Positions 1-64,000 of a DNA stretch of 64,000 nt are shown piece after piece (position 1 is the first letter of the stretch; each line of letters starts with the position of its first letter). The translations under genes and the position numbers were made by a program. Origin of the DNA: an uncultured Chlorobiaceae bacterium (GTDB lineage: Bacteria; Bacteroidota; Chlorobiia; Chlorobiales; Chlorobiaceae); assembly GCA_903824295.1 (NCBI GenBank), contig CAIJWE010000068.1, positions 1-64,000 on the forward strand, in the 5' to 3' direction. The notes under the pieces are model-generated. The model saw only the letters and a list, made by a program, of their open reading frames with translations. It searched no databases and had not been told where the DNA came from.

Positions 1-557
1 TCCTTGATATCCGCGATCCCTATCTGTTTGAATTTATCGGGCTGAAATCCAAAGAGGTCATGGGAGAATCGCAGCTCGAGGATCTGCTTATCGACAAGCT
101 TGAAGATTTTCTCCTTGAACTGGGGCACGGCTTCTGCTTTGAAGCGCGTCAGAAACGCATCTTGATCGGCGATGAATACTACTTTGTCGATCTGGTTTTT
201 TATCATCGTATTCTGAAATGCCATGTGTTGGTTGAGCTGAAACTTGCCGAGTTCAGCCATGAAAACATTGGTCAGCTCAATACCTATGTGAGCTGGTACA
301 GAAAGTGCATGATGCGTGAGGATGACAATCCACCCATAGGAATTCTTTTGTGTACTCATAAGAATCACTCCTTGGTTGAGTTTGCTTTGGCAGGAATTGA
401 TAATCAGCTTTTTGTCTCCAAGTATCTGCTGGAATTACCAAAGAAAGAGGAGATGCAGCGTTTTATTGAGGAGCAACTGGCAGCGGGAGATGGTGGTCAT
501 GCAGATAGCCAGCAAACGAGGGGAATGGAATCCTCAGATGACGAGGGAGGTAACTGA
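1..557 (+). CDS. DUF1016 (YhcG-type) PD-(D/E)XK nuclease, C-terminal part, cut by window start
   Basis: The reading frame is open from base 3, upstream of the first ATG at 60, so the gene enters from outside the window and only the C-terminal half is seen. The visible part matches the DUF1016 C-terminal nuclease domain. It has an FVDLVFYH strand carrying the Asp, followed by VLVELKL (ExK), the PD-(D/E)XK core. The family is often found with restriction-modification genes and is presumed to bind or cut DNA. The stop (TGA) overlaps the next ATG by one base, so the helicase is translationally coupled to it. The C-terminal tail is acidic and low in complexity. Confidence 0.85.
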
Positions 558-3500
558 TGGCCCGAGGACGACCAAAAAAGAGTGGTACCACAGATATGTT
601 TGCCGCACCGGCAGCTTCGGGAGGAAAGAGCGGCAATAAACCGCAGGTGCCTTTTGCTTTCAAGCTGGTGCTTAACCAGTGGATGCTATCGCTGTTCAAG
701 GTGAAGCGATTTGAGGATCTGGCCGAACATTTGCGTAACGAGGCACAGGAGGGGTTGGATGAGCATAATGCCCACCACTTTCACCACGCACTTACAGCGC
801 AGCTCTTTAATATGACCGAGCTTACTACTGAGCTACTTCTGGAATATGATGAGAACATTGTCCGGCACACTGAGCGGCTAAATGAACGGCGTATCACACG
901 CGGGGAGGAGTCGATTGTCTGGAAGTATTTTCAGTATCTCACCCTGCTTTTTACCGAGATCTATCTTGATCGGTATTTCAGTGATCCGGTTGCGCTCCTC
1001 AGGGAGTTGAACATACAGGTTGCGGCTTACAATGTGGAGAAATCCGAAGCCGACCAGATTACTCCTTTTGATGAGGAAGCTGAAGCCTGGCCTCAAATCA
1101 ACAAGCTTGCATACTGGAGTGCCACCGGCAGCGGCAAGACGCTGCTCATGCATGTCAATATTCTGCAATACCAGTTCTACCTTAAAAAATATGGTCACCG
1201 CCGGGAACTCAATCGTATTCTGCTGCTTACTCCGAATGAGGGGCTGTCACAGCAGCACCTCCGGGAATTTGATGCGGCAGGCATTCAGGCCGAGCTGTTC
1301 AGCAAGGATGGTCGAGGTTTGTTTTCGAGCCATGCGGTCGAGATTCTTGAGGTGACCAAGCTTCGTGAAGAGGCCAAAGAGAAGACTATCGCCATTGACG
1401 CATTTGAAAATAACAATCTGGTGCTGGTGGATGAGGGTCATCGTGGAACAAGTGGCGGTGAAGAGGGTGCCTGGATGAAGGCACGCAATGCGCTTTGCGA
1501 AAAGGGATTTTCTTTTGAGTATTCGGCTACCTTTGGCCAGGCAGTGAAGGGCAAGCCGAATCTGATGTCGCTGTATGCAAAGTGTACGCTTTTCGATTAC
1601 TCGTATCGCTATTTTTATGGTGATGGTTTTGGCAAGGACTATCAGATTCTCAATCTTGATGAAGGGACGCAGCAGAACCATCTTGAACTCTATATGGTGG
1701 CATGCCTTCTGTCGTTCTATCAGCAGCAGCGGTTGTATCGGGAGCAAGAGGCGACGTTCCGACCGTTCAATATCGAGAAGCCACTCTGGATATTTGTTGG
1801 CGGGAGCGTTACAGCTACACTGGCCGCTCGAGATGCTTCGGATATTGTCGAGATTTTGCAGTTCCTTTCACGCTATGTTTCTGACCGTTCAGGCAGCATC
1901 CAGCGAGTGGAGCGCGTTTTGAACCAGGGTATTGAAACTGCTGCGGGCAAAAACCTCTTTGCAGGTCGTTTCACCTATCTCAATACCTGCGGGCTTACCC
2001 CTGCGCAGGTATTTGATGATACACTTGTGACGCTGTTTAATGCTCCGGGTGGTGGTCATCTCTCTCTGGAAAACCTGAAGGGGGCGACCGGTGAGGTGGC
2101 CTTGCATTTGGGAGCTGAAAATAAACCTTTTGGCGTCATCAATGTCGGTGATGATGCCAAACTGTTGAAACTGTGTGAGGATAACGGGATTGCTACCGGA
2201 GAGCGTGAATTCAAGGGCTCGTTGTTCCATGAGATCAACAAGCCGCACTCACCGATTAACTTGCTGATCGGGTCGAAGAAATTTACTGAAGGCTGGAGCA
2301 GTTGGCGAGTCTCTACCATGGGGCTCATGAATGTTGGTAAAGGAGAAGGGTCACAAATTATCCAGCTCTTTGGCCGGGGAGTGCGTCTTAAAGGTTTTGC
2401 CCAAAGTCTGAAGCGTAGCAACAAGACGCAGTTGCCGGAGGGTATCGAACGACCTCGTCATATCGGGATACTTGAAACGCTTGGTATTTTTGGTATTCAT
2501 GCAGATTATATGGCACAGTTCCGCGATTATCTTGAAGAAGAGGGATTGCCAACCAATGACGACCGAATCGAATTTTTTCTTCCGGTCATTAAAAATCTTG
2601 GGTTGCAGCCGCTCAGGATGATCAGGCTCAAGAAGAGCATTAACGGGGTAAGTACGGATTTCGGTGATGCGTTCCGCAAGCTTGGACCAATTCCGACGGT
2701 TATGAAACCGGACACAGCAGGCAATGCGGGAACCTTGTATTTGCAAAAAAATCAGGTCGTGCTCAATTGGTACCCCAAAATACAATCCCTGCGTTCGAGC
2801 GGTCTGAAGGGTGGCGATGCAGAAGCAGCGCCCAATCAAACACATTTCACCCCAAAGCACGCAGCATTTCTCGATATTGACCGGCTTACCTTTGAACTTG
2901 AACGGTTCAAGGCAGAGCGGGGCTGGTATAACCTCAATCTTACCTGGCAGAATATTCAGGAACTTCTTGCGGATCAGAGCTGGTACCGGTTGCTGATTCC
3001 GGCAGAAGAGATGGCGTTCAATTCTTTTGAAAAGGTTCGTTTATGGGAGGAAATAGCTCTCTCTTTGCTCAAGGAGTATACCAAGCGTTATTACACGTTT
3101 CGCAAGCGAGAGTGGGAGCTGCCGCATCTGGAGTATCGCGATCTGGAGGCTGATGACCCGAATTTTCTCTGCACAAAGGAGTCGCCGGATGAGGGTTACT
3201 ACCGTATCATGATCGACCGGTCGCAGGAAGAGATCGTTTCAAAACTTGAGGAACTTAAACGCTCAATCGAGCAGGGTGTGCTCAAGCCCTGGGAGTTCCG
3301 GGGTATGAAGGCGATTTGGTTTGGGAAACATCTTTACCAGCCCTTGCTCTATCTTGACCAGAAAATCGTTGAAATCAGTCCTGCACCACTCAATAAAGGT
3401 GAGCGACAGTTCGTTGAGGATCTTAAAGCATTCCATGATGGAACCCCTGACTTTTTCAATTCAAGGGAGCTCTATCTGCTCCGAAATCTGAGCAAGGGTC

Positions 3501-3844
3501 GGGGCGTCGGCTTTTTTGAGGCGGGTAATTTCCATCCAGACTTCATTCTCTGGTTGATTGAGGATGGTAAACAGCGCATCATTTTTGTTGACCCCAAAGG
3601 TATCCGTAATCTTGGACCGACTGATCCCAAGATCCAGTTTCATGAAACCATCAAGGAGATCGAGCAACGCCTTGATGACTCGATGGTAAGCCTGCACTCT
3701 TTTATTGTCTCGAACACCTCATCTACGACAATGAGGATTCTTTGGAACATGGAGAAGCCTGAAATGCAAAAGCGCAACATCCTTTTTCAGGAAGAGGATC
3801 GGGAGAGCTATGTGAGTAGTATGCTTGATGCTGCTGAGAGGTGA
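557..3844 (+). CDS. DEAD/DEAH helicase-nuclease, type III restriction Res-like
   Basis: A 1095-residue superfamily 2 helicase with Walker A ATGSGKT at about 189-195, a Walker B variant DEGH at 292-295, motif III SAT near 323, and motif VI (QLFGRGVR) near 605. A C-terminal PD-(D/E)XK-like site is formed by HPDFILWL near 993 and FVDPKG near 1010. This order (helicase, then nuclease) is that of restriction subunits of type III and related systems, which translocate on and cut DNA. A strong GGGAGG lies six bases before the ATG, and the start overlaps the upstream DUF1016 stop. No methyltransferase is in the window; if there is one it lies to the left. Confidence 0.88.
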
Positions 3845-3877
3845 TAATTCGAACGTAGTTTTTTTCTTCTGGCGTTG

Positions 3878-3908
3878 GCAATTGTCCCACAGGCTGTGGG
3901 ACAATTGC
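3878..3908. repeat. Perfect 14-bp inverted repeat with 3-base loop
   Basis: Bases 3878-3891 (GCAATTGTCCCACA) are the exact reverse complement of 3895-3908, separated by GGC. It lies 34 bases after the helicase stop and directly before the DUF1016 remnant. No U-run follows on either strand, so it is not a canonical terminator. It could be a dispersed palindromic element or a protein-binding site. Confidence 0.8.
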
Positions 3909-3912
3909 AGGC

Positions 3913-4220
3913 AGCATTCAGGTGCGTACTTGTTGGGAAATTGGTCACCATATCGTGGAGTTTGAGCAAGGGGGGCTGGCACGCGCTGCTTATGGCAAAA
4001 AGCTGATGTCGCGAATGGCGGAATCATTGGCGGGTGAGTTTAAAGGGTTCGATTTCGCTAATTTTCGGCACATGCGCCGGTTTTATCTTGCTTTTCCAAT
4101 TTGCGACACAGTGCGTCACGAATTCATCTGGTCGCATTATCGAGCAATGTTGCCTTGTTGATAACCCCGAAGCAAGAGTTGTATGTCTTGATGGACTTTT
4201 GAAGTATTGTATTGACTGAA
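3913..4220 (+). pseudogene. DUF1016 N-terminal domain remnant, frameshifted
   Basis: From the GTG at 3922 the frame reads VRTCWEIGHHIVEFEQGG and continues to MRRFYLAFP and WSHYRAML. This is the typical DUF1016 N-terminal helical domain (YWEIG..IVE.EQ, MR.FY..FP, W.HY..LL). The frame stops at 4161. The next conserved block, VDNPEAR, appears in the +1 frame at about 4158-4180, so a single-base frameshift near 4150 separates them, and similarity fades soon after. The nuclease half is absent. It is a decayed copy, or the product of a partial duplication of the gene at the window start. Confidence 0.75.
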
Positions 4221-4226
4221 AAAATC

Positions 4227-5030
4227 ATGACCCAGAACACCCTTGCGCTCACTCCGGAAAATGAAGAGCTGAACCGGCAACTCGCGCAGCTTGCTGTGGA
4301 GTTTCTGGATCTGTTTACCCGTCATAAAGGGATGGTGGAGGATGAGTCGGTTATTTTGAACGCGCTCTACCTTGAGAAACTGGGTCGTTTTCAGCTTGAG
4401 TTACTGCAGAAGAAAACGGAAGCTGCCCGGCTTAAAATGAAAATGAATTTGATGCAGGCGGCAATAAATCGCGATGAGCGACCCGATGTGCAGGCGATAG
4501 AGAAGTTGGTAGATAAAAAATTCCAGGACTATTATGCTGAAATTGAAGCTCAGGCTGCCGCTTTGGATCAGGCAAAAGAGGTGCTGTCACATCTGGTTTC
4601 AGAAGAAGATACCCGGAAGCTGAAAGAGTTGTTTCGGGTGTTGTGCAAGAGGCTCCATCCCGATCTGCATCCCGATCAAACGGAAGATGAAAAAGAGTTG
4701 TTCATCAAGGTAAAATCAGCCTATGATTTGCAGAAAATAGCTGAGTTGCAACATATTTTTCTCTATCTGGATGAGTCGAAAAAAGAGGATCGTCTCCTCA
4801 TCTCAGGTGATGAAAAAATGGAGCGAATCAGCCGTCTGGAAGGCAATATCAAGTCGTTGACTGCCAAAATAGCTCAACTCCATCAGACGTTTCCGTTCAA
4901 TATCAAAGAGTTGATTGTTGATGAAAAATATATCGCGCAGAAGCAGGGAGAGTTAAAAAGTGAGATTGAGAATTTTGAGCGGCAAAGAGTCAGGTATGCA
5001 ACGCTTATTGACATCATGACCGATGAGTGA
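4227..5030 (+). CDS. J-domain-like coiled-coil protein
   Basis: A soluble 267-residue protein if it starts at the ATG at 4227; a TTG at 4212 would add five residues. The N-terminal part and the C-terminal third are heptad-like coiled coils. In the centre, LFRVLCKRLHPDLHPD followed by FIKVKSAYDL resembles helices II-III of a J domain with its HPD motif, which in DnaJ proteins stimulates Hsp70 ATPase. No Hsp70 gene or zinc-finger region is nearby. The last eight bases overlap the following HIRAN gene, implying coupled translation. The specific role is unknown; the context next to nuclease genes suggests an accessory or defence function. Confidence 0.7.
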   Translation: MTQNTLALTPENEELNRQLAQLAVEFLDLFTRHKGMVEDESVILNALYLEKLGRFQLELLQKKTEAARLKMKMNLMQAAINRDERPDVQAIEKLVDKKFQDYYAEIEAQAAALDQAKEVLSHLVSEEDTRKLKELFRVLCKRLHPDLHPDQTEDEKELFIKVKSAYDLQKIAELQHIFLYLDESKKEDRLLISGDEKMERISRLEGNIKSLTAKIAQLHQTFPFNIKELIVDEKYIAQKQGELKSEIENFERQRVRYATLIDIMTDE

Positions 5031-5409
5031 GTCTCTCATACCCATAACACCAGGTTTGCTGGCTCTTCTGCATGGAGAGGGTAAAGGTATTCTGCCTTTT
5101 TCGCAGGAAATTCTGGTTCTGGAGATTGTTGTTGCTGGTACAAGCTATTGTGCAGAAATTGAGAGCATTGAGCCCTGTATTGTTCCCGATAAAGTTTTGG
5201 TAATGAAAAGAGAGCCTCACAACAAATTTGACAAGTATGCGATTGCTCTCTATTGCGACGACATTCGTATTGGATTTGTACCGGCAGCCATGAATCATGT
5301 TTGTTCGCGTTTGATGGATGCCGGAAAATTATTTGTATGCAGGGTAGTTTCGAAAAATGGGATTGATACCTGGCTGCAAGTACATGCAAATATCTTTATG
5401 GTTGAGTGA
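5023..5409 (+). CDS. HIRAN domain protein
   Basis: A 128-residue protein. The core contains EPHNKFDKYAIALY and IGFVPAAMN, the hallmark of the HIRAN domain (xREPxNxxDxxAIxV, then xxGYVP). HIRAN domains bind DNA ends or stalled-fork DNA in HLTF/Rad5-type proteins and occur alone in many bacteria. The ATG lies inside the stop region of the J-domain gene (ATGACCGATGAGTGA), so the two are a coupled unit. Stand-alone HIRAN genes are common around helicases and nucleases. Confidence 0.8.
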   Translation: MSESLIPITPGLLALLHGEGKGILPFSQEILVLEIVVAGTSYCAEIESIEPCIVPDKVLVMKREPHNKFDKYAIALYCDDIRIGFVPAAMNHVCSRLMDAGKLFVCRVVSKNGIDTWLQVHANIFMVE

Positions 5410-5410
5410 T

Positions 5411-5430
5411 TGCCAGACGTTTTTCTGGCA
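5411..5430. other. Hairpin after the HIRAN gene
   Basis: TGCCAGA at 5411-5417 pairs with TCTGGCA at 5424-5430 across a six-base loop. No U-run follows, so terminator function between the convergent HIRAN and HAD genes is only a possibility. Confidence 0.35.
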
Positions 5431-5449
5431 CCCTTTCCGATACCCTTGG

Positions 5450-6112
5450 TTACACGATCTCCTCCAGCAATGCTAAAATCTCTTCCGGGCGTTGTACCAA
5501 TGATTTTGCGCCAAACTCAAGAAGCTCGCTTTCAGGGCGGAATCCCCAGAGGACGCCGAGGGGGTACATGCCGGCTCTTGTAGCGGTCAGCATGTCGATG
5601 CCGCTGTCGCCGACGTAGAGGATTGAGGAGGGCTCTTCGTGGAGCATCCGGGCGACAAGCAGGGCTCCCTCGGGATCTGGTTTGTGGGCTATGGCGCTGT
5701 GGTGACCCATGACCACATCGAAATCCCACTCTTTCAGGAGTTCCTCTGCGCAGAGGCGGGTGAAGTGGTCGGCTTTGTTTGAAAGGATTGCTTTTTTGAT
5801 ACCCCGCTCTGAAAGGGAGTCGAGCATGGTACTGATGCCGGGGTAGGGGCGCGAGTTTTGGTTCCAGTTATCGGCATAATGCGTCATCAGATCTTTGAGA
5901 AGAAGATCAATGGTCTCCGGGGTTCCGGCCTCTTCGGGCAGTGCTTTTTTGACCAGTTCCTTCATGCCGTGCCCGACAAGAAAGCGGCACTCATCAACGG
6001 TATGGACGGGGTAGTGGTGGAGGGCAAGGACGCTGTTGAGGGTGTTGACAATATCCTGGAGGGTGTTGAGCAAGGTGCCGTCAAGATCGAAGATAACTGC
6101 TTTGCAGGTCAT
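5450..6112 (-). CDS. HAD-superfamily phosphatase, phosphoglycolate phosphatase-like
   Basis: A 220-residue HAD subfamily IA hydrolase. Motif I is FDLDGTLLNT (nucleophile and acid Asp) at about residues 8-17, motif II is LSNKAD, the Lys comes in AHKPDPEG, and motif IV is VGDSGIDMLTA. The helical cap between motifs I and II fits phosphoglycolate phosphatase (Gph) or pyrophosphatase-type members. Phosphoglycolate is a plausible substrate but cannot be assigned from the sequence. It is convergent with the HIRAN gene and shares a bidirectional hairpin with the upstream chlorosome gene. Confidence 0.85.
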   Translation of the reverse strand: MTCKAVIFDLDGTLLNTLQDIVNTLNSVLALHHYPVHTVDECRFLVGHGMKELVKKALPEEAGTPETIDLLLKDLMTHYADNWNQNSRPYPGISTMLDSLSERGIKKAILSNKADHFTRLCAEELLKEWDFDVVMGHHSAIAHKPDPEGALLVARMLHEEPSSILYVGDSGIDMLTATRAGMYPLGVLWGFRPESELLEFGAKSLVQRPEEILALLEEIV

Positions 6113-6181
6113 GGGGGAGATTCTCTGGTTTTGGGGGAATTCGGAAGCGTCTCAAAGGAAAAATTTATCATGCAATAAAAA

Positions 6182-6212
6182 AAGCACCTCATACCAACGG
6201 TATAAGGTGCTT
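6182..6212 (-). terminator. Intrinsic terminator after the chlorosome gene
   Basis: AAGCACCTCATACC at 6182-6195 pairs with GGTATAAGGTGCTT at 6199-6212, with one internal mismatch. It is flanked by A-runs on one side and T-runs on the other, so it can act on either strand. It follows the csm-type gene by about 20 bases and separates it from the HAD gene. Confidence 0.8.
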
Positions 6213-6233
6213 CTTTTTTGAAAAAACAGATGC

Positions 6234-6560
6234 TTACTTTTTAGGGATAATCACTGCTGTTACGTTCTGTACTACCTGCCCAGCCGTGCAAGTTACGCTC
6301 TGAAAAGCCTGACCGGCGGTGTTGGTTGCGCTCTGCAGCAACTGGCCAGCGGTGTTGGTTGCGTCCTGCAACAACTGACCAGCGGTGTTTACGGTGTTGC
6401 CAGCAAGATCAAAAGCTGACTTTGCGATTGGTTCAACAATTGATACAACAGCTTTGGCTCCGGTGCTTACCAAATCGAGCTCTTGCTGTACAAACTTGCC
6501 TGCGGTATCAACAAGATTGTTGAGTGCAACTGAAAAATCGTTAACTGCGTCGTTTGCCAT
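6234..6560 (-). CDS. Chlorosome envelope protein, CsmB/CsmF family, with 11-residue repeats
   Basis: A 108-residue protein starting MANDAVNDFSVALNNLVDTA and ending VIIPKK, the style of the CsmB/CsmF chlorosome envelope proteins. These coat the lipid monolayer of the bacteriochlorophyll-filled chlorosome. Family members as I know them are about 75 residues. The excess here is explained by four tandem 11-residue units at residues 58-68, 69-79, 80-90 and 91-101, each close to NTAGQLLQxAT. Three extra units equal 33 residues, and 108 minus 33 is 75. The sequence is hydrophobic to amphipathic with no signal peptide. It is monocistronic, with an AT-rich 250-base upstream region. Confidence 0.85.
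   Translation of the reverse strand: MANDAVNDFSVALNNLVDTAGKFVQQELDLVSTGAKAVVSIVEPIAKSAFDLAGNTVNTAGQLLQDATNTAGQLLQSATNTAGQAFQSVTCTAGQVVQNVTAVIIPKK
6258..6389 (-). repeat. Four tandem 33-bp coding repeats
   Basis: The DNA encoding residues 58-101 of the chlorosome protein consists of four direct 33-base units. Units 2 and 3 share the stem ACCAACACCGC, and all encode (N/C)TAGQ plus LLQ, AFQ or VVQ. Third-base differences between units suggest the expansion is not very recent. Confidence 0.85.
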
Positions 6561-6811
6561 GATGGTTATTATTATAAGATTATAAGAAAAGTATATGGGT
6601 CAAAATTGATTCGGTTACTTTTTTTTTATGATAGCAACGCAATCTTCAGATTTTATTGCAATTTAATAAATATAAATGACAGAAGCCAACAAAAAACTGC
6701 TTCTGTAACACGTTAACCCCTTTCACAAGGGTGATTGGCTCAGATGAAATTTCACAGTTACACTCTTGCTGCGTATCTTGCCCTTAAATTTAAAAAAAGA
6801 GGGCAGATGCC

Positions 6812-7624
6812 ATGATAAAAAAAATTTCGCTGTTTGTTGTTTTGCTTGTTGTTTCCCTCTCTGTTACAGCGAGTGCTGCCGTTGGTGCTCTTGTGCTTGA
6901 TGGTTCTACGACCGTTGGTCCTATTGCAAAGACGTTTGCTGCATATTTTACCAAAAAATACGGGGTTCGTGTTACTGTGAGCGAGTCGGGCAGTGGTAAT
7001 GGCGCCAAAAGCCTGATCAACGGTTCATGCACCATTGCAACAATGTCACGAGCCATGAAGGCTGCTGAAATTGCCGCAGCTCGCCAAAAAGGGGTCAATC
7101 CTGTTGCCTCCGTTGTTGCGCTTGACGGTCTTGCCATGGTTGTTCATCCGGCAAATCCGGTACGCTCGTTGACGAAAGCGCAGATCAGCGGCATCTATCG
7201 CGGCACCATCACGAACTGGAGAGAGGTGGGAGGTCCCAATGCGCGTATTGTTGTTCTCCAGCGAGAATCCAACAGTGGGACTGAGGAGTCGTTCAAAGAG
7301 CTGGTGATTGGCAAAGGGGTGCAGATTACTGGAAGTGCAGAGACTCAGTCGAGTAATGGTTCGGTAAAGAGCAGGGTGAACTCAACCCTTCCCGCTATAG
7401 GTTTTCTCGGCCACGGTTTTGTTGATGGCTCGGTAAAAGTTATTGCTGTCAATGGTGTTTTCCCTACGGTGGCGACGGTGAAAAATGGCAGCTATCCGGT
7501 ATCGAGGCCACTCTATTTCTATACGAACGGTCAGCCTGCGGGGTTGGTCAAACAGTTTGTTGATCTGCCGAACAGCGCTGAAGGAAAAAGAATGATTACT
7601 GAGCTTGGCTTTATCAACCGCTGA
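6812..7624 (+). CDS. pstS: Phosphate ABC transporter substrate-binding protein
   Basis: A 270-residue periplasmic protein with an N-terminal signal peptide (KKISLFVVLLVVSLSVTASA, cleavage near residue 22). The phosphate-binding landmarks of the PstS family are visible: DGSTTVGPIAKTFA, SESGSGNGAKSLINGS, the SRAMK loop, ITNWREVGG and QRESNSGTEESF. It captures inorganic phosphate for the PstCAB transporter encoded downstream. A hairpin terminator and a 228-base gap separate it from pstC, so it is probably transcribed separately, as binding proteins often are. An AGAGGG element lies about nine bases before the ATG. Confidence 0.95.
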   Translation: MIKKISLFVVLLVVSLSVTASAAVGALVLDGSTTVGPIAKTFAAYFTKKYGVRVTVSESGSGNGAKSLINGSCTIATMSRAMKAAEIAAARQKGVNPVASVVALDGLAMVVHPANPVRSLTKAQISGIYRGTITNWREVGGPNARIVVLQRESNSGTEESFKELVIGKGVQITGSAETQSSNGSVKSRVNSTLPAIGFLGHGFVDGSVKVIAVNGVFPTVATVKNGSYPVSRPLYFYTNGQPAGLVKQFVDLPNSAEGKRMITELGFINR

Positions 7625-7663
7625 GATCATTTTTTTGGGACAGTAAGAGCACTTTTTTACATG

Positions 7664-7697
7664 AAAGCCGGTTAAGCGATTACTCCGGCTTTTTTGT
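7664..7697 (+). terminator. Intrinsic terminator after pstS
   Basis: AAAGCCGG at 7664-7671 pairs with CCGGCTTT at 7685-7692, followed by more T residues. It lies 40 bases past the pstS stop. Confidence 0.85.
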
Positions 7698-7777
7698 TTT
7701 TGATGCTTTCTGGCAAATGTTTCATACTTGTAACAGAAGGTTGGTTGTATTCTGTGGTGAAAGCCCTTAGATTGGGC

Positions 7778-7795
7778 CTGTCAAATTGAGGTCAC
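7778..7795 (+). promoter_or_regulatory. Candidate Pho box upstream of pstC
   Basis: CTGTCAAATTGAGGTCAC matches 12 of 18 positions of the enterobacterial PHO-box consensus. It keeps the two GTCA cores 11 bases apart, about 58 bases before the pstC ATG. No phoB/phoR genes are in the window, and the consensus may differ in Chlorobi, so this is a suggestion only. Confidence 0.35.
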
Positions 7796-7852
7796 CATTG
7801 GGTTGAAGTTGTGCGCTCACCTGGGTAATTGTAAAAGAAAATATTCAAGACT

Positions 7853-9016
7853 ATGGCTGGAGAGAGTGGAGGGGAGAGCAACCGCACCAATGCATTTGTG
7901 GTGAGCGCTCGTAAACGCACCATGCAGAAGGTGGCAAAAAAGGCCGGGGAGAGTCTGCTTTTTACTGTAGCCTCTTTTGTGGCTGTTATCGTTTTGTTCA
8001 TCTTTTATTTCGTGGCGCGTGATGCGGTTCCTTTTTTCCAGATCCGCGGTTTCACTGAATTTTTCACCAGTTCAAACTGGTATCCGGCCGATGACCCTGG
8101 CGAATTTGGGGCGCTTGCCATTATTTACGGCAGCTTGATGGTGACGCTTGGTTCTGCCTTGATTGCCGTACCGATGGGCGTGGCCGCAGCAATCTGCCTG
8201 AGTGATATCCTCCCATTTTCGATACGGCAGTATGCCAAGCCGATCATTGAGATGCTTGCGGCAATTCCTTCGGTAGCCTTTGGCTTTTTTGCCCTTGTCG
8301 TTCTTGCCCCGCTGTTGCAGAATAACGGAGGCCCCATGTTGATGTGGGCGTGGTGGATACTCGTATCACCCTTTATGCTGCTTGCCGTTATCGTCCTTTC
8401 CGATCTGTTGACGACAAAGATAATAGAGCCGAAACGGCGTCAGCAACTGCACATTTTTTTGCTGATCCTCTTCAGTTTCCTTTCGATTTTCTTGTTGTTC
8501 AAGGTGGGTACCGTTCTCTACGGGATTCAGATTCTGACTGGTACCAACGCTCTGAATGTCTCGATTATTTTGAGCTTTATGGCTTTGCCTACCATTGTCA
8601 GCGTCTCTGAAGATGCCCTTCAGGCGGTTGGACGCGACATTCGTGAGGGGAGTTACGCCCTTGGAGCTACCAGGGCTGAGACGATCCTTAAAACCGTTCT
8701 TCCTGCCGGAAGCAGTGGCATTCTTGCGGCGGTCATTCTTGGCATCATGCGCGCCCTCGGCGAAACGATGGTAGTCTGGATGGCTTCAGGCAACTCCTCA
8801 CAGATTCCTGAGCCATGGTTCAATTATCTCCAGTCAATCAGGACGCTGACGGCAACCATTGCCGGTGATATGGGCGAAGCTGATCAGGTGACCGGGTCGG
8901 CCCGTTTTCATGTCTTGTTCGCCATGGGGCTGCTTCTGCTTGTTATCAGTTTTATCAGTAACCTGATCAGCGAGAGGATTGTTGTTCGCCAGCGGAAAAT
9001 TCTTTCGGGCCAGTAG
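7853..9016 (+). CDS. pstC: Phosphate ABC transporter permease PstC
   Basis: A 387-residue inner-membrane permease. After a charged N-terminus it has a first membrane segment (residues 33-55) and a periplasmic stretch (FTEFFTSSNWYPADDPGEFGAL) typical of PstC. The remaining membrane helices contain the binding-protein-dependent transport motif (EDALQAVGRDIREGSYALGAT) that contacts the ATPase. It is longer than E. coli PstC (about 319 residues) because of extra hydrophobic segments around residues 170-220. With PstA it forms the phosphate channel energised by PstB. First gene of the pstCAB-phoU operon; no clear Shine-Dalgarno. Confidence 0.93.
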   Translation: MAGESGGESNRTNAFVVSARKRTMQKVAKKAGESLLFTVASFVAVIVLFIFYFVARDAVPFFQIRGFTEFFTSSNWYPADDPGEFGALAIIYGSLMVTLGSALIAVPMGVAAAICLSDILPFSIRQYAKPIIEMLAAIPSVAFGFFALVVLAPLLQNNGGPMLMWAWWILVSPFMLLAVIVLSDLLTTKIIEPKRRQQLHIFLLILFSFLSIFLLFKVGTVLYGIQILTGTNALNVSIILSFMALPTIVSVSEDALQAVGRDIREGSYALGATRAETILKTVLPAGSSGILAAVILGIMRALGETMVVWMASGNSSQIPEPWFNYLQSIRTLTATIAGDMGEADQVTGSARFHVLFAMGLLLLVISFISNLISERIVVRQRKILSGQ

Positions 9017-9063
9017 CTGTTGAAGGTTGGAGGTTGTGTATCTGTTCATCAAACCCTGTACTT

Positions 9064-10410
9064 ATGAATATCGGAACCAGAAAAATACTTGATCGATCAT
9101 TTACTGCGGTTGGTATTGGCTCTATTGTTGTCATGGCGATTGCCCTGATGATTGTTGTTGTGCCGATTATCACCAACGGTATTGGTGCTGTATTTTTTAC
9201 CGGTACGGTTGAGCACCGCAAAATGCTGTTCAGTGAATTCAAGAGGGGCGACAGTGAGAACCTCTCCAGTGAGGTTGCTTCGTCAAATCGTTATCGCGCA
9301 AAAGTGTACGGGATGCTCACCGGCTTTGAGGCTGAACTTGAAACGATGGCTCCGGAAAAAAAGGCTGAATACCAGGCAAAATATTCAGAGGTCAGAGCAG
9401 CACTTCAGGCTCTGCTTGGCCCTCTTCCTGGTGATCCGGAACCGATGTTGACACGGTTCAAGTATGGTCAGACCCGGTGGGAGAAAGCGGAGGAAAAGCT
9501 GCATGACCTCCTTTATGAATCCAAGTGGGACAACTCCAATCCAGAGGTGATGGCCAAAGAGTATTTTGTGAGCCGTGCTATCGGCTTTCAGGGAACCTCG
9601 CTGGTCAAGCTTTTTCCCTACGTCAAGGATAATTTTGAGGAGATACTTCTTCCTGAGTTTACCTTTTATTGGGGATTTATCACCGACAGTTCCGTGGATT
9701 CACACTTTTTCGGGGGTATCTGGCCGGAAATTCAGGGAACCTTTTTTCTTGCCATTGGCGCCATGCTTTTTGCCTTTCCTCTCGGTGTGGTCGCAGCGGT
9801 CTATTTTACTGAATATGCCAGGCCCGGCTTTTTGAACAGTATGTTGCGCAGCGCCAACAGCACCCTTGCGGGTGTTCCAAGTATTGTTTTTGGTATGTTT
9901 GGTCTTGCTTTTTTTATCAATACCCTCAAGGTTTCTGAATCAAAAAGTGTGATTGCCGGTGCGCTGACGCTGGCCATCATGATTCTGCCAACCATTATCC
10001 GTGCAGCCGAAGAGGCGATTCTTGCTGTGCCGAAGACCTACCGGGAGGCCTCACTGAGCCTTGGTTCCACAAAATGGAATACCATTGCGACGGTGATTCT
10101 GCCCGCAGCGTTGCCTGGCATTATTACGGGAGGAATTATCAGCCTCGGCAGAGCAGCGGGCGAGACGGCTCCGATTATCTTTACTGCAGCGGTCAGTGTT
10201 GGATCGGCCATAGGCTTGGCGGATGTCTTGACATCTCCCACGCCAGCACTCTCCTGGAACATTTATAACCTTGCCAGTGAACATGAGGCGGCTGCCCAGA
10301 TTCGTCATGTTCAGTATGGTATGGTGCTCGCCCTCGTCAGTATCGTGTTGATGCTGAACCTGTCGGCGATTGTGCTGAGGGCCCGTATTTCGAAAAAATT
10401 AAAAGGCTAA
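9064..10410 (+). CDS. pstA: Phosphate ABC transporter permease PstA, with large periplasmic insert
   Basis: The ATG at 9064 gives 448 residues; a GTG at 9034 would add ten. A first membrane helix (about residues 15-45) is followed by roughly 150 residues of charged sequence, partly coiled-coil-like. The normal PstA permease domain then follows, with EAILAVPKTYREASLSLGSTKWNT as the ATPase-coupling loop and GRAAGETAPIIFTA near the end. E. coli PstA is about 296 residues, so the insert accounts for the difference and should face the periplasm. It lies 47 bases after pstC and 11 before pstB. Confidence 0.93.
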   Translation: MNIGTRKILDRSFTAVGIGSIVVMAIALMIVVVPIITNGIGAVFFTGTVEHRKMLFSEFKRGDSENLSSEVASSNRYRAKVYGMLTGFEAELETMAPEKKAEYQAKYSEVRAALQALLGPLPGDPEPMLTRFKYGQTRWEKAEEKLHDLLYESKWDNSNPEVMAKEYFVSRAIGFQGTSLVKLFPYVKDNFEEILLPEFTFYWGFITDSSVDSHFFGGIWPEIQGTFFLAIGAMLFAFPLGVVAAVYFTEYARPGFLNSMLRSANSTLAGVPSIVFGMFGLAFFINTLKVSESKSVIAGALTLAIMILPTIIRAAEEAILAVPKTYREASLSLGSTKWNTIATVILPAALPGIITGGIISLGRAAGETAPIIFTAAVSVGSAIGLADVLTSPTPALSWNIYNLASEHEAAAQIRHVQYGMVLALVSIVLMLNLSAIVLRARISKKLKG

Positions 10411-10421
10411 AATAACTATCA

Positions 10422-11282
10422 ATGCTCATGACAATGGATGCCAGAGAGAGTTCCGGAAGTGCCCCGGTAAAGAAGGCGACACGGGATATGTATCTCCCTC
10501 CTGAACGAAGAACAATTGCTGATGGCGGCGACGCTCATATTTCGGCCAGGGAATTTTCGATCTATTATGGAGAGTTTGAGGCAGTAAAGCGGGTGAGTGC
10601 TGATATTCTTTCAAAATATGTTACCGCTATCATTGGCCCCAGCGGTTGTGGCAAGAGCACTTTTTTACGTGCCATAAACCGGATGAACGATCTGATACCG
10701 AGCTGCCACACTACTGGTGCCCTGCTTTTTGATGGTCAAGACGTTTATGGGAAATTCACTGACGAGGTGCTGCTCCGAAAAAAGGTTGGGATGGTGTTCC
10801 AGAAGCCGAACCCGTTTCCAAAGTCCATTTTCGACAACATCGCCTACGGACCCCGTCTGCATGGGGTGAACGACAAGAAGAAGCTGATGGAAATTGTCGA
10901 ACGCAGCCTGAAAAAAGCGGCGATATGGGATGAAGTGTGTGACCGTCTCGACAAGAATGCCCTCGGTCTGAGCGGTGGTCAGCAGCAGCGTATCTGTGTT
11001 GCCCGTACGCTTGCGGTTGAGCCGGAGGTGCTTCTGCTCGATGAGCCCACCTCGGCTCTTGATCCAAAAGCTACCGCAAAAATAGAGGATCTCATACAGG
11101 AGTTGCGCGGCAGTTATACCATCATGATTGTTACGCATAACATGCAGCAGGCATCACGGGTATCGGATGCCACCATGTTTTTTTATGAGGGGGTGCTTGT
11201 TGAACAGGCCTCGACTGCGCAGCTCTTTACCAATCCGAAAGACCCGATGACGGAAGATTATATAACCGGAAGATTCAGCTAA
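10422..11282 (+). CDS. pstB: Phosphate ABC transporter ATPase PstB
   Basis: A 286-residue ABC ATPase that powers PstCA. It has Walker [10 protein letters not shown], a Q-loop in [16 protein letters not shown] (characteristic of PstB), signature LSGGQQQR, Walker [14 protein letters not shown] and the switch His in IVTHNM. An extra 35-40 residues precede the ABC fold; ATGs at 10428 and 10434 are alternative starts. It sits between pstA and phoU in one operon. Confidence 0.95.
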
Positions 11283-11300
11283 CGAAACCAATACACGATC

Positions 11301-11987
11301 ATGTCAGAACGTCCGGTCCATGAGCATATCAGAGAACTCTCCCATGTTCTTGTGCAACTCTCCGACAAGGTGGTCGGAAATTTACTTGATGCACTGCATG
11401 CTGTAAAACACCAGGATGAGCAGGGTGCGCGGAAAATCAAGCTTGTTGATGATGAAATAGATGTGGCTGAAGTCGACCTTGAGGCTCGCTGCCTGGCATT
11501 TCTTGCCCTCCAGCAGCCGGTAGCAAGAGATCTGCGCACCATTGTCACCATCATCAAGATCAACGATGATCTTGAGCGTATCGGCGACCTCGCGGTACAC
11601 ATCATTGAGCGTATGCCGGAAATCAGCCCGGAGATGCTTGAATCCTTTGATTTCGAAAATATGGGGATGCGTGCTGGCGATATGGTTAAAAAGTCCATCA
11701 AGGCATTTGTCTCCAAAGATCGCATGCTTGCCGACCAGGTGTGTGCCCTTGATGAAGAGGTCGATGTGATGCATCGCTCAGTCTTCAAAAAAGTGACGGC
11801 ACTCATGAAGGGGCCTGATTCTGATGTTGACCAGCTCATTGCGGCATTAAGTATATCGCGCTATATTGAGCGCATGGCCGACCATGCATCACGGATAGCC
11901 AATGAGGTTATTTTTCTGGTGACGGGAGAAATTGTGCGCCACAGGGGTGGTTTTTATGAAAAGCTCATTGAGTCGCTCAAAGATTGA
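11301..11987 (+). CDS. phoU: Phosphate transport regulator PhoU
   Basis: A 228-residue all-helical protein with two PhoU repeats. The metal-binding signatures are seen as RDLRTIVTIIKINDDLERIGDLAVHI and the second-repeat ISRYIERMADHASRIANE. PhoU damps phosphate uptake and signals phosphate sufficiency to the PhoR-type kinase and the Pst transporter. It is the last gene of pstCAB-phoU, 18 bases after pstB. Confidence 0.94.
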   Translation: MSERPVHEHIRELSHVLVQLSDKVVGNLLDALHAVKHQDEQGARKIKLVDDEIDVAEVDLEARCLAFLALQQPVARDLRTIVTIIKINDDLERIGDLAVHIIERMPEISPEMLESFDFENMGMRAGDMVKKSIKAFVSKDRMLADQVCALDEEVDVMHRSVFKKVTALMKGPDSDVDQLIAALSISRYIERMADHASRIANEVIFLVTGEIVRHRGGFYEKLIESLKD

Positions 11988-12120
11988 ATGCTTGCAAAAG
12001 TGGGGGGCAATGGGGCAGGTCTGGCGGGGTTTTAGTTTTTTTTCTTGCAATTAACCTTGGAGGTCTGCTAAATTAACGTCACTTTGTATTTTTTAAACAT
12101 AAGCATGGTGTTTGAACCCT

Positions 12121-12852
12121 ATGGCTAACCTGTTAGGCAAATTTTTCGGCGATTCACCGAAAACCGCAGAAACCCCGAAAGCCTTTACTATCCAGATCGA
12201 TCCTGCGAAGTTCGCTCTTTCGATAAAACCGCAGGGGACGGTTCATGTGCAGCTTGAATCACTCAAGCAGAAGCTGACCAAACTCTCTTCGAATGTTGAA
12301 AACAACCTGATGCTCAGCATCCGGGCCTCAACAAAGGGCAATGTTGAGCTTGCCGCTTCGGCTTTCAAGTTTGATGAAGCCTATATTCGCAAAGGGAAGT
12401 TCGAGGTTGAATATCTTACCCTGGCCTATGCATCCTTCCAGAATCTCGGCGAAGCTGATCTTAAGGCGGTCAACCATGCGAGGATGATCTTGCGGGATTT
12501 GGAAAAACTGGCTCAGCTTGCACTCAATATTGCCGATAAAACCGGCTATGTACAGTTTGCCAATGTGCAGGAGCTGCACAAGGATGAGTATGGTCTGAAA
12601 CCGATGGGTGATATTACGGCTGAAATGATCAAGAAAGCTGTTGAGGCCTACGTCAGCAGCAACTCAAAACATGCCAGTGAGACGCTGGTGATGATGAAGG
12701 AGATCAAGGATCTTTACGACACGGCGGTTGCAAAAATCAAGGCATCGGTGAACGATCAGAATATTACCAATCTTACCGGTATTCTTTCGATTGTTGAGCA
12801 CGTCAAGTCGTCAGCAGATATCTCCTGTTCCATAGCAACCCATTTTTGCTGA
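12121..12852 (+). CDS. Divergent PhoU-like protein
   Basis: The ATG at 12121 gives 243 residues; the longer frame opens at a TTG at 12112. The protein is helical. Segments such as LEKLAQLALNIADKTGY and ILSIVEHVKSSADISCSIATHF sit where PhoU has its ERIGD and EHADHA motifs, but the metal-ligating residues are mostly replaced. It is best described as a PhoU-fold paralogue. It lies 133 bases after phoU. A promoter-like pair (TTGCAA near 12048, TAAATT about 18 bases on) is possible upstream, and a UUCG-loop terminator follows, so it is probably its own unit. Confidence 0.7.
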   Translation: MANLLGKFFGDSPKTAETPKAFTIQIDPAKFALSIKPQGTVHVQLESLKQKLTKLSSNVENNLMLSIRASTKGNVELAASAFKFDEAYIRKGKFEVEYLTLAYASFQNLGEADLKAVNHARMILRDLEKLAQLALNIADKTGYVQFANVQELHKDEYGLKPMGDITAEMIKKAVEAYVSSNSKHASETLVMMKEIKDLYDTAVAKIKASVNDQNITNLTGILSIVEHVKSSADISCSIATHFC

Positions 12853-12876
12853 AACGGCCCTCTTTTGATGATAAAT

Positions 12877-12904
12877 AAAAGCGGGCTTCGGTTCGCTTTT
12901 TTTT
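12877..12904 (+). terminator. UUCG-tetraloop terminator after the PhoU-like gene
   Basis: AAAAGCGGGC at 12877-12886 pairs with GTTCGCTTTT at 12891-12900 (two G-T pairs) around a TTCG loop, followed by a T-run. This is a textbook stable intrinsic terminator. Confidence 0.9.
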
Positions 12905-12944
12905 ATGGTGCATGTTGCCCTGTTTATCTGATGAATGTTTATCA

Positions 12945-14045
12945 ATGAAAAACCCTCAATCGATAGCTGAAAAGCTGAACAAGCATAAAGTTTTTGCGGT
13001 AGCCCTCATTGCCCTGCTTCTTGGACTCTTCTGGTTTTTACAGCATCGTGAACCGAAAAAAGTTGCGACAGAGAGACCAAATGGGCGTATTCCCGTTTCG
13101 GTTGCTCTGCTTTCAAACGCCGCTGTCCGCGACAGTTTCAGTACCGTCGGTACCATTGAGGCATTCAGGGAGGCTGATATCTTTTCTGAATCTGCCGGTC
13201 TTGTTCGCAGGGTTTCGGCTGAACCGGGAACCCCGAAAAAGGCAGGAGAGACGCTCTTTCTGCTTGATGATGAACTGGTCACTGCCCGGAAAAGGAAGGC
13301 TGATGCATTCTACCGGCATGCGAAACAGGATGCCGAGCGCTATAAAAATCTTTACCGGGAAGGTGCTGTGGCACTTTCAGCCAGTGAGACTGCGCAGTTG
13401 CAGCTCGAAGAGGCTGAGGCTGAGTTCATTACGGCCACACGCAAATACGGCGACACCAGGGTGAAAGCCCCTTTTTCAGGGATGGTAACTGCCCGCTTTG
13501 TTGAGCAGGGGGAGCTGGTTCAGGAGGGAAAGAAGGTTGCGCAGATGGTTGACCTCTCGAAGGTGAAAGTGATTATCTTTGTGCCCGAGCAGCAGATTGT
13601 CAAGTTTGTGCCGGGAACTCTCTTGACGGTTACCAGCGATATTTATCCGGGGGAGGGTTTCAGCGGCAAGATAAGCTCGGTGAGTGACAAGGCGGGGCGT
13701 GATCACACCTTCAGGGTCGAAGTGGTGCTGCAGAACTCCGGCAAGAGTGTCTTTCGATCCGGCATGTTTGCAAGGGTAATCATGAAGGGCGAGAGCGGGA
13801 GGCAGGCGCTTCTTGTTCCTCGTGTTGCGCTTGTTTCAGGGATCAGAAAACCTGAGCTTTTTGTTGTCCGCAGCGGCAAGGCTTATTTGAAGTCGTTTGT
13901 TGCCGGTATGGAGCTGCAGAAACAGATCGAGGTTCTCGGGGGACTTTCGGCGGGCGAGCGTGTGGTGATCAGCGGGCAGAATGAGCTGCATGACGGCTCT
14001 GATGTGGTGGTCATCGATCAGCAAAAGAGCCCCGTCCTGCCATGA
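12945..14045 (+). CDS. RND efflux periplasmic adaptor (membrane fusion protein)
   Basis: A 366-residue adaptor if it starts at the ATG at 12945 (MKNPQSIAEK). A single N-terminal membrane segment (FAVALIALLLGLFWFL) anchors it. The order is then lipoyl half-domain, helical hairpin (about residues 110-170, rich in Ala/Glu/Arg), second lipoyl half (VKAPFSGMVTARFVEQGELV), beta-barrel and membrane-proximal domain. It joins the RND pump to an outer-membrane channel. The stop overlaps the pump start (CCATGA), so the two are coupled. No TolC gene is adjacent; the TolC-type gene at 61955 belongs to another cluster. Confidence 0.92.
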   Translation: MKNPQSIAEKLNKHKVFAVALIALLLGLFWFLQHREPKKVATERPNGRIPVSVALLSNAAVRDSFSTVGTIEAFREADIFSESAGLVRRVSAEPGTPKKAGETLFLLDDELVTARKRKADAFYRHAKQDAERYKNLYREGAVALSASETAQLQLEEAEAEFITATRKYGDTRVKAPFSGMVTARFVEQGELVQEGKKVAQMVDLSKVKVIIFVPEQQIVKFVPGTLLTVTSDIYPGEGFSGKISSVSDKAGRDHTFRVEVVLQNSGKSVFRSGMFARVIMKGESGRQALLVPRVALVSGIRKPELFVVRSGKAYLKSFVAGMELQKQIEVLGGLSAGERVVISGQNELHDGSDVVVIDQQKSPVLP

Positions 14046-17000
14046 CACTGACAGAGCTCTCCATAAAACGGCCGACACTCATTGTTGTCCTCTTTACCGT
14101 TCTCGGTATTCTCGGAGTGTTCAGTTATCGGCAGTTGCAGTATGAGCTGTTACCCAAGATGACTCCGCCCGTTGTGACGGTCTCCATCCGTTATCCCGGT
14201 GCTTCGCCTTCTGAAGTTGAGACGTCGCTGACCAAACCGGTTGAAGAGGCGGTTTCGGCCATTGAAAAGATCGCATCCATAACCTCTACTTCGACCGAAG
14301 GGATGTCGGTTGTCGCCATTGAGTTTTCCAACTCCGCCAATATTGAAAAAGCGCTCCAGGATGCACAGCGCAAGATCAATGAGGTGCGTGACCGCTTTCC
14401 CACTGAAGCGAAGGCGCCGGTCATCACCCGCTTTGCACTTGATGAGGCTCCCGTACTGCGTATCGGGGCGACCTCATCGCTGCCTGATACCGATTTTTAC
14501 CGCATGCTCAAGGATGACATCAAGCCACAGCTTGCAAGTATTGCCGGTGTTGGTCAGGTCTATCTGCTTGGAGGGCGTGAGCGTGAAATCAGGGTCAATA
14601 TTGATCTCGAACGGCTGCAAAGCTACAGTCTGACGGTACCCGATCTGCTCAAAGAGGTCGGCAAGGCAAATATTGATGTTCCTGCCGGGAAAATTGATGA
14701 TCGCGACAAAGAGTTTGTTGTGAGGCTTGCCGGAAAGTTCACCAGCCTTGACGAGCTGAAAGCGCTGGTGTTGCGCTCTTCCTCCGCCGGCAGGGTCACG
14801 CTCCGCGATGTTGCCGAAGTAGAGGATGGCTTCAAGGAGATCACAACTCTCACAAGGGTCAATGGCCGGAGTGCTGTCGGCATCATGGTAATGAAGCAGA
14901 GCGATGCCAACACCGTTGACGTCAGCCGCCTCACCAGGGCAACCCTCTCGCGGCTTACAGCACTCTACCACGACCGGAACCTCTCGTTCGATGTTGCCCA
15001 GGACGCATCGACCTTTACGCTCGAGGCGGTCACTGCTGTTCAGCAGGATCTTATGCTTGCCGTGCTGCTTGTCGCCCTCGTCATGATGCTTTTTCTCCAC
15101 AGCCTGCGCAACTCCCTCATTGTGCTGGTTTCCATACCGACTTCGCTGGTGACCACCTTTATTGGCATGTATCTCTTCGGATTCTCCCTGAATTTGATGA
15201 CGCTGCTCTCCCTTTCGCTGGTTGTTGGTGTACTGGTGGATGACTCTATTGTGGTGCTTGAAAATATTTACCGCCATCTTGAGCGCGGCGAAGAGCCCCG
15301 TCAGGCAGCGCTGCTTGGCCGAAACGAGATAGGCTTTACCGCACTCTCCATCACGCTGGTCGATGTGGTGGTTTTTCTTCCGCTCTCGCTGGTCAGTGGT
15401 ATCGTCGGCAACATCCTGCGCGAGTTTTCTGTTGTCATGGTCATCTCCACACTCGTCAGCCTTTTTGTCTCTTTTACCCTGACGCCGCTGCTTGCATCAC
15501 GTTTTTCGAAAGTTGAGAATTTTTCAGGCAAGAATATTTTTGAGCGTTTTGCCATCGCCTTTGAGGGAAATTTTCAGCGTATGAGGGAGCGTTATCTGGA
15601 CATTCTTCAGTGGTCTCTGGTAAACCCGTACAAAGTCTTTTTCAGTGCGATACTCCTGCTCTTTGCCTCTTTCAGCCTGCTGTTTTTTGGTCTTATTGGT
15701 GGAGAATTTATCTCGGTCTCTGACCGTGGGGAGTTTGCCGTCAAGCTGGAGCTCGAGCCAGGAACACCTCTTGCGGAGACCAACCGTCTGACGAGAAGTG
15801 TGGAGCGACGCCTGACCGGAATGGCGGAGGTGAAAAAGGTGATGGTCAATGTCGGTTCTTCGAGCGAAGGATTTTTGAACCAGAGCGCAGACAATATTTC
15901 CGAGATCAATGTCAAGCTGTCAGGAAAAGAGGAGCGGACGCGATCGACGGATGCTGTCATGCAGGCAATCCGCCTCAATTTGCAGGATATTGTCGGGCTC
16001 AAGGCAAACATCAACCCGATCGGTATTTTCGGCACAGCAAATGAGACGCCGGTTGCCGTCATTTTGAGCGGCCCATCAAGAAATGAGGTGACGCTGGCAG
16101 CCCGGGTGTTGCGTGACAGTGTTAAAACCATTCCGGGCACGGCCGATGTTCAGCTCACCTCGCAGGTCGGGAGTCCGGAGATGCGCATCGTGGTCGACCG
16201 TGAAAAAATGGCCTCGTTTGGTATCACCATTGCTGATGTCGGAGCCGCTCTTCGAACCGCTTATGCCGGGGATGAAGCGGGCAAGTACCGGGACGGGAGT
16301 GATGAATATGATATCAGGGTCATGCTTGATAAATACTACCGTCAGGATACCTCGACGCTGGGTGAAATCACGTTCCGTACGCCGCAGGGCGATATGGTAC
16401 GCCTCGGCCAGTTTGTCACTTTTGAGCAGGATCGGGGCTATACGCAGTTGCAGCGCAAGGATCGCAACAATGCTGTCTGGGTTAAGGCACAGGTTGTCGG
16501 CCGTCCTGTCGGCAGCATTGGCAAGGAGATTGAGCGGATCATGGCCAATATGAAAAAAAAGGGACTTATGCCGGCAACGGTCTCCACGGCCTACGATTCG
16601 GATTTGAAACGGCAGGGTGAATCGAACTCAACACTCCTGCTCTCCTTTCTTGTTGCCATTATCTTTGTCTATCTTATCATGGTGGCGTTGTATGATTCAT
16701 GGCTTTGGCCTATGGTGGTTATGTTTTCTATTCCTTTAGCCATTATCGGGGCGCTTTTCGCCCTCGCTCTTACCGGCAAATCGCTCAGCATCTTCACGAT
16801 TCTCGGCATTATCATGCTTGTGGGGCTTGTGGGAAAAAATGCGATACTTCTGGTGGATTTTATCAATAAATTCCGTCTTGAGGGTATGGAGCTTTCAGCC
16901 TCGATTCTTGAAGCCGCAAAAGAGCGGTTGCGCCCGATTCTCATGACCACCCTGACGCTGATTTTCGGACTTCTGCCGATTGCGATTTCGGGAAGTTCGG

Positions 17001-17179
17001 GCTCAGAATGGAAATCCGGTCTTGCTGTTGCTCTTGTTGGCGGTCTTGCCAGTTCGATGTTTCTGACGCTTCTGGTTATTCCTGTGGTCTATGTCTGGTT
17101 CGACAGTAAACCAAAACAGTTTGTGGGTTGGGTTAAAACTATTATCAGGAAGTTTGCCGCCTTGAAGCGGCAGCGGTGA
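14042..17179 (+). CDS. RND multidrug efflux pump, AcrB/MexB family
   Basis: 1045 residues with the classical RND layout: TM1 (LIVVLFTVLGILGVFSY), a large periplasmic porter loop, TM2-6, a second loop and TM8-12. The TM4 proton-relay Asp pair is in VVGVLVDDSIVVLENI, and GLVGKNAILLVDF marks the TM10-11 region. It exports hydrophobic or toxic compounds with the adaptor upstream, driven by protons. The porter loops are of the HAE1 type rather than the heavy-metal (CzcA) type, as judged by length and by the lack of the CzcA-type metal residues. The substrate is unknown. Confidence 0.93.
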   Translation: MTLTELSIKRPTLIVVLFTVLGILGVFSYRQLQYELLPKMTPPVVTVSIRYPGASPSEVETSLTKPVEEAVSAIEKIASITSTSTEGMSVVAIEFSNSANIEKALQDAQRKINEVRDRFPTEAKAPVITRFALDEAPVLRIGATSSLPDTDFYRMLKDDIKPQLASIAGVGQVYLLGGREREIRVNIDLERLQSYSLTVPDLLKEVGKANIDVPAGKIDDRDKEFVVRLAGKFTSLDELKALVLRSSSAGRVTLRDVAEVEDGFKEITTLTRVNGRSAVGIMVMKQSDANTVDVSRLTRATLSRLTALYHDRNLSFDVAQDASTFTLEAVTAVQQDLMLAVLLVALVMMLFLHSLRNSLIVLVSIPTSLVTTFIGMYLFGFSLNLMTLLSLSLVVGVLVDDSIVVLENIYRHLERGEEPRQAALLGRNEIGFTALSITLVDVVVFLPLSLVSGIVGNILREFSVVMVISTLVSLFVSFTLTPLLASRFSKVENFSGKNIFERFAIAFEGNFQRMRERYLDILQWSLVNPYKVFFSAILLLFASFSLLFFGLIGGEFISVSDRGEFAVKLELEPGTPLAETNRLTRSVERRLTGMAEVKKVMVNVGSSSEGFLNQSADNISEINVKLSGKEERTRSTDAVMQAIRLNLQDIVGLKANINPIGIFGTANETPVAVILSGPSRNEVTLAARVLRDSVKTIPGTADVQLTSQVGSPEMRIVVDREKMASFGITIADVGAALRTAYAGDEAGKYRDGSDEYDIRVMLDKYYRQDTSTLGEITFRTPQGDMVRLGQFVTFEQDRGYTQLQRKDRNNAVWVKAQVVGRPVGSIGKEIERIMANMKKKGLMPATVSTAYDSDLKRQGESNSTLLLSFLVAIIFVYLIMVALYDSWLWPMVVMFSIPLAIIGALFALALTGKSLSIFTILGIIMLVGLVGKNAILLVDFINKFRLEGMELSASILEAAKERLRPILMTTLTLIFGLLPIAISGSSGSEWKSGLAVALVGGLASSMFLTLLVIPVVYVWFDSKPKQFVGWVKTIIRKFAALKRQR

Positions 17180-17221
17180 GTGCAGGAACTCTTCTCTCGT
17201 TCAATAAAAAAGGGTAAAACG

Positions 17222-17620
17222 ATGCGTTTTTTTTCAACCCGGCCTCCTGTTCTGCTGATTTGTCGTGCAGCCCTTTCATTTTCATGGGTTTATCAGGGGG
17301 CTGTGCCAAAAATCGCCTGCCAGAGCAGGGGTGAAATCGAGTTGCTGGGCCACATTCTTCCATTCAATCAATGGTTGTGTGCAGCGGTTTTCTGGATTGG
17401 TGTTGCCGAAATTCTTTTTGGCCTTTTGTTGCTTGTTGCTTCTCGTGCGTGGGTTTTCTGGCTGAATATTGCCGCGCTGAGCGGCCTTCTTCTCTTTGTA
17501 GCACTCTTTGAGCCTGCGATGTTTGCTTTGCCATTCAATCCTTTGACCCTGAACGTTTCGCTGATCGCGCTCTCTGTGGTCGTTTTGCTGGAGCTGAATA
17601 AATTAAAAAATGTTACCTGA
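17222..17620 (+). CDS. DoxX-like small membrane protein
   Basis: The ATG at 17222, preceded by AAGGG, gives 132 residues with four membrane segments. RAALSFSWVYQGAVPKI followed by ELLGHILP matches the DoxX-like family, whose members are integral membrane proteins linked to redox or envelope stress in some species. The longer GTG start at 17180 directly abuts the pump stop and is less likely. The stop is immediately followed by the ATG of the next gene. Confidence 0.75.
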   Translation: MRFFSTRPPVLLICRAALSFSWVYQGAVPKIACQSRGEIELLGHILPFNQWLCAAVFWIGVAEILFGLLLLVASRAWVFWLNIAALSGLLLFVALFEPAMFALPFNPLTLNVSLIALSVVVLLELNKLKNVT

Positions 17621-18892
17621 ATGAAGCTGCCCCGTTTTGATGGAGAGTTGAGCAGTGTTGCCCGGCTTTTTCTCTCTGTTTCTGTCACTGTTATCGCCCT
17701 TGCTTCACTCCTTGGAGCGGCAGGCGCAGCGACTGCCAATCCATTCCTTTTGAGGCTCCACCCCTATATCTTCTTTATCGGCTTTGGCAACCTTGCCATC
17801 CTTATTCTCAATCGTTACCTGACCGCCGCCATCTATCCTGAACTGAAGATTGATCCTCGCAGGCAGATGCGTTATATCGCTGTTGTTCTGCTCTCTCTTC
17901 TCATGATTACGGTTGCCGTTGCCATGGAGTGGCCACTCTTGAAGGCTCTGACCGGGCTGATGCTTATGATTCTGGTTACCGGGCCGATCAGGGAAATTTT
18001 TACCACACTCTCGATTCCAAAAATCTGGAAGGAGGTTTCGGTACGCTACTACATTTTTGATGTGCTTTTTCTGCTCAATGCCAATCTCGGGCTCTTCACG
18101 CTTGGCCTCAAGGAGGCTTTTGCAGATCAGCAGCTCATTCCCTTTTTTGTGACCCAGTCCTCCTATTTTCTCGGCTCCTCTTTTCCTCTCAGTATCAGCG
18201 TGATGGGCTTTCTCTACACCTATGCCTGGAGTCGCTCATCAAAACGAGAGCTGGTCAAACGCCTCTTCAGTCTCTGGTTTTATGTCTTTGTTGGCGGAGT
18301 GCTGCTTTTTTTGATTGTTATTCTTGCCGAGAATTACCTGGGGATGATGCTGATCAGCCATTTTCTGCTCTTTGGCGTGATGGCCCTTCTCGGCAGTTTC
18401 GGCCTCTATCTTTACCATTTTTTCCATAAAAACTTTCCCCATCCGGCGCTTGCCTTTCTTTTGAGTGGCCTTGCACTCCTTTTTGCCACAAGCGGCTACG
18501 GTATCATGAATATCTATTTTCTCAAGGGGATTCATTTTGGCACCATCCCCCCGTTGCATCCCGACAGGATGTGGATTTATCACTCCCATACCCATGCGGC
18601 GCTGCTCGGTTGGATAACCTGCTCGTTTATCGGTATGCTTTATATTGTCATACCATCAATTACCCATTCAAACTCTCTTGAAACACTCAGAAGCGAGAGG
18701 GCACTCACGGCATTGCTTCCCAGACCAGTCATGAACAAAGCATTCCGGCAGCTTACGGTGCTTTTGCTCTCGGCAACGGCAATCCTGATTGCTTTTTTTC
18801 TTGAAAATGATACGTTGCTCGGTGCGGCAGGTGCGGTGTACGGGTGTGCAGTCTACTATGTATCGGTCAATCTTCGGCTTGAAATGAAATAA
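17621..18892 (+). CDS. Polytopic membrane protein with conserved-looking His pairs, unknown
   Basis: A 423-residue protein with about 12 hydrophobic helices. Histidines lie at helix positions ([14 protein letters not shown] near residue 44; [13 protein letters not shown] near 322). This loosely recalls subunit I-like proteins of the haem-copper/NnrS type, where His pairs hold haem, but I cannot assign it to a family. It starts right after the DoxX-like stop, so the RND-DoxX-membrane genes probably form one transcript. No cofactor-binding motif such as CxxCH is present. Confidence 0.6.
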
Positions 18893-18914
18893 TATCCTGG
18901 CGGAGTATACCATT

Positions 18915-19862
18915 ATGGGCATTCTGAATCGACCTTATGTAACGGTGACCATACCGATGTATAACAATGCCCGTTTTATTGGTGAAACAATAGAGTCGGT
19001 GCTTTCACAGAGCTTTACCGATTTTGAGCTTTTGATTTATGACGACCATTCGACCGATGGCTCTTATGATATTGCGGCGTCATTCAGCGATTCGCGCATA
19101 AAGCTCTTCAGAAATCCCGAAAACCTCGGGCCGGAGGGGAACTGGAACAGGGCAATCAGCAGGGTGAGGGGGAAGTATGTCAAGCTTGTCTGTGGTGATG
19201 ATATTCTTTATCCTGCGTGTCTTGAAAAGCAGGTTGCGGTTTTTGACGATCCGCTCACTGCCGGATTAAGCCTGGTGAGCAGTCAGAGGACGATTATTGA
19301 TCCAGCAGGCAAAACCCTTATCAAAAAGGTGAATTTTGTTGACGGCGGTCGCATGGAGTCAGCCGATGTGGTCAGAAAAATGGTACGTATGGGTACCAAC
19401 ATTATCGGCGAGCCGGTCTGCGGACTCTATCCGGCGGAACTGATAGCCAAAATCAGTGGCTACAGCGCGGTTGTACCCTATACCATTGATCTTGACTTCT
19501 GGATACAGATGCTCAAGCATGGCGATCTCTTTGTTATCGACGAACCACTCTGTGCGTTCCGCATCTCTGATCTCTCCTGGTCATCAAGGATAGGGGAGTT
19601 GCGATATGAGCAGTTCATTGAGTTTATGGAGCAGGCAGCATCCGATGAAAGCCATGGAGTTACTGATCTGGATCTTTTTATCGGCAAAATCAACTGCGCA
19701 GTTCAGTCGATGACCAGCCTGATGGGGTTTAAACTTTTCGCCTCTTCAACTGCAAGAAACCGGGAGGAATCGCTGGCCGAAGAGAGCCGGAGGCGGCACG
19801 GGAAGCTGGACTCCCTTTTTACAGCAAGAAAATTTTTTTACAACAACGAATTAATCAAGTAG
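18915..19862 (+). CDS. Family 2 glycosyltransferase
   Basis: 315 residues. The N-terminal GT-A fold shows [20 protein letters not shown], the nucleotide-binding [10 protein letters not shown] and a DxD-like GDDILYP near residue 95. GT2 enzymes move a sugar from a nucleotide donor to polysaccharide, glycolipid or protein. There is no membrane segment, so it acts on the cytoplasmic side. It stands alone rather than in a polysaccharide cluster, so the acceptor cannot be inferred. GGCGGAG precedes the ATG. The next gene starts seven bases after its stop. Confidence 0.87.
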
Positions 19863-19869
19863 GCAGGTT

Positions 19870-20235
19870 ATGCAACTCACGGCAAAGTTGGTCGCAATTC
19901 TTCCTGAACAGACGGGTGCAGGAAAAAATGGAACATGGAAAAAGCAGGATATTATTGTTGAAACTGACGGTCAGTACCCGAAGAAAGTCTGTATCTCCCT
20001 GTGGGGCGAAAAGTATGACCGAAACTTACTCAAAACAGGATCGAAGCTCACCATCTCTTTCGACATTGAAAGCCGTGAATTCAACGGCAAGTGGTATACC
20101 GATGTCAAGGGATGGAAGGTTGAGGGTGACAATGCCGGCGGTGGTTCTTATGCACAGGATGCAGACTCTTATGCTCCACCGGTCTTTGATCGTGAAGGCT
20201 CCACCATTGTCTCCAATGACGATTGTCCGTTTTGA
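19870..20235 (+). CDS. DUF3127 protein (small OB-fold-like)
   Basis: A 121-residue protein. KNGTWKKQDIIVETDGQYPKKVCISLWGEK and FNGKWYTDVKGWKVE match DUF3127, common in Bacteroidetes/Chlorobi and resembling single-stranded DNA-binding OB folds. It ends with SNDDCPF, an acidic-aromatic tail like that of SSB proteins, which recruits repair partners. The 3'-5' exonuclease follows 51 bases later, which suggests but does not prove a nucleic-acid role. Confidence 0.75.
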   Translation: MQLTAKLVAILPEQTGAGKNGTWKKQDIIVETDGQYPKKVCISLWGEKYDRNLLKTGSKLTISFDIESREFNGKWYTDVKGWKVEGDNAGGGSYAQDADSYAPPVFDREGSTIVSNDDCPF

Positions 20236-20286
20236 GCTTTATACTGCGAGTTTTCAGGAATTTCACTCTTCGGAGGAGGCCGATCC

Positions 20287-20859
20287 ATGTATCTTTTTTT
20301 TGATACCGAAACAACAGGGTTGCCGCGTAACTGGCGTGCGCCGGTGACCGATCTCAACAACTGGCCAAGGATGGTTCAGTTAGCCTTTCTTTACTGCGAT
20401 GGGGATGGGAACCAGCTTGCTTCCGGTGATTATCTCATCAAGCCGGAAGGATTTGTGATTCCATCATCCGCCGCTCAGATTCATGGCATCTCAACCGAGA
20501 GGGCCACGCTTGAAGGTGCGCCGCTCCGGATTGTACTGCAATTATTCCATGAGCTTGTTGCTGATGCAGAGGTGCTTGTGGCTCACAACATCAGTTTTGA
20601 TGAGAAGATTGTGGGCTGTGAATTGATAAGGGCTGGAATGCCAAATATTCTTCCGTCGAAAAGAAAGATTTGCACCATGGAGAGTTCGACGGATTTTTGT
20701 GCCATCAAGGGAGCTTACGGCAACAAATGGCCCAAACTCTCGGAACTCTATTTTACATTATTTGGTACTGTTTTCGACGAAGCGCATAATGCTGCTGTTG
20801 ATATGCAGGCAACGGCGAAGTGTTTCTGGGAGCTGAAGAGAAGGGGAGTCATTCTGTAA
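20287..20859 (+). CDS. DnaQ-like 3'-5' exonuclease (DEDDh)
   Basis: 190 residues with all DEDDh elements: Exo I FFDTETTGL, Exo II HNISFDEKIVG and Exo III HNAAVDMQAT. DEDDh enzymes remove nucleotides from 3' ends using two metal ions. The protein is the length of stand-alone epsilon-like or RNase T-like exonucleases, without a polymerase-binding tail. It is probably a repair or RNA-trimming nuclease. It follows the DUF3127 gene on the same strand. Confidence 0.88.
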   Translation: MYLFFDTETTGLPRNWRAPVTDLNNWPRMVQLAFLYCDGDGNQLASGDYLIKPEGFVIPSSAAQIHGISTERATLEGAPLRIVLQLFHELVADAEVLVAHNISFDEKIVGCELIRAGMPNILPSKRKICTMESSTDFCAIKGAYGNKWPKLSELYFTLFGTVFDEAHNAAVDMQATAKCFWELKRRGVIL

Positions 20860-20878
20860 CCGATAACCAACAAACCTC

Positions 20879-21637
20879 ATGCGACTTTTTGAGAAAACAG
20901 CGCTCGTAACCGGAGCTGCTGGAGGAATTGGAAGGGCCGTGGCACTCTGTTTTGCCAATGAAGGGGCCATCGTGATAGCCAGCGACATCAATGCGGCAGG
21001 ATGTGCTGAAACCCTTGCGCTTCTTGAGCGGAGCGGGGGGAGTGGCAGTTCGGTCATTGCCGATGTTACAAAAGAGGAGGAGATTGGGGCGCTCTACCGC
21101 AATATTCGGGAGCGCTACGGAAGGCTGGATATTGTGGTGAATGTTGCCGGTGGAGATTGTGAACCGGCCGCCGACGTTGAGGAGATTGACTACCTGCAAA
21201 TGAGCGCCAATCTTGATCTGAACCTCAAATCCTGCATTATCTCCTGTCGGGAAGCAGCAAGGCTGATGAAGCCGCAGGGGTTCGGCAAAATTGTGAACAT
21301 GAGCTCGCTGGTCTATCGGGGGAGTCCAAACCAGTTCTCCTACTCGGCGGCCAAAGGCGGTATTTATGCCTTTACCCGCTCACTTGCCATGTCGCTCGGA
21401 CGTTTCGGCATAACGGTCAATGCTCTTGCTCCGGCACTTGTTGAAGTTCCTGCCTTTGTTGCGGCATTGGGTGCAGAACGGTGGGAGATGCTTCGCAAGG
21501 ATTGCGCACAACGCTACCCGCTTGGTCGGGTTGCAACACCGGATGATGTTGCCCGGTGCGCTCTTTTTCTCGCATCTGATGATGCTGCGTTCATCACCGG
21601 TCAGATTCTGGAAATCTCCGGAGGTGCAAGGCTTTGA
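20879..21637 (+). CDS. Short-chain dehydrogenase/reductase
   Basis: 252 residues, the usual SDR length. It has the NAD(P) site TGAAGGIGRAVAL, NVAGG after strand 4, the catalytic Ser in MSSLVYRG, and YSAAKGG (Tyr-x-x-x-Lys). The C-terminal FLASDDAAFITGQILEISGG is typical of FabG-like 3-oxoacyl-ACP reductases and sugar or secondary-alcohol dehydrogenases. The substrate is not determined. It starts 19 bases after the exonuclease gene. Confidence 0.88.
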   Translation: MRLFEKTALVTGAAGGIGRAVALCFANEGAIVIASDINAAGCAETLALLERSGGSGSSVIADVTKEEEIGALYRNIRERYGRLDIVVNVAGGDCEPAADVEEIDYLQMSANLDLNLKSCIISCREAARLMKPQGFGKIVNMSSLVYRGSPNQFSYSAAKGGIYAFTRSLAMSLGRFGITVNALAPALVEVPAFVAALGAERWEMLRKDCAQRYPLGRVATPDDVARCALFLASDDAAFITGQILEISGGARL

Positions 21638-21720
21638 GGTTTCTTGCTTAACATGCGTGCAAGGTGTAAATAGTGGGGATGGTATCTGTCTGTAAACTTT
21701 AACGAAAGGAACGCACCACC

Positions 21721-22017
21721 ATGAAAAAAGTAGTTTTTGCTCTTCTGCTCTTCGCCATTTCAGGCATGTATGCCGTTAACGGTTTTGCGGGAAATGCCAT
21801 GGATGATTTAAACAATGCGGCACGGGATGGTGATGCTGCGACGAGCGAGCCCACAGATGAAGGAGCCAAAGAGGGGGCTGGATACGGTTTTGATACCCCG
21901 GCGCCGACTCCGGTTGATTTAACCGGTAAAGAGGGCGTGGTTGACCCGGAAGATCTCAAACAATATGATCCCGAACCGATCAGGATTCAGGGAAACCCTC
22001 CGCCTCCTCTGCCATAA
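21721..22017 (+). CDS. Small exported acidic protein, unknown
   Basis: A 98-residue protein with a clear signal peptide (MKKVVFALLLFAISGMYAVNGFAG, cleavage after about residue 23). The mature part is acidic, low in complexity and rich in Pro, Asp and Glu, ending NPPPPLP. No Cys lipobox is present. AACGAAAGGAACG precedes the ATG. A strong terminator follows at once, so it is a single-gene unit. No family recognised; the periplasm or envelope is the likely location. Confidence 0.65.
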   Translation: MKKVVFALLLFAISGMYAVNGFAGNAMDDLNNAARDGDAATSEPTDEGAKEGAGYGFDTPAPTPVDLTGKEGVVDPEDLKQYDPEPIRIQGNPPPPLP

Positions 22018-22022
22018 AAAAA

Positions 22023-22068
22023 GAGCACGCAACCGGGGAAAGCGTTTAGATTTCCCGGTTGCGTGCTC
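22023..22068 (+). terminator. Strong intrinsic terminator
   Basis: GAGCACGCAACCGGG at 22023-22037 pairs perfectly with CCCGGTTGCGTGCTC at 22054-22068, with A/T-rich flanks on both sides. It terminates the small exported-protein gene. Confidence 0.92.
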
Positions 22069-22180
22069 AAAAAATTATTTTGAAACTTCGTATGGAAAAA
22101 TCTCCACTGAGCCTGATGGGAGTGAGTCTGCAACGATCGTCCTCTGGCGGGTCGCGACAACATCATTCATACATCACCGC

Positions 22181-25100
22181 TCATGGCATTGTATCAGCGT
22201 TAAGGATAGTGTATACTCTTGTTGAAAGCGATTTTGTGTCGAAGGGTTTCTGGATAAAGTTAGTGCCGCTGTCGAGGACGCTGTTGCTGGCAATAATGTC
22301 GGCAGTGAAGCCTGACATAAAGAGTGTTTTAAGCTCGGGTCGGGAGGTATGGAGCTGTATTGAAAGTTCGGATCCATTCATTTCCGGCATGATGACATCC
22401 GTCAAAAGCAAGTCAATCGTTCCCTTATAGTTTTCCGCTGCCATCAGGGCGTGCGTTGGTGTCGCCGCCGCAAGAACCGTATAGCCATTGCGTTCAAGAA
22501 TGAGCGTGCTGAGCTTGAGGATGGATGGTTCATCCTCGACAATCAGAATGGTCTCGTGGCCTTTAAGGCTCACTTGCTCCGTACGTGTTTCCTGATTCAC
22601 TGTCGACTCGACTTTGTAAAGTGGCAGGTGCATCGTGATGGTTGTTCCCGTTCCAGGTTTGCTCTCGCATAAGATGCTGCCGTTGTTCTGTTTGACAATG
22701 CCGTAAACTGTTGACAATCCAAGACCGGTACCTTTTCCCAGCTCTTTTGTGGTGAAAAATGGCTCAAAAATATGCTCAAGATCTTGTGGGTCAATACCGC
22801 TACCGTCATCGCAAATAGAAAGTGTCACATACTCAACCGGTTCCGTTTCGGATGTCTCGGCGTCAGCGGTGCTGTCAGGAAGCGTTTGCCTTCCGGTTGT
22901 CAGCGTGATTCTGCCGTTACCGGTTATGGCGTCACGGGCGTTGACACAGAGGTTGACAAGAATCTGGTCAATCTGCGAGGGATCGATGTTTACTTTGGAA
23001 TTTTTGCAGTCCGGGATCCATACCAGCATAATATGCTCCCCGATGAGGCGTCGCAGCATGGGGAGCAACTCTTCGACTGCGGTGTTCAATTCAAGAATTT
23101 TTGGAACAACAATCTGCTTTCGGGCAAAGGCAAGGAGTTGCCGTGTCAGATCGGCAGAACGGGTTGCCGCCTGGCGGATGGCCTCAAGATCGCCATAGGC
23201 ATCCTCGGATGGGTCGAAAAGTTCAAGGGCCATTTCAGAGTGGCCGAGAATAACCGTCAGCATATTGTTGAAGTCATGGGCGATACCCCCGGCCAGCCTT
23301 CCTACCATCTCCATTTTCTGCGACTGCTGCAGTTGTTCCTCAAGTTTGTTTCTATTCTTTTCATGCTGCTTCTGTTCACTTATATCGACAAATGAACCGG
23401 TAATGTACAGAGGCTCCTGGTGTTCATTGAATGCGACTTTTGCAGTATTACTAAGAGTGGCAACAGAACCATCCATGAGGTGAAAATCGGCCTCAAAATT
23501 GTTGATATAGCCCTGCTTCAGGAGTGTATCCCAAAATTGTATTCGCTTTTCCTGATGAACGAAGGATATTTGTGCATCACGGGCAAGCCATGAGTTCTGA
23601 TCCGATATCTTGGCTTTGCTGATATCCATATATCGATGATTAACGGCGGTAATGGTTCCGTCCATGGTCGATTGGTAGAGTCCGACCGGAACTCCGTCAA
23701 ACAGTTCCCGGTAATTTTGTTCACTTGTCCGCAGAGCCCGATCGCTTTGCATCCGTTCCAGTTCTCCGGCTGCACGAATTGAAACCATTTTAAGCATGGT
23801 CTCGGCAAACTTGCGATTGAGCAGCGGGCGTTGACTAATTACGGCAATCAGACCGATTGGGTGTCCGCTATAGTTCCAGAGCGTGACCCCGATATAACTT
23901 TCTGCCCGCAGATCCTGGAGCACCTGATCGTGCGGAAACAGTTGACACACCCGTGCCGGAAAACAACAGACATCCTTGCCGACGACATCACCGCAGGGAG
24001 TGTCTTTCAGGCTGTACTCCACATTATCCTCAAAATGGCCATCGCTCCAGACAGCCAGGGTTCTGGCTGTTAAGCCGTCACCATCAAGAGTGTCAATGCA
24101 GACAAAGTCCATATCGAGGCATTCAGCGATATATCGGGCAAGTGCGTAAAAAAAAGGCTCTTTTTGTGAAAGATAGAGTGAAGAGGAGAGAAAGAGCTGT
24201 ATTTCCTCGATTTTTTTTCGCTCCGTAATGTCAATGCCGGTACCGATCAGAAACTGCTTGCCCTCCATGATTATTTTGCGGCCTGTCATCAGGTACCACC
24301 GGAATTCGGGACCGTCATGAAGAAGTACTCTTGCTTCTACATTGTCCTCAAGGCCATACGCAAGCACATTGTGGATTTTTTGTTCTACGAGCTCCCGATC
24401 CTGGGGATGAATGATGGAAAGAAGCTTGAGATGCGGCATTTCACCTTCTGATTTTCCGATAATCTCATCCCGCAGGAAGGTATTCCAGGCGGTAAAGCAA
24501 CCCTCTGTGCCGACGATATAAAATGTTCCGGGAATACTGTCGATAATGTTTTTACTGAAAGCCTGCTCTTTTTGCCCTATCTCCTGAGCCTTTTTGAGCT
24601 CGGTTATATCAACAACGATGCCAAGGTATCGGTTAACCTGATCATCATCTCCCTTGAAGGGTGTTCCTTTCGACATAATCCAGCGCTGTTGGCCGGAACT
24701 ATCTTGAACACGCCAGTCAATGGTAAATTCCTGACCATGTTCTACAGCCTTCAGAACGGTTTGTTCTACACGCACTTTGTCTTCGTCAAAGATTGAGTGT
24801 TTCCATAACTCGTAGGTTGCCTCGTGGGTGTGTGGTTTCAAACCGAGCAGATACCAGAGTTCATTCGACCACAGGGTGCGGTTGGTCTGCAAGTCCCACT
24901 CCCAACTGCCGGAATGGGTCAAATTGAGAATAAGACGCTGGCGTTCATTGGTGACGAGCATGTTTTGCTCAATCATTTTTTCTCTGCTGATATCGGAGAG
25001 AATGGCTCTGCACTCATTTCCGTTATCATTGACGACGGCTTCAATGTGCACGATTTTTGGACGGAGAGTATCCTTTTTGCAAACGTAAAGCTCTACTTCA

Positions 25101-25534
25101 CAATAGTTTGGCGCTTTTTGGCTGAACACTCTTTCAAGCAGTGCTTCGAATCTCCGGTGGTCTTTATGGATAATAAAGTTTTTCAGCTTTTTTCCGCGTA
25201 TCCGGGATCGTGCAGCATCAAGAATCGTTGCGGCAGTCAGGTTCAACTCGACGATCTCGCTGTCCGGTGCAAGTGTCAGGTATCCCAATGGGGCGAAATC
25301 ATACAGATCGGTGTACCGTTCCAGACTTTTTTCCAACTCTTCTCTCGACTGTATCAGCTCTTGCTGCTGCATTTCAAGTTCGATCTGGTGAACCGCAAGT
25401 TCATGGATCAAGCGGAGCATCTCCTCTGGTGAAGAGGAGTGATTTATGGTTGGCAGTTTACTTTGTTGCATTTTCTGTTCAGCCTGAGAGCGTAATTCAA
25501 AAAAGTCATCTGTAGTGGTTGTGTTTTGAGGCAT
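22181..25534 (-). CDS. Hybrid sensor histidine kinase (4 PAS, GAF, HisKA, HATPase, receiver)
   Basis: A soluble 1117-residue kinase. Layout: N-terminal coiled coil; PAS at about 70-190, 195-315 and 325-445; GAF at 450-600; PAS at 605-725. The H-box is GRLAGGIAHDFNNML with phospho-His at 753. The ATPase domain has the N-box (LVNLCVNARDAI) and DDGSGID near 910, and the receiver spans 994-1115 with phospho-Asp 1046 in LTDVIMP. No membrane helix, so it senses cytoplasmic signals, perhaps redox, light or a small molecule. It starts 17 bases after the CheB-CheR fusion gene and is probably co-transcribed. No separate response regulator is near. Confidence 0.93.
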   Translation of the reverse strand: MPQNTTTTDDFFELRSQAEQKMQQSKLPTINHSSSPEEMLRLIHELAVHQIELEMQQQELIQSREELEKSLERYTDLYDFAPLGYLTLAPDSEIVELNLTAATILDAARSRIRGKKLKNFIIHKDHRRFEALLERVFSQKAPNYCEVELYVCKKDTLRPKIVHIEAVVNDNGNECRAILSDISREKMIEQNMLVTNERQRLILNLTHSGSWEWDLQTNRTLWSNELWYLLGLKPHTHEATYELWKHSIFDEDKVRVEQTVLKAVEHGQEFTIDWRVQDSSGQQRWIMSKGTPFKGDDDQVNRYLGIVVDITELKKAQEIGQKEQAFSKNIIDSIPGTFYIVGTEGCFTAWNTFLRDEIIGKSEGEMPHLKLLSIIHPQDRELVEQKIHNVLAYGLEDNVEARVLLHDGPEFRWYLMTGRKIIMEGKQFLIGTGIDITERKKIEEIQLFLSSSLYLSQKEPFFYALARYIAECLDMDFVCIDTLDGDGLTARTLAVWSDGHFEDNVEYSLKDTPCGDVVGKDVCCFPARVCQLFPHDQVLQDLRAESYIGVTLWNYSGHPIGLIAVISQRPLLNRKFAETMLKMVSIRAAGELERMQSDRALRTSEQNYRELFDGVPVGLYQSTMDGTITAVNHRYMDISKAKISDQNSWLARDAQISFVHQEKRIQFWDTLLKQGYINNFEADFHLMDGSVATLSNTAKVAFNEHQEPLYITGSFVDISEQKQHEKNRNKLEEQLQQSQKMEMVGRLAGGIAHDFNNMLTVILGHSEMALELFDPSEDAYGDLEAIRQAATRSADLTRQLLAFARKQIVVPKILELNTAVEELLPMLRRLIGEHIMLVWIPDCKNSKVNIDPSQIDQILVNLCVNARDAITGNGRITLTTGRQTLPDSTADAETSETEPVEYVTLSICDDGSGIDPQDLEHIFEPFFTTKELGKGTGLGLSTVYGIVKQNNGSILCESKPGTGTTITMHLPLYKVESTVNQETRTEQVSLKGHETILIVEDEPSILKLSTLILERNGYTVLAAATPTHALMAAENYKGTIDLLLTDVIMPEMNGSELSIQLHTSRPELKTLFMSGFTADIIASNSVLDSGTNFIQKPFDTKSLSTRVYTILNADTMP

Positions 25535-25551
25535 GAGCTGTTTTTACGGAA

Positions 25552-28545
25552 TCAAATTTCTACAGGATTTTGATTTGGATTGTTTATTTCAAAAAATGTT
25601 GTAAAGACTTGATAGGTTTTTTTGTCTTCTTCTTCTGATCTTTTTGATAAACTGACTTTAACCCATCGAACCTTCTGATCTTGAGGATGGACAATGCCCA
25701 TAATGACTCCGCTGACCGGCTTTCCAGAGCGTAATGCAACCACAGCAGGGTGTTCTTCGGGAGGCAAAGCAGATCCGTCGGCCTTGACCAGTTTCCATCG
25801 AAGCTCGGCAATGTTTTTGCCCAGCATCTCTTTCATTGAAATCCCGGTAATTCGTTCAGCCTCTTGATTGGTCATGATAATATCTCCCTCTCCCTGCTGC
25901 AGCATGATACCAACAGGCATGGTATCAATCAAAAACCGGAAGCTCTTTTCAATTTCCCGCAGACTTTGCTCCAATTTCTTGGCAACGGTGATATCACTAA
26001 AGGTAATGACCAGCCCGTTAATGCGGTTCTCCTGGGTGCGGTAAGGCATGATCTTGATGGTAAACCATCGATTGTTACTTGCCGAAACCTGTTTTTCACT
26101 GAAAACAAGGGTTTTAAGAACCTCATGAGCATCTTCAGCGAGGGCTGGATAGTCAAGATCGGTAACAATATCGGTTATCGGGCGTCCAACATCGCTTGCA
26201 ATCAGTTTGATGATAGAGGAGGTACGGTTGGTGAAGCGGCGTATATTGAGCTTGTCATCAAGAAAGAGTGTTGCAATGTCTGTGCTGTTGAGCAGGTTTT
26301 TCATGTCATTGTTGGCCTGTGACAGGTCAGTCACTTTCGATTGCAGTTCATGGTTAACGGTTTGCAACTCTTCGTTCAGTGATTGCATCTCCTCTTTTGA
26401 TGTGGTCAACTCTTCATTGGTACTCTGCATCTCCTCATTGGCCGACTGCATCTCCTCATTCGTGCTTTTGAGTTCCTCCTCCGAGGTCTGCATCTCTTCA
26501 CGTATGGTGATAATCTCCTGTTTGGCCTCTTTGAGCTCTTCTGTAAGGGTAACAAGCCTGCTGTCGTTGATAGTTGCAACGGGATCCTGATCCGAAGTGC
26601 CTGGTGCTTTTTTTGCAACGTCCGCAAAAACAATCAGGATCATTTTTTTGAAAGAGGGCTGATTTTCAATAAGTCTGACCGACAGGTTAACGTTCCTTGT
26701 TCCTCCGTTAGTTCCTATGACCACTCCTTTTTTCGAAATCTCTCCTTTCTGGCGAAGTGCATTTCTGAAAAGAATATTCAGCTCATAGCGAATCTCTTCC
26801 CTTGCCATGGCAAAGATATTCAGGTTGGCTTTTCCTGCTGCCGGTTCCAGGTAGTTGCCGGTACGACCGCTGATATAGAGAATATCACCATTCTGATTGG
26901 TGAGTACTGCCGCAGGAGTATAATATTGGAGCAGAAGCGTATCACTTATTGTTTTCAGGTTGAGCTCTGATGTCACCGGTTTGCTCTGTGTGGTCTGAAT
27001 ATCTGAAGTATCGAGTGATGACTGGCTGTAGGATGCAGGGAAATCAACATGCTCAGACTTGTCTGAGAGATAAATATGACGGAAAAGACGGGACTTGCTG
27101 TCAAGTGTCTGAAAAAGTTGGCCATTGGAGCCGACCGTTTCAGCACTTCCGAGAAAGAGAATTCCGCCGGGATTGAGGCTGTAATGAAACAACGGTATCA
27201 GTTTATTTTGCAGCTCCTGCTCCATGTAAATCAGCAGATTGCGGCAAATGAGTATATCGATCTTGCTGAAGGGGGGATCCATAATGACATTATGGGGAGC
27301 AAAGACAATGGTCTCGCGAATCTCCCTTGTGATTCTGTAACCCTTGTCATCTTTTTCAAAATAATGATTGATGCGGCTGGCAGAAACATCCGCCGTAATA
27401 TTGGGTGGATAGATACCTGTGCGAGCCTTTTCAACCGCATTTTTATCGAGGTCTGTTGCAAATACCTGGAGTTTGAAATTGCTGCCAGGTTTCATTGTTG
27501 CAACAACTTCCCTGAAGCAGATAGCGAGGGAATAGGCTTCTTCACCTGTTGAACAGCCAGCCACCCACGCACGAATAATACCGCCAGATGGACGGGATAC
27601 AAGAATGGATGAAATGCCATCTGTTTTAAGGGCCTCCCAGGCAACAGGATCCCGGAAAAAAGAGGTTACCCCTATGAGTAGCTCCTTGAAAAGCAGCTCG
27701 ATTTCCTGGGGGTTGGACTGAAGATAGTTGACATAGGTGGAGATTTTTTCAATTTCGTGAATTCCCATACGCCGTTCGATACGGCGATAAATCGTGTTTT
27801 TCTTGTACAGTGAAAAATCATGCCCGGTATGCGTACGCAAAAGGATAATAATTTTTTTCAGCGAACTCAGTGCTTGCTCCTTGATGCTTAATGTCCGAGT
27901 TGTGAAGATGGGGAGATGTTTCAAATACGTCATGATTTTTGCGGGAAGAATCTCTGCTGGAGCGACAACGTCAGCAAGTCCGTCATCTATGGCACTTCGA
28001 GGCATTCCGTCAAACTTTGCTGAAGCTGGTTCCTGTACAAAAACTCCACCACCCTTTTCCTTGATGGCGCGCAGCCCAAGTGTTCCGTCGGAACCCATGC
28101 CAGAAAGAATTACGCCGATTGCATGCTCTTTAAGATCCTCTGCCATTGAACGGAAAAAGAAGTCAATAGGAAGCCTCAGACCACGTGGCTTGACCATGTC
28201 GAGCAGAAATAATTTCCCGTGCAGTATCGACATATCCTGATTCGGAGGAATCAGATAGACATGATCAGGCTCAATTGCAAGATTGTCGCTGACCTGGCAG
28301 ACTGGCATTGGGGTAACTCGCTGCAACAATTCAACCATAATTCCCTTATGGGTAGGGTCAAGGTGTTGTGTGATAACAAAGGCCATGCCGCAGGGATAGG
28401 GAACATGCTTCAAAAACAGCTCGAGTGCTTCAAGTCCACCGGCCGAAGAGCCAATACCAATGATCGGGAAATGCATTTTGCTTTCAGGCTTGAGTTTGTT
28501 GTCGTCACCCTTTTTTTGATGAGTGAGAGATGTCGTTTTATTCAT
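25552..28545 (-). CDS. CheB-CheR-PAS fusion protein
   Basis: The ATG at 28545 gives 997 residues and removes 35 unsupported residues of the longer frame. The CheB methylesterase domain comes first, with the catalytic triad as Ser34 (GSSAGG), His61 (TQHLDP) and Asp153 (GMGSDGT). The CheR methyltransferase follows (TSFFRDPVAW; AGCSTGEEAYSLAI for SAM; ICRNLLIYME). After a PAS-like region comes a Glu/Asn/Met-rich coiled coil (repeats of STNEEMQSxNEE), then two PAS domains. Unlike many relatives it ends after PAS with no kinase; the kinase is the next gene. Chlorobiaceae are non-motile, so a role outside chemotaxis is likely. Confidence 0.92.
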   Translation of the reverse strand: MNKTTSLTHQKKGDDNKLKPESKMHFPIIGIGSSAGGLEALELFLKHVPYPCGMAFVITQHLDPTHKGIMVELLQRVTPMPVCQVSDNLAIEPDHVYLIPPNQDMSILHGKLFLLDMVKPRGLRLPIDFFFRSMAEDLKEHAIGVILSGMGSDGTLGLRAIKEKGGGVFVQEPASAKFDGMPRSAIDDGLADVVAPAEILPAKIMTYLKHLPIFTTRTLSIKEQALSSLKKIIILLRTHTGHDFSLYKKNTIYRRIERRMGIHEIEKISTYVNYLQSNPQEIELLFKELLIGVTSFFRDPVAWEALKTDGISSILVSRPSGGIIRAWVAGCSTGEEAYSLAICFREVVATMKPGSNFKLQVFATDLDKNAVEKARTGIYPPNITADVSASRINHYFEKDDKGYRITREIRETIVFAPHNVIMDPPFSKIDILICRNLLIYMEQELQNKLIPLFHYSLNPGGILFLGSAETVGSNGQLFQTLDSKSRLFRHIYLSDKSEHVDFPASYSQSSLDTSDIQTTQSKPVTSELNLKTISDTLLLQYYTPAAVLTNQNGDILYISGRTGNYLEPAAGKANLNIFAMAREEIRYELNILFRNALRQKGEISKKGVVIGTNGGTRNVNLSVRLIENQPSFKKMILIVFADVAKKAPGTSDQDPVATINDSRLVTLTEELKEAKQEIITIREEMQTSEEELKSTNEEMQSANEEMQSTNEELTTSKEEMQSLNEELQTVNHELQSKVTDLSQANNDMKNLLNSTDIATLFLDDKLNIRRFTNRTSSIIKLIASDVGRPITDIVTDLDYPALAEDAHEVLKTLVFSEKQVSASNNRWFTIKIMPYRTQENRINGLVITFSDITVAKKLEQSLREIEKSFRFLIDTMPVGIMLQQGEGDIIMTNQEAERITGISMKEMLGKNIAELRWKLVKADGSALPPEEHPAVVALRSGKPVSGVIMGIVHPQDQKVRWVKVSLSKRSEEEDKKTYQVFTTFFEINNPNQNPVEI

Positions 28546-28971
28546 GATAGGTCCCGGTTTTGAAAACGTATATCCGCAATTTGGCGGCAAAAGCGTTGAA
28601 AGCCACCTTATCTCCGGTACAATAACTATACCTTGATTTATGCCTGGCAACTGATTATATGAGTCAATCGCCTATTCGTAAATATACTTTAATTATTTCA
28701 TAAAAAACCTTTACGGGCAGGTTTTGCCGTTTTTTGTTCATTCTCCACAAGAGTCGTTTTGTAATGATTTTACCTTATCAATTTCGGTTGAATGGGTTGG
28801 ATTATTCAGGTAAATCGCAGCTCGGTAACGCCTTGTTGCATTGGTTGCTGATCGTTCTGCTGGTTTTATTTCAGAGTCACCGGCGTTTTTGTTACGGAAT
28901 GTTCAACTTTGAGTCCGGTTTGTTACTTTAGGGTACATAAACTATTATTTCTACAATCAACAGGCTTGATA
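28546..28971. other. 426-base divergent intergenic region
   Basis: This lies between the divergently transcribed CheB-CheR gene and the DUF3683 oxidoreductase gene and must hold both promoters. It is AT-rich. A weak imperfect hairpin (ACGGGCAGGTTTTGCCGT near 28713) is followed by a T-run. A 65-codon frame at 28734-28931 shows no protein-like features, and I do not call it a gene. Confidence 0.5.
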
Positions 28972-31900
28972 ATGGTGAACCCTTCGACGATTGCTGCGCG
29001 CGAGATTCCTTTTAATTATACATCTGCTGGAGATCGACAGGCGATATCGTTCCTGCTTGGCCCGGATATCGTGCAGATGCTTGATGAGTTGCGCGATCTG
29101 CGGGTGACCGGAAGGTCTGCGCGGCTGCTCATGGGTATTATTGGTGAAATTCTCATTCATCGCCGCAATCCTTATCTTTTTCAGGAGCTGGTGAACTCTT
29201 TGGCCCGTCGCAGGCGGCTTTTTGAGCGGGCCTTTGCCGAGCTTGATACGATTGCCGATATGGGGAACGGTGAGGCGAGGGTCTCCTCCATTGTGGGGGC
29301 TGTGCGTGAGCAGCTTGAGCGCTTTCGTTCGGCTGTGGAGAAGACGCCTGAACTCCGGCGTCGTATGAAGCGGGAACTTGGCGCAATTGTGGGGGTGAAA
29401 AATGTTCTTTTTGACCCTTTTTCACTTGTAGCTCATGCAACTGATGCTACTGACTGGAGGCTTCATCTTCCTGTCGCAGTGGTGACGCCTGACGAGGAGT
29501 CGCAGGTTGCACCGCTCATTACAGCGATTGCAGCACTCGGGCTCAACATTATTCCGAGGGGTGCCGGTACCGGGTTGACCGGGGGTGCGGTTCCGTTGCG
29601 GTCGAGGTGTGTGATCGTCAATACAGAAAAACTTAACCGCGTCCGGGGTATTTCGGTGCGTGATTTTCAACTGGAAAGTGGGCAGATATCGCAGGCTTCA
29701 GTCATTGAACTTGAAGCGGGCGTTATTACTGAGCGTGCGATGGAGGAGGCTGATGAGCACGGTCTGGTCTTTGCCACTGATCCAACCAGTGAGTGGGCTT
29801 GTACGGTCGGGGGAAATATTGCTGAAAATGCGGGGGGGAAGATGGCTGTCCGCTGGGGCACCTGTATCGACAATCTGCTTGAGTGGCGTATGGCGATGCC
29901 ATCGGGTGAAAACTGGACGGTAAAGCGCGCTGATCATCAGTTGCGGAAAATCATGCATGAGGACAGGGTCCTTTTTGAGGTGTGGAATGAGTCGGGCAAG
30001 AGAATCGATCGCATTGAGTTGACGGGCACCGATATCCGTAAAAAAGGGCTCTGGAAGGATATTACCAACAAGGCGCTCGGTGGAGTGCCGGGTCTTCAGA
30101 AGGAGGGAACTGACGGGGTGATTACTTCGGCTCTGTTTGTCCTCTATCCCAGGTATCCTGAAAAAAGAACACTTTGCCTTGAGTTTTTCGGGCCGGACAT
30201 GGATGAGGCCAGTCGGGTGATTCTGGAGCTGTCAAAAATTTTCCCGCTTCATTCTGAAAATCGCGAGGCTTTGCTTGCGCTGGAGCATTTTGATGATGAG
30301 TATATCCGTGCCATCGACTACAAGGTGAAGGCCCCCCGTGCCCAGACGCCGAAAGCGGTGCTGTTGATCGATATTGCCGGCAACAGTGCTTCGGAGGTAC
30401 AGAGCGGTGTGGAGCGGGTCGAGAGGCTGCTTGAGCCTCATCCCAACACCCTGATGTTCCTTGCCAGGGATAATGCGGAGGCGCTCCGCTTTTGGGCTGA
30501 TCGCAAAAAGCTTGGTGCAATTGCCCGGCGAACCAATGCGTTCAAGCTTAACGAGGATATTGTTATTCCGCTTGAGGCGCTGGCTGAGTTTTCCCGCTTT
30601 ATCGACAGACTCAATATTGAGGAGGAGCGTTATGCGCAACGTCGCTTTGTGGAGCGCGCACGCGACCTTATCGCAACCTCAACGGTAAGCGGGGATGGTG
30701 GGCAGTTCGCCTCAAAGATTCCAGCGGGGGTTGAACTTTGCCGCATGTTCAGCGGAAAGATTGATGCGGAGTCGGAAGAGTCGCTCCGTTCGCTTGCTGT
30801 TGTGCATGAGCTCCGCAGTGAGCTTGGAGAACTGGTTCAGGGTTATCCCGACATGGAGGCCGCACTTGATGGCGCTTATCAGCATGTTCGCGACCGCCGT
30901 ATTGTGCTGGCGACACACATGCATGCCGGCGACGGCAATGTTCATGTCAATGTACCGGTACTGTCCAACGACCGACCGATGCTGGAGCGCGCCGACAAAG
31001 TGATTGACCATGTTATGGAGAAAGTGGTCTCTCTCGGCGGTGTCGTGTCGGGTGAGCATGGTATTGGTGTCACCAAACTGAAATATCTCGATCCGGCCAT
31101 TGTTGAAGAGCTTTCGTGTTATCGTCGCCGGGTTGATCCAAAAGGAATCATGAACCCCGGCAAGCTTGACGATTATGAGCTGCTTGACTATATCTTTACT
31201 CCATCATTCAATCGCCTTGAGCTTGAGGCGCATATTCTCAGGCGAGCCCAGATTGAGGAACTGTCAAAAAAGGTTGATTATTGTATCCGTTGTGGCAAGT
31301 GCAAGACGGATTGCTGTGTCTATTATCCGTCGCGGGGGATGTTTTATCATCCACGCAACAAGAATCTTGCAATTGGTTCGCTGATTGAGGCGCTCCTTTT
31401 TGATGCCCAGCGTGAGCGTACGACCGATTTTGCCCTGCTGAAGTGGCTTGAAGAGGTGGCCGACCACTGTACCATCTGCCATAAATGTCTCAAGCCCTGC
31501 CCGGTCGATATTGACAGCGGGGAGGTTTCGGTGCTGGAGCGCGAAATCCTTTCGGAGTGGGGCTTCAAGCACACTTCACCGGTCACGGAATTGACCCTGC
31601 GCTATCTTGAAAGTCGTTCTCCCGCCTATAATGCACTCTTCCGCCGTGCAGTCCTGCGCGTCGGCGGGGCCGTTCAGCGGGCGGGCAACAAGCTCACGGT
31701 GTCGCTGCAGTCGGAAAATGATGCTCCGGCACTCTATCCGCTCCGTCTGCTCCGCTCTGCGGTTCCGCCAGTGCCTGAAGCGACATTGCGTGATTTTTTG
31801 CCGGAGTGTGGCCCTGATCAGGTGCTTGTTTTCGAACCTGCCGGAGAGGTGACGAGTAACGTTTTTTATTTTCCCGGATGTGGTTCCGAGCGGCTGAACT

Positions 31901-32604
31901 CCACCATTTCTCTGGCGGCACTTCATCTGCTCCTCGAGCTTGGTTCAAGGGTGGTTCTTCCGCCTCCGTTCCTCTGCTGCGGCTTTCCGGCTCATGTCAA
32001 TGCAAAGAGCGATCACTATTCGAGCATTGTTCTGCGTAATACCGTGATCTTCAGTCAGATCAGGGAGATGTTCTCCTATCTGGATTTTGATGCCTGTGTC
32101 GTGACGTGCGGCACCTGCATGGAGGGGCTTGATGCGATTGAGACCGGCAGGGTATTTGGCGGAAAGATTGTCGATATTGCCGCCTTTGCCCTTGGTAAAG
32201 GGCTGAAGCTTGAAGGTGAGGGAGATTATCTTTACCATGCCCCCTGTCACGATTCGCTCTCCGGGCATGCGCGTGAAACCCTCCACAATCTGGGCGGGTT
32301 TGGCCGAGTGACCGCTGTACCGCACTGCTGTTCCGAGGCAGGGACACTGGCCCTGTCGCGCCCTGATATTACCGATTCCATGCTTCAACGCAAAAGGGAG
32401 GCCATTGTGGAGCTTATGCATGGAAGAAAAAAGGCGGTTGTGTTGACCAACTGCCCCTCGTGTGTGCAGGGGCTGGGAAGAAATCTTGATCTTGGCATGG
32501 AGCCACAGCATCTTGTTGTGGCTCTTGCTGAAAAACGGTCGGGTTCGGGCTGGATGGAGCTGATGCGTAAACAGGCGTTAAGGGGATCCGCGGTCAGCTT
32601 TTAG
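28972..32604 (+). CDS. Giant FAD/Fe-S oxidoreductase (DUF3683, FAD-linked oxidase, 4Fe-4S, CCG domains)
   Basis: The ATG at 28972 gives 1210 residues. An N-terminal helical DUF3683 region is followed by an FAD-binding type 4 domain (PRGAGTGLTGGAVPL; DPTSEWACTVGGNIAENAGG). The FAD-linked oxidase C-terminal domain (THMHAGDGNVHVN; GGVVSGEHGIGVTK) comes next. Two 4Fe-4S clusters are in CIRCGKCKTDC and CTICHKCLKPCP, and two CCG-type motifs are in FPGCGSER/CCGFPAH and HAPCHDS/HCCSEAG. This is a GlcD/D-lactate dehydrogenase flavoprotein fused to a GlcF/LldE-like iron-sulfur partner. It probably oxidises a 2-hydroxy acid (lactate or glycolate) and passes electrons to quinone. The substrate is inferred from family only. 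Confidence 0.9.
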   Translation: MVNPSTIAAREIPFNYTSAGDRQAISFLLGPDIVQMLDELRDLRVTGRSARLLMGIIGEILIHRRNPYLFQELVNSLARRRRLFERAFAELDTIADMGNGEARVSSIVGAVREQLERFRSAVEKTPELRRRMKRELGAIVGVKNVLFDPFSLVAHATDATDWRLHLPVAVVTPDEESQVAPLITAIAALGLNIIPRGAGTGLTGGAVPLRSRCVIVNTEKLNRVRGISVRDFQLESGQISQASVIELEAGVITERAMEEADEHGLVFATDPTSEWACTVGGNIAENAGGKMAVRWGTCIDNLLEWRMAMPSGENWTVKRADHQLRKIMHEDRVLFEVWNESGKRIDRIELTGTDIRKKGLWKDITNKALGGVPGLQKEGTDGVITSALFVLYPRYPEKRTLCLEFFGPDMDEASRVILELSKIFPLHSENREALLALEHFDDEYIRAIDYKVKAPRAQTPKAVLLIDIAGNSASEVQSGVERVERLLEPHPNTLMFLARDNAEALRFWADRKKLGAIARRTNAFKLNEDIVIPLEALAEFSRFIDRLNIEEERYAQRRFVERARDLIATSTVSGDGGQFASKIPAGVELCRMFSGKIDAESEESLRSLAVVHELRSELGELVQGYPDMEAALDGAYQHVRDRRIVLATHMHAGDGNVHVNVPVLSNDRPMLERADKVIDHVMEKVVSLGGVVSGEHGIGVTKLKYLDPAIVEELSCYRRRVDPKGIMNPGKLDDYELLDYIFTPSFNRLELEAHILRRAQIEELSKKVDYCIRCGKCKTDCCVYYPSRGMFYHPRNKNLAIGSLIEALLFDAQRERTTDFALLKWLEEVADHCTICHKCLKPCPVDIDSGEVSVLEREILSEWGFKHTSPVTELTLRYLESRSPAYNALFRRAVLRVGGAVQRAGNKLTVSLQSENDAPALYPLRLLRSAVPPVPEATLRDFLPECGPDQVLVFEPAGEVTSNVFYFPGCGSERLNSTISLAALHLLLELGSRVVLPPPFLCCGFPAHVNAKSDHYSSIVLRNTVIFSQIREMFSYLDFDACVVTCGTCMEGLDAIETGRVFGGKIVDIAAFALGKGLKLEGEGDYLYHAPCHDSLSGHARETLHNLGGFGRVTAVPHCCSEAGTLALSRPDITDSMLQRKREAIVELMHGRKKAVVLTNCPSCVQGLGRNLDLGMEPQHLVVALAEKRSGSGWMELMRKQALRGSAVSF

Positions 32605-32608
32605 CCGC

Positions 32609-33754
32609 CTAATCGTCATCCTCCCCGCCATCTCCTCGGTCGCTCTCCCGGCTTCCATTGCGATGGCATTTTATGCAGTTCTGGTAGTTATAAATACCCT
32701 CTTCACGATGCACCGCCGCCATATTTGATGGCGTGTGCTCGTGGCAGCCGTAGCAGGTATACTGCTTGTAGTTGCCGGGGTTGGTGTGGCAGGTTTTGCA
32801 GCTTGCCTGATGATCACGGTCGAGTCTGAAATAGCGGTCATGGTTGAATGTTGCCGGTTTCCAGCGGCTGGTGCTGTGGCATTTTGCACAGTTTCCTTCT
32901 GAAAAGCGATGCAGATTGTCACTGGGCTGGTCAGCCTTGTGGCAACTGATGCACTGTTTTCCTGAAGCGGCAAACTTTTTGTGGTTGAAGGTTGCCGGTT
33001 TCCATTTTGTCGTATTGTGGCATTCCGAGCAGGCCGCAGTTACCTCTCTGTGCAGCTTGTCACTGGGCTGGTCAGCCTTGTGGCAACTGATGCACTGTTT
33101 TCCTGAAGCGGCAAACTTTTTGTGGTTGAAGGTTGCTGGTTCCCATCGGTTGGTGCTGTGGCAGTCGGCGCAGGATGCCGTCGTTTCACGGTGCAGCCGG
33201 TCACTGGGCTGGTCAGTTTTGTGACACGTGATGCAGCTCTTTTGGATTGATACTGCAAGCCGTTTGTGCTCAAAGGTTGCGGGCTTCCACTCCTTTATGG
33301 TATGGCACTCGCTGCAATTTCCTGTTGCATAGCGATGCAGGTTGTCTTCCGGTTTTTGATTTTTATGACAGGCGACACAGTTTTTCTGGAGAGATATGGT
33401 CAGCGATGTGTGCTTGAAGGTTTTTATTGCTTTTGATGCTTCAGCTCCCTTGTGGTCAGTGTGGCACTCTATACAGGAGTTGGCAGAAAGTCCTTTGTGA
33501 AAAAGAACCTTCGATGAATCTTTTGGAAGCGATGCGCCGGCGACATTTTTTATGCCGATAAATCCCTCTTTGTGACAGGTGATGCACTGCAGTGACGTTG
33601 CTCCCCGGAATGGAGTGTGGCAACTCAGGCACTCTCTTTTCAGTGCATGATGGCCCTTCATCAGGGTTCCGGGGTCGAGCAGCACATCGGGAAATCTTAT
33701 GGCAAGTGCTGCAAGAATGATGAGAGAGACGATAAAGGTATAAAGCGGTTTCAT
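32609..33754 (-). CDS. 14-haem c-type cytochrome
   Basis: 381 residues with an N-terminal membrane anchor or uncleaved signal (LYTFIVSLIILAALAI) and 14 CxxCH haem-binding motifs. The centre holds a roughly 47-residue repeat (KPATFNHKKFAASGKQCISCHKADQPSDxLHR), each unit carrying a CISCH/CITCH and a CxxCH before STxxW. It ends in an acidic Asp/Glu/Gly tail. It should sit on the periplasmic side and conduct electrons. The gene follows the cytochrome b-like gene by seven bases, so the pair probably forms a membrane quinone/cytochrome c module. Electron donor and acceptor are unknown. Confidence 0.93.
   Translation of the reverse strand: MKPLYTFIVSLIILAALAIRFPDVLLDPGTLMKGHHALKRECLSCHTPFRGATSLQCITCHKEGFIGIKNVAGASLPKDSSKVLFHKGLSANSCIECHTDHKGAEASKAIKTFKHTSLTISLQKNCVACHKNQKPEDNLHRYATGNCSECHTIKEWKPATFEHKRLAVSIQKSCITCHKTDQPSDRLHRETTASCADCHSTNRWEPATFNHKKFAASGKQCISCHKADQPSDKLHREVTAACSECHNTTKWKPATFNHKKFAASGKQCISCHKADQPSDNLHRFSEGNCAKCHSTSRWKPATFNHDRYFRLDRDHQASCKTCHTNPGNYKQYTCYGCHEHTPSNMAAVHREEGIYNYQNCIKCHRNGSRESDRGDGGEDDD
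32916..33136 (-). repeat. 80-bp direct repeat inside the cytochrome gene, 141-bp period
   Basis: Bases 32916-32995 and 33057-33136 are identical over 80 bases and offset by 141 (47 codons). They encode neighbouring cytochrome repeat units. Weaker copies extend upstream toward 33300. Identity at third codon positions means recent duplication or gene conversion. Confidence 0.9.
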
Positions 33755-33761
33755 CAGGCGA

Positions 33762-34340
33762 TTATTTCCAGTTCCAGAAGAAAAGTATGGAGAATATATG
33801 TGTCAGGGTTAATGCGAGCAAAAGGGATACCATGGGCATGTGCACCATTCTCCATTGTTCGAGAGTCTTGATGGTCAGGCTGTCCCAGTAGTGTTGCTGT
33901 TCCATCTCCTCGTCCACGGTGGCATTGATTCCCAGTTGTTTCATACTCATTTTTACCTCTTCCTTGACCTTTTTGAGCAGATATTGCCCAACATGGCCGC
34001 TGGCAGTTACCACCATCATCAGGAAGGTAGCCGCCCACGGTAAAATTGCGTTAAAATGGATCCCGGAATGGACAATGATCATCAGGGTTCCTATCCAGCC
34101 GGTATTACAGTGGAGTTTGAGAAAAAATTTGAGCAGACCGTTCTTGAATACCTTTTTTTTTCGGGCAGAATAACTAAAGGAGAGTGCAAAAAAAAGAGTT
34201 CCGACAATGCCAAAATATCGCCCTATCCACACAAGATGAGCTACATGCAGGATGTAGTCAAGTGAAATTGCAGCAATAATCAATAGCAGATAAGAGATGG
34301 TCAGCGGCAATGTTCGTTGTACGAGGACAGATTTCCACAT
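33762..34340 (-). CDS. Cytochrome b-like membrane protein
   Basis: 192 residues with about five membrane helices and histidines placed within them: LHVAHLVWIG, LKLHCNTGWIGTLMIIVHSGIHF, ASGHVGQYLL and WRMVHMPMVSLLLALTLTHIF. This pattern suits a dihaem cytochrome b561- or ferric-reductase-like domain, though I cannot name the family. It is the first gene of a pair with the 14-haem cytochrome c. By analogy with CbcL-type proteins, where a membrane b-domain is joined to multihaem c domains, it could exchange electrons between the menaquinone pool and the cytochrome. The analogy is inference. Confidence 0.7.
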   Translation of the reverse strand: MWKSVLVQRTLPLTISYLLLIIAAISLDYILHVAHLVWIGRYFGIVGTLFFALSFSYSARKKKVFKNGLLKFFLKLHCNTGWIGTLMIIVHSGIHFNAILPWAATFLMMVVTASGHVGQYLLKKVKEEVKMSMKQLGINATVDEEMEQQHYWDSLTIKTLEQWRMVHMPMVSLLLALTLTHIFSILFFWNWK

Positions 34341-34458
34341 GGTTCAGCACGGTTAAAGTAATCATGAATTACAATCGAAAAAAGATACGTTTTGCTGGTT
34401 AAAAGAGTCTGAAAAGAATCTTAAAAATTGATTAAAATTAGCCATTAAAACAGGCAGC

Positions 34459-34490
34459 CTCTTGTAAGTCTGATGCAAGAGATTGTTTTT
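34459..34490 (+). other. Weak hairpin with T-run in the 34341-34599 gap
   Basis: CTCTTG at 34459-34464 pairs with CAAGAG at 34476-34481, followed by ATTGTTTTTT. It lies upstream of the small membrane protein gene and could be an attenuator; the stem is only six pairs. Confidence 0.3.
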
Positions 34491-34599
34491 TAACTCATCT
34501 CCCGCTTGAACTTAAAATTATTTATCTCTTCTTCTCTTGTTTTTGTAAGTTCTTTCGATGCGTATCTTCGATAATTGGAAAATATAACAGGGAGTGGTT

Positions 34600-34836
34600 A
34601 TGGATGAACAGAAATCTCATGAAGAGCAGAAGGTTGTCGTTACGTGTCAGGTTACGGATATCCGTATGCCCTTTTGGTCTATGGTTGTCTTTATGGTGAA
34701 ATGGGTATTTGCCAGTATTCCTGCCATGATTATTTTTTCTGTGGTGGCCGGGCTTGTGATGGCTGCTATGAGTCTCCTTTTTGGTTCTCTATGGGGATTT
34801 CATGGTATGTATCGCGAGTTCAGACTGCCATTCTGA
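34600..34836 (+). CDS. Small membrane protein, unknown
   Basis: The ATG at 34600, five bases after GGGAG, gives 78 residues. A charged N-terminus (DEQKSHEEQK) is followed by two hydrophobic segments (FWSMVVFMVKWVFASIPAMIIFSVVAGL and MAAMSLLFGSLWGF) and the end REFRLPF. No family recognised. It stands alone 46 bases before the aminotransferase gene. Confidence 0.6.
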   Translation: MDEQKSHEEQKVVVTCQVTDIRMPFWSMVVFMVKWVFASIPAMIIFSVVAGLVMAAMSLLFGSLWGFHGMYREFRLPF

Positions 34837-34882
34837 ATCCTTGCATATCATCGGCTGTTTTTGTTAAAAAAAATATGAACTC

Positions 34883-36040
34883 ATGGGGCTGACCCTAAGT
34901 GATCGGCACGCTTGTGTGCTGCAGTCGGAAATTCGTAACATGTCGATTGAGTGCCGTCGGGTCGGTGGTATCAATCTTGCACAGGGGGTTTGTGATACTC
35001 CTGTGCCCGAATCTGTTCTACAAGGTGCGATTGAGGCGATAGGGCAGGGGATAAACAGCTACACGCATTATGCCGGTCTATCTCAATTGCGCGAGGCTCT
35101 TGCTCTCAAGCAGAAGAGGTTTTCTTCTGTGACGTTTGACCCGGAGTGTGAAGTCATTGTCAGTGCCGGAGCAACGGGCGCATTGTATTGCGCGTTTCAG
35201 GCTTTGCTCAATCCGGGTGATGAGGTGATGGTGTTTGAGCCTTTTTACGGCTACCATATCAGTACATTGCAGGCTGCGGAGGCTGTGCCGGTCTATCTTC
35301 CGCTGAATCCTCCGGAGTGGTCGTTCAGCGATCATGATCTTGAGCTTCTCATTACCCCCCGCACCCGAGGCATTATCGTCAATACTCCGGCAAATCCGTC
35401 AGGGAAGGTTTTCTCCTCTGACGAGCTTGAGATCATCGCCGGTTTTGCGGAACGCTACGACCTGTTTGTTTTTACTGATGAGATCTACGAGCATTTTGTT
35501 TATGGCGACCATCTCCATCGTTCTTTTGCCTCTTTGCCCGGGATGAGGGAGCGAACCATTACCGTTTCAGGTTCTTCAAAAACGTTCAGTGTTACGGGGT
35601 GGCGGATCGGTTATCTCTTTTGCGATGCGAGGTGGGCCCAGGCAATCGGATATTTCAATGATCTTATCTATGTGTGCGCTCCGGCTCCTCTGCAGGCTGG
35701 TGTCGCCAGGGGAGTGCAGGAGCTTTGTGACAATTACTACCAAAATCTTTCAGTTGCCTATCAGGCAAAGCGCGACCGTTTCTGTGACGCACTCTCTCGT
35801 GCTGGCATGCCTCCCTATATCCCTGATGGAGCCTATTATGTGCTCGCCGATGTTTCCTCTATTCCAGGTCGTACGGGCAAAGAACGGGCATTACACATTC
35901 TGCAGAAAACAGGTGTGGCCAGTGTTCCGGGCGGTGCGTTTTATCATGATAAAAGGGGCGAGAAGATGGTTCGTTTTTGTTTCGCCAAAGAGAATGCCGT
36001 GCTTGATGAAGCCATGCAACGTCTTCAGCTTCTTGCCTGA
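34883..36040 (+). CDS. PLP-dependent aminotransferase, class I/II
   Basis: 385 residues, fold-type I. Visible features are NLAQGVCDTPVP (substrate loop), SAGATGALY, NTPANPSGKVF, FTDEIYEHFVY (Asp/Tyr to the PLP ring), SGSSKTFSVTGWRIGY with the Schiff-base Lys near residue 233, and the C-terminal Arg in MVRFCFAK. It is closest in style to aspartate/aromatic or kynurenine-type aminotransferases; the exact amino donor is not determined. It is followed by a lipoprotein gene with its own strong ribosome-binding site. Confidence 0.9.
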   Translation: MGLTLSDRHACVLQSEIRNMSIECRRVGGINLAQGVCDTPVPESVLQGAIEAIGQGINSYTHYAGLSQLREALALKQKRFSSVTFDPECEVIVSAGATGALYCAFQALLNPGDEVMVFEPFYGYHISTLQAAEAVPVYLPLNPPEWSFSDHDLELLITPRTRGIIVNTPANPSGKVFSSDELEIIAGFAERYDLFVFTDEIYEHFVYGDHLHRSFASLPGMRERTITVSGSSKTFSVTGWRIGYLFCDARWAQAIGYFNDLIYVCAPAPLQAGVARGVQELCDNYYQNLSVAYQAKRDRFCDALSRAGMPPYIPDGAYYVLADVSSIPGRTGKERALHILQKTGVASVPGGAFYHDKRGEKMVRFCFAKENAVLDEAMQRLQLLA

Positions 36041-36077
36041 ATTTTTTAAACCTTAAACCTAAACCGGAGGAGCAGGT

Positions 36078-36905
36078 ATGGCCAGAAAAGGGTTGATCAG
36101 GATTGCCGGATTTGTTGTACTGTTGTTTTCCCTTGCTGGCTGCCTGGAGATCAGTACAATCGTCAGCGTTAAACCGGATGGCACAGGAACTGTTTCCGAG
36201 CAGATGTTGATGAGCAAGAGCTCTTTTGGCGAGATGTTTCTTACTGATGGGGAGAAAAAAGGGCAGTCTGGCCAGCTTCCCGGTAAAGAAGCATTTGAAA
36301 AGAAGTCGCTGGGGATGGGTGAAGGGGTGCATTTTGTTTCGGTTCGTCCGATTGTAACGAAAACGCAGGCAGGATATGAGGCGATCTATTCGTTCAGGGA
36401 TATCAATCTGTTGCAGGTTAATAGTGCGCCTGATAACGGCGTTTCAGCCGATTCAACTTCCGGTGGTGAGCAATCCCTGAAAAAGAAAAAAGAGTATGTC
36501 CGTTTTTTCCTGAAAGAGGGTTCTCCATCGCGGCTTGTCATTGTGGGGGATCAGGCAAAAAAGGCATCATTATCTGGATCTCCTGATGCCGTAAAGCCTC
36601 ATCAAAATGCTCAACAAGTGAAAATGGCAATACGCATCATGAGAGAGTTTCTCAAGGGGATGAGAGTGTTTATGGCAGTTGATGTCAATGGATCGATACT
36701 CAGTACCAATGCGACGTATCGAAAAGAAAACAGAGTGACCTTGATGGATGTGAATTTTGACAAGCTGTTGGCCAATCCGAGACAGTTTGCTTCATTTGCA
36801 GCTCTCGGCTCTGACCCTTCTTTCGGAGAGATGCAGAAAATCCTGAAAAAAATTCCGGGAATCAAGCTTGAAATGCAAAAAGAGGTTGCGGTGACTTTTC
36901 AGTAA
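36078..36905 (+). CDS. Predicted lipoprotein, unknown
   Basis: 275 residues. The signal FVVLLFSLAGCLEIS carries a lipobox (LAGC), so Cys22 should be lipidated. The mature part begins with ISTIVSVKPDGTGTVSEQM and alternates beta-rich stretches with Lys-rich linkers. No enzymatic motif seen. GGAGGAG stands six bases before the ATG, the best Shine-Dalgarno in the region. It converges on rnpB. Confidence 0.7.
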   Translation: MARKGLIRIAGFVVLLFSLAGCLEISTIVSVKPDGTGTVSEQMLMSKSSFGEMFLTDGEKKGQSGQLPGKEAFEKKSLGMGEGVHFVSVRPIVTKTQAGYEAIYSFRDINLLQVNSAPDNGVSADSTSGGEQSLKKKKEYVRFFLKEGSPSRLVIVGDQAKKASLSGSPDAVKPHQNAQQVKMAIRIMREFLKGMRVFMAVDVNGSILSTNATYRKENRVTLMDVNFDKLLANPRQFASFAALGSDPSFGEMQKILKKIPGIKLEMQKEVAVTFQ

Positions 36906-36939
36906 AGAGGCAATGGGGAGGATGTATTGCATAAAAAAA

Positions 36940-37346
36940 CTGAAACCGAAAGCTATAAGCCGAATTCTGTGGATTACCCGGGAACCCCGGGTAAAGCTGC
37001 AGCCATTTATCTGATGCGGCTTACCCGAGAACTCTCCTTTCGGAATTGAACGGGCCGCTCTTTATCCCCGGAGGGAAAAGTCCTCTTATTTAGCCTTGCT
37101 TCGGGGAGGTTTGCCAAGCACATTCCATTACTGCAATGTCTGGTGGTCTCTTACACCCCCGTTTCACCCTTACTCCAGCCATCCGGAGCGGTCTGTTTTC
37201 TGTTGCACTCTCTGTGACAAGCGGCTTGCGCCGTCATCCCCGGGCTTGAGCCTTGCGACTCTCGACCGGCACCCTGCCCTGTGAAGTTCGGACTTTCCTC
37301 CGTATGACCTTGCGGTTGAACGGCGACTGCACACTTGCGGTTTCAG
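36940..37346 (-). ncRNA. rnpB: RNase P RNA, bacterial class A
   Basis: Read on the minus strand, it carries the conserved blocks of M1-type RNA: ACGGAGGAAAGTCCGAAC near the 5' end, GGATGGCTGGAGTAAGGGTG in the middle, and ACAGAATTCGGCTTATAG near the 3' end. The ends (CTGAAACCGC and CGGTTTCAG) pair as helix P1, which sets the limits at about 36940 and 37346. It is the catalytic RNA that trims tRNA 5' leaders. It lies just downstream of the zinc-ribbon gene on the same strand. Confidence 0.96.
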
Positions 37347-37401
37347 TTTTACAAAGAACGATGACGGAAAGAACGTTCATATTTTTGAACGCATCTCTTT
37401 T

Positions 37402-38202
37402 TTAATCTTCAGCTTCTTCAAAAAGTCGTTCGTGAACAACGATGCGTCCGCACGACTCGCAAAGATAGAATCCACCCTGAACAATCAGTGTATGACGATT
37501 GGTCGGTACCCTCGTGTTGCAACCGGAACAGGCGTTGCGGTTCAGCTTTACGACAGCATTATTCAAGGTGCCGCTTCTGAGGTGGTCATATTTATCGAGC
37601 AGTCTTTTTGCTTCGGTGGCAATATGCAACCGCTGTGCCGTAACCTTTTTTTTCAGTGAACTGACATCTTCGGCCGTTTCGATAACAATGCTGTCGAGTT
37701 CCTCTTTTTTCTGGCCGATCTGTTTTTTAAGATCCTGAAGCTGCTGATGCAGGACATCATCAGGCATCATCTCTTCGGTAATTTCGTCATAGCGATTCTC
37801 GGCGATGAGCAGCCGCCCTTTTTTCTGGATCTCCTGTGATCGCTGTATGGCGTGGACAATATCCTGAAGCTGGATTTCAGCCTGCGCTATCTCTTTCTCT
37901 TCGTATTCGATCTGCTTTGAGAGTGCGTCATACTCCTTGTTGTTGCGGGCGAGTGTCTGCTTCTCCTTAAAGTTCAGAATTTTATTTTTACACTCATTGA
38001 TTGTTTCGTGGAGATGTGAGCGTACTTTCAGGTGCTCGTCAGCTATCTTTTTTCGTGATTCGATCTGGCGGTTGGTAAATACCAGATCTTCGTCAAGGGC
38101 ATCAATTTCCTCTGGCAGTCCTTTTTGAAGGCTGATGATGTTTTCTATCTGGTTGTCGAGGTGCTGAAGCCTGACGAGCAGGTTTATTTTTGTATGATCC
38201 AC
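37402..38202 (-). CDS. C4-type zinc ribbon coiled-coil protein (DUF164-like)
   Basis: 266 residues. About 190 residues of coiled coil (heptads with ESRKKIADEHLKV and KEIAQAEIQLQD) lead to a C-terminal zinc ribbon with CSGC and CESC pairs. This is the family seen widely in bacteria and linked by others to nucleic-acid or ribosome-related functions; its precise role is unsettled. It sits between the tRNA-Leu terminator and rnpB on the same strand. Confidence 0.85.
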   Translation of the reverse strand: MDHTKINLLVRLQHLDNQIENIISLQKGLPEEIDALDEDLVFTNRQIESRKKIADEHLKVRSHLHETINECKNKILNFKEKQTLARNNKEYDALSKQIEYEEKEIAQAEIQLQDIVHAIQRSQEIQKKGRLLIAENRYDEITEEMMPDDVLHQQLQDLKKQIGQKKEELDSIVIETAEDVSSLKKKVTAQRLHIATEAKRLLDKYDHLRSGTLNNAVVKLNRNACSGCNTRVPTNRHTLIVQGGFYLCESCGRIVVHERLFEEAED

Positions 38203-38242
38203 TACTCCTGATATTTTTGGATTATTTAAAGCAACAAAAAAA

Positions 38243-38264
38243 GCACCCTCTCAAGAAAAGGTGC
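38243..38264 (-). terminator. Terminator after tRNA-Leu
   Basis: On the minus strand GCACC and GGTGC pair across a 12-base loop, followed by seven T residues. It is about 100 bases downstream of the tRNA. Confidence 0.75.
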
Positions 38265-38364
38265 ATACTCGTGCGTTGTATGTGAAAAACCTGGTCTGAG
38301 ATGAATCGACTGATGATATGTAGTTGACCGTATTCACTTCGATATCGTCTGGGAAGATTGTTTG

Positions 38365-38446
38365 TGCCCGAAAGGAGACTCGAACTCCTACACCTTGCGG
38401 CGCGCGTCCCTGAAACGCGTGCGTCTACCAATTCCGCCATTCGGGC
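38365..38446 (-). tRNA. tRNA-Leu (anticodon CAG)
   Basis: 82 nucleotides on the minus strand. The acceptor stem GCCCGAA pairs with TTCGGGC. The anticodon stem CGCGT/ACGCG encloses loop TTCAGGG, giving CAG. A variable arm typical of class II tRNAs and the T-loop GTTCGAGTC are present. The discriminator is A, and the CCA end is not encoded. It lies 32 bases downstream of rpmG, so the two may be co-transcribed. Confidence 0.95.
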
Positions 38447-38478
38447 ATTTCGTCATGCTCAGACCAGTACAAAAAACC

Positions 38479-38661
38479 TTACTTGATCTCCTTGTGCAGG
38501 GTATGACGCTGCATGTTTGGATTGTACTTCTTCAAGATAAGACGTTCTGTGGTATTTTTCTTGTTTTTTGTCGTGGTATATCTGGAAACCGTCTTTCCCT
38601 CTTTTTTTGCTTCAGTGCATTCAAGGGTGATAACGATTCTATTTTCTTTTCCTTTTGCCAT
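38479..38661 (-). CDS. rpmG: 50S ribosomal protein L33
   Basis: 60 residues: [20 protein letters not shown], then a [16 protein letters not shown] stretch and [15 protein letters not shown]. This matches L33 end to end. A single Cys is present, so it is the form without the zinc-binding CxxC pair (C-minus type), which does not depend on zinc. It lies on the large subunit near the E site. tRNA-Leu follows on the same strand. Confidence 0.96.
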
Positions 38662-38808
38662 GGTAACAGTCAGGTATGAAATTGTAAAGAGACGTCAATA
38701 TAAGCTCTGACAGGTGATTTTGCAAGTTATGGGTTTTTTCTTTCTCTGATAACGGGAGAAAAGCTATTTTTATCCTCTTTATAACCCTTTTAACAGGTAA
38801 CCGTAACC

Positions 38809-40062
38809 GTGCTTGACAGTAATTATTTTCACTATACCGCGGCAACGCTTCATTGCGATGAAGTCAGTCTTGAAGAGCTTGCCGCCACTTTTGGCACTCC
38901 TCTTTTTGTGACCTCCAGAAGAAGCCTTATTGAAAGCTGTCTGACTTTCGAGCACGCATTCAAAGAGCTTCCGCATTTTACCTGCTATTCCGTCAAGGCC
39001 AATTTTAATCTCACGGTTATCCGTACGTTGGCTGAACTTGGTTGTGGCTGTGATGTCAATTCCGGAGGAGAGCTTTATCGGGCATTGCAGGCCGGTGTTC
39101 CGGCGGAAAAAATCATTTTTGCCGGCGTCGGCAAGAGGGCTGACGAGATAGCCGATGCCCTTCAGAGCGGGGTGCTCATGCTGAAAGCGGAATCGCTCTC
39201 GGAACTCCGGGCTATCGACCGTATCGCTGGAGAGCTGGGCAAAAGAGCCGCTGTTGCCATCCGCATTAATCCGAATGTGACGGCTGAAACTCATCCCTAT
39301 ATTACCACCGGAGACAGTAAAGAGAAATTTGGCGTTGATGAGGCGGAGCTTGCAGAGCTCTTTTCCCTGTTTTCTGAGTTTCCCAATCTTAAACTTGTCG
39401 GGCTTGATATGCATATCGGATCACAAATTTTTGATCCGGAATATTATGTGGCAGCCACCACGAAGCTGCTCACGATTTTCAGGCTTTCGAAAGAGCTTGG
39501 CTTTGCCATTGAATTTCTTGATATCGGCGGGGGGTTTCCGGTAACCTATGATCCACTGAAACCGGCTACACCGATTGAACAGTTTGCCGAAAAGTTGGTT
39601 CCAATGCTTCGGCCTCTTGGCGTCAAGGTGATTTTTGAACCGGGACGTTATCTGGTTGCCAATGCGTCGGTACTGTTAACCAGAATTCTCTACAAAAAGA
39701 GCAATCATACCGGCAAACAGTTTTTTGTGGTCGATGCAGGGATGACTGAACTGATTCGTCCGGCGCTCTATCAGTCGCATCATGAAATTCAGTCTGTGAA
39801 GCTTCATGAGAAAACGGTGGTTGCCGATGTTGTCGGACCGATTTGTGAGTCAAGTGATTTTTTTGCTCGTCAGCGGGCGATTCCGGCAGCAGAAGAGGGT
39901 GAACTGCTTGCCGTCATGTCATCAGGAGCTTATGGCGCTGTGATGGGGAGCAATTACAATGGCAGGCTTCGCCCGGCGGAAGTCATGGTTAACGGAAGCG
40001 AGGTCAGGCTTGTCCGTAAACGTGAAACCCTTGAACAGCTCGTACAGAATGAGCTGTTCTGA
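38809..40062 (+). CDS. lysA: Diaminopimelate decarboxylase
   Basis: 417 residues, a PLP-dependent fold-type III enzyme that turns meso-diaminopimelate into lysine. YSVKANFNLTVIRTL holds the PLP Lys near residue 63. GCDVNSGGE, DMHIGSQIF, DIGGGFPV and FEPGRYLVANA (phosphate and substrate binding) follow, and the active-site Cys region is GPICESSDFF. Start GTG at 38809 (gtgcttgacag); no ATG fits better. It is divergent from rpmG and convergent with metF. Confidence 0.95.
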   Translation: MLDSNYFHYTAATLHCDEVSLEELAATFGTPLFVTSRRSLIESCLTFEHAFKELPHFTCYSVKANFNLTVIRTLAELGCGCDVNSGGELYRALQAGVPAEKIIFAGVGKRADEIADALQSGVLMLKAESLSELRAIDRIAGELGKRAAVAIRINPNVTAETHPYITTGDSKEKFGVDEAELAELFSLFSEFPNLKLVGLDMHIGSQIFDPEYYVAATTKLLTIFRLSKELGFAIEFLDIGGGFPVTYDPLKPATPIEQFAEKLVPMLRPLGVKVIFEPGRYLVANASVLLTRILYKKSNHTGKQFFVVDAGMTELIRPALYQSHHEIQSVKLHEKTVVADVVGPICESSDFFARQRAIPAAEEGELLAVMSSGAYGAVMGSNYNGRLRPAEVMVNGSEVRLVRKRETLEQLVQNELF

Positions 40063-40104
40063 GAAGAGAAGTGCTCGCTGTTTTAATCTCTCAGAGTTTA
40101 ATTT

Positions 40105-40182
40105 TTCACCGCTTGCGGTGAATGTCGTCCAGTTTCTTGTATAACCAGGATACCCCGCTGCTTGCGGCGGGGAGCTTTATTG
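40105..40182. repeat. Paired-hairpin REP-like element
   Basis: Two hairpins frame a 30-base spacer: TTCACCGC/GCGGTGAA at 40105-40112 and 40115-40122, and CCCCGC/GCGGGG at 40153-40158 and 40167-40172. Both have CTTGCGG at the tip. The minus strand can be read as a short peptide ending YKKLDDIHRKR. I recognise that peptide as a recurrent spurious product in many bacterial genomes, which points to a dispersed repeat. The second hairpin lies 13 bases past the metF stop and might also end its transcript. Confidence 0.65.
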
Positions 40183-40185
40183 CGG

Positions 40186-41055
40186 TTACTGGTGGATGTG
40201 GTTGAAGATTTTAAGGGTTGCATCGGCCATGTTCAGGGTGTAGAAGTGCATGCCCTTGATATGATGGTCGATGAGCTCCTGTACTTGAGCTGTAGCCCAT
40301 TCAATACCAATTGCGGCTACGTCATTGTCGTTTTTTGCGGTCAGTATTTTTTTCTGGAGAGTGGCGGGAATCCTTGCGCCAAGTGCCAGTTCCGACATTC
40401 TGATCATACCTTTTTGTGTGGTAATGGGCATGATACCCGGGATGACGGGCACGGTAATGCCACCAAGGGTGCATCGCTCAACGAAATCGAAGTAATCGCG
40501 GTTATCGAAAAAGAGCTGTGTGACAATATAGTCTGCCCCGGCATCCACTTTTTCTTTCAGATAGTCGATCTCTTTCAGCCGGTTTGGTGTTTCAGGATGC
40601 CCTTCAGGAAACCCTGCAACGCCGATACCGAAATCGGGATACTCTTTTTTAATGAAGCGAACCAGGTCTATGGCGTAGGGGAAGTCCTTGGTGGCCTCGG
40701 CCATTGATGCTATCCCGGCGGGTTTGTCTCCTCTCAGGGCGAGCACGTTGTTGATACCGTGATCGCGATAGTTCTGCAAAATGGCTCTGGTCTCCTCTTT
40801 GTCGGAACAGATGCAGGTAAGATGCGATACGACGGTCAGGCCGGTCTCTTTCTGAATCCTTGTCACCAGGCTATGGGTTCTTGAGCGGGTCGATCCTCCT
40901 GCTCCGTAGGTAACGCTGACATAGGAAGGGTTGAGCGGCGAAAGGGCTGCAATGGTTGCAAACAGTGTTTCCCATTCCTCATCTTTTTTTGGGGGAAAAA
41001 ATTCAAAACTGAAGACAGGTTTGGTGGCAGAGTCCAGTATTTCTTTGACAAGCAT
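40186..41055 (-). CDS. metF: 5,10-methylenetetrahydrofolate reductase
   Basis: 289 residues, a TIM-barrel FAD enzyme making 5-methyl-THF for methionine synthesis. FSFEFFPPKKDEEWETL holds the catalytic Glu, SVTYGAGGSTRSRT and LALRGDKP bind folate and FAD, and GVAGFPEGHPE, QLFFDNRDYFDF and GIMPITTQK complete the family signature. Divergent from the comEC-like gene across only 56 bases; no riboswitch fits there. Confidence 0.96.
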   Translation of the reverse strand: MLVKEILDSATKPVFSFEFFPPKKDEEWETLFATIAALSPLNPSYVSVTYGAGGSTRSRTHSLVTRIQKETGLTVVSHLTCICSDKEETRAILQNYRDHGINNVLALRGDKPAGIASMAEATKDFPYAIDLVRFIKKEYPDFGIGVAGFPEGHPETPNRLKEIDYLKEKVDAGADYIVTQLFFDNRDYFDFVERCTLGGITVPVIPGIMPITTQKGMIRMSELALGARIPATLQKKILTAKNDNDVAAIGIEWATAQVQELIDHHIKGMHFYTLNMADATLKIFNHIHQ

Positions 41056-41111
41056 GCAAAAGGTGACGTTTATAGGCTTGAGTAAAAAAAAGAATATACA
41101 AAAACAAAGAG

Positions 41112-43361
41112 TTGCCTAACGTAAAAAAAATAAAGGATCTGCGGCACTCCGTGCACGTTTCTGTGGCACCATACCCGGCGGTACGGTTGCTTTGTTTTGT
41201 TATTCCGGGGATTCTTGCAGGGGTAAACCTTTCTTTTCCGCTTGAAGGGTGGCTGCTGCTTTGTGCCCTCGCCCTTGTCGCCCTTGCAGCAGGAATGCTG
41301 TACGAACAGGTGCGCAACAAAGCGCCATTCCCGCTTTTTTTTACCTCCATCAGCTACCTGCTTTTTGTTTTCTTTTGCTTTGCCGCTTACAGTGACTACC
41401 AGCTCAATTATGCGCCTCGCGATGGACTTTTGCGTTTCATCGGCAAAAATGTGCTGCTTTATGGCAGGATTGCCGACAGGCCAAATTATTCCAAAACCGG
41501 AGTTGGCTGGATTATGGAGGTCGAGGAGGTGTTTGAACATGGCCGAATCGTCAAACTTCATGACCGGGCAAAAATTTTCATGCGCAATTCAGGGAGACCT
41601 GATGTCAAGATTGTGTACGGCGATATGGTGCGTGTGAAGGGAAAGCTTGATCTTGTGTCGGAAGCGGCAAACCGCGGCGAGTTTGACCCGCGCAGAGCGG
41701 CCCGCATGAAGCAGCTTTCGGTACAGCTTTACTGTGCAGGCCCCTGGCAGGTGCAGCACGAAGGTGCGGCAAGTCTTAACGGTTTTGAGCGGTTCATTGT
41801 TCGGCCGGTCTACAACTTTATCACAAAGAGTCTTGAAGAGCTTATGCCGGATAGTGAAGAGCGAAAACTCTCTGCAGGTGTTTTGACGGGCGAAAGGGAG
41901 TCGATGTCAGAGGAGGTATTTGAAGCCTTCAAGCTCACAGGTACAGCGCATATCCTTGCTGTTTCAGGGCTTAATGTCGGCCTGCTTGCCCTTGTCGTTC
42001 AAATCTGCCTGCAGCGCTTCAAAGTGACCACTGTGGGGCGGTGGCTCTCCTTTGTACTCTTCTGTTTCATTTTGCTTGTCTACTGTTGTGTGACCGGCAA
42101 CTCTCCGTCGGTCAAGCGTGCCGCCTTCATGTCTCTGGTGTTTATTGGCGGAGAGACGCTGGGCAGGAAAAGCTATCCTGTTAACTCACTTGCCCTTGCG
42201 GATTTCCTGATTCTCCTTTTTGACCCATTCGACCTGCTCAATCCGGGATTTTTGATGACCAATGGAGCTGTTCTGGGCATCCTTCTGATTTATCCCCGCT
42301 TTATCGAGTCCCCTTCGTCGCAAAAAGGTGGCGGTATTTTGCTGAGGGCAGCTCGTATCCTGCTGAGCAGCATCATGATCACCGCGGCCTCCATTATCGG
42401 AGTGTCACCCGTTATTGCCTACTATTTTGGCACCTTTTCAGTTATCAGCATTTTGGCCAATATCCCCGTTGTGCTTTTTTCTACCCTTCTGATGTATGCC
42501 CTCGTGCCGATGCTGCTGCTCAATCTTGTCTCTGGGTACGCAGCTTCATTGTTTGCCGCTACCTCCTTTTTCCTCGCAGAGCTTACCCTTCGCTCAGCCT
42601 TGTATTTCAGCCAGCTTCCCTTTGCCTCTATAACTTTCAGGCCTGATGTGGCGGAGGTCTGGATCTATTACACTCTTCTCGCAGCCCTGCTCTTTTTCGG
42701 CTACCGGAAAGCGTGGGGAAAGGCTGCTGTTTCGTTTCTTTTCGGTGTAAACCTGCTCTTCTGGTACTCTTTTGCGCTGCATCCCCGTCCTGTTGCTCCC
42801 GATATGGTGACGGTCAATCTCGGCAGGAACCTTGCGACACTCTTCTCCTCTGGCAGTGAAACGGTGCAGATCGACGCAGGAAGGGCGACGCGTGACCAGA
42901 AGCGCATCACGCAACAGCTCGACGAGTATGGCGTGGCTGTGCCTAAAGCTGTTGTACAGTTTTATACCCCCGACTCCCTTATCACAAAGGTGCCTGCCCG
43001 CCATCATCTGTTGCAAGACAGTACAACACTTGTATTGCCCTCCATGGTTATTGTCCGACCGGAAAAGAAGGTGCTCAAGCTCTGGAGTCGAAAGCGGTCA
43101 CTGCTTATTGTCTCGGGCACCAGCCGCCTGAAAGAGGAGGAGCTCTATAAAGCCGATATCGCTCTCCTCTGGGTCTATCGATTTGGCGCGAAACAGCAGC
43201 AGCAGATAACGTCGTGGCTCTCCTACGCGAAGCCGAAGCGCTGTATCCTCATCCCGGGCTCTTTTCTTCCCCGAGTCCACCTCGCCTTGATGCAGCGCTT
43301 CGCCGCGAGCCGTCCAGGAGTCGAAGTGCGCAGCAAAACCCGGCAGGTTGTGGTGCCCTGA
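41112..43361 (+). CDS. ComEC/Rec2-like channel protein with degenerate C-terminal domain
   Basis: 749 residues from a TTG start; GTG at 41154 or 41166 is possible and the start is uncertain. After two membrane helices comes an OB-like DUF4131 segment (LLYGRIADRPNY...). The competence domain follows, with LSAGVLTGERESMSEEVFEAF and GTAHILAVSGLNVGLLA, both strong ComEC signatures, and about ten helices. ComEC carries single-stranded DNA across the inner membrane. The C-terminal part (from about residue 560) resembles the beta-lactamase-like domain in shape (TVQIDAG) but lacks the HxHxDH metal site, so nuclease activity is doubtful. Confidence 0.87.
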   Translation: MPNVKKIKDLRHSVHVSVAPYPAVRLLCFVIPGILAGVNLSFPLEGWLLLCALALVALAAGMLYEQVRNKAPFPLFFTSISYLLFVFFCFAAYSDYQLNYAPRDGLLRFIGKNVLLYGRIADRPNYSKTGVGWIMEVEEVFEHGRIVKLHDRAKIFMRNSGRPDVKIVYGDMVRVKGKLDLVSEAANRGEFDPRRAARMKQLSVQLYCAGPWQVQHEGAASLNGFERFIVRPVYNFITKSLEELMPDSEERKLSAGVLTGERESMSEEVFEAFKLTGTAHILAVSGLNVGLLALVVQICLQRFKVTTVGRWLSFVLFCFILLVYCCVTGNSPSVKRAAFMSLVFIGGETLGRKSYPVNSLALADFLILLFDPFDLLNPGFLMTNGAVLGILLIYPRFIESPSSQKGGGILLRAARILLSSIMITAASIIGVSPVIAYYFGTFSVISILANIPVVLFSTLLMYALVPMLLLNLVSGYAASLFAATSFFLAELTLRSALYFSQLPFASITFRPDVAEVWIYYTLLAALLFFGYRKAWGKAAVSFLFGVNLLFWYSFALHPRPVAPDMVTVNLGRNLATLFSSGSETVQIDAGRATRDQKRITQQLDEYGVAVPKAVVQFYTPDSLITKVPARHHLLQDSTTLVLPSMVIVRPEKKVLKLWSRKRSLLIVSGTSRLKEEELYKADIALLWVYRFGAKQQQQITSWLSYAKPKRCILIPGSFLPRVHLALMQRFAASRPGVEVRSKTRQVVVP

Positions 43362-43506
43362 AGGCTTTCATACCTGATGCACGCAGGGAATAATCAGGCA
43401 GAAAAGCTTCATAACTTCAAATATGTTACTTATATTTCTTGGCTCCGATACTGTGCTATTCGAACGTACCATATTCCAGCAAACTTAAAAATCACAAGGT
43501 GAACTT

Positions 43507-45192
43507 ATGGCAAAGAAGCTTGCAATAGCCATCTCTGGCGCGGTATCGCTCGGAAGTTATGAAGCCGGAGTGTTATATGAAATCATCCGTACCATTAAGC
43601 ATCATAACGGTATCGAACAGGATAAAGCAAAAAAAATTGAAATTGATGTATTGGTCGGAGCCTCCGCTGGAGGTATGACTGCAACCATTGCAGCGCAGAA
43701 ATTACTCTTTGAGGCATCATCTCTGGAAGAGCCCTATAACAACTCTCTTTATCGTGCATGGGTTAAGGATGTCACGTTTGATAATTTATTCAATCTGCAG
43801 GCAGGTGAAAATCCGACCCATTCAATCCTCTCGTCAAATCATGTTGAAGAGATATCCAAAAAGCATCTCACTGACCGCTATGCAAGTCAAATAGCAACGA
43901 AAGCAGAAAAACATCCTGCTGCTGCTGATACCATACAGTTGGGCCTTGCTCTGAGCAATTTGAATGGTGTGGATTATGTGCGCCCACTTCGTACAGGTGG
44001 CGATTTCAGCTATACCCGCTATCAGGACAAAATGGTAAAAGGATTCAACTCAAAAAATTTGGCGGATGATTCCAGAGAGGCATGGGATCATATCCGCGAT
44101 GCAGCCGTCTCTTGCGGCGCGTTCCCATTTGCTTTCAGGACCAAAGATTTGGTTCGTAACCATGTTGAGTATACATCCGAATTTTTACCACCTGTTCCTG
44201 AGGGTAGTTTTCCGGCGCCAACCCGCTCATTCACCTATACGGATGGTGGCACATTTGAAAACGAACCGCTCGGAATGGCAAAGAAGTTGGTGGATATATT
44301 GGACCCCACTCATTCTCAGCATGATGAACGATTTTATCTTTTTGTTTCCCCTGGCAGACGTGCTGCCACTTCAAATTCTCAGTTCAGCGAAAAACAGGCA
44401 AGTTTCAGCGGGGCGGCAAAAGCAATTTTCGCATCTATCTTCAATCAGGCAAGATTTCATGACTGGATTACAGCGGAACAGTTTAACGAGCAAATCCGTA
44501 TTCTGGATGATCGTGCGGAAGGTTTGCGTACAGCAATAATCTCTGGAAAAATTGATTCAACGCAGCTTCAGAATGTATCATCAAGTTTGCTGCCTCTTCT
44601 TTTTGAGTATGATCCAGCAGCACAAACAGCAGCACAAACCCGACTGCAATCTCAGTATAAAAAAGGATATGGTGATCTGAGTCAGAAACTTGGCAAGCCG
44701 GTTGCAGATATCTGGATTGATGCTGTTTTGGTTTTTGAAAAAGCTGCCGATCTTGGAAACAAGGATGAAATGCAGGTATTCGGTATTACGGCTACAGAAG
44801 AGGAGCTTGCGAGCGCCAAACTCGGCGCATTTCTCGGCTTCTTTGATCAGACTTACCGGGATCACGATTATGATATCGGCAGAATCAAGGCGCGTGAATT
44901 CGTTCACGGGATACATCTGAACAACAATGCAGATTTATGGTTTCCGCATCATCCAGTAAACAATTCAACAGCCGCATCAGAACCATGGATGCAGATTCGC
45001 CCAATAAATGCAAAGCTGAATGGTCTTGAGTTACAAGATGTTCCCCAAGATTTGCTGAAGAAATTCAGGGATCGCTTGACTGACAGTGTCGATAAGTTTT
45101 TAAGTGACTTGGGCATTTCTGTTATCGTGCGTATGGGGCTTAAATCATTTTTTATCAAGCACCAACTTAACAAGTGGCTTGGTTTGCCATAA
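43507..45192 (+). CDS. Patatin-like phospholipase
   Basis: 561 residues. The oxyanion loop is SGAVSLGSYEAGV, the nucleophile Ser is in VLVGASAGGMT near residue 60, and the dyad Asp is in YTDGGTFENEP. These are the three patatin elements for acyl-ester hydrolysis of lipids. The remainder is an extended helical region beyond the roughly 300-residue core, with no signal peptide. AAGGTGAACTT precedes the ATG. Role (membrane turnover, storage lipid or an effector) is unknown. The GH13 gene follows. Confidence 0.88.
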   Translation: MAKKLAIAISGAVSLGSYEAGVLYEIIRTIKHHNGIEQDKAKKIEIDVLVGASAGGMTATIAAQKLLFEASSLEEPYNNSLYRAWVKDVTFDNLFNLQAGENPTHSILSSNHVEEISKKHLTDRYASQIATKAEKHPAAADTIQLGLALSNLNGVDYVRPLRTGGDFSYTRYQDKMVKGFNSKNLADDSREAWDHIRDAAVSCGAFPFAFRTKDLVRNHVEYTSEFLPPVPEGSFPAPTRSFTYTDGGTFENEPLGMAKKLVDILDPTHSQHDERFYLFVSPGRRAATSNSQFSEKQASFSGAAKAIFASIFNQARFHDWITAEQFNEQIRILDDRAEGLRTAIISGKIDSTQLQNVSSSLLPLLFEYDPAAQTAAQTRLQSQYKKGYGDLSQKLGKPVADIWIDAVLVFEKAADLGNKDEMQVFGITATEEELASAKLGAFLGFFDQTYRDHDYDIGRIKAREFVHGIHLNNNADLWFPHHPVNNSTAASEPWMQIRPINAKLNGLELQDVPQDLLKKFRDRLTDSVDKFLSDLGISVIVRMGLKSFFIKHQLNKWLGLP

Positions 45193-45251
45193 CAAAATTG
45201 AAGTTTTTTATTAACACAGCAGATGAAAGTTCAACTCTTAACGTGGATTGT

Positions 45252-47117
45252 ATGCAACTGAAACGAATTGGCGATGTCGATATCCCTGGAATTGTTTCGC
45301 AAAGAACGTTTACTCCCTCTCCAGCGGCCTGGGAAGATCAGGTTTTTTATTTCCTGATGGTGGACCGGTTTTCTGACGGAAAGGAGACCGGTTATCGTGA
45401 CAATAATGGCGTAGTCGTCAGCGGCAATGGTACGCCACTCTTTTCGCTGGAACATGCTGGCAATATTTCCCGTGAAATGTGGGTTGCCAGCGCTCAGGGC
45501 TGGAAGGGTGGCACTATCAAGGGGTTGACCGGCAAACTCGGTTATCTGCAACGTATGGGGATTACTGCTCTGTGGGTCAGTCCCATATTCCAGCAGGTTG
45601 CATTTGCCGAAACCTATCATGGATATGGTATTCAGAATTTTTTGTCAATTGATCCTCACTTTGGTACTGAGCAGGATCTCGTTGAATTGGTAAACACAGC
45701 CCATTCCATGGGAATGTATGTTGTGCTTGATATCATCATCAATCATACCGGCAATGTTTTTTCGTACAATCCTGATCGATACCACACGACGAGCCGGGAT
45801 GGTTTCTCGTATAATGATCCGCGCTGGGATGGGAAACGGTACGATGTTGCCGGTTTCAACGATGCTTCCGGGAATCCGACCATTCCGTTCTGTTCCGGAG
45901 CAACCCAAAATGTGAAAGAGGCCGTATTTCCCCTTGATCTGCAGGATCCGGCAACATTTACCTGCAAGGGGCGAATCGAGAGTTGGGACTATGATCCTGA
46001 ATTTCGCGAGGGTGATTTTTGTGATTTAAAAGATGTGCATCATGGCTCTGGTTCTGCCGATGACTACAAACCATCCAGCGCGTTGAAGGTATTGACCGAG
46101 GTTTACAAATACTGGATCGCTCTTGCCGATATTGACGGATTCCGAATTGACACGGTCAAGCACATGGATGTCGGTGCAACCCGCTATTTTGCGTCGGCAA
46201 TTCATGAATTCGCCCAGACTCTTGGCAAGGAGCGTTTTTTCCTTATTGGAGAAATTACAGGAGGGAGAACCCGTGCCGTCGATACACTTGAAGAAACGGG
46301 ACTTGATTCGGCACTCGGTATTGATGAAATTCCCGACAAACTGGAATATCTTGCCAAGGGGTATCGGAATCCGTCAGATTATTTTGATCTGTTTCGTAAC
46401 TCCATGCTTCTTGGCAAAGAGTCACACACCTGGTTCCGTGACAAGGTCGTCACGGTTTTTGATGATCACGATCAGGTGCGAAAAGGGAAGTGGAAAGGGC
46501 GTTTTTGTGCAAGGGAAGAGGGGTGGAAAGTCATCCTCAATGTGCTTGCCCTCAATGCGTTGACACTGGGAATCCCGTGCGTCTATTATGGTTCGGAACA
46601 GTCATTCAATGGTCATGCCACCGAAGAGTGCGACGGCAATGATGTGTTTTTGCGTGAGGCCATGTTCGGAGGAGGGTATGGTGCCCTGGAAAGTTCAGGG
46701 TATCATTTTTTCAATGAGAGGTCGAATGTTTATGTCGAATTTGCAAAAATCCTTAAAATCCGCAAGGCGGAACTCGCGTTGCGTCGGGGTCGTCAGTATC
46801 TGCGTGAAATATCGGGCGACGGCATTAATTTTGGCCTTCCGAAAATGTTTGGCACAGAAATTCGTTCGGTGGTGCCGTGGTCTCGAATCCTTGACAGACA
46901 GGAACTGGTCATCGCGATCAATACCGATTACCATAGGGCGCTGACGGTATGGGTAACAATTGATGATGATCTCCATCATACCGGAAGTACCTTTTCTTGC
47001 CTCTATTCGACCTGTGGTGAGCAGGCAGGTTCGCAGGCTGTCGTTGCGGCCCTGAACGGCAAGGCAATACAGATAACGGTACCTGCCGCAGGATGCGTTA
47101 TCTACAAGGCAGAGTAA
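45252..47117 (+). CDS. GH13 alpha-amylase family enzyme
   Basis: 621 residues from the ATG at 45252; the open frame runs upstream over the end of the patatin gene and is not needed. The four GH13 regions are present: I DIIINHTGN, II GFRIDTVKH (nucleophile Asp), III FLIGEITGG (acid Glu) and IV FDDHDQ. YFLMVDRFSDG at the N-terminus is also typical. It hydrolyses or transfers alpha-glucans such as glycogen or maltodextrin. No signal peptide, so it is probably cytoplasmic. A long B-domain with GSGSADDYKPS lies between regions I and II. Confidence 0.9.
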   Translation: MQLKRIGDVDIPGIVSQRTFTPSPAAWEDQVFYFLMVDRFSDGKETGYRDNNGVVVSGNGTPLFSLEHAGNISREMWVASAQGWKGGTIKGLTGKLGYLQRMGITALWVSPIFQQVAFAETYHGYGIQNFLSIDPHFGTEQDLVELVNTAHSMGMYVVLDIIINHTGNVFSYNPDRYHTTSRDGFSYNDPRWDGKRYDVAGFNDASGNPTIPFCSGATQNVKEAVFPLDLQDPATFTCKGRIESWDYDPEFREGDFCDLKDVHHGSGSADDYKPSSALKVLTEVYKYWIALADIDGFRIDTVKHMDVGATRYFASAIHEFAQTLGKERFFLIGEITGGRTRAVDTLEETGLDSALGIDEIPDKLEYLAKGYRNPSDYFDLFRNSMLLGKESHTWFRDKVVTVFDDHDQVRKGKWKGRFCAREEGWKVILNVLALNALTLGIPCVYYGSEQSFNGHATEECDGNDVFLREAMFGGGYGALESSGYHFFNERSNVYVEFAKILKIRKAELALRRGRQYLREISGDGINFGLPKMFGTEIRSVVPWSRILDRQELVIAINTDYHRALTVWVTIDDDLHHTGSTFSCLYSTCGEQAGSQAVVAALNGKAIQITVPAAGCVIYKAE

Positions 47118-47138
47118 CTTGACTTACCGCTTTTTCGC

Positions 47139-47525
47139 ATGAGCATTCGATATACGACCAGGGTTGATGGGGGCACTCTTTTTGTCACGGCTTCCGGTTT
47201 TGACGAAAATCTTGATGAAGTTAAGGCTTACGGTATGGGTGTGCTTGGTGCCAGCCAACAGAGCGGTGTTTATCGAGTGCTTTGTGACGAAACGGCCCTT
47301 GAATACAGGCTTGGAACCTTTGATACCTATCAGGCAGGCCAATTTCTTTCTCAACATGTTCCTGCTGTGGCGAAGGTTGCGATTGTTTGCCATCCCGAAT
47401 ACCTCTCTGATGCGCGTTTTTTTGAGGACGTTGTCGTCAACCGCGGCCTCAGGTTTCGGCTCTTTATTGACCGTGAATGCGCCCTGAACTGGCTCTTCGA
47501 ATTTCACGACTCTCCAGAGGCCTGA
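47139..47525 (+). CDS. Small protein, possibly STAS/SpoIIAA-like
   Basis: 128 residues. YTTRVDGGTLFVTASGFDENLDEV at the N-terminus and GTFDTYQAGQFLSQHVPAVAKVAIVCHP in the middle give an alternating alpha/beta pattern as in SpoIIAA-like proteins; the assignment is tentative. No membrane segment. It starts 21 bases after the GH13 stop and overlaps the end of the convergent small gene by 22 bases. Confidence 0.6.
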   Translation: MSIRYTTRVDGGTLFVTASGFDENLDEVKAYGMGVLGASQQSGVYRVLCDETALEYRLGTFDTYQAGQFLSQHVPAVAKVAIVCHPEYLSDARFFEDVVVNRGLRFRLFIDRECALNWLFEFHDSPEA

Positions 47526-47800
47526 GCGGTCTGCGCATCGGTTTGCTTGCGGGATGCTCTCTCAAAGCTCTCGATGATTTTTACGATATCAGTCGAGAGG
47601 TCGGCAGGGCTGATTTTGCTGATGGCTTGGGCAAGTGTACAGATTTTTCCGTCGAGTGGAAGAAACTTATTGACGATGACGACCTTCTCCTCTTTGATAC
47701 GGCACTCGCCTCCGAGGAAGTTGCCTTTCTCGTAGCGGATGCTGTAGCCAGCCGTTTTTAATGTGCTTTCGAGCAGGGTAAGCTGTGCTGTCTTTTTCAT
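47504..47800 (-). CDS. Small conserved-looking protein, unknown
   Basis: 98 residues, MKKTAQLTLLESTLKTAGYS then GGECRIKEEKVVIVNKFLPLDGKI. The start looks real (MKK) and the composition is protein-like, but I do not recognise the family. It has no membrane or signal segment. Its 3' end overlaps the STAS-like gene by 22 bases, tail to tail, so the two mRNAs could form a duplex. Confidence 0.6.
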   Translation of the reverse strand: MKKTAQLTLLESTLKTAGYSIRYEKGNFLGGECRIKEEKVVIVNKFLPLDGKICTLAQAISKISPADLSTDIVKIIESFERASRKQTDAQTAQASGES

Positions 47801-47834
47801 GAATTTCCCGTTTTCAATACTTCTTCAGCCTTGC

Positions 47835-49292
47835 TTACCCTCTCATTCTGGGGTCAAGGGCGTCGCGGACGCCGTCGCCGATCAGGTTGAAACAGACTAC
47901 GGTGGTCAGGATGGCAATGCCGGGGAACGTTGAGATCCACCAATAGTTCAGAAGGCTGTCGCGCCCTTCATTGATAATGTTTCCCCAGCTTGGTGTTGGC
48001 GGCTGAACGCCGAGCCCGAGAAAGGAGAGTCCGGCTTCAGTCAAAATAATACTGCCAATTCGGAGCGTAGCGGCTATGATGACCGGGGTGAGGGTGTTGG
48101 GTGCAAGGTGGCGGAAGATGATTCTCATGCTTGAAAGGCCGAGTGACTTCGCAGCAAGAATAAACTCCTGTTCCTTGAGCGAGAGTACCTGACTTCGGAC
48201 AATCCTGGCGACTCCCATCCATCCGGTAAAGGAGAGGGTAATGACAATGAGATAGATGGAGTTGCCGAAGGTGGCTATGATGATGAGAATAAGGAAAAGT
48301 GCCGGAAAGGCTATAAGGATGTCAACAATCCGCATCATGATTGCGTCGATCCAGCCGCCAAAATAGCCTGATGTGACACCGATGACGGTGCCGAGGGTGA
48401 CGGAGATCAAAACAACAAGAAAGCCGATCGAGAGTGAGATTTTTGAGCCGTAGATGACCCGGCTGAGAATGTCGCGTCCATACTGGTCTGTTCCGAGGAT
48501 AAAGGTGCGCTTAACGGCGATGTTGTTTTTTCCGCTTCCAGCCAACTCCGCGAGAGTAATGGTTTTTGTGCGCACCCCCTGACGGTAGATGACGTTGTTG
48601 CCTTCAATGCGGTATTCGTTGACAAAGCGGATGGCATTTGGCTCGTTGCGTGTTTTCAGAAGCTGAAAATCGCTGATGAGGCTGTTGGCAAGATTGATGG
48701 TTGTTCCATGGCCTTCCTGCAGGGGTATGATGAGGTTTTTTGGTTGCCGGAGCACCAGTGCCTCTAATTGGGCGAGGGGTGGCTGATAGGCGGTGACTAA
48801 AAAATCTTGCTGATCGTAGGGGCTGAAAGGGGCGATGAACGGTGCAAGGAATGCGGCCGAGTAGAGGATAAAGACAATAGCCGATGCGTAGAGTGCTATA
48901 GTGTGACGCATGAAGGCTTTGAGGCTTATTTTGCCAAGGCTCTGCTCCTCTCTTTTTTGTTGCTCGGCAGCTTTTTTTCGGTATGATTTCCAGGAAATGA
49001 GCGCAAGAATGATGGGCAGGGCAACAAGGTAGATGGCGGCGATCCAAAATTCAAGGATCTCAGCCGTAAAAATTTCCAGGAATGCTTCCGGTTCAGAGAT
49101 AATCAGCGCTATTGCGGTAAAGAGCGAACGGAAACTGATCAGTACAAGATTACCCTGAATGATCAGGATAAGCAAAAAGGCAATAAGAGCGATCAACAGA
49201 AAAACGCTCACTCCTTTTTTGTGTGATCTGTTCGGCCCTGCGCCGGGTTTGATGTTCAGCAGGGATGCTGGTGTGCTGCAATCTGTATTCAA
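47835..49292 (-). CDS. ABC transporter permease, OppC/DppC family, with long N-terminal part
   Basis: 485 residues; DppC/OppC proteins are usually about 300. The extra part comprises two N-terminal membrane regions (residues 28-100) and a periplasmic stretch between residues 160 and 270. The permease core is clear: FILGTDQYGRDILSRVIYG, EFILAAKSLGLSSMRIIFRHLAPN (ATPase-coupling loop) and the ending FNLIGDGVRDALDPRMRG. It would import peptides or small solutes with a partner permease, ATPases and a binding protein. None of these is adjacent, so it is an orphan here. Confidence 0.88.
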   Translation of the reverse strand: MNTDCSTPASLLNIKPGAGPNRSHKKGVSVFLLIALIAFLLILIIQGNLVLISFRSLFTAIALIISEPEAFLEIFTAEILEFWIAAIYLVALPIILALISWKSYRKKAAEQQKREEQSLGKISLKAFMRHTIALYASAIVFILYSAAFLAPFIAPFSPYDQQDFLVTAYQPPLAQLEALVLRQPKNLIIPLQEGHGTTINLANSLISDFQLLKTRNEPNAIRFVNEYRIEGNNVIYRQGVRTKTITLAELAGSGKNNIAVKRTFILGTDQYGRDILSRVIYGSKISLSIGFLVVLISVTLGTVIGVTSGYFGGWIDAIMMRIVDILIAFPALFLILIIIATFGNSIYLIVITLSFTGWMGVARIVRSQVLSLKEQEFILAAKSLGLSSMRIIFRHLAPNTLTPVIIAATLRIGSIILTEAGLSFLGLGVQPPTPSWGNIINEGRDSLLNYWWISTFPGIAILTTVVCFNLIGDGVRDALDPRMRG

Positions 49293-49335
49293 GCTCTTGG
49301 TGGCTATCGGTTAATGTTGTCTCCTGGAACCAGAA

Positions 49336-49367
49336 AAAGCTGCTTTCCAAAAAAGAAAAGCAGCTTT
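49336..49367 (-). terminator. Terminator after prs-rplY
   Basis: AAAGCTGCTTT at 49336-49346 pairs with AAAGCAGCTTT at 49357-49367. On the minus strand a T-run follows. It lies 47 bases past the rplY stop. Confidence 0.85.
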
Positions 49368-49413
49368 GCATGGTATAAGGTACCCCGGTTTGTCAACAGA
49401 AGTTGAAATGCTC

Positions 49414-50022
49414 TCAGCTTGCTGTTGTTGCGGGCGCTGCAGGCGCTGCTTCGACAGTAGCATCTGCTGTTTTTGATGCAAGAACGGTAATAACCGGAGC
49501 ATCAGGATTATCCATGATTTGCAGGCCAGAGTAAGCCGTCATCGGGATCTCCTTGACGTGGATTGAATGGCCGATTTCAAGTGCCGTAACATCGACAACA
49601 AGGTGATCGGGCATATCTTCCGGTTTGCCCTTGATGGTCAGTGCGTGGAGGATAATCAAGATTTTTCCACCTTTTTCAACGCCGGCACTTTCACCCGAAA
49701 CAGCTACAGGTACTTCAAGCTCAATAATCTCCTCGGCTGAGAAGAGCTGAAAGTCGGTATGAATGATTTTGTCGGTTACCGGGTGAAACTGAACCTCTTT
49801 GATAAAAGAACGTTTGATTTTACCATCCGGGAACTGAAGGTCGATAATATGTGATTCGGCCGAGTGTACCAGCTTTTTGAGTGCCAGTTCATTGACGCTG
49901 ACGGCAACGGTCTCTTCGCCCTTATGATAGATCACTGCGGGTACAATACCGGTTAAACGAAGTCTTTTTGCATCGTTCTTTTTAATGATCCGAGGTGTTA
50001 CAGCTAATACAATTGTTTCCAT
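49414..50022 (-). CDS. rplY: 50S ribosomal protein L25 (long, Ctc form)
   Basis: 202 residues. The N-terminal half is L25, which binds 5S rRNA (KNDAKRLRLTGIVPAVIYHKG). The C-terminal half is the TL5/Ctc beta domain (EIIELEVPVAVSGESAGVEKGG; DVTALEIGHSIHVKEI). An Ala/Pro/Thr-rich tail ends the protein. It follows prs by 31 bases on the same strand, a common prs-rplY arrangement. Confidence 0.94.
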   Translation of the reverse strand: METIVLAVTPRIIKKNDAKRLRLTGIVPAVIYHKGEETVAVSVNELALKKLVHSAESHIIDLQFPDGKIKRSFIKEVQFHPVTDKIIHTDFQLFSAEEIIELEVPVAVSGESAGVEKGGKILIILHALTIKGKPEDMPDHLVVDVTALEIGHSIHVKEIPMTAYSGLQIMDNPDAPVITVLASKTADATVEAAPAAPATTAS

Positions 50023-50053
50023 GCTCTTCCTTTATCTCTTTTATCGCTTGTGT

Positions 50054-51025
50054 TTAATGAAGGTTCGTAAGTTTTTCGATGATATTTTTACTGTCGAACA
50101 GGCAACTGACAGAATCATCTTCATAAATACGCTTGATAGCTTCGCCGAAGAGGTTGCTGACCGTTACCGTTTCAATTTTCGGTGAATATGCGTGATTGGT
50201 GATAACCGAATCGGTTACGATCACCTTTTCAAGTATGGACGCGTCGATTCTTTCGATGGCCGGTCCCGAAAGAATCGGGTGCGTTGTTGCTGCATAAATT
50301 TTAAGGCCGCCGGCTTCACGGATTGCTTTTGCAGCGTTGACAATGGTACCGGCAGTGTCGATCATATCGTCAACCAGCAGGACGTTTTTGCCGTTGACAT
50401 CGCCAATAATGTTCATTACTTCAGCAACGTTGGCCGCCGGGCGACGTTTATCGACAATCACCAGATCGGTACCGAGCTCTTCGGCAAATTTTCTTGCCAG
50501 CTTTACACCGCCGACATCAGGAGATGCAACGACAAGGTTGTCGCGAAACTCTCTATGACGAATATGGTCAATCAGAATGACACTGGAGTAAAGGTGATCA
50601 AACGGTATGTCAAAAAATCCCTGAATCTGAGGGGCATGAAGATCCATGGTCAGGATTCTATGGGCTCCAGCCTCGGTAAGCAAGTTGGCGACAAGCTTTG
50701 CCGTGATGGCGACACGCGGGCGATCTTTTCTGTCCTGTCGGGCATAGCCGTAGTAAGGAATGACTGCGGTGATTCTTGCGGCTGATGACCTTCTTGCGGC
50801 ATCAATCATGATCAGCAGTTCCATCAGGTTGTCGCCTGGCGGATTGGTTGACTGAATAATGAACATATCCGAGCCACGGATAGATTCTAAAAAGTTTACC
50901 GAGATTTCACCGTCAGAAAAGTTTTGAACCTTTGCGTTGCCAAGTGACATGTCGAGGTACTGAGCAATCTTTTCTGCAAGAGCCGGATTGCTGCGTCCCG
51001 CAAAAATTTTAATGGGTTTTGCCAT
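50054..51025 (-). CDS. prs: Ribose-phosphate pyrophosphokinase
   Basis: 323 residues from the ATG at 51025 (MAKPIKIFAGRSNPALAEKI); a longer start at 51037 is less likely. It makes PRPP from ribose 5-phosphate and ATP. The ATP loop is YYGYARQDRKDRPR, the metal site is DLHAPQIQGFFDIP, the Lys/Arg flexible loop is DKRRP and the PRPP-binding motif is VLLVDDMIDTAGT. PRPP feeds purine, pyrimidine, His, Trp and NAD synthesis. Divergent from lpxD. Confidence 0.96.
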   Translation of the reverse strand: MAKPIKIFAGRSNPALAEKIAQYLDMSLGNAKVQNFSDGEISVNFLESIRGSDMFIIQSTNPPGDNLMELLIMIDAARRSSAARITAVIPYYGYARQDRKDRPRVAITAKLVANLLTEAGAHRILTMDLHAPQIQGFFDIPFDHLYSSVILIDHIRHREFRDNLVVASPDVGGVKLARKFAEELGTDLVIVDKRRPAANVAEVMNIIGDVNGKNVLLVDDMIDTAGTIVNAAKAIREAGGLKIYAATTHPILSGPAIERIDASILEKVIVTDSVITNHAYSPKIETVTVSNLFGEAIKRIYEDDSVSCLFDSKNIIEKLTNLH

Positions 51026-51193
51026 CGTGTCCTGCATATTCGGATGAAAGGGGTTATATTATGGCAGTACGGTTAACGCCCGTGAGTGTTCCCGGTTCCT
51101 TTTCGGGACAAACCATTCAAGGGAGGCCAAATATAATTAAAAAGGCCGAAAAGTTAATTAATTTTTTCTTCTTTCTAAAGGGAGTTTATTTCC

Positions 51194-52255
51194 GTGACAA
51201 ATATGACAATTCAGGATATCCAGAGCTACCTTGGGCAGTTTTTTGATGCTGTTGAACTGGAAGGGGATGGCGAGAGGATGATTTCTGCTCCGGCAAAAAT
51301 TGAAACCGCACAACAAGGGCAGGTAAGCTTTGTGGCCAACGAAAAGTATGCCAAATATCTTTCCACCACGGCGGCCTCGCTTGTTATCGTCCATCATTCG
51401 GTTTCTGTTGATCAATTCATTCCTGCCATTTCGTTCATCAAGGTCAGTGACCCCTATACAGCATTCGTCTTTCTTCTCAAAAAATTTGCAACACCCCGAA
51501 TTGTAGCAGTAAAAGGCATTGCTCCCACGGCGGTGATTGGTGAAGGCGTTATCATGGGTGACGGCGTTTCGATTGGAGCTGGAGTGGTGATTGGTGACCG
51601 ATGTTCGATCGGGCGCAACACGGTTATTGGTGCACATACGGTTCTTCTGCACGATGTTTCTGTTGGGGATGACTGCACTCTTTTCCCCTCTGTTACCTGT
51701 TATGATGGTACCATTATCGGCAAAAGGGTGGTCATCCATTCGGGAAGTGTCATTGGAGCTGATGGTTTTGGTTTTGCTCCCCAGCGTGATGGCTCTTATG
51801 TGAAAATTCCGCAGATGGGCATTGTGGAGATCGGGGATGATGTTGAAATCGGGGCCAATGCCACCATTGACCGGGCCACTATGGGCAGTACGGTGATTGG
51901 CCGAGGAGCCAAGATTGATAATCTCGTTCAGATTGCCCACAACTGCAGGATTGGTGAAGATACGGTTATTGCAGCCCAGGCGGGTATTTCCGGCAGTGTA
52001 ACACTCGGACGTCAATGCGTGATTGGTGGGCAGGCCGGATTTGCCGGTCATCTCGAACTTGCTGACCGAATACAGGTTGCTGCACAGGCTGGTATTTCGA
52101 AATCGTTTCTTCAGCCCGGTATTGCGCTCCGTGGTTATCCGGCGCAGCCCATGCGCGACCAGTTGAAGCATGAGGCGATGCTGCGTAACCTTGGGGCCAT
52201 GAAGGCGAAGCTCGATCATCTTGAACGTGAGATGAAAGAGCTTGCCATGAAGTAG
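51194..52255 (+). CDS. lpxD: UDP-3-O-acylglucosamine N-acyltransferase
   Basis: 353 residues from the GTG at 51194, with AAAGGGAG nine bases upstream; an ATG at 51203 is possible. An N-terminal uridine-binding domain is followed by many left-handed parallel beta-helix hexapeptides ([20 protein letters not shown]). The catalytic His lies in [14 protein letters not shown], and a C-terminal helix follows. It adds the N-linked hydroxyacyl chain in lipid A synthesis. No other lpx genes are nearby. Convergent with the GH15 gene, 11 bases apart. Confidence 0.94.
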
Positions 52256-52266
52256 AAGAGAACGGC

Positions 52267-54930
52267 CTATTGCAGGCTGGTGGTCATATTCCAGTTATAG
52301 GGCAGGTATCGGATCTGAAGGGAATCGAGGTTCTCTTCAGTCCACTCTCTTTTTTCCCTATCCATGGACGGCAGCAGCAACAGGATTATTTTGCGCATGC
52401 TGCTGCCGAAATCTTCACTATACCGCTGAAACAGCGATGAAATCCAGAGCGTGTTGTTTTGGCTGTCAATCTTTATCCCTTCACGGTTGATAAAGCTTCT
52501 CGTTGCGGTGTCGAGCTGGCGGTCAATGATTGCTGCATCGTAAAACTCTATGGGAGCGCAGGATGACGATGTGCAGAAGAGTGCGAAATGGATTCGGTAA
52601 TCGAATGATGCTACCGTAAGATGGCTGCGTTGATTGTCTGCCGAAAAGGGCTTGAAGGGAAAGTGCGGGTGCGCCCGGTTTTGGCGGAGTATGCCGTGCT
52701 CAATGTCGTCAGGAGTAAAAAAGAGCCCGCCGATGGTGTAGCCAAACCGGCCAAAAAAATTCGGGATTTCAAACACGGAGCCCTGAATGTCGAATTCAAT
52801 GACCGCGTGAATGATAAGCACGTTATAAATATTGATCCAGAAGGCCTTTTTTTCAGCATCGTTTTGGAGAAGCTCCAGATTGAAGCTGTTAAGCGATTCT
52901 GCCAGGTGAAGGTATCGGTCAAACTCTTCGGAGTGTTTCAGCGCCTTGTAATTGACCATACCCTTTTCCGCATTGAAAAATGCCCCCTGCAGCCGGCCAA
53001 GCCGCTTTTTTAATTCGGATGCGACAGCGATGGCGGGTGCAGCTTGAGCGCTCCGTTCAGGGTTCAGGGCTACCTGAAGGGGAATGTGTTGTTGTAACGG
53101 TTCACCGCAGCGGGCCTCTTGTTTTGTTTCATGGAGACGGTTCTCGGCTGCCAGAATTGCGGCAACAGCATTGATATAGCCGATATGACTGAACGCCTGG
53201 GGAAAATTGCCAAGCATTTCATGCGTCGAACTCTCAAACTCTTCGGAAAAGAGTCCGAGGTGATTTGATGCGGTCACGGTTTGCTTGAGCAAGGCAAGAG
53301 CTTCCCCGATTTTTTCCGAGAGTGCCAGACACTCTACCAGCCAGAAGTTGCAGAGAATAAATCCTCCCTCATCGCCCTTCAGACCGTCTTCTGCCTTGTA
53401 GCGGAGCAGAAAGCCACCCTGCATCAGTTTCTCGCGGCAGGCATTGATCGTTCCCTGCACTCGTGCATCTTTTGCGGGAAGGAAGCCGACAATCGGCAGC
53501 AGCAGGAGGCTTGCATCAAGCTCTGACGAGCCATATTTCTGGACAAAACTGTTTACTGCCGGATCGAATCCTTTCGTCAGAATATCTTTCCGTATCCGTT
53601 CCCGCTCTTTCAGCCAATGGTCGAGAGGTGCGTCAAAGCCAAAACGCCGGGCAATCGTGATACCCCGGTCGAGGGCGACCCAGCACATCACTTTTGAATA
53701 AACAAAATGGTGCGGACCATTGCGAACTTCCCATATACCGTCATCGGGTTTTTGCCAGTTTTCAATGGCAAGAGTGCAGATGTCACTGAAAAACGGCCAG
53801 AGTTCCTCATCGATTTTTCCTGCATAATCCGATAACCGGAGGGCCGCATCCATAACTTCACCGTAAATGTCCCACTGGTTCTGCCGGTGTGCGTCATTGC
53901 CGATCCGTACAGGTCTTGAATTGCGATACCCTTTCAGGTGGCTGAGCTCTTTTTCGTTCAGACGGTCGTTTCCATGCAGGGTGTACATGATCTGCAGATT
54001 CCGGCTTCCATATTTGCGGTAGGTTTCGTGCACCCAGCGGAGGTAGGCATCTGCTTCGGCGACGTGGCCGACCGAGAAGAGCGCTTTAAGAGTAAATGCG
54101 GCATCTCTGAGCCAACTGAAGCGGTAATCCCAGTTTCGTTCACCGCCAAGTGTTTCAGGAAGGGAGGTTGTTGCTGCCGCGGCAATAGCACCGGTAGGTT
54201 GAAAAGTGAGCAGTTTGAGCAGCAGCAGGGAGCGGTTGATCATCGGGGTGAACTCTCCAAGATAGGCACATCGCTCTCCCAGACAGGGGAGTACCCAATC
54301 CTGCCAGAAGATCCTGTTTTCCTCAAAAGGACAAGGAAGAGGGTCCTGGCTGTTATGGCTTCCGTAGATCAGGTCGATATGCGCTTCCTCGCCAGCGTCA
54401 AGCTGCAACGCCAGCATCAGTTCTCCGGCATTGTTTTTTAGTTTAGTGCTCTGGCATCCAGCCAGGACAAGTGAAAGGGTTTTGTCACCAAAACTGAGCG
54501 TAAAGTGGTTGGCTCCCTCTTCAGTAATGGAGGGAACCTCCATTGCATACCCCGGACGGGGTGTCAGGGCGAGCGTAAAATGCATGTTGCCATGGATGAC
54601 CTTCAGACAGCGATGGATGCGATGCCTGGTCTTTTTGATGTGGGCATTATTTTCAACAACCATAAAGTCATGAAGCAGCGCTTCGGCACCCTTTGTCTGG
54701 AATCGACAGGAGAGAATATTGGTGTTGGCCAGATATTTCTGTTCAGAGGAGAAGGGTTCTGAAGGGTGGAGGCTGAAAAAGCCCCCCTGCTCATCATCGA
54801 GCAGTGAGGCGAAGATGGTCGGGGAGTCGAGCCAGGGCAGAGAGCAGTAATCAATGGAACCATCTTTTGAGACAAGGGCGGTAGAGTGGAGATCCCCGAT
54901 AAGGCCATAGTCAGCAATGCTTCGGTACAT
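52267..54930 (-). CDS. GH15 glucoamylase/trehalase-like enzyme fused to a DUF547 domain
   Basis: 887 residues. Residues 1 to about 620 form a GH15 enzyme: MYRSIADYGLIGDLHSTALV and SIDYCSLPWLDSPTIF (N-terminal beta domain), then GGERNWDYRFSWLRDAAFTL of the (alpha/alpha)6 barrel. From about residue 660 a DUF547 domain follows, with AFWINIYNVLIIHA, TPDDIEHGILR and RIHFALFCTSSSCAP, the Cys-containing core of that family. GH15 members of this type hydrolyse alpha-linked glucans or trehalose. DUF547 resembles a papain-like hydrolase fold, but its job is unknown. A frameshift artefact is unlikely because the frame is continuous. No signal peptide. Confidence 0.88.
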   Translation of the reverse strand: MYRSIADYGLIGDLHSTALVSKDGSIDYCSLPWLDSPTIFASLLDDEQGGFFSLHPSEPFSSEQKYLANTNILSCRFQTKGAEALLHDFMVVENNAHIKKTRHRIHRCLKVIHGNMHFTLALTPRPGYAMEVPSITEEGANHFTLSFGDKTLSLVLAGCQSTKLKNNAGELMLALQLDAGEEAHIDLIYGSHNSQDPLPCPFEENRIFWQDWVLPCLGERCAYLGEFTPMINRSLLLLKLLTFQPTGAIAAAATTSLPETLGGERNWDYRFSWLRDAAFTLKALFSVGHVAEADAYLRWVHETYRKYGSRNLQIMYTLHGNDRLNEKELSHLKGYRNSRPVRIGNDAHRQNQWDIYGEVMDAALRLSDYAGKIDEELWPFFSDICTLAIENWQKPDDGIWEVRNGPHHFVYSKVMCWVALDRGITIARRFGFDAPLDHWLKERERIRKDILTKGFDPAVNSFVQKYGSSELDASLLLLPIVGFLPAKDARVQGTINACREKLMQGGFLLRYKAEDGLKGDEGGFILCNFWLVECLALSEKIGEALALLKQTVTASNHLGLFSEEFESSTHEMLGNFPQAFSHIGYINAVAAILAAENRLHETKQEARCGEPLQQHIPLQVALNPERSAQAAPAIAVASELKKRLGRLQGAFFNAEKGMVNYKALKHSEEFDRYLHLAESLNSFNLELLQNDAEKKAFWINIYNVLIIHAVIEFDIQGSVFEIPNFFGRFGYTIGGLFFTPDDIEHGILRQNRAHPHFPFKPFSADNQRSHLTVASFDYRIHFALFCTSSSCAPIEFYDAAIIDRQLDTATRSFINREGIKIDSQNNTLWISSLFQRYSEDFGSSMRKIILLLLPSMDREKREWTEENLDSLQIRYLPYNWNMTTSLQ

Positions 54931-54974
54931 TTCTTAATTCCTCTCTTTGGGTGTTGGGTGAAACATTACGGAAT

Positions 54975-55421
54975 TTACGAAAGATTTCTTGGTACCTGTG
55001 ATGAATGGTGGTGCAGAATGGGTTTTGGAAGCGAGATATCTATGACAAAGGTAAATCGTGAAGGAAAGGAGAGCAGTACCTGATCGACCTCAAATTCAAA
55101 GGAGCAGATGCCGCTCAGGGTATGCAGGGTATCGCTTAATGACTGGTTTCTGAGTGCCTTGTTGTGCAAACGCACGCCAAGTCCGTCCCTTGTCGCAAGC
55201 TGTCCAAAGTAGCCTCTTACTCCCTCGGAAGTGATGACGGTATGGGGAGAAAAGGTGGGAATAAGAACCGCTGACTCGTGATAAAGCGCAGCAATGTCGT
55301 CGGCATTTCCGCTACAGATTCGCGTAACCCATTGAAAAAGAACCTCTTCGGCAGTTTTGAAATAGATCATGGTTGGTTCGTTATGTTTTACAAAGGAGAG
55401 TGTGCTGATATTGTCATCCAT
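54975..55421 (-). CDS. SnoaL/DUF4440-like small protein
   Basis: 148 residues, or 131 if the ATG at 55370 is used (MIYFKTAEEV). The cone-shaped alpha+beta fold of the SnoaL/NTF2-like group is suggested by WVTRICSGNADDIAALYHESAVLIPTF and the terminal RFTFVIDISLPKPILHHHSSQVP. These small domains bind or isomerise small molecules or act as subunits. The gene lies 44 bases upstream of the GH15-DUF547 gene on the same strand and may share a transcript. Confidence 0.65.
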   Translation of the reverse strand: MDDNISTLSFVKHNEPTMIYFKTAEEVLFQWVTRICSGNADDIAALYHESAVLIPTFSPHTVITSEGVRGYFGQLATRDGLGVRLHNKALRNQSLSDTLHTLSGICSFEFEVDQVLLSFPSRFTFVIDISLPKPILHHHSSQVPRNLS

Positions 55422-55490
55422 TTTGGTCTGGCTTGTTCTGAATGGATAGGAATGTAACCATTTTTTGTTTTTTCCCCCCGTGCGCCAATA

Positions 55491-55523
55491 AAAAAGCCTG
55501 AACAGATGGGGTTCAGGCTTTTT
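55491..55523 (-). terminator. Terminator after the OmpA-type gene
   Basis: AAAAAGCCTGAAC at 55491-55503 pairs perfectly with GTTCAGGCTTTTT at 55511-55523 across seven bases. It ends the OmpA-lipoprotein transcript before the SnoaL-like gene. Confidence 0.92.
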
Positions 55524-55556
55524 ACCGGTTTGACCAACGTAATGTTAAAAAAAGAG

Positions 55557-56246
55557 TTAATACCGCAATTCACCGGAATCTGCCTGACGTTTGAGATCAT
55601 CGTTTGCATAGATCAGCACCTCAACGCGACGGTTAAGCCGGCGACCCTCTTCTGTCTCGTTGGTTGAAACGGGACGGGTTTCCCCGAATCCGACAGGAGA
55701 GACTCTTCTGGAGGAGACTCCGTATGCCTCAAGCAGGTTAGCTACGGATTCAGCCCTTCTTTCGGAAAGAGACTGGTTTGTTGCCTCGCTGCCGGTATTG
55801 TCGGTATGACCCTCTATGACCAGCGTTGTGTCGTCGTAGCGGTTGAGAATGCGTGCAAGTTTTTCAATGTTATAGCGACTGGTCGAGGTTATGGTTGCCG
55901 AGCCGGTCGAGAAGAGAATGCCGGAGTCGAAAATCACCCTGATGCTGTCGTCGACACGTTCAACACGCGCGCCCTCCACATCCCGGTCAATTTCAGCAGC
56001 CTGTTTGTCCATGTAGTTGCCAATAAGCGCTCCGCCAGCGCCGCCGAGGACGGCCCCCAGAATAGCCCCTTTCGCCCAACTGCCCGAGTGGCTGCCGATA
56101 ATTCCACCGATAACGCCGCCAGCCGTTGCGCCGATACCTGCGCCGCGCTCGGCATTGCTCGATGACTCACAGCCCCAACTCATGCTGGTCATGGCCAGAA
56201 TGAGCAGAAAAACGAATGGTTTGACAAGTTTTTGCAAAGGTTTCAT
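55557..56246 (-). CDS. OmpA-type lipoprotein with glycine zipper
   Basis: 229 residues. The signal and lipobox MTSMSWGC make Cys26 a lipid anchor. A glycine-zipper segment (GAGIGATAGGVIGGIIGSHSG and ILGAVLGGAGGALIG) follows, then an OmpA C-terminal peptidoglycan-binding domain with VIEGHTDNTGSEATNQSLSERRA and GETRPVSTNETEEGRRLNRRVEV. It tethers the outer membrane to the cell wall. Followed by a strong terminator. Confidence 0.93.
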   Translation of the reverse strand: MKPLQKLVKPFVFLLILAMTSMSWGCESSSNAERGAGIGATAGGVIGGIIGSHSGSWAKGAILGAVLGGAGGALIGNYMDKQAAEIDRDVEGARVERVDDSIRVIFDSGILFSTGSATITSTSRYNIEKLARILNRYDDTTLVIEGHTDNTGSEATNQSLSERRAESVANLLEAYGVSSRRVSPVGFGETRPVSTNETEEGRRLNRRVEVLIYANDDLKRQADSGELRY

Positions 56247-56493
56247 TGTTGTCGGGTGTTTTGTTAAAAATCATTGAATGAACAGGTCGTAAAAAATCTA
56301 CATACAGAAACATTAAAACTGGCTGAATAAATCCTTAATTGCGTAGTAGCTGTGAAGAAATACAAGCAGGAATCGCGTTGGTTCTCCTATTGCAGGGGGA
56401 ATAGGACAACGCTTTGATGCTGATGCAAATTTATAATCTGATTTGTTGGTTTATATATCCGATAGCAGTAACCCTTAAAGACACCGTATCGTC

Positions 56494-57435
56494 ATGAGCC
56501 GATTAAAAGAAGAATGGATTGAAAAGCTCGAATCCAGCTTGCCTCCGATGGAGAGGATCGTCGAGCGTAACATAGCCATTACTGCTCAGTATGCGGCGTG
56601 GTATTTGCAGAAGCCGAAGCTTTTCAAGTGGTCGGGGATGGCGGCGTTTGCTTCGCGGCAGGTTGGTATCGCTCTGGCGTTTTCCGAAATGATGCACGCT
56701 CCTGATCCTGTTGTCATGAAGGAAGAGCCGTCAGATCAAGGGTTTTTATTTGATCCGGGAAGGTTGTTCCGTTCTGCCGTTAACAACCTTTTTTCTGTTC
56801 CGTCGTTCATGCACTCGTTAGCAGCCCGGCAGCTTTTTCTTGTTGATCTTGATGAAATTCGTCGCGGGAACAATACTATTTTTGCCGATATCGCATGGGC
56901 ACATGCGGCCTATCTGGAAAGCGGTATTGGTGAGATTGTGAAAAACTGTAACGGAGAGGATGATGCCTATCTGCTGACAGGATTCAGGATGATTGATGAT
57001 GGTGCTCGCTTACTTGAAAAATCGGGTAGTGAAGAGGAGGCCCGCAAGATGATATGGAATGGTAATGTGCTGTTGCTTCGTCAAGAACAGCTCAATACCT
57101 TGCAGCCGATTTTTGATGCAATCAGTCAGCAGGGAAGAATTGTTGTTTCGTTTGGAAGCGAGCTTGATTTTTCAGGAGCGGTTGAAAATCTCAAAGCCTC
57201 TTTTTCATCTTTTTCAGGATATTTTGAAACGTTGGCCGGTATCAAAAGCGTCACTGACCGGGAGCACCGCTGGCAGTGGATTGAAAACGATGTGCTGCCG
57301 TTGTGGGATCGTGTGGATGGTACATACGCTGAAGGCTCCGGCTTGAAAAAGCAGCTTGAAGCATTTGCTGCCGGCGAATCAAGCTTGATGCATCAAGTCA
57401 AACAGTATGCAGCAAATCTGTTCAGTATCTCATGA
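56494..57435 (+). CDS. Protein of unknown function, 313 residues
   Basis: MSRLKEEWIEKLESSLPPMERIVERNIAITAQYAAWYLQ and KLFKWSGMAAFASRQVGIALAF open the protein. The middle carries PSFMHSLAARQLFLVDLDEIRRGNNTIFADIAWAHAAYLE and the end is RVDGTYAEGSGLKKQLEAF. It looks soluble and helical, with a hydrophobic N-terminal helix that may lie on a membrane, and no signal peptide. I recognise no family. The 247-base upstream region is AT-rich. It is convergent with the export operon. Confidence 0.6.
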   Translation: MSRLKEEWIEKLESSLPPMERIVERNIAITAQYAAWYLQKPKLFKWSGMAAFASRQVGIALAFSEMMHAPDPVVMKEEPSDQGFLFDPGRLFRSAVNNLFSVPSFMHSLAARQLFLVDLDEIRRGNNTIFADIAWAHAAYLESGIGEIVKNCNGEDDAYLLTGFRMIDDGARLLEKSGSEEEARKMIWNGNVLLLRQEQLNTLQPIFDAISQQGRIVVSFGSELDFSGAVENLKASFSSFSGYFETLAGIKSVTDREHRWQWIENDVLPLWDRVDGTYAEGSGLKKQLEAFAAGESSLMHQVKQYAANLFSIS

Positions 57436-57481
57436 ACCGGCTGAACGGGAGTCTGTTTTTCAGACTTGGCTAACTGGCCTC

Positions 57482-58723
57482 CTATTTTGGTCTCAGAGCT
57501 TCCACCGGGTTGAGGTTGGCCGCTTTCCATGCAGGGAAGAGACCGAAGGTTATGCCGATACCGGAACAGACCATCATGGAGACGATTATCCAGATCCAGG
57601 GAAATATCGGCGGGAGGTTGAATTTCAGTGCGATGACATTTCCCGTCACAATGCCTGCCAGAATTCCAATCACCCCCCCTCCAATGGAGAGAAAAAATGA
57701 TTCGAAGAGGAACTGGCGAAGAATGGTTTTTCGAGGCGCTCCTATAGATTTTCGGATGCCTATCTCCCTTGTTCTTTCCGTGACGCTGACCAGCATGATA
57801 TTCATGATCCCCACTCCTGCGGTCAGCAGGGCCATAAAGCTGATGATAAAGGCGCCGATACCGATGGCTCGCTGAATATCCTTGAATGAGTCGATGAGTG
57901 ATTCATTTGTCCTTATCTCAAAATCATTGGGCTCTTTGACCGTCAGTCCCCTTGCAAGTCTCATGGCGCCGATCGCCCGGTCGATGGCCTGTGAATACTC
58001 TTTGCGTGACAGCGCTTCAACGGTGATGGCGATGCTGCTTTTTTCGTTGATGTGGTCGAGGTATCGGGTAATGGGAATAAGGACAAAGTTATCCTGGCTT
58101 TGGCCGAAGGCTGCGCCCTTTTTTTCAAAAACACCTGCGACGGTATAGATCTCTCCGTTGACCTTGATAAACTTGTTTTGCGGATTTTCACCGGCAGGAA
58201 AGAGTGTTGTTGCAACTTCGCCACCAAGGACAGCGCTGTTTCTTGCGGAGCGGATGTCGCTCTCTGCGAGATTGCGGCCGAGTGCTATGGTGTAGCCGCT
58301 CGATGCAGCAAAGTTTTCATCCCCGCCGGTCATGGTGACATCGGGATTGGTGGTCAGGTTGCCATATTTTGCCTGATTGGCCATGCTTGTGATGATAAAC
58401 CCTATGGTACGCGCTTTGGATTCCATGCTTTTCCGGAAAAAAAGTGCCTGCTTGTAGCTGATATCCTTGCGGTTTGCATAGAGGTTCCGGCTGTGTCCGC
58501 TGCCGAATACCGTTGCAGGGTTTTTTTGTATCTGAAAGGTGTTGGCACCAAGGCTTGTAAGGCCCGATTCCACACTTTTGTCGATGGCATCGAGGGCTGT
58601 CATGACGGCAATGATTGAGAATACCCCTACGGCGACGCCCATGATGGTGAGCCATGAACGGAGCTTGTTGACCGTGAGGGAGTAAATCGCCTGGATGATC
58701 GATTCACGCAGCAGCATAAGCAC
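57482..58723 (-). CDS. MacB-type ABC transporter permease (second)
   Basis: 413 residues: one N-terminal membrane helix (SWLTIMGVAVGVFSIIAVMTA), a periplasmic MacB core domain of about 220 residues, and three C-terminal helices forming the FtsX domain (GIRKSIGAPRKTILRQFLFESFFLSIGGG). With the sister permease two bases upstream it should form a heterodimer, driven by the ATPase upstream, to move a peptide, lipoprotein or small molecule to the TolC channel. Unlike MacB, the ATPase is a separate gene. Confidence 0.9.
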   Translation of the reverse strand: MLMLLRESIIQAIYSLTVNKLRSWLTIMGVAVGVFSIIAVMTALDAIDKSVESGLTSLGANTFQIQKNPATVFGSGHSRNLYANRKDISYKQALFFRKSMESKARTIGFIITSMANQAKYGNLTTNPDVTMTGGDENFAASSGYTIALGRNLAESDIRSARNSAVLGGEVATTLFPAGENPQNKFIKVNGEIYTVAGVFEKKGAAFGQSQDNFVLIPITRYLDHINEKSSIAITVEALSRKEYSQAIDRAIGAMRLARGLTVKEPNDFEIRTNESLIDSFKDIQRAIGIGAFIISFMALLTAGVGIMNIMLVSVTERTREIGIRKSIGAPRKTILRQFLFESFFLSIGGGVIGILAGIVTGNVIALKFNLPPIFPWIWIIVSMMVCSGIGITFGLFPAWKAANLNPVEALRPK

Positions 58724-58725
58724 TC

Positions 58726-59991
58726 CTATTCATAACGCAGTGAGTCAGCCGGATCAAGTTTTGAGGCTGTAACAGCCGGAGCAAGGCCCGAGATGATTCC
58801 TGTGATGACGGAAACGGCAAGACTCGCCATGACCAGGTCAGGGGAGAATTGTATCGGGAAATCGGGTACGATTTTTTCGATAGCAATGGTGATAAAGAGG
58901 GCGGTAGCGAGCCCGACTCCTCCCCCGATGAGGCATATCATAACTGATTCGATAAGAAATTGCATGAGAATGGTGCGGCGTCTGGCGCCAAGAGCCTTGC
59001 GCAGTCCGATCTCCCTTGTGCGCTCTTTGACGCTCACAAAGGTGATGTTCATGATGCCGATGGCACCGACAAAGAGCGACATGCCGGTAATGAAGATGCC
59101 TGCGATGGCAATGCCATTTTTTATGGGGTCAAGCTGACTCTTGAACGCTTGCTGTTCGTTGATGGAGAAATCTTCATCTTTTCCCGGGGCGAGTCGCCGG
59201 ATTCTTCTCATCACTCCAAGCAACTCCTCTTTGGCTTCTGCAACGCGCTCCTGATGCTTGATTTTCACCCGCATGGTGATGAACATGTTTTTGCCATAGA
59301 TTTTTTCAAAGGCTCCAAGGGGCATGATGATCTGGTTGTCGAAGCTGAAAAGGCCAAGAAACTTCCCCTGTTTTTTGAAAATTCCGATAATGCGAAACTT
59401 GCGGTTTTTGATCTGGATGGATTTGCCAAGAGCTTGCTCATTGGGAAAGAGCCCGACCGCGATATCATCTCCAATGGCGCAGACCATTGCGCTTCCTGCG
59501 GACTCTCCTGGAGTAAAGAAGCGACCGGCAGTAAGGTTGCCGGATGCAGTCTGCAGGTAGTCATGGTTGGTTCCAAGAGAAAAGACCTGCTCAAGATTCC
59601 GCTCCCGGTATTTTGCCGAAGCCTGATAGGTTGACATCTGTGGAACGGCGATGAGCAGTTCTGAATGGGGATTGTCGGCAATAATACGGTTGAGCTGGGC
59701 CGCATACTCTGTTTTCAGGTCAGGACGGTTGCGGTACCTCCACCATTGCCCCATGGTGCTCCACGATGATTTCTGGACATAGATAACGTCATAACCAAGC
59801 ATGGCAAGGCTCTTGTCAAATCCCCGGTCAATGCCGTTGATGGCCGTACCCATCATGGTAATGGCAACAATGCCGATAATGACCCCGAGCGCGGTAAGAA
59901 ACGAGCGTGTTTTGTTCGCCCTGATCTGAAAGAGCGCCATCTTCATGCTCTCACTGCTTTCATAGCGGAACTGTCGCCAGGTACTGTTCAT
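58726..59991 (-). CDS. MacB-type ABC transporter permease (first)
   Basis: 421 residues with the same plan as the following permease: an N-terminal helix ([19 protein letters not shown]), a periplasmic core and the FtsX domain ([30 protein letters not shown]). The ATPase stop overlaps its start by four bases (ATGA). Sequence between the two permeases differs clearly outside the conserved helices, so they are paralogues, not a recent copy. Confidence 0.9.
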
Positions 59992-60674
59992 TGGTGTGTG
60001 TCGCTTTCGACTTTTCCATCCCGAAGACGGATGAGCCGACGGGTATAGCGGGCAATATCTTCCTCGTGCGTAATGAGGATGATGGTATTTCCTGCCTCGG
60101 AGAGGGCTCCGAAGATGTTCATGATGTCACGGCTGGTAGCGGTATCGAGGTTACCGGTAGGTTCGTCGGCCAAAATGATCGAAGGTTTGTTGATGAGTGC
60201 CCTTGCTATGGCCACCCGTTGGATCTGGCCTCCGGAAAGTTCTGCGGGTTTGTGCGTGATCCGGTCGCCAAGTCCTACCTTCACCAGCGCGGCGGCGGCT
60301 CGCTCTTCGCGCTCTTCGGCCGGTACTCCGGCATAGATCAGCGGCAGCTCGACATTGCGCAGGCAGTTAAGGCGGGGAAGCAGGTTGAAGGTCTGAAAAA
60401 CAAATCCGATCTCCCTGTTTCTGATGCGTGCCAGTTCATCGTCATTCATTTCCGCTACATTCTGGCCGTTGAGTTCATAGCTCCCGGATGAGGGTGTGTC
60501 AAGGCACCCGATGATATTCATGAGTGTGGATTTTCCGCTGCCGGAAGGGCCCATGATTGCCGCATAGTCGTTCAGTTTGAACTCAAGGTTGATTGAGTCA
60601 AGCGCCCGGACAACCTGATCGCCCATCTCATAGAATTTGCAGAGCGACTGCATGGTGATGACATTTTTTGGCAT
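59988..60674 (-). CDS. MacB/LolD-type ABC transporter ATPase
   Basis: 228 residues from the ATG at 60674 ([18 protein letters not shown]); the longer frame to 60761 overlaps the adaptor gene. Walker [11 protein letters not shown]-loop [10 protein letters not shown], signature LSGGQIQR, Walker [12 protein letters not shown] and switch His LITHEED are present. The [14 protein letters not shown] stretch is characteristic of LolD/MacB-type ATPases. It powers the two permeases. Confidence 0.93.
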
Positions 60675-60681
60675 ATCGACG

Positions 60682-61926
60682 CTATTGCTGCGGCTGTTTG
60701 ACCATGCAGCCGTTCTTGAGTTTGCTGGTGATGGCGGTATAACTTCCCGAAACAACCTCATCTCCTTTTTTGAGTCCCGCGATGATCACAATATGGGTAT
60801 TATCTGTTGTGCCAGTCTTGACCGGCCGAAACCACGCTTTTCCTGATTTGACAACAAAAACTCCCTGTTCACTTTCAGCGGCTTTGCCAACAGGCTCAAT
60901 GGTTACTGAATTTTTTTCACGCTCTTCGGGTGTATTCGCGCCTCGCATGGTGACGCTTTGAATGGGGACCACAAGGGCGTTTTTTACCCGTTGCGACTCA
61001 ATATCCGCCGTTGCGCTCATACCGGGTTTCAGCAGGCGCTCATGGTTGAAGATGCGGATCTTGACTGAAAAGTTGGTCACCTCCTCCTGCGTTCCGGCAG
61101 CCTTCGATATGGCTGAATTGGAAATTTCATGGACGATTCCCTTGAAGATGCGCTCGCCGTAAGCGTCGACCGTGATTGTAACCGGATTACCCAGTTTTAC
61201 ATTGACAATATCGTTTTCATTAACCTCTACCTCCACCTGCATACTGTCAAGATTGGCCAGTCGTAACACCTCCGTGCCGGGAAACTGGCCGGTACCGACA
61301 ACCCGTTCACCCGGCTTGCTGTTCAGGGCAATGATGGTGCCGTTGATGGGAGCACGGACGACGGTTTTTTTCATCCGGTCCTGATTCTGGTCAAGCAGGC
61401 TCTTGTTCTGTTTTATGGTATAGATCGAGGCTTGATAGATTGCCTGTGCTGCCTGCGCATTGGTTTTTGATGCAAGGTAATCGGACTGGGAGATAAGCTT
61501 CTCCTTGTACAGCAGTGACGCCTTTCGGAAATCATCCTCCGCTTTGAGCTTCCGGGCCTGCGTCTCCATATTTTGAGATTTTGCGGAGTTAAGCTGGGCG
61601 AGGCTCTGTTCTACCTGATTGATGTAGATGTCAGGCTGAATTTTGAACAGGAGATCTCCTTTTTGAACGCTCTGGCCATCCTGAATGGGTAATTCAATAA
61701 TTTCACCCGAAACATCGGGCGACATGGCGACAACAAGAGCCGGTTCAATTTTGCCTGTAGCCGTAACGACATGAACAACCTCTTTGATGAAAACTTTTTC
61801 TGTTGTCACTTCAACGGGTTTTTCTCGGAGCTGAAAAAATGTAAAGAGCAACCCTCCAGCGATCAGAAGCGCTGCGATAGCGACCACGGTCGTTTTTCGT
61901 TTCAGTAAATTTTTTTGCTTACTCAT
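60682..61926 (-). CDS. HlyD/MacA-type periplasmic adaptor
   Basis: 414 residues. The N-terminal anchor is [20 protein letters not shown]. The lipoyl halves are [26 protein letters not shown] and [20 protein letters not shown], with a helical hairpin between them, then beta-barrel and C-terminal domains. It links the ABC permeases to the TolC channel. Seven bases separate it from the ATPase start. Confidence 0.92.
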
Positions 61927-61954
61927 TTGATTAGTATCGGGAGTATTCGGGTTG

Positions 61955-63331
61955 CTATGGTAATGTTACCTTGCCTGCTGTGAAATCAAGAACGCTTTTC
62001 TGCAGGGCAAGATTATAGTTGGCCTGTGAGAGGTTGGATCGGGCATTGAAAAATGTGGTTCGTGCCGAGCTGAGTTCGATAAAACCTGCCGCTCCCAGTT
62101 CATACTTTCTTTTGATGCCGTCAAAAGCTGAGCCTGCAGCTTTCAGGCTGATTTTGGCTGTCTCTATCTGCATAAGTGCTGCGCTGTACTCTCCTGCTGC
62201 CTCATGAATATCAATGAGAATATTGTTTTTCAGATCTTCATAATCATACTGGAGGTTTATTCTGCTGATTTTGGCCGATTCAACACTGTACCGAGTCTGG
62301 AATCCATCAAAAATCGTCCAACTGAGGTTGAGTGCCACCGAGTATCCGATTGAGTTCGCAAGCTGATCCGGGATCGGCGGGTAGGGGAGCTCCCCTGTGT
62401 TCTGGTGAAGGTATTCTGTGCCTCCGGTGCCGACGTTGAACGTGAGGTTAAGGTTCGGGTAAAACGCTGCCCTCGACTCGGTGACCTGCCATTTTGACGC
62501 ACTCACCTCATGCTCTTTGCTTTTAAGGTCACTGCGCCGTTGAAAAGCAAGAGCAACAAGAGTCTCAGGATTTGGTTTTTCCAAAAGTGGACTCACGAGG
62601 TTTTCTGCGAGAGGCTCAAGGCTGAGCGGTGTCAAGGGGTCGATACGAAGGCGGCGCACCAGTTCAAGCAGGCTCTTTTGCATGCGGGTTTCCGCCTTGA
62701 TGACTGATAGACCGCTTTCGGCAGCGTCAGCCTGCTGCTGGTCGAGATCGATCATGGATTTCAAGCCGATCTGAAACTGCCGGTTGGTAAGGGTCAGTTG
62801 ATTCTGGGCTACGAGGAGGTTTTCACGGGCAATGGCAAGGAGTTCCTGGTTCAGAAGTACCTGATAATAGGCCTGGGTGACGTCAAAGGCGACGCTTTGC
62901 AGCGCCCTCGAAAGGGTGTACTCTGCAGCATCTTTTTTATTCAGTGCTGCTTGCAGGGAAGCATAATCCTTGAATCCATTGAAAAGATTCAGGGATGTTG
63001 TCAGTGTCAGATCTACTGACTTACTCGTTGTTTTAAGGTTTGTTATTGTCCCTGAGTAGTCTGGCGCATAGGTTCGGCTGAGGGCATAGGGAGAATAGTT
63101 CGCAGACGTTGAGAGTCGGGGAAGAAAGTTGCCGTAATTTCTCAAGACATCCTCACCCTGAAGTTTTAGGGCATTTTCAGCTTTTCTGGCTGAAGTGGAG
63201 TTACTGAGCGCGATCTCAATGCAGCGGGCAAGAGAGTAGCTCTTTTTTTCGGTTTCACTGCTCCAGACCGTTGCGGGTGAAGCAAGAAAAAGCGCTGCAA
63301 TACAGAAACATGCAATAATTCTGGAAACCAA
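61955..63331 (-). CDS. TolC-family outer membrane channel
   Basis: 458 residues from a TTG start, with signal peptide FCIAALFLASPATVWS. Two OEP (outer membrane efflux protein) repeats are recognised by long coiled-coil helices such as ENLLVAQNQLTLTNRQFQIGLKS and AGFIELSSARTTFFNARSNLSQANYNLALQK. It forms the exit duct for the ABC export system encoded behind it. No ATG lies in frame nearby, and a TTG start is compatible with the signal peptide that follows it. Confidence 0.92.
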   Translation of the reverse strand: MVSRIIACFCIAALFLASPATVWSSETEKKSYSLARCIEIALSNSTSARKAENALKLQGEDVLRNYGNFLPRLSTSANYSPYALSRTYAPDYSGTITNLKTTSKSVDLTLTTSLNLFNGFKDYASLQAALNKKDAAEYTLSRALQSVAFDVTQAYYQVLLNQELLAIARENLLVAQNQLTLTNRQFQIGLKSMIDLDQQQADAAESGLSVIKAETRMQKSLLELVRRLRIDPLTPLSLEPLAENLVSPLLEKPNPETLVALAFQRRSDLKSKEHEVSASKWQVTESRAAFYPNLNLTFNVGTGGTEYLHQNTGELPYPPIPDQLANSIGYSVALNLSWTIFDGFQTRYSVESAKISRINLQYDYEDLKNNILIDIHEAAGEYSAALMQIETAKISLKAAGSAFDGIKRKYELGAAGFIELSSARTTFFNARSNLSQANYNLALQKSVLDFTAGKVTLP

Positions 63332-63450
63332 AATACAATATCTTAATCGTTCAAAGTTACTCTTGTGATCACCTGTTCTTCAATATACTCCAGTTTACCA
63401 TTATATCATTGAAATCGGTTCATTTGCGGGTTCTGTTTTCAGTATCGGGC

Positions 63451-64000
63451 TCAGAGCTGTTCAAGGAGTGAGTCAATTTCCTGCTGGTAGAATTCAGCGT
63501 TTTGCGGTTTTAACTGAATGAGATGTGTGTAAATTTTTATCGCTTTTTTGTAGGCACCCTGCGCAGAGAAGAGGTTGGCAAGGCTTTCAGTGGGTACCGC
63601 AATTGTTGTATCATCAGAGAACGGCATTTTTTGCTCAAGAATTGAGGTTGGATCAGCGTTTTCTGTTGTTTTTGTCGGTTCAAATTTCATAAGTGCCGCA
63701 GTCAGTTGTTCAAGTTCATCGGTGACGGGGTCGAATACGGGGGAGGGATGGATTACCTCCTCGGTGTCTGCCGAAGCTTGAAGAACCATAAGCTCTTGCC
63801 AGGCGACCTGGTTTGCGGGAGCTATGGCGCAGCATTTTCGTAAATATTCTCCGGCAAGCGTGTTCTGCCGGAGCCCTTTGAGAGCTTTTGCATAGAGCAG
63901 GTGAAAAAGATAGGAGTCCGCAAACTGCTCAGAGCATGGATCAAGCTTGTCAATGCCGGACTGAAATCTTCCTCTTGACAGGTCAAGCGAAACTTCTGCA
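63451..64000 (-). CDS. TPR-like protein, cut by window end
   Basis: The frame is open from the right edge (about 182 residues visible) with no start inside the window. LYAKALKGLRQNTLAGEYLRKCCAIAP and NLFSAQGAYKKAIKIYTHLIQLKP are tetratricopeptide helices. An acidic low-complexity linker lies between them. Such proteins scaffold protein complexes. It ends 119 bases before tolC on the same strand. Confidence 0.75.
   Translation of the reverse strand, partial: AEVSLDLSRGRFQSGIDKLDPCSEQFADSYLFHLLYAKALKGLRQNTLAGEYLRKCCAIAPANQVAWQELMVLQASADTEEVIHPSPVFDPVTDELEQLTAALMKFEPTKTTENADPTSILEQKMPFSDDTTIAVPTESLANLFSAQGAYKKAIKIYTHLIQLKPQNAEFYQQEIDSLLEQL

Follow-up and report, generated by a model that had tools for sequence, protein, structure and literature searches.

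What might a small protein of a chlorosome-envelope family gain by growing in steps of 11 residues? The question is raised by an ORF on the minus strand (positions 6234–6560, ATG start, TAA stop) of the window, i.e., the whole 64,000-nucleotide stretch analyzed here, which comes from an uncultured Chlorobiaceae bacterium (contig CAIJWE010000068.1). CsmB/CsmF and CsmC/CsmD reportedly help set chlorosome size and shape, going by the title of a 2009 paper by Li and Bryant.

The ORF encodes a 108-aa protein. Its body (residues 3–57; 6390–6554, minus strand) holds five degenerate 11-residue blocks that share the helical phase of the units that follow. These are four tandem 11-mers spanning residues 58–101, all on the minus strand: NTAGQLLQDAT (unit 1, 6357–6389), NTAGQLLQSAT (unit 2, 6324–6356), NTAGQAFQSVT (unit 3, 6291–6323), and CTAGQVVQNVT (unit 4, the last, 6258–6290). 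The C-terminal tail AVIIPKK (6237–6257, minus strand) carries the family end, xPKK. At the DNA level the best pair of units is identical at 29 of 33 positions and the other pairs at 22 to 24; Tandem Repeats Finder reports a 33-bp period with 2.5 copies, 87% matches, and a score of 127. The lag-11 self-identity of the protein is 33, compared with a mean of 7.9 and a maximum of 19 in 5000 shuffles. No 33-bp DNA periodicity is present in the unrepeated part of the gene. A sequence-only reading of this DNA had placed four units at 6234–6560 and counted 33 residues added to a family of about 75; coordinates and counts are exact, most members collected being 73–77 aa long and the syntenic one-unit orthologues 74/75 aa.

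Homology places the window protein, as a CsmB-type member, in CsmB/CsmF, a known family of chlorosome-envelope proteins. It matches the CsmB-type protein of its own genome (L004, 75 aa) with an E value of 3.5e-13 and 41% identity, and its likeness to CsmB extends along its length. The alignment scores are 128 to CsmB (shuffled maximum 51) and 85 to CsmF (shuffled maximum 65), so that the family assignment first made from the letters is borne out by homology over the 75-aa body. The names CsmB and CsmF rest on two routes, the sequence scores and a comparison of candidate masses with published ones. In the 2,154,946-bp genome that supplied the candidates, a genome of the size of C. tepidum TLS, the masses without Met are 7.48 and 7.61 kDa, respectively. 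The published masses are 7.5 and 7.6 kDa (PMC3175400). A length of about 75 aa is common in the family, not necessary; the window protein exceeds it by exactly three units and, as far as sequence comparison goes, this excess is an insertion and not the sign of a different family. CsmB and CsmF of Chlorobaculum tepidum (Vassilieva et al. 2002, Li and Bryant 2009) share with it the 75-residue body, a MANE/MSNG start, the xPKK end, and a predicted 11-residue-phased helix. In contrast to them, the window protein is 33 residues longer (three extra units), represents a separate paralogue, and has its own conserved upstream element.

The same genome encodes further relatives (L003, 74 aa; L002, 86 aa; the CsmF-type L005/L151, 105 aa). 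Moreover, since it encodes CsmA/CsmE-type proteins (CsmA-type in two copies) and CsmC, with the models scoring above the cut-off, the source is a chlorosome-bearing green sulfur bacterium. Relatives were matched in 88 of the 98 genomes of the class, including all 86 of the same family (two genera), with up to nine matches per genome; the 12 more distant genomes among the 98 gave matches that were absent or marginal. The one non-Chlorobi match (L009) lies inside a TruB-like ORF and is due to chance. Pfam and NCBIfam contain no model for CsmB-type proteins, and every match to them fell under the cut-off. Membership in CsmC/CsmD (PF11098) was rejected at 13.2 bits against a cut-off of 26.3, as was membership in Phasin (PF09361), where the window protein reached 12.7 bits and its 120-aa orthologue 17.3 against a cut-off of 24.9. 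A PDB sequence search with the window protein returned chance coiled-coil and histone matches only. We found no report of this paralogue as a chlorosome protein in the accessible literature; we infer its chlorosome location, its lipid contact, and its functional consequence.

The unit count varies between species, as the sequence-only reading had supposed. At one conserved locus, orthologues carry one, two, three, four, or five units, corresponding to 74/75, 86/87, 98, 108, and 120 aa. One-unit orthologues occupy 21 of the 29 loci and lengthened ones the other eight; the four-unit, 108-aa form is present in four genomes. In a tree inferred from body residues alone (few columns), the eight longer orthologues form one supported branch beside the one-unit L017 (SH-aLRT 97). 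The downstream neighbor at 5450–6112 (minus strand), which we take to be a HAD-type phosphatase gene, is conserved beside 28 of the 29 orthologues. A divergent gene for a pstS-like phosphate-binding protein at 6812–7624 (plus strand), presumably pstS, is a neighbor in part of the clade (19/29), all eight lengthened orthologues among them. Compared with its neighbors in the array, a unit is in most cases matched equally well or better by the unit at the same position in other species. The dN/dS values range from 0.16 to 0.34 in the units and from 0.05 to 0.17 in the body, i.e., selection is generally weaker in the units; across 29 units, A3, G4, and Q8 are invariant and Q5, T2, and T11 nearly so. 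Positional orthology together with the unit dN/dS values marks the units as old and maintained, and neither fresh nor homogenized by slippage. By these codon and residue comparisons we show that selection keeps the unit sequence.

Lengthening is found elsewhere in the family. Two relatives are lengthened separately from the window protein and via other blocks. The CsmB-like paralogue (start NDFSVALNNLLKTVG) occurs at 75, 86, and 97 aa, and its duplicated block differs (KTSSDLxGxxV). The CsmF-type protein occurs at 75, 83, and 105 aa, the last step adding 22 residues around SSLNLxGTxAT; the other gain, from 75 to 83 aa, does not divide by 11 and counts against the preferred helix reading, set out below. 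Measured from the EP anchor, the C-terminus lies 33 residues away in 112 unique proteins, and the longer distances are 44/45, 55/56, 66, and 78; apart from single-residue differences in the tail (AKK, VKK), all are multiples of 11. Homologues of equal length that lack the repeat were also looked for: members of at least 86 aa all carry extra phase-preserving 11-mer blocks, save three CsmF-type proteins of 98–103 aa. The only long members that lack helical 11-mers have inserts or tails rich in Cys, Pro, and Ala (84/85 and 98/103 aa). All lengthened proteins belong to one group of close Chlorobium relatives, and the events are therefore not independent of ancestry. The three CsmF-type exceptions (L172, L173, and L179) have Pro/Ala-rich C-terminal tails and represent a second, non-helical lengthening route. 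In addition, CsmB-like genes stand in tandem, in twos or threes, in some Chlorobium genomes (L033; also L138, L147, and L148), one of them with a Cys/Pro/Ala-rich insert (84/85 aa).

What geometry would a step of 11 residues preserve? The hydrophobicity spectrum of base-length members peaks at 99 degrees per residue, which falls between 98.2 (11/3) and 100 (ideal alpha helix) and separates neither. In the window protein, the hydrophobic directions of the nine 11-residue blocks (residues 3–101) lie between 12 and 88 degrees (R=0.91). The phase coherence of residues 3–68, which include one unit only, has a shuffle P of 0.003, and the six-block R of the 78 members that are 75 aa long has a median of 0.90, relative to 0.33 when shuffled. 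Because phase coherence is already present in 75-aa members, the 11-residue register is ancestral to the whole family, with each C-terminal insertion prolonging one continuous stripe. On the helical wheel of the units the stripe consists of L6, A10, A3, and L7; T2 and T11 border it, and N1, Q5, Q8, and position 9 lie on the far side; the amphipathic face that the sequence-only reading depended on is thus present, as one hydrophobic stripe with a polar side opposite. Its more specific claim of an 11/3 amphipathic helix stands in part: the units are amphipathic and compatible with 11/3, while 98.2 and 100 degrees are indistinguishable and positions 3, 6, 7, and 10 also fit a hendecad coiled coil. 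Pro44 sits within the predicted helix and counts against it. An AlphaFold2 model based on four sequences is all-helical at very low confidence (mean pLDDT 49.5).

The proposed likeness to lipid-surface 11-mer helices holds for moment and composition, with much less charge here. The hydrophobic moment of the units is 0.33 at 98.2 degrees on the Fauchere-Pliska scale (column-permutation P 0.02, and 0.005 on the Eisenberg scale; both modest). Published moments are 0.30 for alpha-synuclein, 0.35 for Plin3, and 0.257 for Plin4 (PMC5889406), a range of 0.26–0.35 with which the comparison is approximate, the window value being a single one over 44 residues and the published values means over consecutive helices. 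The units are weakly hydrophobic (36% hydrophobic, 2% aromatic, and 2% charged residues). With the 11-mer regions of perilipin 4 and perilipin 3 they share indel-free tandem 11-mers, a weakly hydrophobic stripe rich in T/G/V/A, few aromatics, and an important polar face. However, the perilipins show no homology to the window protein; Plin4 has 29 33-mers and 15% charged residues (PMC5889406), and the perilipin 4-helix bundle has no counterpart here. The helices of alpha-synuclein and the apolipoproteins have the same 11/3 amphipathic pattern, and the synuclein moment is similar, but their polar faces are charged, whereas the window units are almost uncharged, and again there is no homology. 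That the units are without the charges carried by Plin4 and synuclein helices counts against the lipid-helix reading. Pfam and PDB sequence searches gave no match of the window protein to perilipin or synuclein. Closer at hand, CsmA is likewise a small amphipathic helical envelope protein, yet it belongs to another Pfam family (PF02043) and binds BChl a. Phasins, the coats of PHB granules, are also helical proteins that cover an inclusion; the matches to them are sub-threshold, and the organelle is a different one.

We consider the best reading, with a probability of roughly 60%, to be that of a CsmB-type envelope protein forming a long amphipathic helix on the lipid monolayer, extended unit by unit. 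The chlorosome envelope is a protein-lipid monolayer (PMC3175400). A predicted long helix with an 11-residue (3-turn) repeat would lie flat on it, with the stripe (positions 3, 6, 7, and 10) in the lipid and Gln, Asn, and Thr facing outward. One 11-mer block would have been duplicated and the gain kept, giving four blocks in the window protein instead of one; duplicated blocks may have been kept because 11 added residues lengthen the stripe and leave its direction around the helix unchanged. Each added unit would lengthen the footprint by about 1.6 nm and might give stronger or more monolayer-selective binding, as well as more lateral Gln/Asn contacts with neighbors. Changed envelope coverage could in turn alter chlorosome size or shape. 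Longer 11-mer helices of Plin4 bind droplets better (PMC5889406), and their stability relies on polar residues, which is interpreted as lateral contact between helices; Plin4 also reduces droplet size (PMC8064757). By analogy, the conserved Gln/Thr face could pack adjacent helices.

The same 11-mers might instead pack against one another as a helix bundle or filament, so that extra units lengthen a scaffold and not a lipid footprint. Positions 3, 6, 7, and 10 correspond to hendecad a, d, e, and h, their 3-1-3-4 hydrophobic spacing being exactly the core pattern, and two core positions hold small Ala/Val. The units fit this pattern as well as they fit lipid-helix geometry, and geometry alone does not decide. 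The long helices of the low-confidence single-chain model agree with a coiled coil, and chlorosome proteins can polymerize, CsmA forming rods of dimers (PMC4992139). However, core flanks that are nearly uncharged (2%) are unusual for coiled coils, and the family is known from the lipid envelope; we regard such packing, the main rival, as rather unlikely.

Neutral slippage, in which a tolerant C-terminus gains and loses 33-bp tandem duplications by drift and function is unaffected, would explain the 29/33 identity of the best unit pair, the weaker selection in the units, and the differing unit numbers of near relatives. Against it, the units are positional orthologues, closest to the same-position unit elsewhere rather than to their neighbors, their dN/dS values are well under 1, and the first duplications in different paralogues took different blocks yet kept the phase; the unrepeated part, moreover, offers no 33-bp periodicity to prime duplication. 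Drift of this kind is given little credence. It is highly improbable that the protein instead covers, in the manner of a phasin, an inclusion other than the chlorosome, with a possible phosphate link in view of the pstS neighbor. The phosphate-uptake operon adjoins 19 of the 29 loci, Phasin_2 matches weakly below threshold, and the 2,154,946-bp genome has a polyphosphate-kinase-like gene near CsmF; but pstS was not found beside ten of the 29 orthologues, where the promoter element is mostly conserved, the phasin matches are under the curated cut-off, and the protein is CsmB-like from end to end.

One structural rule, a continuous 11-residue-phased amphipathic helix, is proposed for the whole family. 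The CsmB/CsmF family and its general role are established; no phase-preserving series of lengths in three of its members was found in the literature searched, with subscription journals mostly outside it. Nor did that literature yield work joining the chlorosome with amphipathic and tandem repeats. More tentatively, and with doubt prevailing, the family may be the bacterial equivalent of 11-mer coats of the perilipin type, in which three envelope proteins of one Chlorobium clade change length by 11 residues at a time, with the phase kept, as an evolutionary dial for monolayer coverage and hence antenna size. CsmB itself shows no lengthening, which counts against the preferred monolayer reading. 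The natural series of one to five phase-preserving units at one locus provides a ready length series for a link to size and shape.

The flanks of the gene carry two elements of their own. The region about 115–160 bases upstream contains TTTCTGTTGGYWTCT and, after it, an AT-rich stretch; within this region the promoter-like element TTTYTGTTGGYWTCT (6681–6695, minus strand) starts at about -135 relative to the ATG. The element (12/15 or better) is conserved at 27 of the 29 orthologous loci, also where pstS was not found, compared with none of 124 other family members, and it has a single exact site in its own genome. Other chlorosome genes do not share the element, which looks like a promoter or operator proper to this gene. 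Directly after the stop codon, an inverted repeat read by eye, AAGCACCT...AGGTGCTT (6180–6222, no strand assigned), has T runs on both flanks and is a probable bidirectional terminator; a consensus terminator scan did not call it, as it exceeds the loop limit of that scan. CsmF is close to a polyphosphate-kinase-like gene in L185 (the 2,154,946-bp genome), and the paralogue of the window is close to pstS in its own genome, two phosphate-linked neighbors that may be coincidence. Elsewhere in the window (32609–33754, minus strand), a 381-aa multihaem cytochrome-like protein with many CxxCH motifs contains another tandem repeat, of 141 bp (47 aa), at 32910–33243.
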